DNA of 64,000 bases from Methanospirillum hungatei (GTDB lineage Archaea; Halobacteriota; Methanomicrobia; Methanomicrobiales; Methanospirillaceae): contig NZ_CP077107.1 in the NCBI RefSeq assembly GCF_019263745.1, positions 2,666,001 to 2,730,000 on the forward strand, in the 5' to 3' direction. Positions 1-64,000 of the stretch are shown here, piece after piece. Position 1 is the stretch's first letter, and each line of letters begins with the position of its first letter. Both the position numbers and the translations under genes were made by a program. A model generated the notes under the pieces. It ran no database searches. It had not been told where the DNA came from and saw nothing but the letters and a program-made list of their open reading frames with translations.

Positions 1-245
1 TCGTCATTATATCACCTGACTGAATTTTTGCATCATGAATCAAATTTAATGTAATGATTTAGTTAAATGAATTTTTTTTGGAGTATTGAAGGATTTCGGT
101 ATTTCAATGGCTTTTATTATTCAGTTCATGTATCCCGCCATGGCTTATGGATCAATACTTCTGTTTTTCCGGAATTACGCCCCTGCCCCCTCCTTTCGGA
201 TCTGCCATGTCTCCGGAATACCGGGGGATGATATGGATATACAGG
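1..245. repeat. Direct repeat, left copy (mntA start plus HIT tail)
   Basis: This segment matches bases about 12575-12795 in the same orientation, with roughly 80-85% identity by eye. It carries, on the minus strand, what looks like the start codon and leader of an MntA-type nucleotidyltransferase (ATG at 6-4, rest of the gene outside the window), then a shared AT-rich stretch, then the 3' tail of a HIT-family gene. The right copy has the same order, where the mntA-like gene is intact. The copies are about 12.57 kb apart and bracket the accessory region. The relation was seen by direct comparison; whether recombination between the copies moved the intervening DNA is inference. Confidence 0.7.
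152..245 (-). pseudogene. HIT-family protein, 3' tail remnant
   Basis: On the minus strand this encodes about 30 residues ending in GVIPEKQKY, with IHIIPRYSGDMADPK before it. That is the end of the histidine-triad loop and the C-terminus of a HIT-family hydrolase. The same tail occurs at 848, 3451 and 12730. No N-terminal part is present here, so it is a dead fragment. Confidence 0.65.
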
Positions 246-321
246 ATATCCTTTGATATCAAAAAATATTTGCTCTTCATAAAAATGAAAATAAAGAGAA
301 ATAATTTATGCTCAGATTAAA

Positions 322-331
322 AAGATATAAT
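322..331 (+). promoter_or_regulatory. TATA-like box upstream of hicB
   Basis: The AT-rich motif AAGATATAAT lies about 65 bases upstream of the hicB start. It fits an archaeal TATA box, which would leave a leader of about 40 bases carrying the strong ribosome binding site AGGAGGT at 383-389. Assigned by position and composition only. Confidence 0.4.
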
Positions 332-394
332 TAATAGAGAATTGGGTACCCATTACAGGTTTATTATAATCGTCTCACCTTTAGGAGGTATATC

Positions 395-607
395 ATGGAT
401 ACATTTACTGCAATAATTCATCAGGAAGGGGAATTCTTTGTTGCATTATGCCCGGAAACTGGTACTGTAAGCCAGGGAAAGAGTATAGAAGAGGCTATTA
501 CAAATCTCAAAGAAGCAACGGAACTTTATCTTGAAGAATTTCCTGCTCCTCATCATTCACGGAGTTTAATAACAACTTTTGAGGTAGCATCGATTGCCGC
601 CCAATAA
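395..607 (+). CDS. hicB: HicB-family antitoxin
   Basis: This 70-residue protein has the compact HicB fold signature: an N-terminal strand (FTAIIHQEGEFFVALCPE), then SQGKSIEEAITNLKEATELYLEE. HicB antitoxins bind and neutralise the HicA mRNA interferase and usually repress their own operon. The start is well supported by AGGAGGT six bases upstream. There is no obvious C-terminal DNA-binding domain, so this is the short form. The partner hicA overlaps its 3' end by 14 bases but is interrupted by a stop codon, so the antitoxin may be an orphan. The family call is firm; its present function is uncertain. Confidence 0.85.
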   Translation: MDTFTAIIHQEGEFFVALCPETGTVSQGKSIEEAITNLKEATELYLEEFPAPHHSRSLITTFEVASIAAQ

Positions 608-824
608 ACCAATTTCGGGTGCATCAGCTATCAAAATACTATGTAAACATTTTGGATTTGTAATTTCAGGAAGGAAAGGGAGTCATGTACGACTTTCCAA
701 AAATACCCCGGAGGGATAAGTTGGAACCGTGATTCCGATGCATGAGGAACTGGCCCCAGGTACTATTCGGCATGCCCTGAAATTAGCAGGTATCTCATTT
801 GAAGAGTTTGAAGAATTCCTATAA
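594..824 (+). pseudogene. hicA: HicA mRNA interferase with in-frame stop
   Basis: The frame opens at a TTG at 594 inside hicB (PPNKPISGASAIKILCKHFG) and runs through the family motif GRKGSHVRLSK, which holds the catalytic His. TAA at 717-719 then interrupts it. The same frame continues beyond with VGTVIPMHEELAPGTIRHAL and AGISFEEFEEFL, the normal HicA C-terminus, ending at a TAA at 822-824. Without the internal stop it would be a standard-length HicA of about 76 residues. The residue at the stop is usually polar or basic, so a single substitution is the simplest explanation. As it stands the toxin is probably inactive, since the truncated product lacks the last strand and helix. Confidence 0.8.
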
Positions 825-847
825 TTCGGGTTTAATTTAATTTCTCT

Positions 848-1003
848 TCAATACTTCTGCTTCTCCGGAATTACCCCTCTGACTCCTCCCTCTGGATCTA
901 CCATGTCTCCGGAATACCGGGGGATGATATGGATATGCAGGTGTATTACCGTCTTTCTTGCCGGTATACCGTCGTTTATCCCGATATTATACCCGTCCGG
1001 AGA
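848..1003 (-). pseudogene. HIT-family protein, C-terminal fragment
   Basis: On the minus strand the fragment encodes SPDGYNIGINDGIPARKT followed by HLHIHIIPR, which is the full histidine triad, and then RYSGDMVDPEGG to the terminal GVIPEKQKY. HIT proteins are nucleotide phosphoramidases or hydrolases. The N-terminal half is missing: codons upstream of 1003 do not match the paralogue at 3451-3864. The active-site loop survives but the fold is incomplete, so it is taken as a pseudogene fragment. A short reading frame from 1063 exists but its first 20 residues look unrelated. Confidence 0.7.
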
Positions 1004-1226
1004 ATGCAACATCGTTCCAGTTCCCGGTACTGTAATCCCGTGTTCTGGTGAGAGATGAACCAAACAGAATATATTCTCTATTCAATCTCCTTTTACTTAT
1101 CAGGAGCTAAAACTATGCCTGGTGTGACGGATCATGTTATTTTTGTGGGAGTACTCCTCTGGATATAAAGAATCCATAATTTCGGTTCTATTGAAAAGTT
1201 GATGAAGTCAGAAGGAAGATGAAATA

Positions 1227-1352
1227 ATGGGTGAAGCAGTGGAGATCCCGGACCCCGTGATGCATCTGATTGAACATTTAAAAAATAGGCCTGATGAGAA
1301 ACCTATCGAAGTGATCACGAGGTTCTATAATTCATGGTATTACTGTATATGA
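1227..1352 (+). pseudogene. RelB-type antitoxin, 5' fragment
   Basis: The frame encodes MGEAVEIPDPVMHLIEHL, then RPDEKPIEVITR, and ends after 41 residues. The first 33 residues are clearly paralogous to the complete antitoxins at 4001-4228 and 10707-10934, which continue with an acidic segment and an EE...R.L.G motif. Here the sequence switches at about 1327 into the tail of a DUF4258-like gene, so the fragment is a chimeric junction and probably not functional. Confidence 0.65.
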
Positions 1353-1398
1353 ACCGTATGCTCAAGTATGGGATAGTGAACACCGGAGGAGAGTATGA
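1333..1398 (+). pseudogene. DUF4258-like toxin, 3' tail
   Basis: This frame reads HGITVYEPYAQVWDSEHRRR and ends in a TGA that overlaps the ATG of the YgiT-type gene (ATGA arrangement). A strand ending in 'VYEP...W...RRR' immediately before a YgiT-type zinc-finger gene is the typical end of DUF4258 proteins, which accompany YgiT antitoxins. Only about 21 residues remain; the rest was replaced by an unrelated antitoxin fragment. Confidence 0.5.
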
Positions 1399-1634
1399 AA
1401 TGTGCAATTTGTAAACGTGGAATTTGTGAACCAGGCACTATTACTGTCACATTAGAACGAGGACCTACAACCGTGGTAATCAGACAGGTCCCAGCCATGG
1501 TTTGTAACACCTGTGGCGAAGAATATCTGAATGAAGAGATTACTGATACCGTCTTGTCGATTGCTGAACATGATGTCGAGTCTGGTGTTCAGGTTGATAT
1601 CAGGGAGTACCGGGCTGCCTGTGCTTCCATATAA
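1395..1634 (+). CDS. YgiT-type zinc-finger protein (MqsA-like antitoxin)
   Basis: This 79-residue protein opens with MKCAICKRG and has CNTCGEEY about 35 residues later. The two CxxC pairs form the zinc-binding N-terminal domain of the YgiT/MqsA group. Such small proteins are normally encoded directly after a DUF4258 gene and are considered antitoxins. Here the ribosome binding site GGAGGAG (1385-1391) and a start overlapping the DUF4258 stop are preserved, but the upstream toxin is reduced to its tail. The protein is therefore probably an orphan antitoxin or a DNA-binding relic. No C-terminal helix-turn-helix is present. Confidence 0.75.
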   Translation: MKCAICKRGICEPGTITVTLERGPTTVVIRQVPAMVCNTCGEEYLNEEITDTVLSIAEHDVESGVQVDIREYRAACASI

Positions 1635-2037
1635 TTCAGAATTTTTGAGTTTAAGATGGACATGATCTCACGATCCCACATAACGTCGCTCTACAAAACC
1701 CCATTATATAACCCGACTTGGAGTTATGTTATCTCTATCTTATTGTATTCTGGAGCAGATATCATCCTAATATTGTCTGATCCTTCCTTAATAATGAAAT
1801 TGAATCCAATATTTTCAGGGAAAGATGTTTATTAATCTGAAATATTATGAAAACCAGGGTTCATGGCTCAAACGTAAGGCAATGGGAGCGATGAACGCAA
1901 ATAAGATATCAACATGTTATGCAGGCATACGTTTCAACCTGATGCGTAAGGAAAACATAATTGAAAAAATTTTAGCCATTATTGATACTTCATTATTTAA
2001 TATAACCGCAAAGACACCAATACTTGCCCCCCAGTAT
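1635..2037. other. Intergenic stretch, no gene supported
   Basis: About 400 AT-rich bases lie between the YgiT-like gene and the convergent hepT. An open frame at 1825-2127 overlaps the hepT end, lacks a ribosome binding site and shows no family resemblance. No structured RNA was recognised. Confidence 0.4.
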
Positions 2038-2385
2038 TCATGCCTCTTCTGCTTGTTCAGAAAGAATAGACTCTGCAACATTTTTCAAGGGATGGATCTT
2101 GCTTACGATTATATTCCAGAGGATTGAAGGTTTTATATTAAAATATGAATGAGCAATAATATCCCTTAAACCAGCGATCTTTCGCCATTCTATATCCGGG
2201 TATGAGTCTAGAATATCAGAAGGGATGTGTTTGACTGACTCACCGATAATAAGTAAATTATGAACCGTTGCATCCCGTGTCCGTTTATCATCAAGAAATG
2301 ATTCATATGTGAGATCCTTTACATAGGATTCGATATCACCGCATGCATGAAAAATATCTTCCACAAAAAGAATCCAGTCTCTCAT
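2038..2385 (-). CDS. hepT: HepT-like ribonuclease toxin (DUF86)
   Basis: This 115-residue protein has the HEPN/DUF86 layout: RDWILFVEDIF near the start, then DATVHNLLIIGESVKHIP, then the catalytic motif RDIIAHSYFNI (R-x4-H-x-Y) close to the C-terminus. HepT toxins are RNases silenced by the partner MntA nucleotidyltransferase, which AMPylates or otherwise modifies the Tyr of this motif. The start overlaps the end of the mntA-like gene upstream by four bases (ATGA), so the pair is translationally coupled. All key residues are present and this is the intact copy in the window; the copy at 11937-12291 is broken. Confidence 0.88.
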   Translation of the reverse strand: MRDWILFVEDIFHACGDIESYVKDLTYESFLDDKRTRDATVHNLLIIGESVKHIPSDILDSYPDIEWRKIAGLRDIIAHSYFNIKPSILWNIIVSKIHPLKNVAESILSEQAEEA

Positions 2386-2666
2386 GCAAATACTGTTTCC
2401 CGTATGATTCTTTCTTTTATCCGGGTTTTTATGCTATCTTCAATGACAAGATCCACTTTTTTATTGAATGAGTCTTCAAGAAAAAATTTTAAATCCATGT
2501 AATTATCAAAGGTCTCCTGTCCTTCCTGAAAGGTGACGAGGATGTCAATATCGCTTTCAGGAGATGCGGTACCTGTACTATATGAACCAAACACACCAAT
2601 CCGCGATATCCCAAATCTTCTTTTCAGGATTGGAAGCACCGTATTGATCTCCTTTATTACATCCAT
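2382..2666 (-). CDS. mntA: MntA-like nucleotidyltransferase antitoxin
   Basis: A minimal nucleotidyltransferase of about 94 residues from the preferred start (MDVIKEIN). The family signature GVFGSYSTG followed by SPESDIDILV gives the GSxxxG...DxD metal-binding motif, and VDLVIEDSIK supplies the third acidic strand. In MNT/HEPN modules this protein is the antitoxin that modifies HepT. It is followed by hepT with a 4-base overlap. A longer frame from 2729 adds 21 residues (QEIYSWYTCYSYREEERRSK) that look non-homologous, so the internal Met was chosen. Confidence 0.85.
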   Translation of the reverse strand: MDVIKEINTVLPILKRRFGISRIGVFGSYSTGTASPESDIDILVTFQEGQETFDNYMDLKFFLEDSFNKKVDLVIEDSIKTRIKERIIRETVFA

Positions 2667-3450
2667 TTTGGATCTCCTCTCTTCCTCTCTGTATGAATAA
2701 CAGGTATACCATGAGTATATCTCCTGCATATTGATAATAGATTGCCATGCTGTCAGTCATCTCTTTTCGATAAGAGTCCACGCTGTGCTGGAACCGGGGG
2801 ATTTGAATGATAGGGATGGGTGGATTGCTCCAGCCACCCGGTATCTCTGTGCCCTGGAACAGAATTGCCTTTCCCGTGACGGGATGGTCCCGAGGACTGA
2901 CCGGTCCGTGAAATATATGAATCTCTCCGAACCTTATCTACGGTCATCTTGTTTATGGATCCGGTGAAGCAGCCCCTGATTCTGGGTGATTTCAAGTTCC
3001 ATCATAGTTTTCTTTAAACATATGAGTCCTGTTCGATCAGGTTAAAATTTGGTTTGTAATCCGGATAACGACGATGGATACATTGTTCTTTTAGAGGGGA
3101 ACAGTTTTTCACACGGTCATTGAGATGGCTGAAGGGAAGGGACATGAAACGGACCGGCTTAAAACCCTCATTGTCTTTTACCTCATTAAGAATATATGGT
3201 TTATTTTGGAAAATTAATTAAAAACGCCCATGAGGCTTTGCCTCATGCTTAACTCATGAAAACCGAATATACATAGTCCATTTGCAATTTTACATAGGTT
3301 TTCATGGAATATAATTGCTAAAGCGGGACATCCTAATCAAGCACCAGATCCTCAAGTTTTATGATTTATCAAATAATTATTTTATGGGGGTATTTTTAAG
3401 AACCGTAAGGATTTTCATAGGAACTATTCGTTTTCTCATCTCATTTCTCT
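2667..3450. other. Gene-poor stretch with decayed coding remains
   Basis: Some 780 bases without a convincing gene. The minus strand of 2750-2990 is open in overlapping frames with protein-like composition (for example PVSPRDHPVTGKAILFQG in one frame), which suggests an old coding remnant that I cannot assign. A perfect hairpin lies at 3229-3247. Nothing else was recognised. Confidence 0.35.
3229..3247. other. Perfect short hairpin
   Basis: CATGAGGC, three T, then GCCTCATG: an 8-base stem with a 3-base loop. It stands in AT-rich DNA with no adjacent complete gene. It could be a transcript-end structure or a remnant of a mobile-element end; nothing decides between these. Confidence 0.45.
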
Positions 3451-3864
3451 TCAATACTTCTGCTTCTCCGGAATTACTCCCCTGCCCCCTCCTTTCGGAT
3501 CTGCCATGTCTCCGGAATACCGGGGGATGTTATGGATATGCAGGTGCATTACCGTCTTTCCTGCCGGTATACCGTCGTTTATCCCGATATTATACCCGTC
3601 CGGAGAATAATTCCAGTCCAGAAAACCTTTTGCATCCCGGACTAGCTCCTAGAGAGCAGTAATCTCTTCTTCTGTTGCATGAAAGATAGAGGAGATGTGC
3701 CGTTTTGGGATTATGAGCAGGTGGCGGGGGGAGACTGGATACGTGTCATACCTGGCATAAGCATATTCGTTGTCAAGAATGATGTCATCCGGTCCGGGAG
3801 TGCAGAAGATACAGGTTACGGGACCAATTGGGATTTCCTCATGAGCAAACAGGCGAAAAGCCAA
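3451..3864 (-). pseudogene. HIT-family protein with in-frame amber codon
   Basis: This is the most complete of the four HIT copies. The N-terminal part has CIFCTPGPDDIILDNEYAYA, then HLLIIPKRHISS, as in HIT-family nucleotide hydrolases. After EEEITAL an in-frame TAG at 3649-3651 interrupts the gene. The same frame continues with ELVRDAKGFLDWN, SPDGYNIGINDG, the histidine triad HLHIHNIPR and the terminal GVIPEKQKY, stopping at a TGA at 3451-3453. Without the amber codon the product would be 137 residues, normal for the family. Pyrrolysine readthrough is formally possible in methanogens, but no pyl genes are visible here and this site does not resemble the known methylamine methyltransferase contexts. 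A nonsense mutation is the simpler reading. Confidence 0.75.
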
Positions 3865-3950
3865 TATAAGGCGGATAATATCCGGTGTACAGATATACAG
3901 ATTATTGGTCAGGAACTGATCCAGTTTGAAGAATTAGCTATTCGAAATGA

Positions 3951-3958
3951 ATATATAT
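3951..3958 (+). promoter_or_regulatory. TATA-like box for the antitoxin-toxin pair
   Basis: ATATATAT lies about 45 bases before the antitoxin start at 4001, with the ribosome binding site AGGAGGAG at 3983-3990 between them. This spacing suits an archaeal promoter with a short leader. Confidence 0.45.
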
Positions 3959-4000
3959 TTAGGTACGAAGAAAGATGCAATCAGGAGGAGAAGAAATCAT

Positions 4001-4228
4001 ATGAGTGAATCAATAGAAATCCCCTTTCCTCTGATGCAGCGGATTGAAAGGTTAAAAATCCAGCCCGATGAGAAACCAATAGATGTGATAATCAGGCTTC
4101 TTGATTACTACGACGATGCAGATGAGATAGATGAGGAAACAAATCAGAGGATCCTGAAAGGGCTCGAGGATGTAGATGCCGGCAGACACAGACCCCTCCG
4201 TGATATCGCACAAGAGATGGGGATCTGA
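4001..4228 (+). CDS. RelB-type antitoxin
   Basis: A 75-residue acidic protein starting MSESIEIPFPLMQRIERL, with a helical middle (DEKPIDVIIRLLDYY) and a charged tail (EETNQRILKGLEDVDAG). It has the size, charge and position of an antitoxin directly upstream of a RelE/ParE-type toxin gene, which starts at the base after its stop codon. The start was chosen because AGGAGGAG lies ten bases upstream; a longer frame from 3947 has no such site. Close paralogues are the fragment at 1227 and the gene at 10707-10934, so this antitoxin family is multiplied in the genome. Confidence 0.8.
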   Translation: MSESIEIPFPLMQRIERLKIQPDEKPIDVIIRLLDYYDDADEIDEETNQRILKGLEDVDAGRHRPLRDIAQEMGI

Positions 4229-4498
4229 TTGCCCTATGTCGTGGACTTTTCAGAGGATGCAGAAGATGATCTAAAACGACTTCCTAATGATGTGGCTCAA
4301 AGAATAAAAGATAAAATATTCTTTCTTGAAACGGTCTCCAATCCTCGAAAATATCTGGATAAAGTTGAGGGAAAATATAACGGCAGGGTTTATCGGTACA
4401 GGATTGGGGATTTTCGGGCATATCTAACATTCAAAGATGAAGTGTTAGTAATAGTTGTAATACAAGTTGGCTTAAGGAAGAATATTTATAAAAGATAG
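4229..4498 (+). CDS. RelE/ParE-family toxin
   Basis: An 89-residue basic protein (PYVVDFSEDAEDDLKRLP, then NPRKYLDKVEGKYNG, YRYRIGDFRAYLTF and VGLRKNIYKR) with all the segments of a RelE-type ribosome-dependent mRNA interferase or ParE-like toxin. The conserved basic 'YR.GDYR' strand and the C-terminal 'R..IY.R' are both present. It starts at a TTG directly after the antitoxin TGA, consistent with coupled translation. It looks complete. Its exact activity (mRNA cleavage or gyrase inhibition) cannot be told from sequence. Confidence 0.85.
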   Translation: MPYVVDFSEDAEDDLKRLPNDVAQRIKDKIFFLETVSNPRKYLDKVEGKYNGRVYRYRIGDFRAYLTFKDEVLVIVVIQVGLRKNIYKR

Positions 4499-4699
4499 TA
4501 GGCCCTGAAATAAGGCGATGATCATAGATATATCTTCAGGGTGAAATTTTTATCATTCTTTTCTTATCCTTCATTATCACCTTTATACCTCGATATTATT
4601 TGTTTTGGATGTTTCTCACCGGGGCAATAATCTATCATCCTGAACCAGAATCGGTAACATGGAGTTCTGGCGGTGAGCTGAAATGTGTTTAGGGCATTA
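4499..4699. other. Intergenic stretch after the toxin gene
   Basis: AT-rich DNA without a supported gene. From about 4620 onward it grades into a degenerate coding remnant that becomes recognisable as HicA-like after 4700. Confidence 0.3.
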
Positions 4700-4819
4700 G
4701 GGGATCTCCATATCGCTGCCCTTAAACGAACCGGATGGATAATAAACCATATTGAAGGCGGTCATTCCATCCTTATGAAAGAAGGAATTCGACTCCATCA
4801 GAAAAAAAGAGAATTATGA
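4700..4819 (+). pseudogene. HicA-like remnant
   Basis: One frame reads GDLHIAALKRTGWIINHIE and continues GGHSILMKEGIRLHQ to a TGA at 4817-4819. The order 'L...GW......GGH.I..K.G' matches the HicA/YcfA fold around its catalytic His. The N-terminal 'SG.E' segment is absent and stop codons lie just upstream. It overlaps the end of the convergent exported-protein gene by a few bases. Probably a dead second hicA. Confidence 0.5.
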
Positions 4820-5572
4820 TTTTTCAAGTTCAAAATGATAGGTCATCTCGCCACCAGAAGATCCACTCACCCTCCCTTTTATCGATTTACAGTCTGACAA
4901 CAACGTGAATTCTATCGGTCCGGACTTCGCTCCTTCTTTCCATGTCCCACTCATGATATTGCCTGAAATTGTTCCGGTAATCTTCCCATCATTCAGAGGA
5001 TATGTACCCTTCACAGAATTACCAGACTGGGTCAGAGAAATTGCTCCTCCGAAAAACTGCGGTGCACCAGGCCATGATCCGGTCCATGAGCACCCAACAG
5101 TTTTCTTTGATGATTTAGAAATATCGTAATGAATTTCAGTCATACCACAAAAGTCCGAATCTTCATTATTTGCCCATGTACTTTCATCAGAATCTTTTAC
5201 CTGGTACATTCCCTGACTGATATCTTCATTTACTGTGGCGAACCAGTATGCATTTTTCACACCTCCCTGGCCTGGTTTACCTGTTGTTTTCCAAGGTCCG
5301 TATGTCGTACCGTCATCAGTATTTACAAGCGAAATCTTACCCGTTTTTTCAGTTCCCATACCATAATTCCAATGATAATTGGTTATTGTACAAATATGTA
5401 CCTGAGAATCGAAGGTAACCTCAGTCGGATTAATTGGATCATTCTCCACTGTATAAATATTTCCATTTGTCCATTTCTCTGAGCATTCTGCAAAAACCAG
5501 TGGAATACACATGCTAGAAAGTAAAATGATCAGAGTAAAAATTTTTATTTTCATCCTGTTGCTTTTCATCAT
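4814..5572 (-). CDS. Exported protein of unknown function
   Basis: A 252-residue protein with a clear Sec signal peptide (charged start MMKSNRMKIK, hydrophobic core IFTLIILLSSMCIPLVFA, likely cleavage before ECSEKW). The mature part is rich in Gly, Ser, Thr and aromatic residues. Its second half has the strand pattern GTYPLNDGKITGTISGNIM, then GTWKEG, GPIEFTLLSDCKSIKGRV and YHFELEKS, the look of a small beta-barrel or lipocalin-like sheet. I do not recognise the family. It probably acts outside the membrane; no neighbouring gene suggests a role. Confidence 0.75.
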   Translation of the reverse strand: MMKSNRMKIKIFTLIILLSSMCIPLVFAECSEKWTNGNIYTVENDPINPTEVTFDSQVHICTITNYHWNYGMGTEKTGKISLVNTDDGTTYGPWKTTGKPGQGGVKNAYWFATVNEDISQGMYQVKDSDESTWANNEDSDFCGMTEIHYDISKSSKKTVGCSWTGSWPGAPQFFGGAISLTQSGNSVKGTYPLNDGKITGTISGNIMSGTWKEGAKSGPIEFTLLSDCKSIKGRVSGSSGGEMTYHFELEKS

Positions 5573-5962
5573 TTCTCACCTTATGAATGATCAGCCATAT
5601 CTGCTGACTATGAACCCCTGTTAAAGCATCATATTATTAAAAAATTTGCCATGCAAAAAGGGGTACCTCTGTTTGTATACAATATAAAATCCATATGGAG
5701 GTCATTTTGCCTCTTCTTCATTTCATATAGGGTACCCACATGACTCAGCCCGTCCCTCCCTGCTCCCCTGGTTCTGCTCCATACCTGATCAATGAAATCC
5801 GTATCAGTTTTATTTAAATAGAACACGAAGTCTCCATAGATAAAAATCTCTCACCACGTCTTCCAATCCCCCAAATCCATATCATAAAGCCTTCCATTCG
5901 TCCCACCTTTTCACTTTCACCCTGCACCCCTGAAATTCATATACTACCTCATGTAACCATGA
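5573..5962. other. Intergenic stretch before the replication operon
   Basis: About 390 bases between two divergent transcription units. It must hold the promoters of both. The stretch TCATATAC at 5938-5945 is a possible TATA box for the operon to the right. An open frame at 5629-5826 (minus) has no supporting features and was not accepted. Confidence 0.35.
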
Positions 5963-6259
5963 ATGGAGGATCGTTCCTCCTCACGAAACACACCTAATGC
6001 CGCTCTGTGGGACAAATCACTCCCACATAGCGATTATTCTGGATACCTCTCCTGCTGCACCCGGTATATCCAGGACACGATGCAAAACAGGATGTATCAG
6101 TACTGGCAAACCCTCTCAGAAGACCCGGAATCACCAGGGGATTTTCCAATGACAACACAAGCAGCCAATTCTATCTCATGTCAAAAAAACCCTGATGAAC
6201 GGGCAGAAGAGAACCGGATTCATACATCCTCGAAAAAACACACAAAAATCAGAGAGTGA
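5963..6259 (+). CDS. Small hypothetical protein of the replication module
   Basis: A 98-residue polar protein (MEDRSSSRNTPNAALWDKSL, with a Cys pair in GYLSCCTRYIQDTMQ and a charged tail). No family is recognised. It opens the compact operon and is followed after 14 bases by a 50-codon frame. The start is uncertain because no good ribosome binding site precedes it. It is accepted for its operon position and composition rather than homology. Confidence 0.45.
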   Translation: MEDRSSSRNTPNAALWDKSLPHSDYSGYLSCCTRYIQDTMQNRMYQYWQTLSEDPESPGDFPMTTQAANSISCQKNPDERAEENRIHTSSKKHTKIRE

Positions 6260-6273
6260 ATATGGAGTAGACC

Positions 6274-6426
6274 ATGCGACGTGGAAAACGAATCAAAAGA
6301 GAGTACCCCCGCTCAATCATCCAGCTTGGAGGCATGACGATCAGGGCAGGGGCAGTTCTAAGCTATAGATTTATACGGATATTATCATTTCCCCCGAGGA
6401 AAAACGGAGGTTGTCATGTCATATGA
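6274..6426 (+). CDS. Very small basic protein
   Basis: Fifty residues, strongly basic at the start (MRRGKRIKREYPRSIIQLGG) with a hydrophobic and basic second half (TIRAGAVLSYRFIRILSFPP). It ends in a TGA that overlaps the next gene's start region by 11 bases, as expected of a coupled operon member. No family recognised. It could be a small DNA- or RNA-binding protein, or a chance frame. Confidence 0.4.
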   Translation: MRRGKRIKREYPRSIIQLGGMTIRAGAVLSYRFIRILSFPPRKNGGCHVI

Positions 6427-6742
6427 CACCAAAGCCAGCCGGTGTGCCATCTGGTTTGCTATCAGCGATCTCAAAAACCGGGGCTATCTTACCGATCGGT
6501 GTTGCGGAAAGGACCGGATCTTTGACCTCATCGCCTGGAACCGGGAAAATATCCTCGGTCTCATAATCAGAACCTCCCGGACAAAAAACATCAGGTCCTG
6601 CCATGAAGAGATACTGAAAATCTCTGCCCTGGTTCAGAACCGGATGATACCAGGTAAAACTGAACTCTGGCTTTATCATCCAGGTGGAAGGTCACGGTAT
6701 GACATTGTTCCCGGAGGAGCGATATGCATCAGGGAGGCCTGA
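6416..6742 (+). CDS. Small protein resembling a PD-(D/E)XK/Hjc-like fold
   Basis: A 108-residue protein: ASRCAIWFAISDLKNRGYL, then GKDRIFDLIAWNRENILGL, then IIRTSRTKNI, and a C-terminal strand KTELWLYHPGGRSRYDI. The pattern 'helix, D-x-x-x-D-L-I-A, strand, I-R-T-S' and the ending 'W.Y.PGG....DI' recall archaeal Holliday-junction-resolvase-like nucleases. However, the usual E-x-K on the third strand reads IIR, so catalytic activity is doubtful. AGGAAAAACGGAGG lies just upstream. Within a replication operon a DNA-processing or DNA-binding role would make sense; this is inference. Confidence 0.5.
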   Translation: MSYDTKASRCAIWFAISDLKNRGYLTDRCCGKDRIFDLIAWNRENILGLIIRTSRTKNIRSCHEEILKISALVQNRMIPGKTELWLYHPGGRSRYDIVPGGAICIREA

Positions 6743-6744
6743 AC

Positions 6745-7035
6745 ATGTCGTCCATGTTACAGATGGAGGTCATATCAGCAGTCTTTGCGGCAGTCAGGCC
6801 CGATGACACCCTCATCTCCCGTCAGCGGATAGAAGAAGAGATACAGGCCAGACCAGAACTCTATCCACAATTATCCACCAGGACCAGGATAGGCAGACGC
6901 CGGATAATATCCTGTGTAATGAACCGGACATTTACCATCTGGAGTAAAACACAGGCTGTCCAGCCCTCCTCGTTTGTTTGGCAGATCAGGAGCAAGCTGG
7001 ATTCTCATTCTGTCACAGATGAGGTCCAGCCATGA
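6745..7035 (+). CDS. Small basic protein, possible DNA-binding
   Basis: A 96-residue protein with a helix-rich N-terminal half (SSMLQMEVISAVFAAVRPDD, then ISRQRIEEEIQA) and a basic middle (STRTRIGRRRIISCVMN) compatible with a winged-helix domain. It starts two bases after the preceding stop, with GGAGG at 6731, and its end overlaps the primase gene by four bases. No family is recognised. The internal Met at 6745 was preferred to the frame start at 6724 because of the ribosome binding site. Confidence 0.5.
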   Translation: MSSMLQMEVISAVFAAVRPDDTLISRQRIEEEIQARPELYPQLSTRTRIGRRRIISCVMNRTFTIWSKTQAVQPSSFVWQIRSKLDSHSVTDEVQP

Positions 7036-10000
7036 AACCGGAAGAATCCATCCGGATGGCCCTCTCCCTCCTCTTTCAGGAAGGATCTGTTGTAGAGCTC
7101 CGGGCACTTGGAGACCGGACCCACTATGGATACTACACCGATCATGACAAATTAGCCAGGGATGCAGCAATTCTTGACACCACTCCGGGCATTTCAGGGA
7201 TATACATCACATTGAACCGGGTAAACCCCGTTCTTCTCTCACGGTGTGCCAACCGGATCAAAAAAGCCGGACAAAAAGAACCACAGACAGCAGACGGAGA
7301 TATCATCCGCCGATCCTGGCTTCCCATAGACATCGATCCAAGAAGGCCGGCAGGGATCTCCTCTTCAGATGAGGAACACACCGCTGCACTCAAAAAAGCA
7401 GCAGTTATCAAGGCATATCTCACAGAAATGGGATGGCCGGATCCCATCCATGCAGACTCCGGAAACGGGGCACATCTCCTCTATCAGATAGATCTCCCTG
7501 CAGATCAGGAAAATACCCTGCTTATCAGGGATTGTCTCAAAACCCTTGACCAGATCTTCTCTGATGATCAGTCTGCAATCGACACAGCGGTTGCAAACCC
7601 TGCCCGGATATGGAAACTCTATGGCACACGGTCCAGAAAAGGTGACCATACTATTGAACGGCCACACCGGATCTCACACATTATCACCCATCCGGACTCC
7701 ATCGAACCAGTCTCTGTTCCCTGTCTCATGGCTCTTGCATCTCTTTGTATGGAGCCGGATCAGGTAGAAAAGCCCGGAATAAGCCGGTCAGGAACACCGG
7801 GGCTATCAGAACCATCCAGGCAGTCAGGGATATCAGGAGTCATTGATCTCGCCGAATGGCTCACCCGTCACGGACTTTCATATTCCGAAAAACCCTATCA
7901 TGCAGGCCGGCTCTTTGTCTTTGACGAATGCCCGTTCTCGTCCGCCCACAAAGACGGTGCGTATGCCATTCAGTTTGCTAACGGAGGTATATTTGCCGGA
8001 TGTCACCACTCATCCTGTGGGGGAAATTCCCAGCGGTGGCATGAACTTCGGGAACGGTTTGACGGATCAGGAAAAGAACGCCGGTATGAAGAACGAATAA
8101 AGCAGGGAATAAAAAAACGTGCCCGGGCAAAAGCAGAACGGGATGGCATGAATCTGCAACAAGATGGAGACCCGGCCATACCTGGAATGGAACCATTTGA
8201 TCTTGGATCAGGGGATGAAAAAGACCAGGATATCCGTGATGAAACGCTCAGGATACTAAAAACAGGAGATCCCATCAGATATATCCTGGATACCTTTGCC
8301 CTGGCACATGAAGGAGACGAGATTGTGGCACAATGCCTGCTCATGTCTCTTGCATCCCGGGCGGTCATAAATTCAAAAGGACTGCATGTTCTCGTCACCG
8401 GGGAGTCCGGAAAAGGAAAATCCCATGCATTTGAGAGCATGATGGATCTCATCCCTCAGGAGTACTGCCTTGGTGGTCGTCTTACTGATAAGGCCCTCTT
8501 TTACCAGAATAACCTGCGGAAAGGGTCTGTTATCTGTCTTGATGACGTTTCACTCTCATTCTCACTTCAGGAGACACTCAAAGGCGTAACCACGTCGTTT
8601 AAAAAACCGTTTATCTACCGGACCCTTGACAAGGACCGGAACAGTCTGACGAAAGTAATTCCTGAACGATGCCTGTGGTGGATAGCAAAAAAAGAAGGAA
8701 CCGGGGACGATCAGGTCTGGAACCGGATGCTTACCGTATGGATTGACGACAGCCAGATTCAGGATGATCTGGTTCTTGCCCGTGAACTTGACGAAGCTGC
8801 ACGACCGGCATCCCCCTGTGTGACCATATCCCGGGAGATGAGAATTTGTCGGGCTCTCTGGGATCATCTGGCATCAGTCTCGGTTAGAATACCTTTTGCG
8901 AGGAGGATTCGGTTTACCAACTCGAAAAACCGTCGGAATTCTTCTATGCTCTTAGACCTGGTCCGGTCAATTGCCCTGTTGTTCCAGTACCAGCGGGAAC
9001 GGATTGAGATTGGCACAATAATAGAAGTTCAGGCAGAGATACAGGATTTTGAAAAAGCCAGGGAGATCTATCTTTTGTTAAATGGTGATTGTGGAGGACA
9101 GATGACAAAAATGACCAGGACCGAACAGCTGTTGGTTAATGCCATTCGTTCGACTGGAAAAACAGAATTTACGGTAAAAGAGCTGCAAAAGCTCATCAGC
9201 CGGTCACAGTCAACAGTATCAAGGCTCCTGTCAGGAAATCCAAGTCGTGAGGATCATGCCGGTCTGCTTGAGAAATGTCCTCCACTCTCCTTTTATGATC
9301 GTTCAGAACCCCGGGAAGACGGGGGATATCAGCGGGTCCGGGTTTATTCCTGGGATTATGATCTGGATGAGATCTGGTCTGCAGGTGTTTCATGCTGGCT
9401 TGATGAATCAGATAAAAACAATTCTCATTCTGGTCATGATGATGATCCAGATGGTGCTATGCATCTATGCACGCCTATGCATGAACAATGCACACCAAAA
9501 TGCATTGATTCGGTAAGTGGAAATGAGTCTGTTTCTGATAATCTGAATGAAATGGCGGATTCACCTTCAGTAATGCACACTCCGGCACGTGCGTACAGAG
9601 AATCACTTGGTGAAAAAACATCTTTATACGTACCTGAGAATTGTGCATACACCATACCGAAGTCAATAATTTTTTCAGATTTACCGGAAAAAGTGGGTGA
9701 TCCTTTGATTAAATCTATGCATGAGGGTGTGCATAACCAGTGCATAGATGTGCATTGTATGCACAGGTCAGAGGTTGTGCCTGCTGAGATTGGAAAAAAG
9801 GAGAAAAAATTCGGTATTATGGACATCAATCCGAATATGTTCCATCTGTCTGAAAGAATGGCTGATCAGGTGTGTGATTGTTGTGGCAGGAAAGGGGTGC
9901 ATTACCGGGAGAAAGGAGGAGGGACGACTTCCGGACAGAAGAGGCGGATGATTTGTGAACGGTGTTATAGCAAGGCAGTCTCACGGGAGGTTATGACATT

Positions 10001-10187
10001 TCAGGCTCTTCCTGGTGTTCTGCCTCTCCATTCGATGAAACAGACCGACCGATCCCTGGGACGATGTCATCTGTGTAAGCTTCATCCAATTACCTGGTTT
10101 GATGAAGATACTAAGATAGGTCTGTGTGAACGGTGTTATCATCGTGAACGGTTCAGTAACCGGAACAACATTGAGGGGACGGTATAA
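7032..10187 (+). CDS. Primase-polymerase/helicase-like replication protein
   Basis: A 1,051-residue multidomain protein. Residues about 15-230 resemble an archaeo-eukaryotic primase/PrimPol domain, with WLPIDIDP (metal-binding acidic pair, about residues 96-103), HADSGNGAHLLY (about 142) and IWKLYGTRSRKGD (about 193). A Zn-type CHHSSCGG lies near 324. A P-loop ATPase follows, with Walker A GESGKGKS (about 457) and Walker B SVICLDDVS (about 499), then a winged-helix-like segment (LLVNAIRSTGKTEFTVKELQ). The C-terminal 110 residues carry two Cys clusters (CDCCGRKG...CERC and CHLCKLH...CERCYHRERF), likely zinc ribbons. Such fusions start replication of plasmids and viruses. The gene overlaps both neighbours (4 and 1 bases). 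The linker at about 810-920 is unusually rich in Met-His and Cys and coincides with clustered ATGCA motifs. Confidence 0.8.
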   Translation: MKPEESIRMALSLLFQEGSVVELRALGDRTHYGYYTDHDKLARDAAILDTTPGISGIYITLNRVNPVLLSRCANRIKKAGQKEPQTADGDIIRRSWLPIDIDPRRPAGISSSDEEHTAALKKAAVIKAYLTEMGWPDPIHADSGNGAHLLYQIDLPADQENTLLIRDCLKTLDQIFSDDQSAIDTAVANPARIWKLYGTRSRKGDHTIERPHRISHIITHPDSIEPVSVPCLMALASLCMEPDQVEKPGISRSGTPGLSEPSRQSGISGVIDLAEWLTRHGLSYSEKPYHAGRLFVFDECPFSSAHKDGAYAIQFANGGIFAGCHHSSCGGNSQRWHELRERFDGSGKERRYEERIKQGIKKRARAKAERDGMNLQQDGDPAIPGMEPFDLGSGDEKDQDIRDETLRILKTGDPIRYILDTFALAHEGDEIVAQCLLMSLASRAVINSKGLHVLVTGESGKGKSHAFESMMDLIPQEYCLGGRLTDKALFYQNNLRKGSVICLDDVSLSFSLQETLKGVTTSFKKPFIYRTLDKDRNSLTKVIPERCLWWIAKKEGTGDDQVWNRMLTVWIDDSQIQDDLVLARELDEAARPASPCVTISREMRICRALWDHLASVSVRIPFARRIRFTNSKNRRNSSMLLDLVRSIALLFQYQRERIEIGTIIEVQAEIQDFEKAREIYLLLNGDCGGQMTKMTRTEQLLVNAIRSTGKTEFTVKELQKLISRSQSTVSRLLSGNPSREDHAGLLEKCPPLSFYDRSEPREDGGYQRVRVYSWDYDLDEIWSAGVSCWLDESDKNNSHSGHDDDPDGAMHLCTPMHEQCTPKCIDSVSGNESVSDNLNEMADSPSVMHTPARAYRESLGEKTSLYVPENCAYTIPKSIIFSDLPEKVGDPLIKSMHEGVHNQCIDVHCMHRSEVVPAEIGKKEKKFGIMDINPNMFHLSERMADQVCDCCGRKGVHYREKGGGTTSGQKRRMICERCYSKAVSREVMTFQALPGVLPLHSMKQTDRSLGRCHLCKLHPITWFDEDTKIGLCERCYHRERFSNRNNIEGTV
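9460..9778. repeat. Cluster of ATGCA/TGCAT motifs inside the primase gene
   Basis: About a dozen ATGCA or TGCAT pentamers occur in 320 bases, in two tight groups (about 9460-9506 and 9717-9773) with a few between. Many are the palindrome ATGCAT. They encode the odd Met-His/Cys-rich linker of the replication protein (MHLCTPMHEQCTPKC; SMHEGVHNQCIDVHCMH). Fewer than one would be expected by chance. This fits an iteron-like initiator binding region embedded in the initiator gene, but it could instead reflect selection for metal-binding residues. Confidence 0.55.
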
Positions 10188-10504
10188 TGGGATTTACGGT
10201 TACTGCAATCCGTGAGGCTCCCCTGGTCAGGTACGAAAAGGTTGGACGGCTCATTCCCGGAGATACTGATGTAATCCGGATGATGCTGGACGGGACCGGA
10301 GAGATCGGGGTGATACCGGTGACAGATCTGCTGCTCCTGTTTGGAGGGATTGCTCCGGATGGTGTTGCGATGTCAGAGTCCGGAAATCGAGTTTTTTTGA
10401 CCAGGCCGATGGGACAGGAGTATGTGGTTTTGACCAGGCAGGTCAGGGGGATGATCCGGGACTGGCCGAAGAAGAAGGCTGCTTTGTTTGTCTTAAAAAA
10501 ATAG
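10187..10504 (+). CDS. Hypothetical protein ending the replication operon
   Basis: A 105-residue protein whose ATG shares one base with the primase stop codon (TAATG). It contains LIPGDTDVIRMMLDGTGEIG and DLLLLFGGIAPDGVAMSES, and a basic C-terminus (RDWPKKKAALFVLKK). No family is recognised; size and operon position suggest an accessory replication or copy-control protein. About 170 bases of it (10225-10396) recur in antisense to a DUF6155-like gene at 11001-11171 with few differences, so this gene has taken part in a local rearrangement. Confidence 0.6.
   Translation: MGFTVTAIREAPLVRYEKVGRLIPGDTDVIRMMLDGTGEIGVIPVTDLLLLFGGIAPDGVAMSESGNRVFLTRPMGQEYVVLTRQVRGMIRDWPKKKAALFVLKK
10225..10396 (+). 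repeat. 172-base repeat, copy 1 (inside last operon gene)
   Basis: This part of the terminal operon gene is repeated at 11001-11171 in the same orientation with only about ten mismatches. Most differences lie in the first 40 bases. Confidence 0.85.
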
Positions 10505-10597
10505 GTGAATCATCAGAAAACACCGAAAAAAAATTTTTCACAACTTTGTATATTTTTGTGATAATCGAGGCCATTTAGGGTAGGGTTTTACTCATCC

Positions 10598-10707
10598 TCA
10601 CTGATATTTACGATATATCATTTTACGATGGCCGACATCCACTACCAGGATTACCATTTCTCCAATGTTCTCTCTGCATGTTTGGTAAATGCCAGGGAGA
10701 ACATCAT
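10598..10707 (-). pseudogene. RelE-type toxin with internal deletion
   Basis: The frame opens on ATGATG overlapping the antitoxin stop and reads FSLAFTKHAERTLEKW, the start of a RelE-type toxin. It is then joined, in another frame, to ILVVDVGHRKMIYRKYQ, the end of the same family (compare the intact toxin at 32213-32491). About 50 central codons are missing, so the toxin is dead while its antitoxin gene upstream stays intact. Confidence 0.75.
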
Positions 10708-10934
10708 CAAAGCCCGATCTTTTTCGCCATCTGTTCTTCAGTAGTAAAGACTCCCCTGTTAAATTCTTCAATCCCTTTTTCTATCTCTGCTGCTGTCTCT
10801 TCATCGATATAATCATCATCTTCCAGGACTTCCAGGGCACGAGAGATAACATCTATCGGAGTTTCTTCAGGCCTTATTTTCAGGTTTATGATCTTTTCCA
10901 TGAGTGGAGATGGAATTTCTATTGCTTCACTCAT
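10707..10934 (-). CDS. RelB-type antitoxin (partner toxin deleted)
   Basis: A 75-residue acidic protein beginning MSEAIEIPSPLMEKIINL, with PEETPIDVISRALEVLED and EEQMAKKIGL at the end. It is paralogous to the antitoxin at 4001-4228 and the fragment at 1227. Its stop overlaps the first codon of the toxin remnant by the usual ATGA arrangement. It appears intact and may still be expressed as an orphan antitoxin. Confidence 0.75.
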   Translation of the reverse strand: MSEAIEIPSPLMEKIINLKIRPEETPIDVISRALEVLEDDDYIDEETAAEIEKGIEEFNRGVFTTEEQMAKKIGL

Positions 10935-10943
10935 ACTATTGTA

Positions 10944-11411
10944 TCATCCTTCAGGATTCATCAAGTTTTCATTTCCTCTCACCTCAATTATCCATAGATT
11001 GGTCAGGTATGAGAGGGTTGTATGGTTCATTCCCGGAGATACTGATGTCATCCGGATGATGCTGGACGGGACCGGAGAGATCGGGGTGATACCGGTGACA
11101 GATCTGTTGCTCCTGTTTGGAGGGATTGCTCCGGATGGTGTTGCGATGTCAGAGTCCGGAAATCGAGTTTTCATCGGCTCAATTTTGACTTTTCCAAACC
11201 CCCGTTCAGGAAAGAACTCATGTCTGATTTTTTTGGCTGCATTCTCATGAAGAGTGGCATATGCTGCTTCCCCACCCACTCTTCCCTGCAAAAAATCCTT
11301 ATTCACCTTATTCAGAGCATAGAGGTCATGAATGAGAGATATGAGAGAATCTGTATCCATTCCGGTTAACTCTGTTTTAATCGTTCGCCAGGATACTTTC
11401 GATGGACTCAT
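10944..11411 (-). pseudogene. DUF6155-like gene, 5' third fused to foreign sequence
   Basis: The first about 75 codons (11411 down to about 11172) match the intact gene at 31221-31769: SWRTIKTELTGMDTDSLISL, then LIHDLYALNKVNKDFLQGRV, then ENAAKKIRHEFFPERGFGK. After this the frame runs antisense through the 171-base copy of the replication-operon gene at 11001-11171 and is therefore nonsense (PSGAIPPNRSNRSVTG). The original C-terminal two thirds are gone. Clear chimeric pseudogene. Confidence 0.8.
11001..11171 (+). repeat. 172-base repeat, copy 2 (inserted in DUF6155-like gene)
   Basis: Near-identical copy of 10225-10396 placed in antisense to the DUF6155-like gene. It marks the point where sequence from the replication module replaced the rest of that gene. 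Confidence 0.85.
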
Positions 11412-11499
11412 ATAAACAGATTCGGTGTCCTAGATAATCAGGATATTGAATTAACAGGATTACTTTTCGTTTCCAGTAAAAGGAGTTCAGATAATAATC

Positions 11500-11711
11500 T
11501 GCCAGTAACAAACTATCCCGTTACGTATCCAATTATTTTATCAGATCACCTTCTCATCACCAATCCTGGATGGTTCCCTGAAGGAGTGACTCCCGACAAT
11601 CTGCTCATTCATGAACCAAAGCCCCGGAACCCCCGGTTGGCAGAAATTTTCCAAGAGGTAAACAGGGAAGGCGTCGGGAAAGGAACCTCCTATGTATGGA
11701 AGGGTTCATGA
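11500..11711 (+). pseudogene. AlbA_2/ATPase-type regulator, fragment
   Basis: One frame reads NPGWFPEGVTPDNLLIHEPK followed by PRNPRLAEIFQEVNREG and stops at 11709-11711. The pattern 'PG..PEGVTP.NLL....PRNP.LAE.F' is the C-terminal ATPase-like (HATPase_c_4) segment of AlbA_2-type transcriptional regulators. Both ends are missing. It is a separate remnant from the one at 13007-13538, on the opposite strand. Confidence 0.6.
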
Positions 11712-11733
11712 CACGACTGGAATTTGCGTCCAC

Positions 11734-11803
11734 TTACGACCGCGAACGTATTTGAGTTTTGGTTTACGACCGCGAACGTAAAGTGAACATATAGCGGTCG
11801 TAA
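11734..11803. repeat. Three repeats spaced exactly 30 bases
   Basis: TTACGACCGCGAACGTA occurs at 11734-11750 and again at 11764-11780. The inverted core GCGGTCGTAA sits at 11794-11803, so the three units start 30 bases apart. Each unit is itself partly symmetrical (TTACG...CGTAA). This resembles an operator or protein-binding array. It lies in a gap with no functional gene and is far more GC-rich than its surroundings. Confidence 0.65.
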
Positions 11804-11936
11804 TTGAAAATGCAATGTTTTAAAAAAACGTGAAAATATTTGTTTAATTGGTATATTGATAATTTACAATGATAACTGGCGAAATAAAAATCAAAACGAT
11901 AGCATCTGGAATTCCTTCCCGGGTAAATATCCGAGA

Positions 11937-12291
11937 TTATTCTTCTTTATCTAACTTGGCAAGTATGGATTTTAGTCCGATTATAAGCGGAGGAATTTCT
12001 TCAGTTATTGTCTTCCATATCAACAATTGATTTATATCCCAATACTGGTGAATGATTTTATCCCTCATTCTAGTGATTTCTCTCCAGGGTATTTCGGATA
12101 TTTATTCCGAAAATCTTCAGGAATACCTTTAGCAGCTTCTCCTAAAATGAGAAGGTTATAGAGAATTGCCTCTGTTTTTTCTTCTTTTTGAATAAAGTCT
12201 AACTCGAGAGTTCTTTGCCATAATTTGTTATTTTTTCTGCTCCAGTAAGCATATCGTCAAGATAAACTCCGAGATCACGGGTTTCAGACAT
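11937..12291 (-). pseudogene. hepT: HepT-like toxin with frameshifts
   Basis: The minus strand encodes SETRDLGVYLDDMLTGAEKI, then in another frame FIQKEEKTEAILYNLLILGE and AAKGIPEDFRNKYP, then in a third frame MRDKIIHQYWDINQLL to AKLDKEE. Joined, these give a HepT/DUF86 protein with the R-x4-H-x-Y motif (RDKIIHQYW), but at least two frameshifts break it. It overlaps the end of the mntA-like gene by eight bases, as in a normal module. The toxin is almost certainly inactive. Confidence 0.75.
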
Positions 12292-12583
12292 ACTGTACCT
12301 CTGATAATATCCTTTTTTTGAGTCTGGGTTTGATCCCTTCTGCATCAACCAGATCAACTGGGATTTTAAGCGTATCTGATAGTAACTCTTCGATTTCCAT
12401 GAATTTGAATAAACCAGGGGGATCAGAGAATTCTATGAGTACATCAACATCACTTTCTTCAGTCTGGGTTCCATGAATCACAGAACCAAAAACTCCAATC
12501 CTGGTGATATGATATTGTTCCATTAATTTTGGTTTTAAGGATTTTAATGTAGAGAATATAACCCTGGTTTGAACTTTTGCCAT
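12284..12583 (-). CDS. mntA: MntA-like nucleotidyltransferase
   Basis: A protein of about 99 residues from MAKVQTRVIF, with RIGVFGSVIHGTQTEESDVD (GSxxxG...DxD) and KIPVDLVDAEGIKPRLKKRI. This is the minimal nucleotidyltransferase of MNT/HEPN modules, normally the antitoxin modifying HepT. The gene is intact but its hepT partner downstream is frameshifted. A longer frame from 12619 adds MIYDAKNQSGDV, which falls in the duplicated upstream region and lacks a ribosome binding site. The upstream 200 bases are the right copy of the direct repeat whose left copy begins this window. Confidence 0.82.
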   Translation of the reverse strand: MAKVQTRVIFSTLKSLKPKLMEQYHITRIGVFGSVIHGTQTEESDVDVLIEFSDPPGLFKFMEIEELLSDTLKIPVDLVDAEGIKPRLKKRILSEVQYV

Positions 12584-12795
12584 TACATCACCGGACTGGT
12601 TTTTTGCATCATATATCAAAGTGTATTATATAATTTAGTAAATGAGAATTTGTTTTTGGAGTATTGAAGGATTTCGGTATTTCAAGGGCCTTTATTATTT
12701 TACTCATATTTCCCACCTGGGCTTATGAATTAATACTTCCGTTTTCCCGGAATCACTCCCCGGACTCCCCCTTTCGGATCAGCCATGTCACCGGA
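12575..12795. repeat. Direct repeat, right copy
   Basis: Matches bases 1-245 in the same orientation: the mntA start region, the motif TTTTTGCATCAT, GGAGTATTGAAGGATTTCGG, and the HIT tail. The right end of similarity coincides with a junction to hsdR-like sequence at about 12795. Confidence 0.7.
12730..12795 (-). pseudogene. HIT tail remnant fused to hsdR remnant
   Basis: The last about 21 residues of the HIT-family protein (GDMADPKGGVRGVIPGKRKY) are joined upstream, at about 12795, to an HsdR-like sequence. This is the fourth and shortest copy of the tail in the window. Confidence 0.6.
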
Positions 12796-12988
12796 GTCCC
12801 GTTGATGAAAAGGACGATATCAGGCCTTCGGTGGTTTTTCCCTTCCTGAATGGTGAACTGGTTGACGACAAGGAATTCGTTGTTCTCCGGGTGCGACCTC
12901 ATACCCATAGAGGACCTCGTACCCAAGGTCACGAAAGATGTCAAGTGCCGTTTTTTCTACGTCAGATTCACATAATCCCTGGCTCATT
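12796..12988 (-). pseudogene. Type I restriction HsdR, N-terminal remnant
   Basis: The minus strand reads ESDVEKTALDIFRDLGYEVL and YGYEVAPGE in one frame, then NNEFLVVNQFTIQEGKNHRR and PDIVLFINGTP in another. These are two conserved parts of the N-terminal nuclease domain of HsdR (the second carries the D...E-x-K region start). About 120 residues that normally separate them are missing, as is everything after FINGTP. Dead fragment; it may derive from the same type I system as the hsdM gene at 17865-19463. Confidence 0.65.
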
Positions 12989-13006
12989 CTTGTTCCTTGT
13001 TTTTAT

Positions 13007-13538
13007 TTACTGATGATTCTCTTCCAATGCTTTTTTCCCGACCGGAGTGATCCGGTACCGTTGATGCTGGCTTCGTGGTTTGTCCGGGATGGTCAGTTCA
13101 ATAAGTCCATCCTGGATGAGAGGGAGGAGGACATTTTTCCTAAATTTCGTCCGGTCAGTTCTTCCCATATCGGCCATTAATTCTACCAAAGTACTCTCTC
13201 TGGTAAGATTTTTCAGGAGGTCCAACTTCTCCTCACTTAGTGCCCACTTAGTGCCTTCTTAGTGCCCACTTGGTGCCGGTCATCTTCAGGGGTCTGGATA
13301 GGTGTGAAGGTTACGGTGAAAAATCCGTCGGCATCAAATACTGGCTCCGGACATCCGGATTCCCGTGCCCCTTCCCGCATCCGCTCGATTCCGGTCCCGG
13401 CTTTCTCGATAAAACCTATCCGGTGATAGAGGTCAGCTATGATTGGGTTTCTCCGAACGCTCTTATGCCCAAGATCAGCCGGTTGCATCCCTGGAGGAAG
13501 GCCACCCGGACTGATTATCTCTTCTCTGCAAAATTACT
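13007..13538 (-). pseudogene. AlbA_2/ATPase-type regulator, C-terminal remnant
   Basis: The upstream part (from about 13538) reads EIISPGGLPPGMQPADLGHK, then SVRRNPIIADLYHRIGFIEK and AGTGIERMREGARESGCPEP, the HATPase_c_4-like module of AlbA_2 regulators. The downstream part reads DLLKNLTRESTLVELMADMG, then RTKFRKNVLLPLIQDGLIEL, a winged-helix terminal domain. The two parts are out of frame: four tandem 11-base units at 13233-13276 lie at the join. Removing one unit would restore a continuous frame. The gene also lacks its whole N-terminal half, so it is treated as a remnant. Confidence 0.7.
13233..13276. repeat. Four tandem 11-base units
   Basis: Units read TCACTTAGTGC, CCACTTAGTGC, CTTCTTAGTGC and CCACTTGGTGC. 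Unit length is not a multiple of three, so each gain or loss changes the reading frame of the gene that spans it. With three units the frame from about 13538 to 13007 would be open; with four, as here, it ends at a TAA. Confidence 0.85.
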
Positions 13539-13560
13539 CATCAAGTTAGGTAAACACAAT

Positions 13561-13974
13561 ATTAGTGAAAAATTTCCTCTTTTCGGTTAAGAATTTTTAT
13601 TTCATGATAAAAAATTGATAAAATATTGGTCCTGAAATGGTGGGATTGTTTCGTGTGGTACCGACACATAAGATAATCAGCCTTGTTGATCTTCTTTGTA
13701 TGTGATGCTCTTATCCATCCGGGTTGCATAATTATAGCTGTTTATCGAAGGTTATGCAGTATTAGTACAGGACATAATATTGCTCCTGTTCATGGAATGC
13801 TCTGGTTTATAGATAATTTAAATGAAAGAGGAGTTATCACGAGATCCAATCGTGCTAATGCTTTCAATGTAATTATCATATTAAAATTATCTTTCTGAAA
13901 TGTGACTGTAAAGGAAAACTAAAGAAACGAAGAGGAACAAGAAGGAAGAAATAAAAATAGTGAGGTAACTAATT
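13561..13974. other. Intergenic stretch with possible PIN-toxin tail
   Basis: Mostly AT-rich and without an intact gene. On the plus strand, about 13755-13898, one frame reads GHNIAPVHGMLWFIDNLNER followed by GVITRSNRANAF, which resembles the C-terminal helix region of a PIN-domain (VapC/DUF3368-like) toxin. The match is weak and the start is missing. Confidence 0.3.
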
Positions 13975-14442
13975 ATGAAATCAACAATTTTTAACAAACA
14001 TCTTCGGAATTCAGAAATTGCATTTGATTTATGCACAAAATATGGAGGATATTATCGCTTTATTTCCGGAGAAGTATTTAATGAAGATTTTCCAACAATG
14101 ACGATTTCTCTAAAGAATGATTCATTTTTCCTATCCAAATTAAATTCGACAGAAAATCAGTTTGAAATAAGGTTTTCTTTGTTTTTGAACAAAACCGATC
14201 ATATTATGTGTACATTTTTAAAAAGTGAATTAAAAAGTAATAAACAGGCAATGATAAGAGTTGAAAATTCCGATCCAGCATACTTTTCGGATGATTTAAT
14301 TGGTGGGATAATTGTGATAACTCAAGACCATGAGAAGAATTGGATTGGAATTGTTCTTGAATTAGAAGATGATATTGAGAGATTTCAATCATTTTTCAAC
14401 TTAAGATTTTCAGATATAGATGGGGTGATTGATGCATTATAG
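13975..14442 (+). CDS. Hypothetical protein
   Basis: A 155-residue soluble protein beginning MKSTIFNKHLRNSEIAFDLC, with GGYYRFISGEVFNEDFPTMT, GGIIVITQDHEKNWIGIVLE and an acidic C-terminus (DIERFQSFFNLRFSDIDGVI). GTGAGG lies upstream of the ATG. I do not recognise the family; the mix of strands and a C-terminal helix suggests a small alpha-beta fold. It is AT-rich like the defence genes to its right and probably belongs to the same accessory island, but no functional link is shown. Confidence 0.6.
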   Translation: MKSTIFNKHLRNSEIAFDLCTKYGGYYRFISGEVFNEDFPTMTISLKNDSFFLSKLNSTENQFEIRFSLFLNKTDHIMCTFLKSELKSNKQAMIRVENSDPAYFSDDLIGGIIVITQDHEKNWIGIVLELEDDIERFQSFFNLRFSDIDGVIDAL

Positions 14443-14556
14443 GAGAATAATAATCTCTAATGAATATAACTTATAAAATCCGTTTTGAGGTATAAAAGGT
14501 TGTAAAATATCAGTTTTGATTTATAGGAAGGTTTTTTTTATAAATCTTTAAATGTA

Positions 14557-15741
14557 TCATCGTTCAAAATTTTCCAACCATTTAATTAAATCATCTTTAT
14601 TCATATTATTTCGTTTCAATACATCAACGATGTCTCCACCAGAGATTAACAAAACAGGATGACCATCCTCTTTAATTTCCAAATATGCTTGACGATCTAC
14701 AAAACTGGTCGTCACTAAAATTCCAAATTGCCGATATCTTAATCGGGATATAAGACGGGATGTTTGTTTGATTCCTATAGAATTATCATAATTGTAACAT
14801 TTAGCTTCTAAAGCACATTCAACAAATAATTTACCGCGTTCATGACCAATAAGATATTTTCCGATAGCATCTCTCCCTCCATCACGCCAGGGTCGAGTAA
14901 GGTCAAATTCAAAAAAATGATTATCAATCATCTTTGCTAGTTCTACTGCGAATGCTTCAAATTTATAGGGATTATCCTTGAAGTAATCATATATCGTAAA
15001 GAGAAGTTCACGTCCGTAATCATCAGAAGGGAGCTGGTCACTCTTTGATGGAATTTTAATTTTCGGAGCATGAAGAGGTTTAATTCCTTGTAAACCTTCA
15101 TTGATGAATTTTTTCCAAACATCAGGTTCGAAAATTTTCTCTTCGCCGGTTTCATTTTTTAAAGCCTGAAGCCATTCTTTTGGAATCGGTTCATCACTCG
15201 AATCAAGAATGGTAAAGTATGCTTCGTAATTCTGAAATCTTGTATTCTCTTTTGTTCTCCAGATTGCCACCAGAGCGTTATCAGGAGGGAAATGTTTTGA
15301 ACCGGGAGCAGCAAGGCCCCTGAATCGAACACTTCTTCCTTCTCCAACCTTTTCGAGAATAAAAAACGGAGGAATATTTCTTCGTTCATCTGGAGTGGCT
15401 AAAAGAAGGTTGAAGGTATCACGGAGTAAAGCATTTCCACCTTTCGGTGTTTCATGTAGAGGGTATCCCGGTTTGCGATTATCTCCATAATAGCGAAACA
15501 TTCCTGTTTCAATATCTAGATAGTCTGGCCATTCTATTTCTTTACCACTCGTATAAAGAACAACATATGCTGGTTTTCTGGAGTTGTTCTTATAAGAAAT
15601 CCTAAATCCTCCCTGATTTCCAACACCGGGAAACATTTTTGAGATTGGATCATCTCCAGCATGGTTCTGATCACCTCCTTCATAAATCGCGTCGATAATT
15701 AACGGCGATGAAGATATTTCTGAAAAGAAGAATCTACGCAT
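14557..15741 (-). CDS. Mrr/AspBHI-like modification-dependent restriction nuclease
   Basis: A 394-residue protein. The N-terminal 200 residues (ISYKNNSRKPAYVVLYTSGK, HETPKGGNALLRDTF, RSVRFRGLAAPG, ALVAIWRTKENTRFQNYEAY) resemble the DNA-recognition half of AspBHI-type enzymes, which bind 5-methyl- or hydroxymethyl-cytosine. The C-terminal part (about 255-390) is an Mrr-type PD-(D/E)XK domain: KFEAFAVELAKMI, RDGGRDAIGKYLIG, VECALEAKCY (the E-x-K), then QFGILVTTSFVDRQAY and PVLLISGGDIVDVL. This points to a type IV enzyme cutting modified DNA. It is divergent from an HNH nuclease gene 75 bases away. Confidence 0.75.
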   Translation of the reverse strand: MRRFFFSEISSSPLIIDAIYEGGDQNHAGDDPISKMFPGVGNQGGFRISYKNNSRKPAYVVLYTSGKEIEWPDYLDIETGMFRYYGDNRKPGYPLHETPKGGNALLRDTFNLLLATPDERRNIPPFFILEKVGEGRSVRFRGLAAPGSKHFPPDNALVAIWRTKENTRFQNYEAYFTILDSSDEPIPKEWLQALKNETGEEKIFEPDVWKKFINEGLQGIKPLHAPKIKIPSKSDQLPSDDYGRELLFTIYDYFKDNPYKFEAFAVELAKMIDNHFFEFDLTRPWRDGGRDAIGKYLIGHERGKLFVECALEAKCYNYDNSIGIKQTSRLISRLRYRQFGILVTTSFVDRQAYLEIKEDGHPVLLISGGDIVDVLKRNNMNKDDLIKWLENFER

Positions 15742-15816
15742 GATACCATCTAAGTAAAATTAAATATAGATTACGATGAAGAGTAGTTTATCTTTTTCTT
15801 TTGGATTGAAATTTAA

Positions 15817-16401
15817 TTGATCTCTATAATTGATATCGGAAAGACAGAACTGAAAGTAAATAACACTCCAATTGATCTTGAATATCTCAATTTTTCCGGG
15901 GAACCCTGGGGCTCCTTCGGGCTCAAAATTTACTTTTTTACCGATGATTCGATAAGTTCAGACAATCAGAAAGCCGAGGGATATATTTTCGGAAGGATCT
16001 GTGAGTTCACAGAACTGCTGATCTCTCTTCTCCCCCTTGAAGAGCAGGATGATATCAGGATTACTACCTGTTATCCGGAAGGGGAAGTAATTCACCAGTT
16101 TGTGAAAAAATATGAACGTAGTCGGCTGAACCGGACTGCCTGTATTGCCATACACGGCTGCAAGTGCAGAATATGTGGTTTTGATTTTTCTGAAAAATAC
16201 GGTCCTTTAGGAGACGGGTTCATCCATGTCCATCATATTACTCCGGTATCAGAAATTAAACCCGGATACAGAGTAAATCCGGAATCGGATTTAATCCCGG
16301 TGTGTCCGAACTGTCATGCAATGCTTCACAGGACTGATCCCCCTCTGATTCCAGCCCAATTGATTCAAAAAATCTCTGATTCTGATTCAAAGGAACAATA
16401 G
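15817..16401 (+). CDS. HNH endonuclease (McrA-like)
   Basis: A 194-residue protein with an unassigned N-terminal half and a C-terminal HNH domain: CKCRICGFDF, then GFIHVHHITPVS and DLIPVCPNCHAMLHR. The two Cys pairs form the structural zinc site, and the HH plus the late His form the beta-beta-alpha-metal active site, as in McrA-type enzymes that restrict modified DNA. The start is a TTG directly after an in-frame TAA, with no clear ribosome binding site; leaderless or weak translation is possible. The neighbourhood (Mrr-like nuclease, GHKL ATPase remnant, hsdM, EVE protein) supports a defence role. Confidence 0.78.
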   Translation: MISIIDIGKTELKVNNTPIDLEYLNFSGEPWGSFGLKIYFFTDDSISSDNQKAEGYIFGRICEFTELLISLLPLEEQDDIRITTCYPEGEVIHQFVKKYERSRLNRTACIAIHGCKCRICGFDFSEKYGPLGDGFIHVHHITPVSEIKPGYRVNPESDLIPVCPNCHAMLHRTDPPLIPAQLIQKISDSDSKEQ

Positions 16402-16432
16402 TGATCTGATTACTGACCATCATAAATCTTCA

Positions 16433-16561
16433 TTGTATAATCAAAAGGATAAGACGGAGAGTGAGTATTCTTTAGGAGAAATTATAAAACCAAGTGCAGA
16501 ATCTCTCAGTGAATCATTCAGAGCCTTTGGATATGATCTGAAATCGGCTTTAAATTTTTGA
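16433..16561 (+). pseudogene. GHKL ATPase gene, 5' remnant
   Basis: From a TTG at 16433 the frame reads YNQKDKTESEYSLGEIIKPS followed by AESLSESFRAFGYDLKSALN and ends in a stop after 42 residues. 'ES.R.FGYDL.SAL' is the first helix of GHKL-type ATPases, normally followed by the ADLIDNS motif of the nucleotide site. Such ATPases are clustered with HNH and Mrr-like nucleases in several defence loci. Only the first helix remains, so the rest of a larger system has probably been deleted. Confidence 0.5.
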
Positions 16562-16779
16562 ATTATTTTTTTTGAATCCGAATACAGGCATATTAGAGTC
16601 AATACGATTCCCTCATTTAAACTTAGTAAAATTCACAAAATTTAAATCGAGATACGTTCTCGTAAGCGTCATCAGACTCATACTATCTAATACCCGTCAG
16701 ACAATTCGGCAAACACTGTCTGCCCAATTCAAATCTCCTGAATTCAATCATAATATTAACATCTCTGTAATTATATCTC

Positions 16780-17868
16780 TTATTTTCTGACTGCATTCTG
16801 TGCCCTCTCCATCGCACTCTTCAGTTTCGCCTCAAGGAGTTCTCTCGGCGGCAGTTCGGTCAGATATTCAGCAACCCGTATCCCACTGTCCGAAAGCCCA
16901 AGGAGCTCCACGTGCTCATCAGACTTCCCGGCACAGAGAATCAGACCCATCGGTGACTCTTCACCAGGAACCCGTTCGTATTTGTCAAGCCACCGGAGAT
17001 ACAGTTCCATCTGACCCTTATCAGCAGCCTGAAACCTCCCCAGTTTCAGGTCAATTGCAATAAGACACCGAAGCCGGCGGTGAAAGAACAGGAGGTCAAT
17101 ATAATAATCCTCTGCGTCGATGGTGATTCTCTTCTGCCTTGCGATAAACGAGAAATCAGAACCCATTTCAAGAATGAACCGCTCGATCTCCCGGATAATA
17201 CCCGATTCAATATCCTTTTCAGAGTAGGTATCAGAAAGCCCGAGGAAATCAAGGAAATACGGATCCCGAAAGACCAGGTCCGGGCTCATCTGGTCCTCTG
17301 TCCGGAGAACTTCGAGCTCCTGCCTGGCTAACTCTTCCGGTTTTCGGGAAAGTGCGGTCCTCTCAAAGAGCATGCCCTGGATCTTTGCCTTGAGAAGACG
17401 GACACTCCATCGTTCAATCCTGCACATCTGTGTGTAAAAGTCCCGTTGCAGATCATTGTCAATCTTGATGAGTTCAACGAAATGTGACCAGCTCAATTGT
17501 CCAGACAGTGTCTGGATTATTCCGGGATCATGATAGAGCTCAGCAAACCGGACCATGGAGAATACGTTTGCCCGACTAAACCCCCTGCCATACTCATGGA
17601 GCAATTGTCCAGACAGTGTCTCGACAATTCTCTTACCATACTCACCCCTGTCTTTTTGGAGAACTTCCTGGTGAATCCGTGATCCGATATTCCAGTATAA
17701 CAGAACCGTTTCCCGGTTTACTCCATACGCAACCCGGTTTCGGGTTGATGAGATCATCTCACGGATCTCATGTAAAAGAACCGAATATTCCGTATCCTGC
17801 TGCAATCCTTCTTCCCTGATCAGGGCGGGGGCTGAACCCGGTACTGGTGGTGATGAACGTTTTCTCAT
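16780..17868 (-). CDS. PD-(D/E)XK nuclease of the YhcG/DUF1016 family
   Basis: A 362-residue protein. The N-terminal domain ([57 protein letters not shown]) is the DUF1016_N helical domain. The C-terminal part ([20 protein letters not shown], then [20 protein letters not shown] and [16 protein letters not shown]) is the YhcG-type nuclease fold with the D...(D/E)-x-K pattern (IDL...IDLKLG). Its start overlaps the hsdM stop by four bases, so the two are co-translated. YhcG-type genes are often found inside type I restriction loci, usually with hsdS and hsdR, which are missing here. Role in the complex is not established. Confidence 0.85.
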
Positions 17869-19463
17869 ATGGTGTATCCTAAACCCCCAAGATTCTTCCG
17901 AATCTCCTCGTCAAGCCGGGCACCTTCCTCCATCTGTTCAGATAACTGTTTTGTCAGCCTTTTCATCTTTTCAGCAAACGGCTCTCCGTCATCCTCTGCA
18001 TCTTCGGCCCCCACATATCTACCCGGAGTAAGAACATGCCCGTGTTTTGCTATCTCCTCAAGGGTTGCCGAAGCACAGAATCCCGGTACATCCTCATATT
18101 CCCCGGCACCGGCATCTCCCCGCCAGGTATGATACGTCCCGGCTATCTTCTCAATATCCTCATCGGTCAGTTCCCGGTGAGTCCGGTCCCTCATGACTCC
18201 CATCTTCCGGGCGTCGATAAATAGGACCTCTCCACGACGGTCCCGGAACTTTCCATTTGACCGGTTTCGACCAACAAACCAGAGACAGGCCGGAATCTGG
18301 GTAGAGTAAAAGAGCTGACCGGGAAGGGCCACCATACAGTCCACGAGGTCTGCTTCGAGGAGGTTCTTTCTGATCTCTCCTTCCCCTGACTGGTTCGATG
18401 ACATCGACCCGTTCGCAAGCACAAACCCGGCTATCCCTAAAGGAGAGAGATGGTGGATAAAATGCTGAATCCATGCATAGTTCGCATTCCCGTTCGGAGG
18501 AATCCCGTACTTCCATCGGACATCATCCCTGAGGTTCTCCCCTCCCCAGTCTTTCATATTAAATGGAGGATTAGCAAGGATGTAATCCGCTTTCAGGTTT
18601 GGATGAAGGTCCCGCCGGAAACTGTCTGCATGTTCAGCCCCAAGGTCATGGTCTATTCCCCGGATGGCAAGATTCATCTTGGCAAGTTTCCAGGTGGTCG
18701 GGTTCGATTCCTGCCCGAAGATTGAGATATCACCAATCCGGCCACCATGAGCCTCGACAAACTTCTCACTCTGGACAAACATCCCCCCCGAACCGCAACA
18801 GGGATCATACACCCGACCCTTGAAGGGGGATATCATCGAAACAAGGATCTGAACAACACATCGGGGTGTATAGAACTGACCTCCTTGTCTTCCTTCTGCA
18901 CTCGCAAACTCGGAGAGGAAATACTCGTACACTCTCCCGATGATATCCTTTGACCGGTTATCAGAGTCGCTCAGGTTGAGTGTCCCGATGAGATCGATGA
19001 GTTCTCCAAGTTTCTCCTTATCAAGACCAGGACGTGCATACTCCTTGGGCAGGATATTTTTGAGTACCGCATTATCCCGCTCGATGGCATACATTGCATC
19101 ATCGACAATCTTCCCAATCTCCGGCCGTTTCGCATTCTGTTGGATATAGGACCATCGGGCTTCTTTTGGGATCCAGAAGATATTTTCTGACCGGTACTCA
19201 TCAGGATCTTCGATTACTCCATACCTGACTTCCGGCTCGGCGATATACCAAGTGCTTTTCGGATCAGAGTATGCCTGCTCAAGTGAGGAGTGTTTCGCTT
19301 CAAATGCATCAGAGAGATATTTCAGAAAAATAAGACCAAGGACAACATGTTTGTACTCAGCCGCATCCATATTGTTCCGGAGTTTATCTGCTGCAGCCCA
19401 GAGGGTTGCTTCAAACCCGAGGTTTGCAGCCGTTGTTTCTGAAGATTTTTTTGCACGAGCCAT
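17865..19463 (-). CDS. hsdM: Type I DNA methyltransferase HsdM
   Basis: A protein of about 532 residues from [20 protein letters not shown]. The N-terminal helical domain ([20 protein letters not shown]) leads into the N6-adenine methylase core: [15 protein letters not shown], the SAM motif [13 protein letters not shown] and catalytic NPPF ([14 protein letters not shown]). Together with two HsdS subunits HsdM methylates the target adenine. No hsdS gene follows; the next gene is a YhcG-type nuclease with a 4-base overlap. A longer frame from 19622 overlaps the divergent EVE gene and lacks homology, so the internal Met was chosen. Confidence 0.92.
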
Positions 19464-19536
19464 ATTCAGAGATGAGAGAGTTAATCGTGACGGTCGATAA
19501 ACGTTTTCAAATAGTGGTACGGTCCACATTGATACT

Positions 19537-19965
19537 ATGGTAATCTGGATAGCCTCCGGGAACCGGGAGAACTGGGAGGTCGTCAAAAAACACAATATAT
19601 GGGGTGTCCCGAAACGGAGCAAGGGACTTCACTCCCGGGTGAAGGTTGGAGACACCATTCTCATCTATGCCCGGTCAGAAACCCATGCAAAAGAAGTATT
19701 TCCATCGGTTATCTTCGGAGAATACAAAGTTACCGAGCTCTTCGAAGATTCCACCCCATTATTTACCGCTCCACCGCAGATGGGAGACGAGCTTTTCCCA
19801 TTCCGGTTCAGGTTGAAACCAGTGAAGATTTTCAAGGAGCCTGTTGAGATCAAACCGCTCATTCCGGAACTCGGGTTTGTGACAAATAAGACCATGTGGT
19901 CCGGCCATTTCCGGCAGGCGATGAGGGAGATTCCGGAAGAGGACTATCGAAAGATAGTGAAATAG
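19537..19965 (+). CDS. EVE-domain protein
   Basis: A 142-residue single-domain protein: [60 protein letters not shown] and [23 protein letters not shown] domains belong to the PUA superfamily and bind modified bases; fused or adjacent to restriction genes they recognise modified cytosine or other non-canonical bases. It is divergent from hsdM with 73 bases between the starts, so the pair may share a control region. Complete and of normal length for the family. Confidence 0.85.
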
Positions 19966-20128
19966 AATTAAAAATATCGATGATTTCAGGAAGGGGATGA
20001 AGAAGACAGGTGTTTGGGGGAAACTCCGGTTATAGCATAGTTGTCCGGAAGTGTGCCCAATGGTAATTCGCTCCATTCAGATGGGAGTTCCGGCCATATC
20101 CGCCGGGATCTGGTGTTGGATCTGTACC

Positions 20129-22288
20129 TTATCCGTCTGTTACGGTGATGTAGTTATTCCATGCCGAATATCCTCCTGTCTTGCCATTCGATGCACGTAA
20201 GGAGACCGTGTATGTTCCCGGACTATCATACGTATGGATTGGGTTTTGTGTGGTATTGGTACAACCGTCTCCAAACTGCCAGTACCATGAGGTCGGAGAC
20301 CCAAATGACTGCTCTGAAGAGAAAGCGACAGTCAAAGGTTTTTCTCCGTACCGCTGTGATGCGGTAAAGAAAACATGTACCTGACATGGTGCTGGATTTC
20401 CTATCGTCTCGATATCATGGTTCTCGGTCAGATCGGTAAAAGTCCAACTGGGAATATTCCCTTTGGATGCGGAATCAACAACGACATCCGTGAGATCTGC
20501 TCCGGGTTTGGATTGGGTTATAAATGTCTGGTTCGTGTATGACTGGTAAGAACTGTTACCAGTTGGAACAATATTCCCCCAGTCATTTGCGGTGGCATTG
20601 ATTGTGACCGGTTTTTGTGGAACAAGTGGGGCTGTATCGTTCACTCCAGGTGAAATCTCAAATGGAGTTGTCGAATATCCGGTTACATGTGGTGGCTGTT
20701 TATCTGACCATCCAGTTCCGTCAGGGTTGCTCCAGTAATTACCGGCAATAAACGGACCCCCGACGATATTTGTCCCACGCTCCGGACCTGAAGGATTTGT
20801 CCATCGATATGAATATTGGTTTATGCTGTTAAATCCACCAACGTAGTTCTCACTTCCAAAGTAATTATTGTAGATATCTCCAATTCCTTGTCCTGGGCGA
20901 TAAGGATTTCCAGAGAAGAAGAGCCCATATTGTCTTGTTTCATTGATCTGATTCCCAATAACAGAAGTATTGAGATAATCCATAATTACTATCCCATATG
21001 TTGCATTTATAATGGTATTGGCATATGCATTCGTATTATCACCATAGCATGCCATTCCAGTGAAGACAGTATCCCGAATAATATTATTTGAAATTAAACT
21101 GTTTTTTCCCTCTGAAGAAATGCCAAGTTTATAACTTGAATAAACTCTGTTATTTAGTGTTTTGCAGTCATCGCAAAGTGCAATTATTCCATATGGGTTA
21201 TTATATATCGCATTTTCTGATATCGTGGTATTTACGCCTTCTGCTTGGATGCCATACCCTAAAACAAAAAATGCTGATGATATAGTATTGCTTTTTATTG
21301 TTGTATTATTGCCCGATATATGAAAGTTGGCGGAATTATGGCTTATCGTATTACCAATGCAGGAAGCTCCCGTGCTTTGAATCTGAACACCAATTTTTCG
21401 ATTATTTCGAACAGTATTTTCATGAAAACTCAGATTATCTCCAAAAAGAATCACTCCATATTCATCCGCATCGAAACGGTTTTTTTCCAGAGTATAATTT
21501 TTTGAAAATCCAAAAATTCCATAAACTTCATTGTCCGAAATAATGTTGTCCTTCAATGCTGCATTATTTCCCGATAAAAACGCCCCATTATAGTTATTCC
21601 TGATGATATTCTTGTACACATACATGTGCGAACCAATGGAGTTAATACCGGTGTAAGAATTCTCTGATAAGGAGTTATTAATGAGAGATACCTGATCTCC
21701 ACTAGAATCAATACCATAACAAAAATTATTGATACCTTTAAAATTTCTTACCGTTGTGTTATTTCTATTTGATTCGATAATAATTCCGAAATTAGCAGTA
21801 TTTCCAGTGATTGTTTGCGCATTTCCATCAAGAGTGACATCATCTGCTCCCAGGTAAATTGCTGTAGTATTACTGGTCGAAAAGCCTTCTTGAAGTGTAT
21901 AGGTACCAGGAGAATAGATGAAATAGCTCTCATCGCTTCCAGTCCTATTGAAATACGTGTACCCGCTTCCTTCAGGTGTTGGAGTAACTGGAACAAGGAT
22001 GACATTACCCTTCGTTGCCAAGTCAATATCTGCGAACGAATGGGAAGATATTGACGGTCTATTGACTTTTGGAGCGGTGATTGAGCTCTTAATGTCAGAA
22101 ATGTTGATAGCTGGCGGTAGAAACGAAATTGAATCTATCCTTTGAAATGACGACAGGTTGTCGGTCTGATTCGTGGGGACTCCTGGTACATTGATGGTAT
22201 GTTCTGCTGAACAGGCAAGGATAACAGGTGCCTGAAGAACCAGGAAAAAAAGGGAGATTTTTAGTAAAAGTCCGAAATTTTGGTACAT
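20129..22288 (-). CDS. Secreted beta-helix (NosD-like) protein with PKD domain
   Basis: A protein of about 719 residues from MYQNFGLLLKISLFFLVLQA, a signal peptide preceded by GGTGGT. Residues about 120-500 hold many turns of a right-handed parallel beta-helix, with recurring patterns such as 'N.I..N..GI', NNTTVRNFKGINNFCYGID, NTISHNSANFHISGN and NVIGNQINETRQYG (NosD/CASH type). The C-terminal 85 residues are a PKD domain (AFSSEQSFGSPTSWYWQFGD, YDSPGTYTVSLRASNG). It probably sits outside the cell as an adhesin or carbohydrate-binding surface protein. A frame extending to 22327 adds 13 residues without support. Confidence 0.85.
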   Translation of the reverse strand: MYQNFGLLLKISLFFLVLQAPVILACSAEHTINVPGVPTNQTDNLSSFQRIDSISFLPPAINISDIKSSITAPKVNRPSISSHSFADIDLATKGNVILVPVTPTPEGSGYTYFNRTGSDESYFIYSPGTYTLQEGFSTSNTTAIYLGADDVTLDGNAQTITGNTANFGIIIESNRNNTTVRNFKGINNFCYGIDSSGDQVSLINNSLSENSYTGINSIGSHMYVYKNIIRNNYNGAFLSGNNAALKDNIISDNEVYGIFGFSKNYTLEKNRFDADEYGVILFGDNLSFHENTVRNNRKIGVQIQSTGASCIGNTISHNSANFHISGNNTTIKSNTISSAFFVLGYGIQAEGVNTTISENAIYNNPYGIIALCDDCKTLNNRVYSSYKLGISSEGKNSLISNNIIRDTVFTGMACYGDNTNAYANTIINATYGIVIMDYLNTSVIGNQINETRQYGLFFSGNPYRPGQGIGDIYNNYFGSENYVGGFNSINQYSYRWTNPSGPERGTNIVGGPFIAGNYWSNPDGTGWSDKQPPHVTGYSTTPFEISPGVNDTAPLVPQKPVTINATANDWGNIVPTGNSSYQSYTNQTFITQSKPGADLTDVVVDSASKGNIPSWTFTDLTENHDIETIGNPAPCQVHVFFTASQRYGEKPLTVAFSSEQSFGSPTSWYWQFGDGCTNTTQNPIHTYDSPGTYTVSLRASNGKTGGYSAWNNYITVTDG

Positions 22289-22497
22289 CAGGTACCACCA
22301 ACCTTTGTTGGAATAGTCGGTCTGCATCTTTTCTGAAAAGAGGATGCTCTTTGTGTATCTACCAGAACAAACTTATTGAGCCTGTGCCATTTGATATCAT
22401 TCATTTCTTTCTATTATCTCCCATATTTTATATGCCATGAGATATACGGTATTGGTAATTTATGTTATTTATAACCCTTTTAATGTAGCATTATCGC

Positions 22498-22521
22498 CTA
22501 CAGGGCCGTAAGATCCTGTAG
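22498..22521. other. Stem-loop CTACAGG/CCTGTAG
   Basis: A perfect 7-base stem encloses a 10-base loop (GCCGTAAGAT). It is followed by GAAAAAGGTGCGAGAGTCCTG, in which TCCTG recurs. The spot is more GC-rich than its surroundings. It could be a small structured RNA or a transcript end; no known RNA family is recognised. Confidence 0.4.
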
Positions 22522-22715
22522 AAAAAGGTGCGAGAGTCCTGTGAGCTTCAATGTCTCCTTCAGCTCTGGATGAAGATTAGGAAATTATTTTTACTTCGTT
22601 GTCAATTGTAATTTCTGCCCTCTCAAATCGGTTCATTATTTCAGGAATGTCCGTACACATTCATCTGTATTTTCAGGACATTTTCTGAAATTTTTGAAAA
22701 TAAACTGATCCGTCG

Positions 22716-22772
22716 GGTAATTGAAGCGGACAATATGAAAACGATATACCGTAAATACCAAATTTAAGAGAT
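22716..22772 (+). pseudogene. RelE-type toxin, 3' remnant
   Basis: About 55 bases match the end of the intact toxin gene at 32213-32491 at nucleotide level: the frame reads VIEADNMKTIYRKYQI and stops, against VIEAGHRKTIYRKYQN there. Nothing upstream matches. Confidence 0.7.
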
Positions 22773-22908
22773 AATTGCTATGTTCTTTAGATACAAGGTA
22801 ATTACGCTCCTAAAAAAATTTCTCCAGAAAGACACCGAAAAAATGAAACCGTAATGAGAATAACCCTTGTCGGAGATACTCATTCAAATGAGAGGTTTTA
22901 ATAAAATA

Positions 22909-23754
22909 TCAAACTTTGAATCCTGATTCATACATTAATTTCTTCTGGAATTTTTCAATACCCCCTGTTACAGATATCGTATCTTTCCAGTTATTTGTCG
23001 CAGAGGCATTATTTGATCGGTTCCTAGCTTCCATAATGGAGCCACCAAAGTCCGTTTTTATTGTCCCCATTGCAGGACTATTCATTCCAGAATCTGGTCG
23101 GACTGCAATGAGATAATTCAGTGCTGATGGATATTGTGTGTAATAGGTTACTGATCGTGCAACACCTCTGGATGAGAGTTGTCCGGTGTTGAAATTAAGT
23201 AATGTACTGTCTGCTTTGACAATGTTGCAAAATGCAGGGAAATAATCTGGATCATTATCTGCAAATACACACCTGATATATTCAGGTTTATAGTCCCAGT
23301 TTCCGGCTACATCAAGAGACCATGATTCCCCTCCTGAAAGATGGGATCCTTCCTTTGTCCGATATGTGAGGACTTTTTCCGTTTGTAGGTTATATCTTGA
23401 TTCGGCCTTATTTTTTGAATTATATGCAATTTTTTTACCCATTGCAATACTCCCTCCCGAACTCCGGAGAGAATCATCCCATTGAAGTATTGCAATACTT
23501 TCAGTTCTATTCAATTTTCCATCGTGGATATGTCCATAATCATATGATCCATTCACGTACAAACGCTGATAATCAATGATCCAGTCAACAGAACTTTCTT
23601 CACTCAGTATTCCGACTGCTTTTATTTCAGTATCTATGGTAAATATCTGGTTTTCCGTTACCTCACTTGGAAGTCTGTCAGCGATGACGAGGAGACAGAG
23701 GTTCGTACATAAAACAAATATTAGAATGATACAAATTTTTGTAATAATGCTCAT
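22909..23754 (-). CDS. Exported protein of unknown function
   Basis: A protein of about 281 residues from MSIITKICIILIFVLCTNLC, which is a signal peptide or anchor (next LLVIADRLPSEV). The rest is polar: TEIKAVGILSEESSVDWIID, ESIAILQWDDSLRSSGGSIA, GGESWSLDVAGNWDYKP and a basic end. No family recognised. A longer frame from 23832 with a GTG start and GGTGAGG would add 26 residues before the signal sequence; the shorter start places the hydrophobic segment at the N-terminus as expected. It lies between other exported-protein genes. Confidence 0.7.
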   Translation of the reverse strand: MSIITKICIILIFVLCTNLCLLVIADRLPSEVTENQIFTIDTEIKAVGILSEESSVDWIIDYQRLYVNGSYDYGHIHDGKLNRTESIAILQWDDSLRSSGGSIAMGKKIAYNSKNKAESRYNLQTEKVLTYRTKEGSHLSGGESWSLDVAGNWDYKPEYIRCVFADNDPDYFPAFCNIVKADSTLLNFNTGQLSSRGVARSVTYYTQYPSALNYLIAVRPDSGMNSPAMGTIKTDFGGSIMEARNRSNNASATNNWKDTISVTGGIEKFQKKLMYESGFKV

Positions 23755-23884
23755 TTTTTGTCCATAGATATGATTTTTTATGAGAGGTGGTTTTAAAAAA
23801 ATTTTGAGAACCAATGGGTCGTCTTTCCTCACCAGTTTTTTTGAAATCTTTCAAATAATTATACAGCTTTAAAATTCCTTTTTT

Positions 23885-24763
23885 CTAGTTACCTTGGTCC
23901 ATTGAGAGCATTGTCACCAGATGGCGGAATATCATAGTTCCTTCTGGCATGGTTTGTTTTCCGGTAATTGAAGAATTTCTTACGAATGGTTCAGTCGCAG
24001 TATGTGACAATAATCTTGAGGTAACGCCAATTCCATCAACCAAAGTTAACTCTTCAACCGATTCTACTGGAACATTTGCGATTACATGAGGTCCAACAAT
24101 TTTTACTCTATATCCGTCATACGTTTCTCCAGCAAAGGTTACCGGCTCCTCAGTTATGGTATACGTCCTTTTTCTTACTTTGGATCCTTCCTTATCCGGA
24201 TTGAAAGGTCCCCAGTATTCTACCCAGGTCTGCCCTTCTGCAAGATGACCACTAATCCATGTTCGTGGATACATCGTTCCGTCAACAACATACCAGCCGA
24301 TATTGTTTTGTTTATCATTTTCCAAGGGTGTTAAATCAGGATTATATTTCCCCTTGGGGGTAGATGCTACCTGGGCCAGCATATCATCACCAGTCACTGG
24401 ATTTTTCATCTCAATAAGCCATGGCATAGTTTCAAGCCCTTCATGATAAATTGCATATGCCGTCTTATTTGGGAAAAGAGGGGGATTTTCGTATGCAATT
24501 ATTCGTATTACATGTTCTTTCTCAACACCATACATATCCCAGTCTTTCTCAGTAAACGGACCAAATGCATGATCTACAAGGGGATATCCAGCTTCAAGGG
24601 ATAAATTCCCCACCCAGGTAATTTTTGGATCCATCGGATACGTAGGGAAATATCCCTCTTTCCATTCGGGAGGATTGTCTAATGTATTTATTTCAGCACT
24701 CCCAATACCAACGAAACTTAAGCAGATAAATATGAAAATTGAACCAATTACTATCGATTTCAT
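23885..24763 (-). CDS. Exported protein of unknown function
   Basis: A 292-residue protein with a signal peptide (MKSIVIGSIFIFICLSFVGI, cleavage likely after GSA). The mature part contains WKEGYFPTYPMDPKITWVGN, PRTWISGHLAEGQTWVEYWG and PVTFAGETYDGYRVKIVGPH, a beta-rich pattern. The middle NIGWYVVDGTMYPRTW is aromatic-rich. I do not recognise the family. The gene is 53 bases upstream of, and on the same strand as, the preceding exported-protein gene, so the two may be co-transcribed. Confidence 0.72.
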   Translation of the reverse strand: MKSIVIGSIFIFICLSFVGIGSAEINTLDNPPEWKEGYFPTYPMDPKITWVGNLSLEAGYPLVDHAFGPFTEKDWDMYGVEKEHVIRIIAYENPPLFPNKTAYAIYHEGLETMPWLIEMKNPVTGDDMLAQVASTPKGKYNPDLTPLENDKQNNIGWYVVDGTMYPRTWISGHLAEGQTWVEYWGPFNPDKEGSKVRKRTYTITEEPVTFAGETYDGYRVKIVGPHVIANVPVESVEELTLVDGIGVTSRLLSHTATEPFVRNSSITGKQTMPEGTMIFRHLVTMLSMDQGN

Positions 24764-25094
24764 ACGATATTGTTAGAACATCTCTTATAAAATTATATCG
24801 TAGAATTGCATACGATTGATATGCATTTTATAAAAATATCTGGATTTTTATGTAGCGGACATCATTTAAAGTGATTGATTCTTTGACCAATACATATAAA
24901 TAACATTATGACTTACTAACGATTAACATAGAACGAGTGAGATTTCACAATCATCTTTTTCCATATATGACCAATGCTAAATTATGAAATCTCGACAAAA
25001 TACTGGTCATTTGAAATTTTACAATGAACTTTTTTTGTGTCAGATATTTGTCGTAATTATTGGTGTGAGAGAAAAGTAACACAGGGGTGGAAAA
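24764..25094. other. Divergent promoter region
   Basis: About 330 AT-rich bases between divergent exported-protein genes. A TATA-like box lies at 24893-24902, and AT-rich near-repeats around 24950-25060 (for example ATTATGAAATCTCGACAAAA) may hold the control region of the large repeat protein. No gene seen. Confidence 0.45.
24893..24902 (+). promoter_or_regulatory. TATA-like box upstream of the repeat protein
   Basis: CATATAAATA matches an archaeal TATA box well. It would give a leader of about 165 bases before the ATG at 25095, which is long; a nearer promoter is not excluded. Confidence 0.35.
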
Positions 25095-28000
25095 ATGGCA
25101 TCACGATCATGGAAATTATCAGTTAAAATAGTATTATTGATATTATTTTTATTGGTTAGTTATTCATATGCTGATAATACTACGGTTGTTCCAACACCTG
25201 AGCCCACAGAACCTGCTGAGCCATTTGATTGGAATGATTTATTAGATGAAGAATATGAGGAACCAGTAAATTGGGAAGATATTGATATAACTGAGTCTCT
25301 TGATTGGGAAGAGCCAGTTCCCTCTTCGGAACCAGATCCGAACTTGATTCCTCCAATAGATCCTTCTTTAATTGAAAACCTTGAATATGAAATTTCTATC
25401 GCAAATGGAGCAATATTTGGTGAGGGTCTCAATTCTGATGAAGGTGTGTTAGAATTCGAATCGATATCTACGATTGAGCCACCAGAAGAGGATGTATTTG
25501 GTTCATGGGCAGATTTTGATCTCGATTTTGAGATCTCAATGGCAAATGGGGCAATATTTGGAGAGGGTTTAGAATCCGAAGAAGTTCCTCTGGTTATTGA
25601 TACATTTTCTCAGATTGAGTCGGTTGAAATAATACCAATAACCGAAGACGAAACAGAACAAGCAAATTTTGATTTTTCAATAGCAAACGGAGCAATATTC
25701 GGAGAGGGTTTAGAATCTGAAGTAGTTCCTCCGGTAATTGAATCTATTGCTCATATTGAACCGGTCACAACAACAATAATTACCGATGAAGAACAGGAAT
25801 CTTCAAATTTTGAGATATCAACAGCGAACGGAGCAATATTCGGGGAGTCTCTGTCCAGTTTGGAAGAAGAGTTGACGAATGATCTTTCTTCATTGGTTCT
25901 AATAAATGAAGAATTCATTGAGGAGAAAGATAAAGGTGGAGCCCAGGTTACAACCCCTTCTGGGTCACAGGAGATTACGGATGAAGGCGAAACCCTTGCA
26001 ACCCCTGGTTATGATGGAACGAGCGGTACAAAGCCTGGTGCTCAGGTTTTACTGCCCGAAAAAGACAAGACCGATAAGGGTGAATCTGTTTCCGAATCCA
26101 AGGTTGAACCTGAAGAAATCATCAGTCCTGAATCTATTCCAACCGTGGTTTCAACAGAAGTCCAGGAAGATGAGAAAGATAAAGGTGGAGCCCAAGTAAC
26201 AACACCTTCTGGATCCCAGGAGATAACTGATGAAGGCGAAACCCTTGCAACCCCTGGTTATGATGGAACGAGCGGTACAAAGCCCGGTGCTCAGGTTTTA
26301 CTCCCCGAAAAAGAGAAGACTGATAAGGGTGAATCCGTTTCCGAATCCAAGGTTGAACCCAAAGGAACCGTCAGTCCTGAATCTACTCCAACCGTGGTTT
26401 CAACAAAAGACCAGAAAGAGGTGAAAGATAAAGGTGGAGCCCAGGTAACAACACCTTCTGGATCTCAGGAGATAACTGATGAAGGCGAAACCCTTGCAAC
26501 ACCTGGTTATGATGGAACGAGCGGCACAAAACCTGGTGCTCAAATATTGCTCCCCGATAAAGATAAGACCGATAAGGGTGAATCCGTTTCCGAATCCAAG
26601 GTTGAACCCAAAGGAACCGTCAGTCCTGAATCTACTCCAACCGTGGTTTCAACAAAAGACCAGAAAGACGTGAAAGATAAGGGTGGAGCCCAGGTAACCA
26701 CCCCGTCTGGATCCCAGGCGATAACCGGTGAAGGTGAAACCCTTGCAACACCTGGTTATGATGGAACGAGCGGCACAAAACCTGGTGCTCAAATATTGCT
26801 CCCCGATAAAGAGAAGACCGATAAGGGTGAATCCGTTTCCGAATCCAAGGTTGAACCCAAAGGAACCGTCAGTCCTGAATCTACATATGGTTTCATTTCT
26901 GATTCCAAACTGACCGTAGAACCCACCGTTGAGGTTACCCCTGAACCAACACTGACGGTTGAACCCACTAGTGAGGTCACTCCCGAGCCAACATTGACCG
27001 TAGAACCTACAATTGAGGTTACTCCTGAACCCACCTTGACCGTAGAACCTACCTTTGAGGTTACACCAGAGCCTACACTGACGGTTGAACCCACTGTTGA
27101 GGTCACTCCTGAACCAACACTGACGGTTGAACCCACTAGTGAGGTTACTCCTGAACCCACCTTGACCGTAGAACCTACCTTTGAGGTTACACCAGAGCCT
27201 ACACTGACCGTTGAACCCACCAGTGAGGTTACCCCTGAACCTACGTTGGCCGTAGAGCCTACTGTTGAGGTCACTCCCGAGCCAACATTGACCGTAGAAC
27301 CTACAATCGAGGTTACTCCTGAACCTACATTTACGGTTGAACCCACCGTTGAGGTTACCCCTGAACCCACATTTACGGTAGAGCCTACATTTACGGTTGA
27401 ACCCACTCGTGAGGTCACTCCAGAACCCACATTTACGGTAGAGCCTACCGTTGAGGTTACCCCTGAACCTACCTTGACGGTTGAACCCACTCGTGAGATC
27501 ACTCCCGAGCCAACATTGACCATAGAACCTACAATTGAGGTCACTCCAGAACCAACACTGACGGTTGAGCCTACAATTAAGGTTACTCCCGAACCAACAT
27601 TGACCTTAGAACCCACTGTTGAGGTTACTCCTGAACCTACCTTGACGGTTGAACCGACGCTTGAGGTCACCCCCGAGCCAACACTGACCTTAGAACCCAC
27701 CTTGACGGTTGAGCCTACAATTGAGGTTACTCCTGAACCTACGTTGACCGTAGAGCCTACTGTTGGGGTCACTCCCGAGCCAACAATTACGGTAGAACCT
27801 ACAATTGAGGTTACCCCTGAACCAACACTGACAGTTGAACCCACTCGTGAGGTCACTTCAGAATCCACATTTACGGTAGAGCCTACAATTGAGGTTACCC
27901 CTGAACCAACACTGACAGTTGAACCCACTCGTGAGGTCACTTCAGAATCCACATTTACGGTAGAGCCTACCATTGAGGTTACTCCTGAACCTACATTTAC

Positions 28001-29105
28001 GGTTGAACCCACCGTTGAGGTCACTCCCGAGCCAACATTGACTGTAGAACCTACAATTGAGGTTACCCCTGAACCTACATTTACGGTTGAACCCACCGTT
28101 GAGGTCACTCCCGAGCCAACATTGACTGTAGAACCTACAATTGAGGTTACCCCTGAACCTACATTTACGGTTGAACCCACCGTTGAGGTCACTCCCGAGC
28201 CAACATTGACTGTAGAACCTACAATTGAGGTTACCCCTGAACCTACATTTACGGTTGAACCCACTCGTGAGGTTACTCCTGAACCAACACTGACCTTAGA
28301 ACCCACCATTGAGGTTACCCCTGAACCCACCTTGACGGTTGAGCCAACGCTTGAGGTTACCCCTGAACCCACCTTGACAGTTGAGCCTACAATTGAGGTT
28401 ACTCCTGAAATACAACCAATCATTACACCTAACCAGAATGAAGGATTAATCAGTAGAATAGAAGGAGAGACTCATGAAAGTGAGCCAACAGAAACAGTAT
28501 TTGGGACAATTAATCTTATGGAACAACCCGAAAATATTGAGGTTTACATAAATGGAGAACCACAGGGTGAAACCCCATTACTCATAACCGGAGTACATCC
28601 TGGAGAGTATCTGATAACCTTCGAACATGACGATGGGTATGAGGACCAGATTGTAGAGATCCCTGAAACTGGTGGTGAAATAAAACCGGAAAAAACAGAG
28701 TCTGTCTATAAAATATCTGTTCTTGCCGGAGAAAAAGAACCCTGTAAAGATTGCTGCACAATTCAGGAAGTCCATGCAAGAACATCTACCCGGGATTATT
28801 CGGAGGTCTTTAAGATCAGTACTATTGCAATGAAAACAGATGAGTCTGGCAGAATACCCTATACCTTGTATTGGAATAGCAAACCCTGGTATAAAGGAAC
28901 CTTGAAACCTGATGTAGATGAAAAGGCTGAAGGGTGTGAGAATTGTATGGTGATGGAAGATTACATCAGAGAAGTTACTCCACCTGGGACGTTTGAGCTT
29001 GTATTGGATGATGGACGGTTATGCACCTCTTCGGATAATCAGGGAAGACTTTCCTTCTTTGGGACTGAAGATATTCCCATCACCTCCAATTTGAACGAAC
29101 CATAA
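25095..29105 (+). CDS. Giant secreted repeat protein with PEGA-like domain
   Basis: A 1,336-residue protein. A signal peptide (KIVLLILFLLVSYSYA) is followed by an acidic region with four copies of a module containing 'ANGAIFGE.L' (about residues 95-260). Four copies of an 83-residue module follow (KDKGGAQVTTPSGSQEITDE, GETLATPGYDGTSGTKPGAQ), then about 35 copies of a 14-residue unit of the form EVTPEPTLTVEPT (about 608-1110), a Pro/Thr/Glu-rich stalk. Next comes a PEGA-like beta domain (GTINLMEQPENIEVYINGEP, VHPGEYLITFEHDDGYEDQI) and a C-terminal domain with Cys pairs (EPCKDCCTI; CENCMVM). It is probably an extended cell-surface or sheath protein. Confidence 0.88.
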   Translation: MASRSWKLSVKIVLLILFLLVSYSYADNTTVVPTPEPTEPAEPFDWNDLLDEEYEEPVNWEDIDITESLDWEEPVPSSEPDPNLIPPIDPSLIENLEYEISIANGAIFGEGLNSDEGVLEFESISTIEPPEEDVFGSWADFDLDFEISMANGAIFGEGLESEEVPLVIDTFSQIESVEIIPITEDETEQANFDFSIANGAIFGEGLESEVVPPVIESIAHIEPVTTTIITDEEQESSNFEISTANGAIFGESLSSLEEELTNDLSSLVLINEEFIEEKDKGGAQVTTPSGSQEITDEGETLATPGYDGTSGTKPGAQVLLPEKDKTDKGESVSESKVEPEEIISPESIPTVVSTEVQEDEKDKGGAQVTTPSGSQEITDEGETLATPGYDGTSGTKPGAQVLLPEKEKTDKGESVSESKVEPKGTVSPESTPTVVSTKDQKEVKDKGGAQVTTPSGSQEITDEGETLATPGYDGTSGTKPGAQILLPDKDKTDKGESVSESKVEPKGTVSPESTPTVVSTKDQKDVKDKGGAQVTTPSGSQAITGEGETLATPGYDGTSGTKPGAQILLPDKEKTDKGESVSESKVEPKGTVSPESTYGFISDSKLTVEPTVEVTPEPTLTVEPTSEVTPEPTLTVEPTIEVTPEPTLTVEPTFEVTPEPTLTVEPTVEVTPEPTLTVEPTSEVTPEPTLTVEPTFEVTPEPTLTVEPTSEVTPEPTLAVEPTVEVTPEPTLTVEPTIEVTPEPTFTVEPTVEVTPEPTFTVEPTFTVEPTREVTPEPTFTVEPTVEVTPEPTLTVEPTREITPEPTLTIEPTIEVTPEPTLTVEPTIKVTPEPTLTLEPTVEVTPEPTLTVEPTLEVTPEPTLTLEPTLTVEPTIEVTPEPTLTVEPTVGVTPEPTITVEPTIEVTPEPTLTVEPTREVTSESTFTVEPTIEVTPEPTLTVEPTREVTSESTFTVEPTIEVTPEPTFTVEPTVEVTPEPTLTVEPTIEVTPEPTFTVEPTVEVTPEPTLTVEPTIEVTPEPTFTVEPTVEVTPEPTLTVEPTIEVTPEPTFTVEPTREVTPEPTLTLEPTIEVTPEPTLTVEPTLEVTPEPTLTVEPTIEVTPEIQPIITPNQNEGLISRIEGETHESEPTETVFGTINLMEQPENIEVYINGEPQGETPLLITGVHPGEYLITFEHDDGYEDQIVEIPETGGEIKPEKTESVYKISVLAGEKEPCKDCCTIQEVHARTSTRDYSEVFKISTIAMKTDESGRIPYTLYWNSKPWYKGTLKPDVDEKAEGCENCMVMEDYIREVTPPGTFELVLDDGRLCTSSDNQGRLSFFGTEDIPITSNLNEP
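25927..26890 (+). repeat. Four direct repeats of about 249 bases
   Basis: Units begin AAAGATAAAGGTGGAGCCCA at about 25927, 26176, 26425 and 26674 and are nearly identical, especially units 2 to 4. They encode the 83-residue module of the surface protein. The period is a multiple of three, so copy-number change would keep the frame. Confidence 0.9.
26917..28410 (+). repeat. About 35 tandem 42-base units
   Basis: Forty-two-base units encode the 14-residue Pro/Thr/Glu stalk repeat. Two half units (18 bases) interrupt the register, and several stretches (for example 27835-27970 and 28000-28260) are block duplications of two or three units. Expected to be unstable in length. Confidence 0.92.
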
Positions 29106-29174
29106 ATCTCTTTTCTCATGAGAATATCAGAGAATCCGATAAATAAGGCGGTAAATAAAATTAAGATTCAGCAA

Positions 29175-29307
29175 TTATTCATATCTTGGCGAGCCCGAAT
29201 CTGCGACATAAACATCCCCCTCTGAATCCACCCATATCCCAATAGGAATATCAAACTGCCCGGGCTCTGAACCTTCACCACCACATTTGCGTATATACGT
29301 TCTCTTC
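29175..29307 (-). pseudogene. NHL-repeat protein, 3' remnant
   Basis: The minus strand reads CGGEGSEPGQFDIPIGIWVD followed by SEGDVYVADSGSPRYE and a stop. 'G..PGQF..P.G..VD..G.VYVADS' is a canonical NHL beta-propeller repeat, common in secreted archaeal proteins. Only one repeat remains, without a start. Confidence 0.7.
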
Positions 29308-29444
29308 ATTGGTACATCCAACCATGTATATAATTTTCAACATTCATAGGATCATTTCCTTTCGGTATATGTGTTATTTGTTCATTTTGATACAAGCGTT
29401 CAGATAGTTATCCATATCCTTCGTGGTTTTGGATTATTCTCATT

Positions 29445-31064
29445 TTATGGGTTGATTCTGGTATAGGGAACATTCTCGCTCACAATAAAGAGCGGAGCGG
29501 AAAATTCCTGAATGGTTCCATCAGGTCCGATGGTGAAGGTGACATTTTTGAAATAATCCTGGCTATATTCCGGACAGGTAGCCATAAAGGTTCTCTCATC
29601 TATCATGGATAAATAAAATGTAACCGGTCTTTTGCCGATGGTCACGGTCAGGTTATCGTTCTGCTCGAAGACCACAGCGGTCCCAAATACATCATTCTGA
29701 TAGGATCCACGATATGGGGTCAGATCTTTTGGTGAAGTTGTGTTGTTAAATATTTCCAGTTTTGGGGGAAGAATCATCTGCCCTACTAATGCCATATAAT
29801 CGTTCAGAGACATGGTATTTTTCACAGCACTAGTACCACCAAAACACTGATCATAGAAGGAAAATGCCAGGAAATCAGGAATGTTCGGCCCTTTTTCATT
29901 TGCCAGAATCACAATGCCGAGGTTCTCCTTAGGAACAAGCATGATATTCGCAATTCCTCCCAATGTCGCACCATTGTGCCAGATAATTGAGGGAGTGCCA
30001 TTCATCTCCTGGTAAATCCATCCCTGGCAATAATAGCCTACAGGATCAACCATGATATCACTGATAGGCGTTTTGGGAGTGTGCATGAAAGCCATATTAT
30101 CAGAAGTGATGAGTTCATCTGCTCCACATGATCCGTTTCCAAGCTGGAAGATTGCCCAGGCAGCCATATCTTTGATATCTGCATTGATACCGCCAGCAGG
30201 ACCCATTATGTCAGTGAAATCAGTGAATCTCCAGTCGCTTTCAATCGGGATGGGACCTATCGTGTTGTTTGAGGTACGTCCAATCATATGCAATGATGTA
30301 TGATCCGGTGCTGCCAGAAAGGATTCATAGCCAGTAGAAGCACTGGTCATATTCAGCGGAGTGAAAATTTGTTTCCGGAGATTGTCCTCCCAGCTCATCC
30401 CACTTGTTTTTTCTATTGCTTCTGCAGCCACCAAAAACGGAACATTCTGATACATAAACTGAGATCTGAAACTGGATACAGGCTCAGCATATCGAAGAGC
30501 ATGGATTATTTCAGCACGGTCATATCCGAAGATTGGGAGGTCAGTTCCCCAATGATCTGAAAGCCCGCTCTTTTGGGCAAGTGAGTCGGTTATTGTAAAC
30601 TCTTTCGTGACCCAGGGATCGCTCATCTCAAAATCCGGTACATAACTCACAACCGGGTCGGTCCAGTTCATTCTGCCGCTATCTACTTCCATCGCTGCAA
30701 GTGCTGCAGTAAATGCTTTTGAAGTAGATCCAATCTGAAATACCGTGTTTGTTGTAACCGGATCAGACTCCCCTTCCGTCTTCACCCCGTATCCCTTGGT
30801 AAAAACTATCTTCCCGTCTTTTACTATGGCGATAGCCATCCCGGGCACATCCCACTTTTGTCGCTCTTCCTCGGCATACGTATCAAAATGAGCGATGATA
30901 TCATCAAGATCCGATGTTGTGAGGGATTGGGATGCCTTTACCCCAATACCTGTAAGTGGACTCATACCTCCTGTTTCAGGATTCTGCACATTGATGGGAC
31001 CAGCATCGATTGTTTGAGCGGTACTAAAAATAAGAACGAGAACGAACAGAGAAGAGTACTTCAT
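29445..31064 (-). CDS. Class C beta-lactamase-like serine hydrolase
   Basis: A 539-residue exported protein (signal peptide MKYSSLFVLVLIFSTAQTID). The catalytic domain spans about 50-400. Its S-x-x-K motif is in FQIGSTSKAFTAALAA, the Tyr motif in MYQNVPFLVAAEAIE and the third motif in WHNGATLGGIANIM. The C-terminal 120 residues form a beta-rich extension (PYRGSYQNDVFGTAVVFEQN) like the domain following many such hydrolases. Relatives include D-Ala-D-Ala carboxypeptidases, esterases and D-aminopeptidases. As the organism should lack murein, a peptidase or esterase role on external substrates is more likely than drug resistance. Confidence 0.88.
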   Translation of the reverse strand: MKYSSLFVLVLIFSTAQTIDAGPINVQNPETGGMSPLTGIGVKASQSLTTSDLDDIIAHFDTYAEEERQKWDVPGMAIAIVKDGKIVFTKGYGVKTEGESDPVTTNTVFQIGSTSKAFTAALAAMEVDSGRMNWTDPVVSYVPDFEMSDPWVTKEFTITDSLAQKSGLSDHWGTDLPIFGYDRAEIIHALRYAEPVSSFRSQFMYQNVPFLVAAEAIEKTSGMSWEDNLRKQIFTPLNMTSASTGYESFLAAPDHTSLHMIGRTSNNTIGPIPIESDWRFTDFTDIMGPAGGINADIKDMAAWAIFQLGNGSCGADELITSDNMAFMHTPKTPISDIMVDPVGYYCQGWIYQEMNGTPSIIWHNGATLGGIANIMLVPKENLGIVILANEKGPNIPDFLAFSFYDQCFGGTSAVKNTMSLNDYMALVGQMILPPKLEIFNNTTSPKDLTPYRGSYQNDVFGTAVVFEQNDNLTVTIGKRPVTFYLSMIDERTFMATCPEYSQDYFKNVTFTIGPDGTIQEFSAPLFIVSENVPYTRINP

Positions 31065-31220
31065 ACACAGAATACGATTTTAGGGATAATATATGCTTTT
31101 ATTTGTACTCGGCGACATAATTTATTGTGCAAAATGGTTTTTATTTCATATTTGGTTGGTAATATTGGGAGAAACGACGTACCTTCCCGCCAGTTCAGTA
31201 CCATCAGTTCCCCGGTTTTT

Positions 31221-31769
31221 CTATTCAAGAGCCTCAATGTCATCAATAAGTTCTGCTATCTCATCTTCGATACCATATCCGGCATTTGAGGCATCGAGTT
31301 TTACATCAAAAAGCCGATCTTCAATATCCAATACCTCAATTATCGCCGGGCATGTCTTCAGAATTTTATACAATTCACTCATCGCACCACTGAGTGAATC
31401 TAATTTCGCCTCATCACCACCCCCATAATGAGAGAAAAATTTCACAAACTGCTCGATAAACAGGAGAGTAAGATCAGCTGTCCCTATTGGGTCCCCGGTC
31501 GCTTTCTTATATCCGGCAATCGCCTTTTTCACCGGGGCAATTCTGGCTTTACCAAATCCCCGTTCAGGAAAGAACTCATGTCTGATCTTCTTGGCCGCAT
31601 TCTCACGAAGACTGGCATATGCTGCTTCTCCACCAATTCTCCCCTGCAGATACTCTTTGTTCTCCTTATTCAGGGCATAGAGATCATGAATGAGAGATAT
31701 CAGAGAATTTGCATCCATTCCGGCTAAACCTGTCTTAATAGTCCGCCAGGATGGTGTTGAATCGCTCAT
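31221..31769 (-). CDS. DUF6155-like protein
   Basis: A 182-residue protein: SWRTIKTGLAGMDANSLISL, LIHDLYALNKENKEYLQGRI, ENAAKKIRHEFFPERGFGKA, then a helical C-terminus ending in acidic residues (GYGIEDEIAELIDDIEALE). The N-terminal 'L..LI.DLY..N...K.YL' and the 'I..EFFP.RG.GKAR' strip fit the DUF6155 family as I remember it; function unknown. A second copy at 10944-11411 keeps only the first third. Divergent from a RelBE-type module. Confidence 0.6.
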   Translation of the reverse strand: MSDSTPSWRTIKTGLAGMDANSLISLIHDLYALNKENKEYLQGRIGGEAAYASLRENAAKKIRHEFFPERGFGKARIAPVKKAIAGYKKATGDPIGTADLTLLFIEQFVKFFSHYGGGDEAKLDSLSGAMSELYKILKTCPAIIEVLDIEDRLFDVKLDASNAGYGIEDEIAELIDDIEALE

Positions 31770-31977
31770 ACATACAGGTATGATGTTTCTGGTATTCAGG
31801 ATATTGGGAATCAGGAGGTTTTCTGGTGATAGAGACAGAAGTTCAGATTATCGTGGATTGACAAATGTAATGGAATAATCGATTTTGAATAAAGCTTATT
31901 CCATGACGTGTACGCTTATGAGTGTCATGCTCACCTTTCAAGGGAATGCATATTTTCCATCAAAACAATGTACTTGT

Positions 31978-32220
31978 ATGACAGTCACGGTGTCACTGAG
32001 CGATTCAACCTATGAAAAGTTGATTGCATTCCGAGGTTCTTCTGACATGACTGATGACCGGGTTATCGCTGAACTTCTTGAAATGGCCTGTGACATTGAC
32101 GATGAGCCCCTCAGCGAGGAGACTCTTCAAAGGATTGCAGAGGCGAGAGAAGATTTCAGGGCTGGAAGATGCAGGACACTAAAAGAAGTGATGGCAGATC
32201 TTGGAGATTCCTTTGAGTAA
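31978..32220 (+). CDS. RelB/CopG-like antitoxin
   Basis: An 80-residue acidic protein beginning MTVTVSLSDSTYEKLIAFRG, with a ribbon-like first strand as in CopG/RelB antitoxins, then DRVIAELLEMACDIDDEPLS and RAGRCRTLKEVMADLGDSFE. Its end overlaps the toxin start by eight bases. It belongs to a different subfamily from the antitoxins at 4001 and 10707. The longer frame from 31885 is less likely because its first residues (SMTCTLMSVMLTFQGNAYFP) look non-homologous. Confidence 0.75.
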   Translation: MTVTVSLSDSTYEKLIAFRGSSDMTDDRVIAELLEMACDIDDEPLSEETLQRIAEAREDFRAGRCRTLKEVMADLGDSFE

Positions 32221-32491
32221 GTTCACGTTACTCATCTCGAAAGGAGCAGAACGTGACTTAGCAGAGCTTCCGAAATTAGCCAGGAACTCTCTGGAGGTAA
32301 CTCTAGCAGAACTTGAACTCCTTGATAATCCCCGTGAAAAACTCGGACCCCTGAAAGGGAGGGCAAAGGGATTGTACTCTCTGAGAACCGGAGAATATCG
32401 GGCTATCATTGAGATTTTTGATTATAAACTGATGCTCCTAGTCATTGAAGCAGGTCATAGGAAAACGATATACCGTAAATACCAAAATTGA
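32213..32491 (+). CDS. RelE-family toxin
   Basis: A toxin of about 92 residues: SKFTLLISKGAERDLAELPK, LELLDNPREKLGPLKGRAKG, LYSLRTGEYRAIIEI and VIEAGHRKTIYRKYQN. All RelE-type elements are present, including the basic 'LR.GEYR' strand and the C-terminal 'GHRK.IYR'. TTG at 32213, overlapping the antitoxin stop, is the likeliest start; TTG at 32201 is an alternative. Two dead relatives (10598 and 22716) share its C-terminus. Confidence 0.85.
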   Translation: MSKFTLLISKGAERDLAELPKLARNSLEVTLAELELLDNPREKLGPLKGRAKGLYSLRTGEYRAIIEIFDYKLMLLVIEAGHRKTIYRKYQN

Positions 32492-32778
32492 GAGATTATG
32501 GCCACACACCTGATATTGGAGGCAATCATAACCTCGAGAAATAATTTACTCCGTAATGAGATCATTTTGAGGAGAAATACTACTCTGCAATAATTTATGT
32601 TCTCTTTTTTCCAAAATTTTCATACATATTTTTGGTAATTTTTCAACCTTTCTGGATTGAAAACAATATTCATTGCAACATGGTATTCAGGATATTTGAT
32701 GTTTTCAAACGGGATTTTTGGCTACGGTAAGAGGTTTTAAAAATTTATTTTGAAAAATAGAACACACTAAATGTATGC
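32492..32778. other. Intergenic stretch left of the insertion sequence
   Basis: AT-rich DNA between the toxin gene and the IS end, with no supported gene or structured RNA. Confidence 0.4.
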
Positions 32779-33931
32779 GCAAATGAGAATAGCTAATAAC
32801 CCCTATTTTTGATCTTACAACGACAACATATGATTGTATGAGAGGTAATAAAACTGAAAAAATGCAAAAAAATCACAAAAGAAGCAAATTTTCTACTATC
32901 CTTTTCGCTTAGAACGATAGCTATCGCTATTATTACATAGCTTTTTGAACACTTTTCAGTCGATATAAATTGTAAGAAAAGCAGGAAAAGATGTTTTTCA
33001 CGTGTACACGTTCAATAGTTGTTACCAAAACATGCCCTCCTTTAAAAATTCGTTTCATAACAGCGTATGGCAACTCACCAAGAGAGCGGATCCGTGATAT
33101 TGCTTTATTTCTGCGTTTTTCTTTGCAACTCAAGGGATGATCTCGGGTTGCTCGGTGCATAGTTTTATCCATTGAGGCATTTGGTTTTACGCCAAAATAT
33201 CCTTTATCACGGTAAACTGTTTGTCCGGGTTCAGTTAGATCGATTTGACTATCGTGAAGTGATGCCGTCGAGGTTCCGACTTCTCGAATAATCATAAATT
33301 CTTTGTCTACTAATGTATGCATTTTATAACCGAAATAGGAGTTATTCCCTTTTTTACTCCATGTTCCCTCCTTTGATCGTCGAGTCAGAGCTTCATCACC
33401 TCTCGGTTTATCTTTTTTTGCATGACCTGGATCTGTGGTGATGAAAGTCGCGTCCTGAATAACTCCACGATGAATTCCAAATCCTAATTTGTCTATTTGA
33501 TGCTGTAATTCTTCCCAAATTAAATCAAGGCAGTTACTATTTATTAATCGCTCTCTGAATAGCCAAATTGTTGAACGATCTGGAATTGTGTCTGGAAAAC
33601 CTAAAAAATGACGAAAACTCATTCGATCATAAATATTACGTTCGATTTCATAATCTGATAATCCATAGAGATGTTGCAATACCAAGGTTTTAATCATCAC
33701 TATTTCATCTAAATGAGGGCGTCCACCATCATTTTTGTTATCTTTGTAGAGGGGTGAAATTATGACTCTAAATCGCTCCCAATCGATAGAATCGCTGATA
33801 TTTGAAAGAGTATCACCTAATTTTTTGTATTTTTCATATTCTTCTCGAAAAATGAATGTACTAAAGTTATCCACCATTATTATTCGATCTTCTCAGATAA
33901 AAAGATGAGGTTTTTAGCTATTCTCAAATAC
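32779..33931 (-). mobile_element. IS5-family insertion sequence
   Basis: About 1,153 bases with imperfect terminal inverted repeats of about 23 bases. The left end reads GCAAATGAGAATAGCTAATA; the right end, on the other strand, reads GTATTTGAGAATAGCTAAAA. They frame one intact transposase gene. No target-site duplication was evident by eye. The element separates the RelBE module from the signalling array. Confidence 0.8.
32933..33877 (-). CDS. IS5-family transposase
   Basis: A 314-residue DDE transposase. The N-terminal helical domain (GGRPHLDEIVMIKTLVLQHL, YGLSDYEIERNIYDRMSFRH) is the DUF772-type region. The catalytic part has VIQDATFITTDPGH (first D), VYRDKGYFG (second D in the Y-x-D-K-G-Y motif) and a C-terminal segment (FSCFSYNLYRLKSVQK) where the E region precedes. 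The length is normal and no stop or frameshift is seen, so the element could be active. Confidence 0.88.
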   Translation of the reverse strand: MVDNFSTFIFREEYEKYKKLGDTLSNISDSIDWERFRVIISPLYKDNKNDGGRPHLDEIVMIKTLVLQHLYGLSDYEIERNIYDRMSFRHFLGFPDTIPDRSTIWLFRERLINSNCLDLIWEELQHQIDKLGFGIHRGVIQDATFITTDPGHAKKDKPRGDEALTRRSKEGTWSKKGNNSYFGYKMHTLVDKEFMIIREVGTSTASLHDSQIDLTEPGQTVYRDKGYFGVKPNASMDKTMHRATRDHPLSCKEKRRNKAISRIRSLGELPYAVMKRIFKGGHVLVTTIERVHVKNIFSCFSYNLYRLKSVQKAM

Positions 33932-34073
33932 TTTTTTTTAATTCAATGGGGAAAAAGGGCTCTTTTGTGTACATGGGTTACGAAACACTGTTCATGCCAC
34001 CCATTTCCAGGTTCACAAACCGCAGATATTATTATTTATTACGTACCAATTGACAATTAGGTGGTTGAACCCT

Positions 34074-36329
34074 TTGCCCAGTATCAGTGAAAAGTTACAT
34101 TTTTCCTATCTTATCATGGGAATACTTTTCATAATCATTGTTTCCGTCCTCCTCGTTGGTATCTGGGCGAATTACGAATCATCAAAGAATAATCTTGAGG
34201 CGAATGCATACCGTCTCCATGCAATTACAGAATCTTATATCAATAACTCCTTCCGGATGATCGATGCCGGCCTGACAATCTACGATAATACATTCAATGA
34301 AGATATGCAGGACGCATTTGTCATAGTAATGGACGCATATAATCAATCAGGTGGTGATCCGTCCCGTATGGACCTTGAATCACTGAAATCCCGAATCAGG
34401 GGAATGGACATCTATATCTTCGACAGCCAGAGCATAATCAAATATACAACAAATCCAAGTGATCTTAATCTGGATTTGTCAGTCGTTTCGCCCGATTATC
34501 ATGTTTGGTTGCAGAGCATCCGGAACACATCCGGTTTTTATCCTGACCGGGTCTGTCAGAACTATGTCGAAGGAGTATTAACAAAATACAGTTACATGCC
34601 AACTCCTGATCATCAGTACATCATTGAACTCGGACTTGTCTCTGATAAGTTCGCAGGTGAGCGGATGGTGGTCCAGTATAGCGACGTTGTGGGTGACATC
34701 AGGGCTCTCAATCCGTATCTTGAGGACGTGCTTCTTTTCCAGTCACAAAAGAGACTGGTTTACAATACCAGCTACATTCCGACACCTGAAGAATCTGCCA
34801 TGCTTGACTATCTCCTCAAAGAGAATCGGACTACCCAGGTGGTCAGGGATCCGATGTTTAAAAAGACTATCATATGGATACCCGTTGACCTTCGGAATCA
34901 GGAATACCCTGCCGATATGAGCATCTTTTCAAAACTCACCTATGACGACTCCCTACTCTCCGGAGAACTAAGACAACTGGCAATTCTCCATGGATTTACG
35001 GCCATGCTTGTGTTACTCCTTGGAGGAGTCATCGCATTCATGGTGTCTCGGAGGATCTCAAAACCCATAGAGCAGTTTGCCTCCGATGTTGATGCCATTG
35101 CCGCCGGAGACCTTAATCATACCATACAGCCGGTCCATGGGTACGAGTTGTCTAACCTGGCAAAGAAGACGGGAATCATGGTCGAACGGCTTAAGGAGCA
35201 GATCCGGAAACGGGAAGCAAGTGAGCAACGGTTCATGGATCTTGTCCAGCTCCTCCCTGTCGGGGTGTTCGAATCTGATCCTGATGGAAACATTACATTT
35301 GCAAATCCCGCAGCCTTTGAACTCTATGGATCAAATTTATACACATCTTTTCAGGGTATCAATATATTTTCATCAATAATCCCGCAAGACCGGGAACGGG
35401 CCAAAGAGATCTATTCTGCTATTCTTCGTGGAGAAAAAACCCTCGGATCCGAGTTCACCAGCATGCGGGAAGATGGAAGTTCATTCTCAGTATTAGCCTA
35501 TGTTGCACCGCGATCTGAAAATGGGATTGTAATTGGAGCCAGAGGGAGTGTTGTTGATGTAACCCGGTTAAAGCAGATAGAAGCAGAAGTTCGGCTCCTG
35601 AATGTAGATTTAGAGAAACGGGTAGCACAACGAACGATGGAACTGGAAGAGGCTACCAGTGAACTGAAGGCGTTTACGTATTCAGTCTCTCATGATCTCA
35701 AAGCCCCGTTACGGGCTATTGATGGATTTACAACAATCGTTTCGGTGAAAGCCGGTTCCCGCCTGGAACCGAAAGAACTGGAGTATCTTGAAAAGATCCG
35801 TCAGACTGTGCTTCATATGAATGAGCTGATCGAAAGTCTCCTCTCACTCTCACATTTAAACTGGCAGGAGTTGGTATGCGAAGAAATTTCTCTGAATCCA
35901 CTTATTTCAGATGTTGTATCATCTGTGCTTGAGCAGAATCCTGATCACAAGGTCAGCGTCATAATCTACGACCTGCCTCCGTGTTATGGAGATAAAACAA
36001 TGATACAGCAGGTTTTCATGAACCTGATCAGTAATGCCGTAAAGTTCTCCAGAAAAAGAAGCGATCCCCAGCTAGAGATTGGCACAGTCCAGGATCAGAC
36101 AGGAACTGTCTATTATGTCAAAGACAATGGCATAGGGTTTGATATGGCGTTATCCAACCAGATCTTCAAACCCTTCATCAGGCTTGTAAGGACTGATCAG
36201 TTCGAAGGGTCAGGAGTAGGTCTTGCAACCGTTCATCGTATCATCAGGCGGCATGGAGGGAAGATCTGGGTTACGTCAACACCTGGAGAAGGAACGACAT
36301 TCTCATTCACGTTCCCTCCTCGTGAATAA
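34074..36329 (+). CDS. Membrane sensor histidine kinase (Cache-HAMP-PAS)
   Basis: A protein of about 751 residues. One membrane helix near the start (YLIMGILFIIIVSVLLVGIW) is followed by a 270-residue extracytoplasmic sensor of the Cache type, a second helix (FTAMLVLLLGGVIAFMVSRR), HAMP (ISKPIEQFASDVDAIAAGDL) and a PAS domain (LLPVGVFESDPDGNITFANP). A long coiled coil leads to HisKA (SYSVSHDLKAPLRAIDG region, His about 541) and HATPase (NLISNAVKFSRKR, DNGIGFDM). The frame opens at TTG 34050, but AGGTGG at 34058-34063 favours the TTG at 34074. No receiver is attached. Confidence 0.88.
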   Translation: MPSISEKLHFSYLIMGILFIIIVSVLLVGIWANYESSKNNLEANAYRLHAITESYINNSFRMIDAGLTIYDNTFNEDMQDAFVIVMDAYNQSGGDPSRMDLESLKSRIRGMDIYIFDSQSIIKYTTNPSDLNLDLSVVSPDYHVWLQSIRNTSGFYPDRVCQNYVEGVLTKYSYMPTPDHQYIIELGLVSDKFAGERMVVQYSDVVGDIRALNPYLEDVLLFQSQKRLVYNTSYIPTPEESAMLDYLLKENRTTQVVRDPMFKKTIIWIPVDLRNQEYPADMSIFSKLTYDDSLLSGELRQLAILHGFTAMLVLLLGGVIAFMVSRRISKPIEQFASDVDAIAAGDLNHTIQPVHGYELSNLAKKTGIMVERLKEQIRKREASEQRFMDLVQLLPVGVFESDPDGNITFANPAAFELYGSNLYTSFQGINIFSSIIPQDRERAKEIYSAILRGEKTLGSEFTSMREDGSSFSVLAYVAPRSENGIVIGARGSVVDVTRLKQIEAEVRLLNVDLEKRVAQRTMELEEATSELKAFTYSVSHDLKAPLRAIDGFTTIVSVKAGSRLEPKELEYLEKIRQTVLHMNELIESLLSLSHLNWQELVCEEISLNPLISDVVSSVLEQNPDHKVSVIIYDLPPCYGDKTMIQQVFMNLISNAVKFSRKRSDPQLEIGTVQDQTGTVYYVKDNGIGFDMALSNQIFKPFIRLVRTDQFEGSGVGLATVHRIIRRHGGKIWVTSTPGEGTTFSFTFPPRE

Positions 36330-36447
36330 AATAGAGTGAAAAAAAAATCAGATAACTAGGCATGAAAATTTAGGCTTCTTTTGCTACTTGGTTGGATTTT
36401 TGATTTATTTTAAACCATATAAACCAAATCTAATGGATAATTCATTG

Positions 36448-37863
36448 TCACACCGGTTCCTCCGGACATCTGCAGATCATCAGGACCAATGGTTTTTTTC
36501 CCACTCTGAATCGCTGTGCTGAAATTTCTAGATGCAAATTTTTCCCATCTTTTCTCTTCCCGACTCCTGGATACCTGATGACCTGGTCTTCAGCGAACTG
36601 TTTCGCATAACACTCGAGATATTCATGCCAGTGTTCTTCTGTGGTAATATCAGTCGATACCATTGAGAGTAATTCATCATGACTATATTGTAAAATATGA
36701 CAGGCACTTTTATTCGCCTCAATTATCCTGCTTGGTTCTCCATGTTCACTCTGTTCAAAAAGAAGACATGGTTCGGTAATATTATTGAATATAGATTTAA
36801 ACCACATTTCACGTTCTAAAAGTCTTCCTTCTTTTTTCTCCCAAATCATCAGTTCTTCTAATAATCTCTTGTTTGATTCCTGCAGTTCACGTGTCCGTTC
36901 CTGGACAAGATACTCAATTGATTGTTGATATATTCGGATCTGTTCTTCACACCGTTTTAACGGGGTGATATCCCTTCCTATTGCATGATACTCCAAAATC
37001 TCTCCATGTGGAGAAAAAAAACCCCTTAAGTTCCACTGCAACCAGCGGCTTTGTCCGTTGCTGGAAATATCTTTTGTATTAAATTCAATAATTGGATTAT
37101 TTATGGTAATCTGTCGGTAAATTGATTCTGTTTCATTTGAGAGATTGGTGAGAACAAAGGGGAATAGTTTCTTCTCCAGAAGATCATCTGAAGTTCGCCG
37201 TGCAGCCTCGCAGTATGCCTTATTCACATAGGTAAGGGTAAGATCTGGTGCTCTCCGGCACACAAGATCCATTTGGTCATCAACAATAGCACGATATCTT
37301 CCCTCTGACTCTTCCAAAAAACTGGATAATTTCTGAACACGAGATTCATCCCTGAAAATTACCCCGCATCCAAAGGTATTGTCTTCAAGAATAAGTGGCA
37401 GTATTTTTACATGAAGAGCATAGAGCCTTCCGGAAATTTTCATCTCCCGAGCCTTCTCAGATATTTCCCCATGGATTCCTTGGATAATGGCATCAACAAG
37501 ATCGTTCTGGTAGAACTCTTCTGGCAGTGTACAAGGTGAATACAATTTTCGGTTACTTGCTTTTAAAGAAAATAATTCTGTGAAATATGTATTGTAAGAA
37601 ACAATATTTCTCTCCGTATCTATGATACAGGCGGGATCCATAACCAGATGAAACATTCCCTTTGCTGGAATTCGTGAACTCATCCGATATATTTTCATCA
37701 TCCCAAATTGCGTAACTTCAATATCGCCTCTCCGGATGAGAGCCTGGAGATATTTCGCTATGGTATTACGGTTCATGTGAAACTGCTCTGTCAGTTCACG
37801 TATCGTTACCTCATCGTCCTTATTCTGTAGATAATTAATTATATCGGATTCAATATTTTTCAT
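36448..37863 (-). CDS. Winged-helix transcription regulator with PAS domains
   Basis: A protein of about 471 residues from MKNIESDIINYLQNKDDEVT. The N-terminal 70 residues are a winged helix (ELTEQFHMNRNTIAKYLQAL, RRGDIEVTQFGMMKIYRM). Three PAS-type segments follow: PACIIDTERNIVSYNTYF, RYRAIVDDQMDLVCRRAPDL, and WFKSIFNNITEPCLLFEQSE, with a coiled coil (TRELQESNKRLLEELMIWEK) before the last. There is no kinase or receiver, so this looks like a DNA-binding sensor, like HTH-PAS regulators in Methanosarcina. It may control part of the array; that is inference. Confidence 0.82.
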   Translation of the reverse strand: MKNIESDIINYLQNKDDEVTIRELTEQFHMNRNTIAKYLQALIRRGDIEVTQFGMMKIYRMSSRIPAKGMFHLVMDPACIIDTERNIVSYNTYFTELFSLKASNRKLYSPCTLPEEFYQNDLVDAIIQGIHGEISEKAREMKISGRLYALHVKILPLILEDNTFGCGVIFRDESRVQKLSSFLEESEGRYRAIVDDQMDLVCRRAPDLTLTYVNKAYCEAARRTSDDLLEKKLFPFVLTNLSNETESIYRQITINNPIIEFNTKDISSNGQSRWLQWNLRGFFSPHGEILEYHAIGRDITPLKRCEEQIRIYQQSIEYLVQERTRELQESNKRLLEELMIWEKKEGRLLEREMWFKSIFNNITEPCLLFEQSEHGEPSRIIEANKSACHILQYSHDELLSMVSTDITTEEHWHEYLECYAKQFAEDQVIRYPGVGKRKDGKNLHLEISAQRFRVGKKPLVLMICRCPEEPV

Positions 37864-38008
37864 AAAAATATTACGGGCATTGCTGGGCAATGTTGCACGG
37901 CTTCACTATCCTTTAAGTTATTGCTTATCATATACACATATGTGAGTAGTCAAATAAGCCACTTTCTCATGTTGCAAATTACTTGAACAGAAAAACAGCA
38001 CCATTTCC

Positions 38009-40048
38009 ATGATATCTGTATTATATATTGATGATCAACAGGATCTCCTCAATATTGGGAAGATTTTTCTTGAAAAAAGTGGAGAAATATCCGCAGATAT
38101 CTGTTCAGATCCAAAAAAAGCGTTTGATCATCTTACTACAAGGAATTATGATGCCATTATATCTGATTACGAGATGCCAGAAATTGATGGCATTACATTA
38201 CTCAAAAATATCCGACAACGTGGTTGTAATACTCCTTTTATCATATTTACCGGAAAGGGACGGGAAGAAGTTGTAATCGATGCATTAAATAGTGGTGCTG
38301 ATTTTTATCTTCAGAAAGGTGGGGATCCAAAGGCTCAGTTCATCGAACTCATTCATAAACTCAAAAAGGCGGTAGATAAGCAGAAAACAGAGAGAGCGCT
38401 TGAGAAACAGATATCTTTAATAAAAAGAATTACTGAAATCTCAACTGGTCTGATGAATACCCCTTTTCTTTTTATTGATAAAAAAATTGAAGATGCTTTA
38501 GAAGAAATTGGGACCTTATGTAGATCTGATCGATGTTATCTCATGATGTGGGACGATGCGACAAAAAAAACCTTTTCAATCACTCATGATTGGTGTAAAC
38601 CTGGATATAAATCTGCATATGAAGAAATCCAGAACGAAAATCTATCTGATTATTATAAAATATTTTTTGAATTAGATCAAAATCAGTATGTTCTATGTGA
38701 TTCCGTCACAAGAAAAAAAACAGAAGAACCAGAATTTTTCGGTAAAATTGGAGATTTAAATATACAATCTATACTCCTTGTTCCCATCCAGATCGGAGAA
38801 GTAACAACAGGGATTCTGGGTCTTGATACGTTGCTACAGGAAACATCCTGGATTGATGAAGAAATAAATACTCTCCGGATATTTGGTCAGGTAATAATCA
38901 ACGCTATCATACGAAGAAAAGGAGATCAAAAACTTGTTGAAAGCGAGGAGCGGTATCGGAATGTCGTTGAACAACAGGCCGAATTCATATGCCGATACCG
39001 CCCTGATGGAACACATATCTTCGTTAATAATGCGTACTGCATGTATTTTGGGATCCCATCAGATGAAGTAATTGGGAAAAAATTTAAGCCAAAAATGCCG
39101 AAAGAAGATCTCAAAGAATTATGCCAATATTTTTCAAAGCTTACCCCTGAATACCCTGATGGAACTATTGAACATCAGGTGATATTTCCCGATGGGGGAA
39201 TCCGGTGGCAACAATGGTCAGACCATGCAGTTTTTGATGAACATGGAACCTGTGTTGAATATCAGTCCGTTGGTCGTGATATTACTGATAGAAAACGGAT
39301 AGAAATAAATCTTGCACAATCAGAGGAACTCTATCGGACGGTATTTGAATCAACCGGAACAGCCATGATGGTGCTGGATGAAGATACGTCCATTATTTCT
39401 GCAAATCATGAAATGGAACGAATATCCGGGTACTCTCGCTCAAATATCGAACATTCGATGTCATGGACCAGTTTTGTTTCTCCTGAAGATCTGAAACGGA
39501 TGTATGAATATCACCAGAATCGTCGGAAAGGGGTATCGAATATTCCCTCACAATATGAATTTACCTTTATCACCCGGGATAACCAGAGAATTCGTTCATT
39601 TATCACGGTTGGTATGATCCCTGACACAAAACAGAGCATTGTATCAATTATTGATATTTCCAAGCTTTCAGATACTGAACATGCACTTCGGGAATCTGAA
39701 GAAAAATTCAGAAAGCTGGCGGAATCTTTGTCACTCGGAGTTTACATCATCCAGGATGAGAAATTCCTCTATGCTAACCCCTATATTGTGTCACTCCTTG
39801 GATACACTCTTGAAGAACTCTGCTCCCTTCCTTTCTTCTCGTTCTTTCTTGAAGAAGATATTCCGACAATCAAAAAAACAATGGAAGATCGTCTGACTAA
39901 AAAAACATCTTCAGTGGTTTATCATGTCCATGCTAAAACAAAGCGTAAAACAATTATTTTAATTGAAATTCAGGGTTCAATAACATTTTACCAATCAAAG
40001 CCTGCTTTTATCGGGATCTTTAAAAAATTAGGGGAAGAACATGAATAA
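38009..40048 (+). CDS. Receiver-GAF-PAS signalling protein without kinase
   Basis: A 679-residue protein. The receiver is complete (VLYIDDQQDLLNIGKIF, phosphoacceptor in YDAIISDYEMPEIDG at about residue 53, FTGKGREEVV, YLQKGGDPK). A GAF-type domain follows (about 140-295), then three PAS domains (CRYRPDGTHIFVNNAYCMYF; AMMVLDEDTSIISANHEMER; GVYIIQDEKFLYANPYIVSL). No HisKA or ATPase domain is present. It overlaps the chemoreceptor gene by eight bases, so the two are probably made together, and it may feed phosphorylation state into that receptor. Confidence 0.87.
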   Translation: MISVLYIDDQQDLLNIGKIFLEKSGEISADICSDPKKAFDHLTTRNYDAIISDYEMPEIDGITLLKNIRQRGCNTPFIIFTGKGREEVVIDALNSGADFYLQKGGDPKAQFIELIHKLKKAVDKQKTERALEKQISLIKRITEISTGLMNTPFLFIDKKIEDALEEIGTLCRSDRCYLMMWDDATKKTFSITHDWCKPGYKSAYEEIQNENLSDYYKIFFELDQNQYVLCDSVTRKKTEEPEFFGKIGDLNIQSILLVPIQIGEVTTGILGLDTLLQETSWIDEEINTLRIFGQVIINAIIRRKGDQKLVESEERYRNVVEQQAEFICRYRPDGTHIFVNNAYCMYFGIPSDEVIGKKFKPKMPKEDLKELCQYFSKLTPEYPDGTIEHQVIFPDGGIRWQQWSDHAVFDEHGTCVEYQSVGRDITDRKRIEINLAQSEELYRTVFESTGTAMMVLDEDTSIISANHEMERISGYSRSNIEHSMSWTSFVSPEDLKRMYEYHQNRRKGVSNIPSQYEFTFITRDNQRIRSFITVGMIPDTKQSIVSIIDISKLSDTEHALRESEEKFRKLAESLSLGVYIIQDEKFLYANPYIVSLLGYTLEELCSLPFFSFFLEEDIPTIKKTMEDRLTKKTSSVVYHVHAKTKRKTIILIEIQGSITFYQSKPAFIGIFKKLGEEHE

Positions 40049-42926
40049 AATAAACAATCATTACAACCTGCATGACTATTCGATGATCAGATATATGCCA
40101 TCACCCCTCGTTCTTGTGAAAGAGGGCCAGATAAAGGAGATATCCTTGTCTGCAGTTCACCTGCTGGGTGGGGAGACTCCTGATCGGTATTTGGACATGG
40201 ATTTTTGCACGACATTTCAAATCCTCCCCAAGGAGAGGGATCGTTTTCATGGTATGTATAGAGAGGCCGTGAACAAACCGATGAGTATAAGTGAAGTATC
40301 TGGGAAATTTTCAGTGAATGGACCTGATAAGAGTCCCGGGGAAATTTTCCTTACCTTCTCATCATTCTCATCATCTTCATCGAATGATGAGGATATGGTT
40401 CTGATTGGTCTTCAGATCAGTCCTTCAGGGATCGGAGATCAATATGGGCATGCTCTGTCAATTCGAGAGAACGATGTCATTTTTAAGGATAATCCGGCCC
40501 TGATGCTTATCCTGGATCCTTCTTTTGACATTGTTGATGTGAATAATGCATGGGTACAAAAAAGTGGATATTCACGTGAACAACTCCTTTCAATGAATTT
40601 AAAAGATCTCTCGGTCCTCTCCCGGTCAGGTGACACTATTGACCGTGCAATCAGAGAGAAAAAGGCGATATCCGGAGAGATGGTTCTGGATACTCCTAAC
40701 GGAAGACTTGCCCTGGTGTATCATTACACTCCGGTTTTTCATCCAAGGGACAGAGATGCTATAGATAGTCTTCTCGCTGTATACTTTGATGTAACCGAAA
40801 ATCGGAGTCTGCAACGAAAGAATCAGTTGATGATCGAAAAAAATCCCACTCTTTTCTTCATACTGGATAAAAACCTTCAGATAACTGAAGCGAACCCTTC
40901 CTGGGAGGCTTTCAGTGGGTATACCCGGGACCAGCTCCTTTCCATGAAACTCACTGATTTTAAAGTATATGAGCGTTCGGGAGGGAATATTATGGATGCG
41001 TTTACAAAAGGTGCTGAAGTAACCGGTGAACTCGGTGTTGAAGTCCCCAATGGGAGGGTCCACTTACAATATCATTATGTGCCTTTTGTATCAGAGGATG
41101 GACAGATAGATGAAATTCTTGCTGCATATTTTGATGTGACCTATTTACATTCCCTGGCACAAAGAAACCGTGTTCTTATTGAAAAAAACCCCACTCTTTT
41201 CTTCATACTTGATAAAAGCCTTCAGATAACTGAAGCGAATCCTTCCTGGGTAACTGTCAGTGGATATTCCATGGATCAACTCCTTTCAATGAAACTAACC
41301 GATTTTAAAGTGTATGAACGCTCAGGAGGGAATATCATGGATGCATTTACGAAGGGTGCTGAAGTGACTGGTGAACTGGGAGTTATCGTCCCGAAAGGAA
41401 AACTTCACTTGCAATTCCATTATGTTCCCCTTCCCTCAGAAGATGGCACAATTAATGAGATTCTTGCAGCATATTTCGATATTTCGTCCATTAAGGCCCT
41501 TGAAAATAAAAATCAGATGATTATTGAAAATAATCCAGGGCTGATATTTATTCTTGACAAGGACCTTAAGATTATCCGTGCAAACAAAACCTGGGTAGAG
41601 TTAAGTGGATATTCTCAAGAACAAATCCTTTCCATGAAACTTACTGATTTTAAGATTCTTGAACGAAAAGGTGAGGATTTCAGACTTGCGTTCACAAAAG
41701 GAATCGCTGTGACTGGAGAACTTCTGGTTGAAACACCAAAAAAGAAGTTATACCTGACGGCCCATTATCTGCCTCTTCCAGATGAGAATGGAAAAATTGA
41801 TGAGGTTCTTGGAGTATATTTTGATATTACCACTATCCGGGAACTTGAGCAGAAATTGCAGAAGAGTATTGGTGAGATAGCCGATACCTTATCCGCTCTG
41901 GCAAATAAGAATCTCTCGGTTTCAACTCCGATATATGATGAAGATCCACTTATCGGGGTGAAGACAGATCTGAATTCATCTATCCAGGCGATACATGATG
42001 TCCTCGTCACCATTCTCACTCAAAGTAAATCTCTTGCTCAGTCGATTGAAGATATCAGCAGGGCAACAGTGGACCTCACGGAGGGTTCTCAACAGGTAGC
42101 TTTGATAAGCCAGCAGGCATCACAGGAGATATCAAATCAATTGCAGGAGTTGGATCGTGTTTCGAATGAGATTACTGACCTTTCTGCATCGATTGAAGAG
42201 ATTTCTGCAAGCGCTCAGGATGTTAGGAAATTAGTTGCTCAAATAGCTTCGAATGGGAATCAGGCTGTTCATCAGGGGAAAGAAGCAACTGAAAAAATGA
42301 AGATCGTTGAAAAAATCTCCCGTGAAGCGACTGATCAGATAATAACCCTGAATAACCGGATGAACGAAGTAGGCAAAATTGTTCAGATGATTGGGGATAT
42401 TGCGAATCAAACGAATTTATTGGCACTTAATGCAGCAATCGAAGCCGCCAGAGCCGGAGAACATGGAAGAGGTTTTGCAGTTGTTGCTGGAGAAGTAAAG
42501 AACCTGGCCGGAGAATCCAAACTTGCGACGGGAAAAATCGGAGAACTTATCTCCACACTGACGAAAGAGAGTGAAATGACTGCAGAATCTATGAAAAATG
42601 CATTTGATAGTATTATTGCCGGTTCTTCATCTGTTGGAAATGCTCTCGCATCACTCAATCAGATTGCAAAAGACATTGAAATTGCTGAAAGTAATGTATC
42701 GGAGATTACACGTGCCACGGAAAACCAGGCAGAGGCAACCAACCGGGTTACACAAAATGTCGGGGTAATTCAACAGATGGTGACTGGTGAAGAACAAAAA
42801 ATGACTGGTCTTGCAGCAGTTGCTGAAGAGTCCAGTGCATCAACAGAGGAGATAGCAAGTGCTTCAGGAGAGATCTCTGACATGGCTAAGGGGTTAAAGA
42901 AAAAAGTTGAGAGTTTTTCTCTTTAA
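40041..42926 (+). CDS. Soluble chemoreceptor with tandem PAS domains
   Basis: A 961-residue protein without membrane helices. An unassigned N-terminal domain of about 150 residues is followed by four PAS domains in tandem (ALMLILDPSFDIVDVNNAWV, TLFFILDKNLQITEANPSWE and two closely similar ones). Each ends in a stretch like 'KGAEVTGELGVEVP'. Then comes a linker and a methyl-accepting signalling domain with the invariant hairpin (NQTNLLALNAAIEAARAGEH, GRGFAVVAGEVKNLA) flanked by long coiled coils. The cytoplasmic location implies sensing of an internal or redox cue. No che genes are adjacent. The PAS repeats are similar at DNA level, so they arose by recent duplication. Confidence 0.9.
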   Translation: MNKINNHYNLHDYSMIRYMPSPLVLVKEGQIKEISLSAVHLLGGETPDRYLDMDFCTTFQILPKERDRFHGMYREAVNKPMSISEVSGKFSVNGPDKSPGEIFLTFSSFSSSSSNDEDMVLIGLQISPSGIGDQYGHALSIRENDVIFKDNPALMLILDPSFDIVDVNNAWVQKSGYSREQLLSMNLKDLSVLSRSGDTIDRAIREKKAISGEMVLDTPNGRLALVYHYTPVFHPRDRDAIDSLLAVYFDVTENRSLQRKNQLMIEKNPTLFFILDKNLQITEANPSWEAFSGYTRDQLLSMKLTDFKVYERSGGNIMDAFTKGAEVTGELGVEVPNGRVHLQYHYVPFVSEDGQIDEILAAYFDVTYLHSLAQRNRVLIEKNPTLFFILDKSLQITEANPSWVTVSGYSMDQLLSMKLTDFKVYERSGGNIMDAFTKGAEVTGELGVIVPKGKLHLQFHYVPLPSEDGTINEILAAYFDISSIKALENKNQMIIENNPGLIFILDKDLKIIRANKTWVELSGYSQEQILSMKLTDFKILERKGEDFRLAFTKGIAVTGELLVETPKKKLYLTAHYLPLPDENGKIDEVLGVYFDITTIRELEQKLQKSIGEIADTLSALANKNLSVSTPIYDEDPLIGVKTDLNSSIQAIHDVLVTILTQSKSLAQSIEDISRATVDLTEGSQQVALISQQASQEISNQLQELDRVSNEITDLSASIEEISASAQDVRKLVAQIASNGNQAVHQGKEATEKMKIVEKISREATDQIITLNNRMNEVGKIVQMIGDIANQTNLLALNAAIEAARAGEHGRGFAVVAGEVKNLAGESKLATGKIGELISTLTKESEMTAESMKNAFDSIIAGSSSVGNALASLNQIAKDIEIAESNVSEITRATENQAEATNRVTQNVGVIQQMVTGEEQKMTGLAAVAEESSASTEEIASASGEISDMAKGLKKKVESFSL

Positions 42927-43031
42927 ATTTTTTCAGAGAGAAGGTTTTGGTGAGTATCAATAACCTGGCTCCGTTATTTCTAGGTAACCTCCTGAGTGTT
43001 GAGTATTCGTGCTTGAATTTTATGTGATTTT

Positions 43032-45398
43032 ATGTATTCCGTTCTATATGTTGATGATGAACCTGAATTATTGGAGATCGGGCAGATATATCTTCAAAAA
43101 TACTGGAATTTAAGAGTAACAACAGTATCTTCAGCGCAAGAGGCATTATCATCCCTGAACATTTCAACTTTTGACATTATTGTATCTGACTACCAGATGC
43201 CTGAGATGGATGGGATATCTTTTTTAAAAACACTCAGGGATTCAGAACATTTTGTTCCATTTATTCTTTTTACGGGGAAAGGTCGTGAAGAAGTCGTTAT
43301 TGAAGCACTGAATAATGGAGCTGATTTTTATCTGCAAAAGGGAGGCGAACCAAAGGCCCAATATGCTGAACTGGTAAATATGATTCAGAAAGCCGTTGAA
43401 AAAAGACGTGCCGAACTAGAATTATTACGAGTGCATCATCAGTCAAAGATGATTATTAATCATCTTCCTGACCCGACATTTGTTATTAGTACTGATGGAT
43501 ATCTGATCGCCTGGAATCGTGCCATAGAAAAGGTGACCGGATATTCAGAACAGGAAATGTTAAGCATCAAATTGAGAGACTGTTCCCAGAGAATCTTTGG
43601 AATTCCCAGATTATCTCTTGCGGATCATATTTTTAATCCTGATTCCAGAATTCAGGAATGGTATGAAAATATTATTCATGAAGAGGATACCATCACCGCT
43701 GAGACAATAGTGTGCCTCGGATCAGGGGGTAAACGAAATGTATGGGTGAAAGCAAGCCCGCTTTATGATGAAAATGATCAACTCATTGGAGTCGTTGAAA
43801 CGCTTCGTGATATAACTCTTATCAAACAAAATGAACTGGATCTTGCAAGGAAGTCCCGTGCTTTGGATGAGAGTGCCCGGACACTTCAAAATATTATTGA
43901 CTTTATTCCAGATCCCACCTTTGCGATTGATAATAATGGAACAGTCATCGCCTGGAACCGTGCAATTGAACGGATGACTCAGAAAAATGCCATCGACATC
44001 CTCGGTCACGGAAATCATGCGTATGCAGAGCCGTTTTATTCAAAACGTTGTCCCACCCTCATCGATCTTGCCTTACAAGATCATCCTGAAATTCGAACAA
44101 AATACGATTTTATTAAAAATGAACATGATCACCTGATTGCAGAAGTCCATAATGACCAGATTTATGTTGGAAAAAGAGCTTTTTTATGGGCAATAGTTGC
44201 CCCATTGTATGATGGCGATGGAAATATATCCGGAGCTATTGAATCCATCCGTGATATAACGGAAAAAAAGGAGTTGGAACTGCAACTTAGGGAAAAGGTA
44301 GAGGATCTCGCCTCTTCATATGAGGAGATTGCAGCTCAGAATGAAGAAATTCGCACCAGTTTGGATGAAATCGAAAATCAAAAAAGTTTACTTGAAATTA
44401 ACGAAAAGCGATTTAGAAGTTTTATTGAACACCTTCCAGATGGTGTCATCATTCATCGGGATGATGCGATAAGTTATGCGAATCCAATGGCCTGTCAGAT
44501 TCTTGGATATGACGATCTTTCCTGCTTAATGGGAAGGTCTCCTCTTGATGTTGTTCATCCAGAATGCCGAGAAAAGATAAATGATCGCATTTTCCGGGCA
44601 GCTGAAACAAAACACCCATTCATCGAAGGAAAATTTTTACGAATGGATAGTACTGAAATCCCTGTGGAAGTTGCAGAAACTCCTGTGTATATTGATGATT
44701 CCATATCTGTGATGACCATTTTCAGGGATATCACAGAGGAGTATGAACGAAAAAGTGCTCTTCGTCAGGCTCAGAATAAGGTAAAAATCCTCTCATCGAT
44801 AACCCAGCATGACATTAAAAATGAACTTGGAACAGTCATGACCATTCTTGATCTGGTTAGTTCAGGTGATATTCCACACGAGGAAGCAGAATTGATAAAA
44901 AGAGCCATTGATCCCTGCACGAATATCCTCGAGCAATTAAAAACCACCTTTGAGTATCAAACGATAGGAGTAATGGAACCCGGATGGTTTACCTTGAGTT
45001 CTCTTGGATTTCAGGCCGCACGGCATCATAAGATCCATACCTCGTTCTATACTTTCAAAGGTGAAGATGCCCGGATTTTTGCCGATCCTCTGATCTCAAA
45101 AGTATTTGAGAACCTTATTGATAATTCACTTCGTCATGGGAAGAATGTCAGCCAAATCAATTTATATGGAGAGAGGGGATTACACAATCTGAAAGTTGTT
45201 TATGAGGATGATGGTGTTGGTATTGCCTATGATGACAAAAACCGGATCTTTGAAGAAGGTTTTGGTAAGAACACCGGGCTTGGGTTATTTCTCATAAAGG
45301 AAATTCTTGCCATGACAGGGATCTCGATTTGTGAATGTGGTGAACCTGGACAGGGAGTCAGATTTGAAATGAATATTCCTCAGGGAAAATGGGAATAA
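43032..45398 (+). CDS. Receiver-PAS hybrid histidine kinase
   Basis: A 788-residue protein. A complete receiver (VLYVDDEPELLEIGQIYLQK, Asp in FDIIVSDYQMPEMDG) is followed by three PAS domains (FVISTDGYLIAWNRAIEKVT, TFAIDNNGTVIAWNRAIERM, GVIIHRDDAISYANPMACQI) and a coiled coil. The phosphoacceptor box is SSITQHDIKNELGTVM, and the ATPase domain has NLIDNSLRHGK, DDGVGI and GFGKNTGLGLFL. This N-terminal receiver with C-terminal kinase order, and the 'HDI.N' box, recur in four other genes here. No output domain is attached. Confidence 0.88.
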   Translation: MYSVLYVDDEPELLEIGQIYLQKYWNLRVTTVSSAQEALSSLNISTFDIIVSDYQMPEMDGISFLKTLRDSEHFVPFILFTGKGREEVVIEALNNGADFYLQKGGEPKAQYAELVNMIQKAVEKRRAELELLRVHHQSKMIINHLPDPTFVISTDGYLIAWNRAIEKVTGYSEQEMLSIKLRDCSQRIFGIPRLSLADHIFNPDSRIQEWYENIIHEEDTITAETIVCLGSGGKRNVWVKASPLYDENDQLIGVVETLRDITLIKQNELDLARKSRALDESARTLQNIIDFIPDPTFAIDNNGTVIAWNRAIERMTQKNAIDILGHGNHAYAEPFYSKRCPTLIDLALQDHPEIRTKYDFIKNEHDHLIAEVHNDQIYVGKRAFLWAIVAPLYDGDGNISGAIESIRDITEKKELELQLREKVEDLASSYEEIAAQNEEIRTSLDEIENQKSLLEINEKRFRSFIEHLPDGVIIHRDDAISYANPMACQILGYDDLSCLMGRSPLDVVHPECREKINDRIFRAAETKHPFIEGKFLRMDSTEIPVEVAETPVYIDDSISVMTIFRDITEEYERKSALRQAQNKVKILSSITQHDIKNELGTVMTILDLVSSGDIPHEEAELIKRAIDPCTNILEQLKTTFEYQTIGVMEPGWFTLSSLGFQAARHHKIHTSFYTFKGEDARIFADPLISKVFENLIDNSLRHGKNVSQINLYGERGLHNLKVVYEDDGVGIAYDDKNRIFEEGFGKNTGLGLFLIKEILAMTGISICECGEPGQGVRFEMNIPQGKWE

Positions 45399-45793
45399 TC
45401 GTATTTCAAAGATCCAATCCCAAAATAAACTTGGTTTTTTGCATGAAGAAAAGTGCAGGAACTGTCGTTATAAAATGAGTATTCTTGGGCTTGTCTTTAT
45501 ATCGAGTTAGATTCTATTAAATAAATCCTCTAATTATTTTAAAAAGTTTAAGATCATGGGATAATTATTGTTACGTGGAAAATATTGCCGAAATGAATCT
45601 CTTCTCATTCGTCTTAAAAATTTTTTGGATATTTATGTGAATATTCATTATTTTTTTTGAAATATCGATCTGATAAACTGAACACACCTCACCTTTAATT
45701 ATCGATGAGATCCTATACTCTCATACTCACGATATTTCCCTGTCATTCTAAATATTCAACAAATACCCCCTGAATGAGGATAACTGAATATCT
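45399..45793. other. Intergenic stretch, presumed promoter region
   Basis: About 395 AT-rich bases between two same-strand signalling genes. No gene was found; the length suggests an independent promoter for the next gene. Several AT-rich tracts could serve as TATA boxes and none stands out. Confidence 0.4.
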
Positions 45794-47911
45794 ATGTTTG
45801 ATGAAAATAATAAATCGCCACTGGTTTCGGTTCTCTATGTAGACGATGAGGAAGACCTCCTCACCATAGGAAAGCTCTTCCTGGAACGTACCGGCCATTT
45901 CCGTGTTGATACTCAGACATCCGCAAAGACTGCCCTCTCTTCTTCTTCCATAGAGACCTATGATGCCATTGTCTCTGATTACCAGATGCCGGTGATGGAT
46001 GGTATCGAATTTCTAAAAACAGTCCGGGAACAGTATGACGACGTCCCTTTTATTCTCTTTACCGGCCGGGGTCGCGAAGAGGTCGTGATAGAAGCAATCA
46101 ATAACGGAGCTGACTTTTATCTTCAGAAAGGAGGGGAGCCAAAGTCGCAATTTGCCGAACTATCCCATAAAATCAGGCAGGCGGTCCGGAGAAAACAGGC
46201 GGAAAAATCAGTCCGTGAGTCTGAAAAGCGGGTATCGGATATCATAAACTTCCTTCCCGATGCTACCTTTGCCATCAACCAGAAAGGAGAAGTAATTGCC
46301 TGGAATCGGGCTCTGGAAGAGATGACCGGCTTTTCAGCTGACAGTATTCTTGGGAAAACCCATGATGACTATGTTACTACGTTTTATACCCAGGATCGCC
46401 CGCTCCTGATAGACCTTATTGACGAACCTGATGAGACTATAGAGATGCATTATCCCACATTTTTCAGGGATGGTTCTTCAATTTCTGCTGAGACCGAAAT
46501 GACCCGGAAAAATGGGGAAATATTTTATTTAACGATAAAGGTCAGCAGGTTATACAACCAGGAGGGTGTTATCACCGGGGCGATAGAAACGGTCCGTGAC
46601 ATCACCCCCCTGAAAAATACCGAACGGGAACTCTTTACAAGTGAGCAGCGGTACCGCTCGATCATTCATGATCAGACCGATTTCATCGCCCGGTTTACAT
46701 CCGATGGGACGATTACCTTCATCAACGAAGCGTATCGTGATAATTTTGCCCCTTTACTTGACCTGAAAGATGTTGAAGGGAAAAATATCCGCGACCTGAT
46801 GCAGATCAAGAATTATTCAGCGGTTGAAGCGTTTCTTCGTTCACTTACTATTGATACACCAGTTCGGGAGATGGAGCGGGAGGTTACCGGGACCGACGGA
46901 GAAAAGCACTGGCAGTTATGGACCGTCAGGGCTTTATTTGATGAGAAGGGCACTCCTGTTGAATACCAGGTATCAGGAAAGGATATTACCCGTCGGAAAA
47001 GGGACGAAGAAGAGATACATGCAGCATATGAAGAATTAGCAGCATCTGAGGAATCATTGCAGAGCTCCTACCAGGAGCTTCTTACCAGTAAACAGGCTCT
47101 TGTTGACAGCGAATTCCGGCTCCGCTCCCTAATTGACAATACTGAGGAGTCTGTCTCCATGATTGATGAGGAGGGCCGAGTCATCGAATGGAATCGGAGT
47201 TCTGAAATGATATCCGGGATCCCGAAAGAAGTAGCCCTTGGAATGTATATCTGGGATCTCACCCTCCGGATGGCACCTGCAGAGCACCAGGATGCAGAGC
47301 ATAGAAACGCAATAAAAGAAGCATTACAATCCTCGCTCAAAACAGGGGTACCGGTCTTCCCCGGACCACAGATTATTTCTGGCAAACGCCCGGACGGGAC
47401 GACGATTATTACCCGCCAGAGGATCTTCTCCATGAAAACGGTTCGGGGATACCGGTTTGGGTCCATTTCTCATGACATCACTGAAGAAGTACTGGCAAAA
47501 GAGGCACTCAAAGAGAGCGAGGAGCGGTTTCGGGGGATAGCAGAACGTTCTTCGGATCTGATTCTGGTGTTCGATCATCGTCTGTGCGTTACCTATGCCT
47601 CTCCAGCAGCACGGACAATTCTTGGGTATGAACCTCACGAACTGCTGGGAAAATCATATGAATTCGCGATTCAGAATTTCTTTGAGCAGGGCGGCGATGT
47701 CATATCACATGATGCGAAAGAGGTTTTGAATGGCGAATCAAAAGGAAAGAGAGTGTATGAGCGAGATATCCAAATCATCAGGAAAGACGGGACCCGGGCA
47801 TACGTTAGCATTCATGCCGTACCAATATTTCAGGATGGAGTATTGACCGGTGCCCAGGCATCAATACGTGAAATACTTCCGGAAGAGGATGATCGGGAGG
47901 AAAATAGGTGA
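45794..47911 (+). CDS. Receiver-PAS protein without kinase
   Basis: A 705-residue protein: receiver (VLYVDDEEDLLTIGKLFLER, Asp in YDAIVSDYQMPVMDG, FTGRGREEVV, YLQKGGEPK), then four PAS domains (TFAINQKGEVIAWNRALEEM, FIARFTSDGTITFINEAYRD, VSMIDEEGRVIEWNRSSEMI, LILVFDHRLCVTYASPAART), with a coiled coil between the second and third. It ends just after the last PAS (ILPEEDDREENR), so there is no kinase. It may be a phosphorylation target whose PAS domains read out small molecules, or a partner of a kinase encoded in trans. Confidence 0.86.
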   Translation: MFDENNKSPLVSVLYVDDEEDLLTIGKLFLERTGHFRVDTQTSAKTALSSSSIETYDAIVSDYQMPVMDGIEFLKTVREQYDDVPFILFTGRGREEVVIEAINNGADFYLQKGGEPKSQFAELSHKIRQAVRRKQAEKSVRESEKRVSDIINFLPDATFAINQKGEVIAWNRALEEMTGFSADSILGKTHDDYVTTFYTQDRPLLIDLIDEPDETIEMHYPTFFRDGSSISAETEMTRKNGEIFYLTIKVSRLYNQEGVITGAIETVRDITPLKNTERELFTSEQRYRSIIHDQTDFIARFTSDGTITFINEAYRDNFAPLLDLKDVEGKNIRDLMQIKNYSAVEAFLRSLTIDTPVREMEREVTGTDGEKHWQLWTVRALFDEKGTPVEYQVSGKDITRRKRDEEEIHAAYEELAASEESLQSSYQELLTSKQALVDSEFRLRSLIDNTEESVSMIDEEGRVIEWNRSSEMISGIPKEVALGMYIWDLTLRMAPAEHQDAEHRNAIKEALQSSLKTGVPVFPGPQIISGKRPDGTTIITRQRIFSMKTVRGYRFGSISHDITEEVLAKEALKESEERFRGIAERSSDLILVFDHRLCVTYASPAARTILGYEPHELLGKSYEFAIQNFFEQGGDVISHDAKEVLNGESKGKRVYERDIQIIRKDGTRAYVSIHAVPIFQDGVLTGAQASIREILPEEDDREENR

Positions 47912-48027
47912 TATATCCGTTTATTCCAAAAAGCATCCTCTCAGAAAGCGATCGGTTCTCATTGATCCGGGTTTCGGGGAAAAAGGTTCTGGCTCATCTT
48001 AAATGAAATCAGAAGATAATATAATTT

Positions 48028-48804
48028 CTAATCCCTGGGTATCTTTCTCCACCCGGTTGAGGGAATGGATATCTCAAATCTCGCTCCACTCCCAAACTCT
48101 CCTGTCTCAATGATTGAAATGTCAGTAATTGTAAGGATATCCCTGCACAAAGCCAGTCCAAGACCGGTATTCCTTCCATATCCTCTCTCAAATATCCTCT
48201 CCTTTTCTTCCGGAATTACTCCAACCCCGTCATCCTCACAGATAAGCACCAGGTTGGATGCTTCTTCTTCATAAAACCGGATTTTCGTTATCGTTTCACC
48301 ATACCTGACCGCATTCTCAATCAGATTATAGATGATCTTCACTAGGAGCGGATCAGCAAATACCTCAATGTCTTCAGATATATCATTCTGTATGATAACC
48401 GATCCAAGATGAACCTGTTCTGATGCATCAAGAGTGGTCTTTCGTATATTCTTCCAGATGGGGGATTTCACTCCAATATCCTCATATTGCTTTGTAAACT
48501 GGATTATTGAGTTAATCCGTTCCGCAACAGATACGGCTTTTTTTGCTAACTCATACTCTGGAGAATCCTTCAGAGTTTCATCCAAAATGGTTAGATATCC
48601 AAGGAGTGCAACCAGCTGATTATTGATATCATGCCTTGTAATTTTTGTCAGAAGGTTTAGTTTCCGGTTTGCAAGTAATACTGCTTCTTCTGCCTTTTTT
48701 ATCTCGGTGACATCGTGGAGAATTCCTTCAATGCCGATAATATTTCCATGAATGTCCCGGTAGAACTGACAGCTAACGGTTACCTGATGGATATTTCCAT
48801 GTTG
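48028..48804 (-). pseudogene. Kinase half of a frameshifted hybrid histidine kinase
   Basis: This frame continues the upstream gene (48780-52121) after a single-base shift near 48800. It reads GNIHQVTVSCQFYRDIHGNI, then GIEGILHDVTEIKKAEEAVL, the phosphoacceptor box TKITRHDINNQLVALLGYL, and the ATPase domain with NLIENAVRYGE, DDGVGV and GYGRNTGLGLALC. Everything required for kinase function is present, but no start codon or ribosome binding site lies at its beginning; the first candidate start (TTG at 48585) would drop the His box. It is therefore the detached C-terminus of the larger gene. Confidence 0.85.
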
Positions 48805-51800
48805 TCAACGAGAGAAGTTGGAAAATTTGTAACTTTCTCATCTTTTTGAAGGAGCTCTAAAAGTTTTTCGCGCTCACCTGGATTAGAATAGAACATATGA
48901 GAGATATTACAGCCAATCATCTCATCAGCCGATGAAAATCCTGCAGGTCTGACTCCGGCAGGACTTATCATGATCAGGTTGCCAGAAAGGTCTGCTCTAT
49001 AGACCAGATCCTGCATATTTTCAATAATCGTTCGGTACTGTAATTCACTCTCTTTCAATGCGATTTCTGCTTTTTTCTGCTCCGTTACATCAGTGAGAAC
49101 AGCCAGGGTTGTATCCTTCAATCGTCCCGCTAGTGACGCTGATCGAACTTCAAGCCATCTCCGCTCACCAGAAGGGATAGTGACCTCAATCAAATAAGGT
49201 TTAATATTTATTCCCTGGTATCTGAATCCGATGTTTTGTATCAGGAGATCGTGATATTCTGGAGCTGCAAATGAGAGGACTGATGTTCCAATGATCTCCT
49301 CAGGAGTTTTTCCCATCAGCCGTGCCCCTTCATCATTGACATAGACAATGGTCTCCCCTTCATGAATAATGACGTAATCAGGAAGCTGATTGAATAACTG
49401 ATTCATCTCCTCTTTAGTAGATTTTAATTTGGTCCGTGTTTCTAGCAAATCTGCTATGTTCTCGATTGAAATCAGACTTTTCCCGGTTCCGGGAATGGAG
49501 GTTATTAATATCGCTCCTACCTGGGTCTCACCATTTTTCAAAACATAGGTAAATGCATTATTTTCTAAAAGAGCGGAGAGGTTTTTTTTCTGCAGAGCAT
49601 AATATTCTATCATCCGCCCCCGGTCATCATCAGCAATCAGGGCAGGCCATTGTAACTGTCCGATTATCTCTGAGCGGGTATATCCGAATGCCTGTTCAAA
49701 CTCTGCATTCATATCAGATATCACCAAATCTTCATTAAGAATCAACATGGGGATACCTGTTTTATCAAATATGGTTTTATACAGGATCTCTATCTGTTTT
49801 CGTTCAGTAATGTCCCTGAATATCCCTTCAATCCCAACATAATTCCCTTGATGATCATAATAATAGTGGCTGCTGGTCAGGACTGTTATCGGGGTTCCGT
49901 CTTTCTTTTTCAGCTGAACCTCATAATTCGTGACCGATCCATTTTCTTTCATATCCCTGAGGAAGGTCTCCCTGTCCTGGGGCTTCAGATACAGTGTCTC
50001 CGCGATTTTTTTACCGATTAGTTCAGCCAGGGACTCGTACCCTAACACCGTGGTTGCAGAGGGACTAATAAGGATTATCTTCCCTTCCGAATCAGACCGG
50101 TAGAAGACATCCTGAATATTTTCAAAGATAGTGTGGTATTCAGTCTCAGCGATAACCTGGTCTGTAATGTCAATTGCCGATGCAACACTCCGCTCAGTAC
50201 CGGGGATCATGGCTACATTATTAATGCAGTACCGCATCTTTCCAAATCGGTCAACAAACCTGAATGGATAGACCGGCGGTGGAGATGCAGGATTGGCTCG
50301 GCGTATGCGATGGTACTCTTTCATCTTAATGAGGTCTTCAGGCATGATGAAATCAGTCCAGCACATCTTCCCCTCCAGTTTCTCTTTTGAATATCCTGAA
50401 AGTTGGACAAATTTTTTATTGGCGTATACGATGGTATTGTCAGACTCCACTACCAGGATAATCGTCCCGGTATTGTCAAAAACCGCCCGGTGGAGATTCT
50501 CTGATTCATTGAGTCTGATCTCCATCTGCTTTCTTTCGGAAATATCCCTGAATAACCCTTCAATCCCGAGGTAATTACCGGTATTATCATAATATCTATG
50601 ACTGCTGGTCAAAACCGTAATCGGGGTTCCATCTCCTTTTCGGAGTGTTACTTCGTAATTTTCCACCTTTCCGGTCTTTTCAATCGCTGTAAGAAAGACT
50701 TTTCTGTCTTCTGGGTTATAATATAGTGCATCAGCAACGTTTTTTCCATAATATTCAGTATTGTCCGGATATCCAAGGACCGAAGTTGCTGATGGGCTCG
50801 TAAGAATTATTTTACCTTCTTTATCGGTCTGATAGTACACATCCTGCATATTCTCAAGAATTCTCCGGTATTTTTCCTCACTCTCCTGGATTATTTCCTG
50901 GTTACGTTTGAGTTCTTCAAACTGTGCTTGCAGTTCTTCCTGGGTGGCGGTAAGCTCCTCATTGGCTGCCTGTACCTCTTCTGCGTACTGTTTCTGGTTC
51001 GTAATATCAACAAGGGACGCAATACTGTTATCGCTTCCTGGAATGACATCGACATGGACGATGCAGGTATGGACTGATCCATCTGCTTCATTATGGGTCC
51101 GGCATTCATACACTGTCGGAGCCAGGGAGGGATCCTTCCTCCTGATATGATGATACTCAACCATTCGTTTTACATCATCTTCATCAATAAATTTCGTCCA
51201 GCTTAATTTGTTTTCCTGTTCGGCAATCGGCACACCGGTCAGCTTTTCCCATCCTGAGTTTGCCCGCAGAATGAGAGTGGTCGGGCCGATAATAATCGAA
51301 GCTGCCCCGGTATTTTCAAATACTGCCCTGTACAGACTTTCAGACTGTTTCAGTTCTTCTTCTACCTGCTTTCGGTCTGTAATATCTCTCCCAAGCGATT
51401 GATACTCGATGAGGGTTCCTTTTTCATTAAAAATTGCATGGTCACGCCACCGGTGCCAGCGGAGACTGCCATCAGGCATACGTATCCGGTGCTCAATCTC
51501 TCCAACTGGTGAGTCCTGGGTGAGTAAGGCAAAATGGGTGTGGACTTTTTCCCGGTCGTCTTCAGGAATATCAGGAATGAATCGCTGCCCTATGATCTCC
51601 TCTCTTTTTATTCCAAAATAGTTGCAATACGCCTCATTTACAAATACGGTGATGCCACCGGGAGTAAACCGGCAGATAAATTCCGACTGTGTCTCAACTA
51701 CCTCACGGTACCGCTGCTCACTCTCCTTGAGTTCAATGCCGATATTGCGCCGCTGAACGGCAAGTTTCATTTTATGCGTTAATTCGACAAACTGGGGTTT

Positions 51801-52121
51801 GGGATCTCCGCCCTTCTGCAGGTAATAATCAGCCCCGTCATTTAAGGCCTGAATGACCACTTCTTCCCTTCCTCTTCCGGTAAACAGAATAAAGGGGATC
51901 TCTCCTAATGTACTTCGGACCTCTTTTAAAAATTCAAGCCCGTTCATAACCGGCATCTCGTAATCAGAGAGGATAATGTCAAATGAAGTGTTTTTTAAGA
52001 GCTCTACGGCTTCTACCGCCGAATCACGAAGTTCAACCTGAAATTCTCCGGTTCGCTCAAGAAAGAGTTTCCCTAATTCGAGGAGTGTGAGGTCATCATC
52101 AACATACAGGACTGAGATCAT
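48780..52121 (-). CDS. Receiver-multi-PAS sensor half, frameshifted before kinase
   Basis: A 1,113-residue protein. It starts with a complete receiver (VLYVDDDLTLLELGKLFLER, Asp in FDIILSDYEMPVMNG, YLQKGGDPK), followed by about seven PAS domains (for example GITVFVNEAYCNYFG, ASIIIGPTTLILRANSGWEK, VYYQTDKEGKIILTSPSATS, MLILNEDLVISDMNAEFEQA, YVIIHEGETIVYVNDEGARL). Two of these pairs are near duplicates. It ends in TSLVDNMEISIR, where the frame is lost. The expected continuation, starting with a residue pair before GNIHQVTV, lies in the -1 frame (48028-48804). One missing A in GACAACATGG would explain it. Confidence 0.85.
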   Translation of the reverse strand: MISVLYVDDDLTLLELGKLFLERTGEFQVELRDSAVEAVELLKNTSFDIILSDYEMPVMNGLEFLKEVRSTLGEIPFILFTGRGREEVVIQALNDGADYYLQKGGDPKPQFVELTHKMKLAVQRRNIGIELKESEQRYREVVETQSEFICRFTPGGITVFVNEAYCNYFGIKREEIIGQRFIPDIPEDDREKVHTHFALLTQDSPVGEIEHRIRMPDGSLRWHRWRDHAIFNEKGTLIEYQSLGRDITDRKQVEEELKQSESLYRAVFENTGAASIIIGPTTLILRANSGWEKLTGVPIAEQENKLSWTKFIDEDDVKRMVEYHHIRRKDPSLAPTVYECRTHNEADGSVHTCIVHVDVIPGSDNSIASLVDITNQKQYAEEVQAANEELTATQEELQAQFEELKRNQEIIQESEEKYRRILENMQDVYYQTDKEGKIILTSPSATSVLGYPDNTEYYGKNVADALYYNPEDRKVFLTAIEKTGKVENYEVTLRKGDGTPITVLTSSHRYYDNTGNYLGIEGLFRDISERKQMEIRLNESENLHRAVFDNTGTIILVVESDNTIVYANKKFVQLSGYSKEKLEGKMCWTDFIMPEDLIKMKEYHRIRRANPASPPPVYPFRFVDRFGKMRYCINNVAMIPGTERSVASAIDITDQVIAETEYHTIFENIQDVFYRSDSEGKIILISPSATTVLGYESLAELIGKKIAETLYLKPQDRETFLRDMKENGSVTNYEVQLKKKDGTPITVLTSSHYYYDHQGNYVGIEGIFRDITERKQIEILYKTIFDKTGIPMLILNEDLVISDMNAEFEQAFGYTRSEIIGQLQWPALIADDDRGRMIEYYALQKKNLSALLENNAFTYVLKNGETQVGAILITSIPGTGKSLISIENIADLLETRTKLKSTKEEMNQLFNQLPDYVIIHEGETIVYVNDEGARLMGKTPEEIIGTSVLSFAAPEYHDLLIQNIGFRYQGINIKPYLIEVTIPSGERRWLEVRSASLAGRLKDTTLAVLTDVTEQKKAEIALKESELQYRTIIENMQDLVYRADLSGNLIMISPAGVRPAGFSSADEMIGCNISHMFYSNPGEREKLLELLQKDEKVTNFPTSLVDNMEISIR

Positions 52122-52406
52122 GAAAGTTCCTGATATAGAGTAAAATAGAACGTGAAGAGTATAATAATGATTGTGGGAATAAGAGGGGGAATTTCATATA
52201 TCAAATACCTTGGATTTATCATCGAAGAAAAAGGGGTATTATGAGGCATGCACACAAATCACACGCTATTGCTCTCCCTACACCAATACGTAAACCAATA
52301 CCTATACCTTCTAGTTAAACCGTTGATGGATCCTGGTTTTTATACTGATTCAACAATATTTATTGATCATCCGGTTTAAATGAAAATAAGCCGGATCCCT
52401 CCTTTT

Positions 52407-54221
52407 CTACCCCCCCATTTCCACTCCAGCCCGCCATGCTCCTTTTGGTACCCGTATCTCAAACCGTGCTCCCGTTCCAGGAGTTCCACATTCCCGGATG
52501 GAAAGCCCGGTAATTGCCAATATATCTCTGATTAAAAATAACCCCATTCCGGTATGTTTTCCAAATCCCTTCTCAAATATTTTCTCCTTCTCATCAGAAG
52601 ATATGCCTGCCCCGTCATCACGATACACGATGATGAGGTCAGATCCTTCATACATCAGCGTAAATGAGATCACCGTCACCTGCTTTCCATGCCTGATGGT
52701 GTTATCGATGAGATTGAAGAAGACTTTCTGAATGAGAGGATCTGAATACACCATGACCTTTCCTGTCTCTATGGTTATCGTGATATCAGGAAGAGCCATC
52801 TCCCTGACTACGAGCGTGATAATGGTGTCAAGCTCAAACCACTCCGGAGCATGGACTCCGATGTCCTGGTAGTACCGGGAAAATTCTATCTGGTGACGAA
52901 TAATCCGAAGTCCATCAAGGGTTTCGCGAATTAATTCCTGTGAGGCAGTATCCTCTATGGTATCCTGTGCCAGTTCAAGAGTAAGAAAGATTTCAGTTAG
53001 GGTGTTTGCAATATCATGGCGGGAGATGGAAGAGAGGATATTGAGTTTCTTATTTGCAAGCTGGATAGCCTTTTCCCGCTGTATTCGCTCGGTGATATCC
53101 GTTCCAAGACTGATAATTCCGGTAGTTCTGCCATCGGTTTCCTGAAGCACAAGGTTTGTCCAGAGAACAGAGTGCTTTTGGTTATCTTTGGAAACAATTG
53201 AGTTCTCAAGCTGTGGGGGTACCTTTTCCTCCTGGATATATTGGACGAAGGTATCCCGTACATGCTCTTCAGGAGGGGTAAATGAAGAAAACCAGTCTGC
53301 ACCCAGGATTTCATCTTTGTCACATCCGATAACCTTGAGGAGGTGGTTGTTTCCGAACACTACCTTCCCATCACGGTCCAGTATCACGACTATGAGTGGG
53401 ATCTTCTCTATCATCTCACGGTACCGGCGTTCAGATTCCCGGAGTTCATCCTGGGCTTTTTTCCGGATGGTGATATCATGGAGAAGGATGAGCATAACCT
53501 TCCCGTATGGTGCAAAATACAACTCAAATGTCCTCTGGGATCCGTCTTTTGCGCTTATTTGGTAGACATGGGGTTCAGGTTCCTGGATCTGCCTGTCTAT
53601 TTTCCAGGCCAGATCCTGCCACATATGAAAGGCATCTTCCTGATCAGATGGATCTGGTAAGAAAACCCGGATGACGGTCTGCATGTCCGGAATATCGTCC
53701 AGAATAAATCCAAGTGATCTGGTCACCTGAGGGTTGATATAGGCGATGGAATTATCCTTGTTGACAAGTATCATCCCAAGCGGGGTATTCTCAGTGATAG
53801 TGCGAAACTTCTCTTCACTCTCCTGAAGATCTGCTTCAAACGAGGTCCTGACTTCTAGTTCATTTTTCAGAAGAATATTCGTCATATCAAGAGCCTCAGA
53901 TTTTTCCAAAACCTGACGCTCCAGCTCTGAAATTTTCATTCCCAGGTTTTTATCCGGTTCTGATGCCTGTTTTGAAGTAATCAGAAGAAGAATTGCACAA
54001 AAGATGAGGAGTTCTCCTATGATATGAGCAGACAGACCGGTATAGAGGAGATCCGTATTCCATCTGATAATCGAGCCCGAAAACAGGGTAAGACATCCGA
54101 TGCTTCCGATAATGATGGCATATCTCTTCTGTTTTTCAGAGGTTCGATACATGATACCGGCAATCAGGATAAAAACGAGGAGAAGATCTGGAAAAATAGA
54201 CAGGTACGGTACAAAATCCAT
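52407..54221 (-). CDS. Membrane-anchored PAS histidine kinase
   Basis: A 604-residue protein. The first 85 residues hold three membrane helices (LSIFPDLLLVFILIAGIMY, AIIIGSIGCLTLFSGSII, LSAHIIGELLIFCAILLLIT) and resemble a small 7TM-like or MASE-type anchor cut short. A coiled coil leads to two PAS domains (GMILVNKDNSIAYINPQVTR and IVVILDRDGKVVFGNNHLLK). The kinase core has SSISRHDIANTLTEIF (His), NLIDNTIRHGK, DDGAGI and GFGKHTGMGLFL. No receiver. It sits between two receiver-containing hybrids on alternating strands, so a phosphorelay with them is possible but unproven. Confidence 0.87.
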   Translation of the reverse strand: MDFVPYLSIFPDLLLVFILIAGIMYRTSEKQKRYAIIIGSIGCLTLFSGSIIRWNTDLLYTGLSAHIIGELLIFCAILLLITSKQASEPDKNLGMKISELERQVLEKSEALDMTNILLKNELEVRTSFEADLQESEEKFRTITENTPLGMILVNKDNSIAYINPQVTRSLGFILDDIPDMQTVIRVFLPDPSDQEDAFHMWQDLAWKIDRQIQEPEPHVYQISAKDGSQRTFELYFAPYGKVMLILLHDITIRKKAQDELRESERRYREMIEKIPLIVVILDRDGKVVFGNNHLLKVIGCDKDEILGADWFSSFTPPEEHVRDTFVQYIQEEKVPPQLENSIVSKDNQKHSVLWTNLVLQETDGRTTGIISLGTDITERIQREKAIQLANKKLNILSSISRHDIANTLTEIFLTLELAQDTIEDTASQELIRETLDGLRIIRHQIEFSRYYQDIGVHAPEWFELDTIITLVVREMALPDITITIETGKVMVYSDPLIQKVFFNLIDNTIRHGKQVTVISFTLMYEGSDLIIVYRDDGAGISSDEKEKIFEKGFGKHTGMGLFLIRDILAITGLSIRECGTPGTGARFEIRVPKGAWRAGVEMGG

Positions 54222-54508
54222 GAGCGGTATCCTTATATGTATCTGTTAGGAAGAGAAGTGAGCACTATTCTCATCATACGCATGAGTCAGCCTCTTGATA
54301 GGATGAGATCCCTTTTTTCAGTATAATTCTCCTATTGTGTTTCTTTCCCTGATATGATTTATTTTTCTGTTTTGTATGGTTCATGCCAGACGTTCAGGAT
54401 GGTTTTGGTAAAAATGGCGATATCTATTAATGATTCTGAAGCTAAATGGCTAATTATTCATATCTGTTCAGAACAATTCAGACAATATACTGATGACGAG
54501 GGGGAGGA
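54222..54508. other. Divergent promoter region
   Basis: About 290 bases between divergent kinase genes. The start of the right-hand gene has a strong ribosome binding site (GGGGGAGGA just before 54509). No small gene was accepted. Confidence 0.45.
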
Positions 54509-57217
54509 ATGCCGCAAACAAATTTTTTGGGTAATGAGACGGATTTAGACAAACATCCGGATTCCTCTGTCTCTGTTCTGTATGTCGATGACGAGGAGAG
54601 TCTTCAGAAACTTGGGAAGAAGTATCTGGAGAGTTCTGGTCCGATAACAGTTGATACACTAACTTCAGCAGAGGAGGCTCTGGCATTACCTCATCTGCAT
54701 ACCTATGATGCCATCGTCTCTGATTACCTGATGCCGGATATGGATGGTCTTGTGTTACTCCAGGAGATCAGGGAACGATTCGACACCATGCCCTTTATCC
54801 TCGTTTCTGAAAAGGGAAGGGAAGAGGTCATAATCAGGGCCATTGAGTACGGTGTGGATTTCTATATTCAGAAAGGAGAAGATTCAAGGGCACTATTTGA
54901 AGAGATATCTGATAAACTCATGAAAGCGGTTCAGCGAAGGAGAGTATTTTCTGACCAGATACCGGCTGTTGAGAAGGAGATACGGGGGCAGTATGCCGAG
55001 CTTAAAACATTGAAGAACTCATTAGAGGAGAGTGAAAAAAAGTTTAGAAACATTGTTGAGACCTCTCCTGATGTAATATGGGATACGGACCTTGACGGAT
55101 TCGTAACATATGTCAGCCCCCAGTGTCGTTCAATCTCCGGATATACTCCGGAAGAACTGGTAGGGAGAAATTTGCTTTCCATCCTTACTCCGGAAGGAAT
55201 GGAGATGATGAGGGAGGTCCTCAAAGAGGGAAAGACGAGAAAACCAGGCCTTTTTTCCTTTGATGTCCCTGTTCTTCATAAGGATGGAAGTCAGCGTATT
55301 CTCAATATCAGATCATTTCCCCTTGAGGATAAGAGCGGTAACCGTGTAGGATTTCGTGGTGTCTCGTCTGATGTAACCGAATTATTCGGGATGATGAAAG
55401 AACTCAGGGCATCTGAGGAACGCTTCAGATTAATGGCTGAACGTTCTTCTGATCTGATTGTGATCCTCGATGACCGGCTCTGTGCAACCTATATCTCCCC
55501 GTCCGTTTTTGCAATCACCGGATATTCGAAGCAGGAACTTGTTGGAAAATCAACTGAAGATGCTGCTTCACTCCTCTTTCCGATGGATATCGAGGAGTTT
55601 AAACACATCATTCGAACATTGCAGGAAAAAGAATCAGTCGAGGATGTGAACATCCGCATTCTGACAAAAGATGGAAGATCAGTCTTTGTGAACCTGTATG
55701 CGACCCCGATTGTAAACAACAATCTCCTGACCGGTGCCCAGGTTTCGATGCGGGTCATTACCTCGGTGAAAGAGATAAAGGCTGCTCTGTATAAGAGTGA
55801 AGAAAAATACCGGGTGCTTGCAGAAAATGTTCATGACGTTATCTGGACATGCGATGAAACGATGCACCTGACCTATATCTCCCCGTCCGTCACCCGGGCT
55901 CTCGGTTTTTCACAGGAACAGGCACTAAAGATGAAACTGGAAGATTTCTTGGCGCCTGAATCAATGCAGGTATTTCAGACGTTTCTGGAGCAGGGACAGG
56001 ATCTTTTGAAAAACGGAATTCCGGTTCCCCATAAAATGGTTCTGGAACTGGAGTTTAAAACCAAAAATAAACCCTCAACCTGGGCGGAGATGATGATCTC
56101 AACTGCGTTTGATGCAAATAAAAAATTTACCGGTTTTGTCGGGGTTACGAGGGATATCACCAAAAGGAAAGAGGCAGAAGAGCTCCTTCGGAAGAGTGAG
56201 GAAAAATTTCGGTCTTTTGTGGAGAATGCCAATGATATCGTCTTTTCTCTGACACCGGATGGCATCATCACCTATATACCGGATAAATGGACGACCATAT
56301 TTGGATACGAGAATAATGAGGTAATCGGATGTGACGCATCGCGTTTTATCCATCCTGATGATTATCCCCGGATTTTTGCCAGTATTACCCAAAAAATTAT
56401 TGAGGGAAAGGAGAAAGCTGTTGTTGAATGCAGGTTACTGTATAAAGACGGGTCATGGAAGTGGCATTCGCTGAATATCTCACCAGTTCTGGACGAAGAA
56501 GGAAATGTTATTCTTCTCCAGGGAATATCCCATGACATTAACGAGCGGAAACGGAATGAAGACGCCATAAAGAAAGCAAACCGGCAGCTGAGTCTTCTGA
56601 CAGGAATAACACGGCATGATATCCTCAATAAAGTATCAGTTATTTACGGATTTTTAGAGCTGATGGAGAAGGGACTTCTGAACCCATCCACTACAGAGTA
56701 TTTCTCAATCATATGTAACGCCACCCGTGATATCCAGACCCAGATTGAATTTACCCGTATCTATGAGGAACTCGGTTCTCATGAACCTCAATGGATACTT
56801 CTTGATCTGGTCATCCCCCGTTCTCAGGTTCCCTCTTCCGTCACCCTGAATACAGATATTCAGGGAATTATAATCTTTGCCGACCCCATGCTTGAAAAAG
56901 TCTTTTTTAATCTGCTCGATAACTCTCTTCGTCATGGGGAAACGGTCTCTGAGATACGTGTCTCTGCCCGAAAGGAAGGAGATTTCCTTATCGTGGTATG
57001 GGAAGACAATGGGGTTGGTATTGCAGATAATGAGAAAGAGAAGATCTTTGAACGGGGATTTGGAAAGAATACCAGTCTTGGCATGTTCCTTGTCAGGGAG
57101 ATTTTGTCCCTGACCGATATCAGGATCACAGAAAACGGAAAACCGGGAACCGGAGCACGGTTTGAGATGAAAATCCCCCGGGAGTCATACCGGGTTATCC
57201 TGAATAACGTAACTTAG
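54509..57217 (+). CDS. Receiver-PAS hybrid histidine kinase
   Basis: A 902-residue protein. A short polar leader (PQTNFLGNETDLDKHPDSSV) is followed by a receiver (VLYVDDEESLQKLGKKYLES, Asp in YDAIVSDYLMPDMDG; the usual FTGKG reads VSEKG). Four PAS domains follow (VIWDTDLDGFVTYVSPQCRS, LIVILDDRLCATYISPSVFA, VIWTCDETMHLTYISPSVTR, IVFSLTPDGIITYIPDKWTT). The kinase core has TGITRHDILNKVSVIYGFL, NLLDNSLRHGE, DNGVGI and GFGKNTSLGMFL. GGAGG directly upstream supports the start. Its stop codon overlaps that of the convergent gene by three bases. Confidence 0.88.
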   Translation: MPQTNFLGNETDLDKHPDSSVSVLYVDDEESLQKLGKKYLESSGPITVDTLTSAEEALALPHLHTYDAIVSDYLMPDMDGLVLLQEIRERFDTMPFILVSEKGREEVIIRAIEYGVDFYIQKGEDSRALFEEISDKLMKAVQRRRVFSDQIPAVEKEIRGQYAELKTLKNSLEESEKKFRNIVETSPDVIWDTDLDGFVTYVSPQCRSISGYTPEELVGRNLLSILTPEGMEMMREVLKEGKTRKPGLFSFDVPVLHKDGSQRILNIRSFPLEDKSGNRVGFRGVSSDVTELFGMMKELRASEERFRLMAERSSDLIVILDDRLCATYISPSVFAITGYSKQELVGKSTEDAASLLFPMDIEEFKHIIRTLQEKESVEDVNIRILTKDGRSVFVNLYATPIVNNNLLTGAQVSMRVITSVKEIKAALYKSEEKYRVLAENVHDVIWTCDETMHLTYISPSVTRALGFSQEQALKMKLEDFLAPESMQVFQTFLEQGQDLLKNGIPVPHKMVLELEFKTKNKPSTWAEMMISTAFDANKKFTGFVGVTRDITKRKEAEELLRKSEEKFRSFVENANDIVFSLTPDGIITYIPDKWTTIFGYENNEVIGCDASRFIHPDDYPRIFASITQKIIEGKEKAVVECRLLYKDGSWKWHSLNISPVLDEEGNVILLQGISHDINERKRNEDAIKKANRQLSLLTGITRHDILNKVSVIYGFLELMEKGLLNPSTTEYFSIICNATRDIQTQIEFTRIYEELGSHEPQWILLDLVIPRSQVPSSVTLNTDIQGIIIFADPMLEKVFFNLLDNSLRHGETVSEIRVSARKEGDFLIVVWEDNGVGIADNEKEKIFERGFGKNTSLGMFLVREILSLTDIRITENGKPGTGARFEMKIPRESYRVILNNVT

Positions 57218-58346
57218 TCCTTTTGAAATCTGAATAATCCATGCGGGACCACAATTTCAAAACGTGCCCCTTTTCCTGATTCTCCTGTTTCACAAATGGT
57301 AAGCCCGGTGATTGAAAGAAATTCTCTAACCAGATACAGACCTATTCCGGTATTCTTTCCATACCCGTGCTGAAAGATTCTCTCCTTATCTTCTTCTGGA
57401 ATACCTATCCCGTCATCGGCATAGACAATAATTATCTTTTTACCCCTTTTTTCTGTGGTAATCCAGATGGCAGAGATAGTGGTCCCATGCCTGACAGAAT
57501 TTTCAAATAAGGTTGAAAAGACTTTCTGAATAATGGGATCTGCAAAAATTTCAATATCCGGAGAGATTAAAATGTCTGCTGTGATATCCCCTAATGAAAC
57601 ATCAGATCTCGCTGCATTTACGATAGAGATCAGGTCCATCCACCGGCTGGAGAGAGATCCGAAATCTTCACATTCCCTCGTAAATTCGATGGTATTTTTC
57701 AATGTCTGCCCTGCAGTAAGGGCATTGGTGATGTACTCCTGTTGATCTCGTCTCAAATCCGAATCAAGTACCAAATCCAGCGATACGGTGATGATATTTA
57801 AATCGTTGATAATATCATGCCGTGTTATCCCGGTCAGGATTTTGAGTTTTTGTAATGCTTCTAGGAGAGAGAATTCAAGTCTCTTTCTCTCACTAATGTC
57901 CCGCACGATGATGAGATCTGCCGGAGCACCCTGATATGATATCAACGCCCCAATCGCTTCTACCTGAATTTCGGAATTATCGCATCGGAGCAGATTGGTT
58001 TCATGGATCTTGGGCAATGGTTCTCCCGCAAGTCTTTTGCGAATAAACTCAGCAAATTTTTCTTGTTTATCTGGAGGGAATAGTGTCCGAAAGTCTCGTC
58101 CGGTGAGATCATCAACCGTGTATCCGGTAATTCGTGCAAATGCATCATTTAAAAATACCATATAAAAGCCCTGAACAATGACGATACCATCCTGGGCCTG
58201 CTCTACAACATTCCGGTATTTCTCCTCACTTTCTTTCAGAGCGATTTCATTCTGTTTCTGCCCAGATATATCACGGATAGTGCTGATAAGAAATGTCTGA
58301 CCCTCCAGGGCAATTATATCAGCAGAGATAGATACCCAAAACGACT
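57214..58346 (-). pseudogene. PAS-kinase half of the second frameshifted gene
   Basis: This frame continues the gene at 58350-62726 after a one-base shift. It reads KSFWVSISADIIALEGQTFL, ISTIRDISGQKQNEIALKES and KYRNVVEQAQDGIVIVQGFY, which complete one PAS domain and begin another (MVFLNDAFARITGYTVDDLT). The kinase core follows with TGITRHDIINDLNIIT, TLFENSVRHGT, DDGIGI and GYGKNTGIGLYL. The first possible start (58161) falls in the middle of a PAS domain, which argues that it is not an independent gene. All catalytic motifs are intact. Confidence 0.83.
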
Positions 58347-58349
58347 TCC

Positions 58350-61300
58350 TTATTTAGAATGGGTAACCGTCTCAAATCCTTTCACTTTTCCCTGTTTTTT
58401 GATGAGGTTGATAAAATGATTCCGTTCATCCTGTGAGTTCCATATTTCAAGTTCTATTGTGTTCCTGCCTATTAATTCCTCATAAGAATATTCCAGGTTA
58501 TGAGCGAATGCATCATTGACTTCAATGATCCTCCCACTTACGAGATCTGAGATGATGATGGCATCCGGACTGGAAAGGAATAATGTTGAATACTTCTCCT
58601 GGGATAACCGGAGAGCCTTCTCTGTCTTTTTCACTTCGGTAATGTCCCTGATGGATTCTATGGCACCAATCACGTTTCCTTTTGCATCGGTGAGGGGAGT
58701 AGCCATTCCCCAGAGGACTTTTTCCAAACCTTTTGGTCTGGCTTTTGTAGTTTCTGCAACCAGGATTCTCCCCTCATGCCGGAGATCCTGGTACTTCTTT
58801 TCGATTATCTCATCAGGGAGGAGAGAGAGATCAATGAGAAGAGGTCTCTGCTCTCCATAGAAGGGGATGGCATATTCATAATCTCCTTTTCCCAGCATAT
58901 CTTCTGCGAAAACACCGGTCATCTCCTCCATGGTACGGTTCCATGCAATCACCCTTCCTTCCCGGTCGATGGCAAAGGTCGCATCAGGTAAAAAGTTGAT
59001 TATATCAGATTCACGACGTTGCAATTCCAGAATCTTCTCTTCTGCAATTTTCTGTTCGGTAATATCTGAAAAGATCCCAAGAAGATACCTCTGTCCCTCT
59101 AAATTCAGAGTTGAACTATGAATTCTCACCGGAAAGACACTCCTGTCTTTTCGTAATATGGGGATATCCTGGCAGGATTCTACAGTTCCTTTTGCCATCT
59201 GATCAAATATCTCCCTGATACGGGGATACTCTTCAGGGGGATGGATATCCTGAGGGGTCATCCCAATGAGTTCATCGCAGGTGTATCCCATCATCTGGCA
59301 TATTGTCTCATTTGCAAAGATAAATCGCCGGGTTTTCCCATCTGCCAGGAGAATTCCGAAGGGAATATTCTCAAGTAACGTTCGAATCCGCTGTTCTGAT
59401 GCCTGAAGTGTTTTTTCAGCTATTTTATGGGCGGTTATATCTGTCCCGATTTCCATTCTGACTATTCTTCCGTCGCTCCACCGGATGGCCCGGTCCCGGC
59501 AGTCATACCATCTTCCGGTCACAGGACTTTGAAACTCCCATTGGTACAATCCTGTCGGGCCGTTTTCATCTACCAGAAGATGATTGGTACAGAAAGGACA
59601 GGGACTTTCCCGGCCATTTTGCAAGTACTGGTAACATTTTTGTCCGGTTAATGGTCCTAAATATGCTTTCAACCGGTTATTCGCATATAATATCTCATAG
59701 GTGTCCATATCGGCAACATATACCAAAACATCCATACTGTTGAGGATGGTATAGAGCTGTGCCTGAACTTCTTCAATGAGTACCTCTCTCTGTTCTTCGC
59801 ATGATCCATCCTTTTCTGCAGAAATCTGATCTTTTGTATCTTCACGACGCAGCTCCACTAACCCGGCTTCTGTTCTATGTGAGACTGTGATATTGTAGTG
59901 TTTCCTTATCATATTCAGGACTTTTTCAGACTGGAGCCATCGCTGATCCAGCTGAGTGACCAGCTGATCAATCCGGTTCACCTCATTATCGATAATATCG
60001 GCAGCTGCCGGATCAGCAAGCATGGATGCAGTAGCCATGATAATTGCGAGCGGATTTCGTATCTCATCATTCAGAATTGCAAGAATAGCCAGATTATTTT
60101 GAATCTGTTCCAATGCACTCTCTTTTTCACGCTCAAGCCGGTTCTTTTCAGTGACATCATAGCCCTGAGCGATTGTAGCTAGGGGGGTAAGACCATCCGG
60201 GGTATACAGGGTAGCAGAATTCCAGAGCAGTGTCCGGATGGCACCATCACTCCTGATAATGTCTATCTCTGTGGTTTCCCATCGAACACCATCCAGAGTG
60301 GTCTGTAGCAGTCGCATGGTTCTGTCAGCCTTATCAGGCGGAAATAGGACCCGTAATGACTGACCTGTCATCTCTTCTGCAGGTCTCCCGATAAGGTGCT
60401 CAAAAGACCGGTTTACTCTTTTAATATGAAATGAGGGGTTCCAGATGATGATCGGAACATTTGCATATGCAATAAGGTTTTCAAGGTATTCATTCGTCTC
60501 CCTGAAACTCTCCCTGGATAGTGTCAGGGCTACATTCTGTTTTTTCAGTTCCTGTTCAGTCTGCAATAACTGTTCATAGGTGACGTTCAGATCTGCATTA
60601 TTCTTTACAATTGTCGAGATAAGAGATTCCCGTTCCTCCTCTGCATGTTTTCGTTCGGTTATATCCCGGACAACCGCCCAGAGACATCGCAGGGTTCCGT
60701 CAATGGAATATGAGACGTAGGCCTGAAGTTCTACCGGGAAGATCTCCCCGTTCTTCCTGATATATTCCTTCTCAAACAGACCGGAATAGCCATGGACAAG
60801 GAGACGTTTTTTCCAGATCTCTTCCTGTTCCCATCGTTGCCATTTTTCCGCTGTGATCACATAAAAATTATCCAGCGCCTTTAATTCTTCCAGAGTATAT
60901 CCAACAATCGAACAATATGCCTGGTTTGCATCGATGACATGCCCGGCCAGGTCAACCATTACAAACCCGTCAAAATTGCCTTCAAATATCTCCCGGTACC
61001 TTATATCCTTCTCTTTCAGAGAGAGTTCTGCGATCTTCTGTTCGGTAATATCCTGAACAGTTCCCAGGGATGATAGGGGTCTTCCGGATGAATCATACTT
61101 TGTTTCGCATCGTTCCAGGACATATTTTATCCTGCCATCCGGCATACGCAGACGATGTTCTATCTGGTATGGTGTTTTATCTCGTAATGAAGCAGAATAG
61201 GCCTTATCTACAGCTTTTCGGTCATCAGGATGTATGGCATTTAAAAAAGCCTCATATGTTGCACCGAATTGGATGGGATCTATTTCAAATATCTCAAAGA

Positions 61301-62726
61301 TGACATCAGACCATGAAAGACGGTTTGCAGGAATGTCCAGTTCCCAGCTCCCTGTCTTTGCGAGATGTTGTGCTTCATTCAGCCTGCGTTCGCTCTTTTG
61401 TAATGCGTCTTCAAACCGCCTGCGTTCGGTGACATCCCTGCTCACTCCGATAAGAACATCCTGGTCATCCCACCTTCCCCTTGAAACTTTTGTATCGACC
61501 TCGATCCGAGTCCCATCTTTTGCAATAATTGGGATGGAATTGTCCTTCACGGTTCCATCTACCAGTTTTTCATAGAGTATGAATGCTTCTTCTCTTTTTT
61601 CGGGAGCCAGAATGTCAAGAATGTTTCTGCCGATGAGTTCCTGTCTTGAATAGGATAGTTTCTGCTCCGCTGCGGCATTCATTGCAATAATAGTACCTTT
61701 CAGATCGACAACAAAGACTATGTCCTCGATAGACTGAAACAGGGTTCTGATGTTTTGTGCACTCCTCCTTCTTTCTTCTTCGGTACAAAGCCGCTCAATT
61801 GCACTGCCAAGTTCTCTGCTTATTGAGATGAGTGTCTCCTTTTCCTCATCACTGATGAGATACCGCCTCATACTGGCAATATTTAATACACCGATGGCCT
61901 TCCCCTTTGAAATTAGGGGAAGTGTGGCAATAGAGTACAATCCATATTTCTGTGAACGCTCCGGGCTGACTTGGACATAATTTTCGATAAAAAGCGGCTG
62001 ATTTTTTATAAACATCGTGTTATAGGGCTCTTTATCGATTGAAACATTATCAACCTCAGCAAGGAATTGGACCGGGAGGTTTTGAGCATGAACAATATGG
62101 GCCATCCGTGAATCAGGGTCAACGAAATATATTCCTCCCGAATCAAAGTTTAAGAGAGTTATCGACTTCTCAAGAACCTTTTCCAGAAGATCCGAGAGAC
62201 TTTGAGCATTATTTACCTCTGATATGATCTCATTGAGGATGCGAAGCATTGCTGCCCGGTGCTTGAGAGATTCTGTTTCGGATTTCAGATCATGTACAGA
62301 ACTTTCATTCTTCTCTCTCTGTACCACAGATCTTATTTTCAGAGTGAGTAACAAAAACCTGAACTCCTCGTTCCCCTCTTTCCAGGGGCACATATCTGCA
62401 CCATTCTGGAACACTTCATAGAGAGCCAGATCATTATCAGGATTTGTCAGGAGGATGAACGGAATATCTCCTGACTGCTTTCTGACTGCTTTTAAAAAGG
62501 AAATTCCATCAAAGCCGGGTTTTGAAAACCGGGATATGATAACATCATAGTCATGGGAGTTGATATTCTCCATGCCTTCCTGTACTGATATACAGGTATG
62601 GACGGAGAATTCACCATTTTTCTCCAGGATTTGTTTACCTCTGACGAGCAGGTCTCCTTTATCGTCTGCATAGAGGATTGAAATCATGGTTTGAAGTGAT
62701 CCTGATTCTATATCATTGGTATTCAA
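58350..62726 (-). CDS. Very large pseudo-receiver-GAF-PAS sensor, frameshifted
   Basis: A 1,458-residue protein. The N-terminal domain has the receiver fold (ISILYADDKGDLLVRGKQIL), but the phosphoacceptor strand reads YDVIISRFSKPGFDG with Arg for Asp, and the usual FTGKGREE is TNPDNDLAL. A GAF domain follows (about 165-330), then about seven PAS domains. In the middle, around residue 890, is an H-box-like helix LNDEIRNPLAIIMATASML with Asp where His is expected and no ATPase domain after it. One later PAS has KCYQYLQNGRESPCPFC (about 1030), a Cys-rich insertion. The frame ends at ETVTHSK followed by TAA; the continuation is at 57214-58346. Confidence 0.83.
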   Translation of the reverse strand: MNTNDIESGSLQTMISILYADDKGDLLVRGKQILEKNGEFSVHTCISVQEGMENINSHDYDVIISRFSKPGFDGISFLKAVRKQSGDIPFILLTNPDNDLALYEVFQNGADMCPWKEGNEEFRFLLLTLKIRSVVQREKNESSVHDLKSETESLKHRAAMLRILNEIISEVNNAQSLSDLLEKVLEKSITLLNFDSGGIYFVDPDSRMAHIVHAQNLPVQFLAEVDNVSIDKEPYNTMFIKNQPLFIENYVQVSPERSQKYGLYSIATLPLISKGKAIGVLNIASMRRYLISDEEKETLISISRELGSAIERLCTEEERRRSAQNIRTLFQSIEDIVFVVDLKGTIIAMNAAAEQKLSYSRQELIGRNILDILAPEKREEAFILYEKLVDGTVKDNSIPIIAKDGTRIEVDTKVSRGRWDDQDVLIGVSRDVTERRRFEDALQKSERRLNEAQHLAKTGSWELDIPANRLSWSDVIFEIFEIDPIQFGATYEAFLNAIHPDDRKAVDKAYSASLRDKTPYQIEHRLRMPDGRIKYVLERCETKYDSSGRPLSSLGTVQDITEQKIAELSLKEKDIRYREIFEGNFDGFVMVDLAGHVIDANQAYCSIVGYTLEELKALDNFYVITAEKWQRWEQEEIWKKRLLVHGYSGLFEKEYIRKNGEIFPVELQAYVSYSIDGTLRCLWAVVRDITERKHAEEERESLISTIVKNNADLNVTYEQLLQTEQELKKQNVALTLSRESFRETNEYLENLIAYANVPIIIWNPSFHIKRVNRSFEHLIGRPAEEMTGQSLRVLFPPDKADRTMRLLQTTLDGVRWETTEIDIIRSDGAIRTLLWNSATLYTPDGLTPLATIAQGYDVTEKNRLEREKESALEQIQNNLAILAILNDEIRNPLAIIMATASMLADPAAADIIDNEVNRIDQLVTQLDQRWLQSEKVLNMIRKHYNITVSHRTEAGLVELRREDTKDQISAEKDGSCEEQREVLIEEVQAQLYTILNSMDVLVYVADMDTYEILYANNRLKAYLGPLTGQKCYQYLQNGRESPCPFCTNHLLVDENGPTGLYQWEFQSPVTGRWYDCRDRAIRWSDGRIVRMEIGTDITAHKIAEKTLQASEQRIRTLLENIPFGILLADGKTRRFIFANETICQMMGYTCDELIGMTPQDIHPPEEYPRIREIFDQMAKGTVESCQDIPILRKDRSVFPVRIHSSTLNLEGQRYLLGIFSDITEQKIAEEKILELQRRESDIINFLPDATFAIDREGRVIAWNRTMEEMTGVFAEDMLGKGDYEYAIPFYGEQRPLLIDLSLLPDEIIEKKYQDLRHEGRILVAETTKARPKGLEKVLWGMATPLTDAKGNVIGAIESIRDITEVKKTEKALRLSQEKYSTLFLSSPDAIIISDLVSGRIIEVNDAFAHNLEYSYEELIGRNTIELEIWNSQDERNHFINLIKKQGKVKGFETVTHSK

Positions 62727-63297
62727 ATCTTGGGGAGGTATACTCTTTTTGTACTGTATGAATGCCGAAGGTTATCGGGTTGGGGGCATAATTCAGATAT
62801 CTTGCTCATTTCAGGTTGCTTAAAAGAATGTGGAAACCCTCAGTATTCGTCTTGATCATGTATCTCATTTTTTATGATTATCGCATCTCTATTTCATATC
62901 TCATTAGTAATAGATTTACCTTAAAATCTGCTCTATGGCCTAGAAACTGGTGTAGAGAATATTTATTGCTCCTTCACCGGAGGTTAAAGATCGGCTTTGG
63001 ATTTATAAACTTTACTGGGGAAAAAGGGGGTGTTTGTTACACTCTTCAGTGAGATACAATATTTATCAATAGGCTATCAACAATCATCACGAATTCAGCA
63101 TGGGCAAATACCGTATCCTGCATGAAGTATTCAGAAGTTTTAGACTTGGTGAAGACATCCCGGAACTATACCTCATCCAAACTCATATGCGTTGATTGCA
63201 TCCTTAAAACTGGATTTTAATAGGTTTAATCGCTTTATCTGATCTCGAATATAAATAAGGAACCTCTTTTAAGATAAAAAAATAAATTTTAGTCTCA
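62727..63297. other. Intergenic stretch with promoter of the binding protein
   Basis: About 570 bases, AT-rich, divergent promoters expected. ATATAAATAA at 63249-63258 is a good TATA box 40 bases before the ATG at 63298. A 31-codon frame at 63100-63195 (GKYRILHEVFRSFRLGEDIP) is possible but unsupported. Confidence 0.5.
63249..63258 (+). promoter_or_regulatory. TATA-like box for the substrate-binding protein
   Basis: ATATAAATAA lies about 40 bases upstream of the start codon at 63298, the spacing of an archaeal TATA box with a short leader. Confidence 0.5.
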
Positions 63298-64000
63298 ATG
63301 CACATCCCCTTCTCCTTTTCAAAAAAACTCGGACTATACTTTGCTATCTGCATGACACTCTTAATTCCAGCGGTAACTGGCGATTATCCCGAAATTGAGT
63401 CTCCGACAACAGATCAGTATCGGATTGGGGTCCTTCTCCCTGCATCAGGGGACAGTGCCATGGACTTTTATGAGACTCTGAACTGGACCGTTGCCGGTTT
63501 GGAAAAGGAAGGTGTTGGAACCATAGAACTCGTAGGTATTGATACCAGTACGGTTCCTACAAGAGAAGCAGCCCTGAAGATGCTTGCCGACCCTGATATC
63601 CGGGTGGTCATTGGTCCGGCAACAAGTGATGAGGTCTTTCAGATAGCACCTGATTTCATTGCTGCAAAGAAGATCCTCATTACTCCGTCGGCTACATCAG
63701 GAGAGATTGCTGACCTGTTTGGAGAGTCAGGATATATCTGGCGGACAACTGGTGGTGACAGGATACAGACTCAGCTCATCATGGATCTGGTTGCTGAACG
63801 GGGAACTCACACGGTATCTCTTATGTATGAAAATAACACGTATGGGAAGACATTCGCAGATTGGGCAGAGTATTATGCAAATGAATCCGGAGTTGTGCAT
63901 ATCGAATCAGTGCCTTTTTCCCATGAACTGGATATTTCCAGCCTTTTGAACAATATCATATCAAAAAAACCTGATTATCTGATTGTTGCAGCTAGAGGAT
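63298..64000 (+). CDS. ABC transporter substrate-binding protein, partial
   Basis: The first 234 codons of a gene cut by the window end. A signal peptide (SFSKKLGLYFAICMTLLIPA, then VTGDYPE) leads into a type 1 periplasmic-binding fold of the Leu/Ile/Val (Peripla_BP_6) family: YRIGVLLPASGDSAMDFYET, MLADPDIRVVIGPATSDEVF, ILITPSATSGEIADL, VSLMYENNTYGKTFADWAEY and SSLLNNIISKKPDYLIVAAR. It should bind an amino acid, amide or similar ligand outside the membrane for import, or act as a sensor. ABC permease genes are expected downstream, outside the window. Confidence 0.85.
   Translation, partial: MHIPFSFSKKLGLYFAICMTLLIPAVTGDYPEIESPTTDQYRIGVLLPASGDSAMDFYETLNWTVAGLEKEGVGTIELVGIDTSTVPTREAALKMLADPDIRVVIGPATSDEVFQIAPDFIAAKKILITPSATSGEIADLFGESGYIWRTTGGDRIQTQLIMDLVAERGTHTVSLMYENNTYGKTFADWAEYYANESGVVHIESVPFSHELDISSLLNNIISKKPDYLIVAARG

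Follow-up and report, generated by a model that had tools for sequence, protein, structure and literature searches.

An out-of-frame 11-bp repeat linker in a decayed archaeal restriction operon and apparent exchange of winged-helix tails in its protein family

We analyzed a 64,000-nt stretch of the Methanospirillum hungatei genome (contig NZ_CP077107.1, positions 2,666,001 to 2,730,000; hereafter the window), in which four 11-bp units lie between two reading frames of a former gene. We give a probability of about three in four to the following reading. The array would be the repeat linker that connects HATPase_c_4 to the winged helix (wHTH) at the C-terminus of an AlbA_2-HATPase protein; in relatives, the gene for this protein lies in a type I-like restriction operon, with hsdS on one side and hsdR on the other. 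This operon would have decayed in the window genome, leaving only the C-terminal part of the AlbA_2-HATPase gene. A slip, most likely one that copied the last GGCACTAAGTG, would have added a unit of 11 bp and shifted the winged helix into another frame. The repeat linker and the wHTH would together form a cassette that has repeatedly been exchanged between AlbA_2-HATPase scaffolds, while the linkers of working genes would change length in whole 33-bp steps with the frame kept.

The array lies between two out-of-frame parts of a truncated gene

The array occupies positions 13234-13277 of the window on the minus strand and was delimited by TRF, pattern scans and an anchored comparison with relatives. 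Its four units follow the pattern GGCACYAAGnn and are imperfect repeats; read on the minus strand from 13277 to 13234, they are GGCACCAAGTG, GGCACTAAGAA, GGCACTAAGTG and GGCACTAAGTG, units 3 and 4 being identical. TRF reports a period of 11 with 4.0 copies and 84% matches, and scores the array slightly better when it is read as 22 bp x 1.9. The array is beyond chance, with three matches to a two-unit pattern in the window versus 0 expected from 100 dinucleotide-preserving shuffles of the window. A whole-genome pattern scan found no second array of the same kind elsewhere in the 3.39-Mb genome.

On the upstream side, a 5'-truncated HATPase_c_4 frame (13237-13524, minus strand; Pfam PF13749, ORF list and JF-1 alignment) matches profile positions 33-89 only (E 9e-14) and runs into the array, where it stops at a TAA within unit 4. 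On the downstream side, the wHTH frame (13007-13225, minus strand; ORF list and Pfam) carries a complete Fic-like_C domain (PF21247, 13046-13222, E 5e-17) and is open in the other register, one unit out of frame with the HATPase. Removing one unit joins the two frames.

These results bear out the anatomy given in the original prediction, which had placed four 11-base units at the join of two out-of-frame halves of an AlbA_2/ATPase-type regulator, with a continuous frame on deletion of one unit. TRF recovers the array at this place with a Pfam domain on either side, and the window is longer than the intact JF-1 orthologue by exactly 11 bp. The 5' half of the gene, likewise predicted to be missing, is indeed lost, as homology to relatives ends near 13524 (Pfam and blastn). 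The domain assignment stood in part: HATPase_c_4 (partial) and Fic-like_C are both found by Pfam, but the SLFN_AlbA_2 domain, present in the JF-1 orthologue (E 7e-18), is absent from the window copy because the remnant is the C-terminal part of the protein.

The surrounding restriction operon has decayed

Directly downstream of the wHTH frame lies an hsdR remnant (HSDR_N, PF04313; 12790-12987, minus strand; Pfam and blastn) of about 200 bp, which is internally deleted and has lost its 3' end. Comparison with JF-1 identifies the deletion scar at 12882-12893 (minus strand): the 12-bp direct repeat CACCCGGAGAAC is present in two copies 266 bp apart in JF-1 and in one copy in the window, and the 266-bp deletion between the repeats breaks the hsdR frame. 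The upstream portion of the former operon comprises a DUF1016/PDC-S02 nuclease-like gene (16780-17868, minus strand; PADLOC) and an hsdM gene with an intact frame (17865-19622, minus strand; PADLOC MTase_I, E 2e-228, and blastn). Together (16780-19622) they have 88-91% DNA identity to the operons of JF-1 and genome G208 (blastn).

In genomes G198 (which we take to be M. hungatei JF-1), G208 and G129, the operon order is hsdM, DUF1016, hsdS, AlbA_2-HATPase-wHTH and hsdR, with extra genes interspersed in some. From the window locus hsdS is gone, and hsdM, DUF1016 and the hsdR remnant remain. A gene for a methyl-directed restriction enzyme (mREase_II; 14557-15741, minus strand; PADLOC and gene order relative to L054 and L055) occupies the place where hsdS and the AlbA_2 5' half would be expected, and an HNH gene lies in the same stretch. 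Since hsdS and the AlbA_2 5' half are gone and hsdR is a remnant, the array gene belongs to a decayed locus. A change in unit number could not restore a working gene because AlbA_2 and the first third of the HATPase are missing and hsdR is broken twice; we infer that the frameshift is not reversible to function in the window copy.

The wHTH frame compared between the window and the G202 orthologue gives a dN of 0.105 and a dS of 0.71 (dN/dS about 0.15). The frame is thus still clean and constrained, so the frameshift is probably young. The window frameshift is an ordinary slip in a pseudogene, and replication slippage is the likely cause of the extra unit.

Several other repeats were seen in the window. 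Four stretches (151-244, 848-1001, 3431-3609 and 12729-12814) are 74-78% identical to one G208 region downstream of hsdR (L055 3035-3213) and look like a dispersed repeat family. An ORF of 1336 aa (25095-29105) contains tandem 249-bp and 42-bp repeats (PEPTLTVEPTxEVT). A fragment beginning IPGDTDVIRMMLDGTGEIGVIPVTDLLLLFGG is duplicated at 10187-10504 and 10888-11411, its second copy being fused to a piece that resembles the ORF at 31221-31769.

Intact orthologues differ by whole 33-bp steps

The original prediction had proposed a search for intact homologues with the same repeat and counts of units in reads and isolates. Intact homologues carrying the repeat were found in relatives, and unit number differs between orthologues. 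The JF-1 orthologue is intact with three units; between the HATPase motif and the start of the wHTH, the only indel that separates the window from it is a net gain of 11 bp in the array. In M. hungatei isolate M59, a 4.5-kb contig carries the end of this gene, in frame and with three units, and hsdR comes next. Relative to JF-1, the anchored length is 0 in M59, 0 in JF-1 itself, +33 in G208 and +66 in G129, all in frame, and +11 in the window and +44 in G202, both out of frame. This corresponds to 3, 3, 6 and 9 units in frame versus 4 (window) and 7 (G202) out of frame. Orthologues in intact operons therefore carry 3, 6 or 9 units, that is, 33-bp steps, and the only other out-of-frame orthologue, G202, is itself a pseudogene, internally deleted and broken in frame at several points. 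A scan of genome contigs with the window protein returned a single relative, and tblastn against plasmids and phages in search of a strain series returned a few distant relatives and no close series.

The G129 array repeats best at 33 bp. In-frame expansion needs a CAA-type unit (CACCAAG) at every third position, since CACTAAG yields TAA in that phase. Unit 4 of the window is a T-type copy, the same as unit 3, which in sequence terms fits the duplication of a single unit rather than part of a frame-keeping triplet.

Arrays in N-terminally intact genes are all in frame

We surveyed 167 distinct wHTH domains of the window kind in the phylum, with one genome per species. For 85 of these the linker repeats best with a period of 12 bp, and for 30 with a period of 11 bp. 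Where the gene has kept its N-terminus, all 21 arrays of the 11-bp class are in frame and 0 broken (95% upper bound about 13%), whereas 4 of the 9 in truncated copies are broken (p = 0.005). An enlarged set of 23 listed arrays gave the same result; one of these, L201, owed its score to masked bases alone and was removed as an artefact. Truncated copies with 12-bp linkers are also broken in 6 of 22 cases, though 12-bp slippage cannot break the frame, and the two classes do not differ significantly (4/9 vs 6/22, p = 0.42). Broken frames thus track gene decay and not the 11-bp unit. Loci L017 and L019-L021, from several species of a single genus, all have about four units, and the three Methanospirillum relatives L058, L059 and L061 all have about 3.5. 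This constancy argues against frequent switching; with one genome per species in the survey, rare switching in intact operons may still occur.

The original prediction had read the array as slipped-strand phase variation, in which gain and loss of units turns the regulator on and off. The geometry is right: the repeat unit is not a multiple of 3 and lies inside an ORF, one unit toggles the frame, unit number differs between the orthologues of different species, and restriction-modification (R-M) genes are a common site of such switches, with about 10% of type I systems carrying simple sequence repeats (SSRs; as cited in PMC7394358). An operating switch, however, is unsupported and appears quite improbable. 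The window gene is truncated in a broken operon where a phase-variable gene would be otherwise intact, and no OFF allele occurs among the 21 N-intact arrays. The short arrays alike across species of one genus and at three loci of another suggest slow slippage, and among truncated genes broken frames are not significantly commoner with 11-bp than with 12-bp linkers. As judged from its sequence, the window copy is not a working switch. In the literature, much of which is subscription content outside our search, phase variation was not linked to AlbA_2 proteins, methanogens or 11-bp repeats. Two further readings concern the extra unit itself. The count of four rests on a single consensus, so that the true count might be three; such an assembly or sequencing artefact is very unlikely, as the 44-bp array is unique in a one-contig genome and short enough for any read to span, and the gene is broken in other ways too. 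The cell might also frameshift by programme, or translate each frame into a protein of its own, which would accord with both frames being open and with a TTG in the wHTH frame soon after the array. We consider this the least credible reading: relatives encode a single unbroken protein, inspection by eye showed no slippery signal, and the upstream part lacks a start region. For an out-of-frame tandem repeat in one genome, gene intactness and orthologue counts should be checked before phase variation is called.

Linker and winged helix appear to form a mobile C-terminal cassette

The cassette analysis covered the 98-99 genes with an ORF spanning the domains, a requirement by which broken genes were left out. 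Of 117 pairs whose HATPases are at least 80% identical in DNA, 29 have a wHTH identity below 45%; similar scaffolds thus bear different wHTH types. We inspected six swapped pairs, five of which align in DNA at 79-92% over 0.8-1.2 kb, with the alignment ending at the end of the HATPase. Past this point their linkers and tails differ, with TEQV-, RPEL/KSRL- and SPTQ-type repeats.

Linker kind follows wHTH type. In W3, the type of the window, all 17 genes have an 11-bp linker, and they span four HATPase clusters; types W1 and W2 never have one among the spanning genes. One HATPase cluster, H8, bears all four main tail types, and on this scaffold an 11-bp linker accompanies W3 in 7 of 7 genes versus 0 of 28 for the others (p = 1.5e-7). 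A tree of the N-terminal part requires at least 21 changes of wHTH type, 10 of them within H8, counts that are rough given short tree searches and a linkage threshold. In L012 and L018, two successive units of 11-bp array and wHTH stand at the C-terminus. These patterns suggest that the wHTH travels with its repeat linker as one cassette at the C-terminus, with recombination at the linker as the probable route of exchange.

Alternatively, the linker may be neutral and of low complexity, and the wHTH differences may reflect fast divergence with no cassette exchange. Between close orthologues dN is indeed 0.04-0.09 in the wHTH versus 0.006-0.013 in the HATPase, and the window trees, taken by themselves, are compatible with a common history. 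We nevertheless regard this as unlikely: scaffolds 83-92% identical in DNA bear wHTHs that are about 28-38% identical and quite different repeat linkers, the same combination of wHTH and linker type recurs on other scaffolds, and wHTH identity falls below 45% in 29 of the 117 pairs with closely matched HATPases.

For the family, closely similar scaffolds joined to very different exchanged domains, with the breakpoint at the repeat, were found; for the window gene the same evidence is only suggestive. Between the window and JF-1, DNA identity is 85% in the HATPase, 67% in the wHTH and 91% at the start of hsdR; against the JF-1 group the values are 85-88%, 66-67% and about 90%. The wHTH of the window is 82% identical to that of G202. 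Informative sites switch sides at the array (12G:39J vs 63G:33J, p = 2e-6, with the non-homologous 3' stretch of G202 excluded), although rate differences can contribute. The informative-site scan places its best breakpoint at the 3' end, a position without meaning since homology to G202 is lost in that stretch. The tree tests do not settle the matter, with AU p = 0.44 for the HATPase tree when window and G202 are held together and AU p = 0.056 for the wHTH tree under the opposite constraint. The window gene looks mosaic in these comparisons, with a junction at the array, and faster wHTH evolution would explain part of the contrast in identity.

An 11-bp linker of CAA-type units encodes one and the same cyclic peptide of 11 residues whichever frame is read. 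A more speculative extension, which we hold only tentatively, is that the C-terminal wHTH modules of archaeal restriction and BREX AlbA_2-HATPase proteins are exchanged via tandem-repeat linkers that serve as recombination joints. The 11-bp linkers of CAA-type units would then tolerate joining in any frame inside the linker and at the same time switch the wHTH frame slowly. Of more interest than the frameshift is the pattern across a large archaeal defence-locus family, where AlbA_2-HATPase bodies that resemble one another end in different winged-helix tails and each tail has a repeat linker of its own kind. We predict from this arrangement that the tail may determine what the protein senses or binds; the pattern merits a dedicated study.

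Comparison with known systems and distant relatives

In mechanism, three known systems come closest: SSR phase variation of R-M genes, domain movement in HsdS and the EcoR124 linker repeats. Slipped-strand phase-variable genes with SSRs are known in type I and type III R-M systems (PMC7394358). Like these, the window array is a tandem repeat inside an ORF of an R-M locus where a unit change shifts the frame; unlike these, it lies in an accessory AlbA_2-HATPase gene, has few and imperfect 11-bp units in a truncated copy, and has no OFF allele in N-intact relatives. In HsdS, target recognition domains move via flanking repeats (DOMO; PMC3077401). The AlbA_2-HATPase family similarly joins different recognition-type domains to similar scaffolds at repeats and contains duplicated domain copies (array-wHTH-array-wHTH in L012 and L018), but the exchanged part is the C-terminal wHTH, joined by an 11-bp or 12-bp array, and recombination here is inferred and not watched. 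By analogy, the tail exchange may be said to resemble recognition-domain exchange in HsdS.

The HsdS linker of EcoR124I/II, which lies between DNA-binding domains, has two or three 12-bp TAEL repeats (PMC3874165). The 12-bp linkers of the AlbA_2 family likewise lie between domains and change copy number with the frame kept, whereas 11-bp linkers break the frame unless three units change together. TrlG of Photorhabdus combines AlbA_2 with HATPase_c_4 and is encoded with trlF in the trlG operon, implicated in temperature restriction (PMC7554251). The AlbA_2-HATPase-wHTH family shares these two N-terminal domains but is found at a different locus. Plasmid relatives beside TrlF-family genes are about 30-32% identical to the JF-1 protein. 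On an Azotobacter salinestris plasmid (NZ_CP045303.1, L204), an AlbA_2-HATPase-wHTH protein is encoded between brxC and pglX of a BREX locus.

Longer arrays were also observed. L095 (G090:C2:107800-111800) has 14 nearly perfect 11-bp units (GACCAAGATGG) at 1555-1705 before a window-type wHTH, with all three frames of the array open and no HATPase upstream. Downstream of related HATPase genes, L108 has 17 units of TCATTCATCTC (1034-1225) and L111 has 7 units of TACCCGATTAG (829-904), in genomes G081 and G121.

In viral contigs, a protein search found two relatives of the window protein, and a pattern scan found 23 stretches with 11-bp arrays, most of them outside recognizable genes and only one (L214) clearly in the AlbA_2-HATPase-wHTH family. 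Five IMG/VR contigs (L225, L226, L210, L213 and L207) have GGGACTAAGCA-type 11-bp arrays with no recognizable gene. Two of them, L225 and L226, share the same flanks with 5 versus 4 units, a natural difference in copy number.
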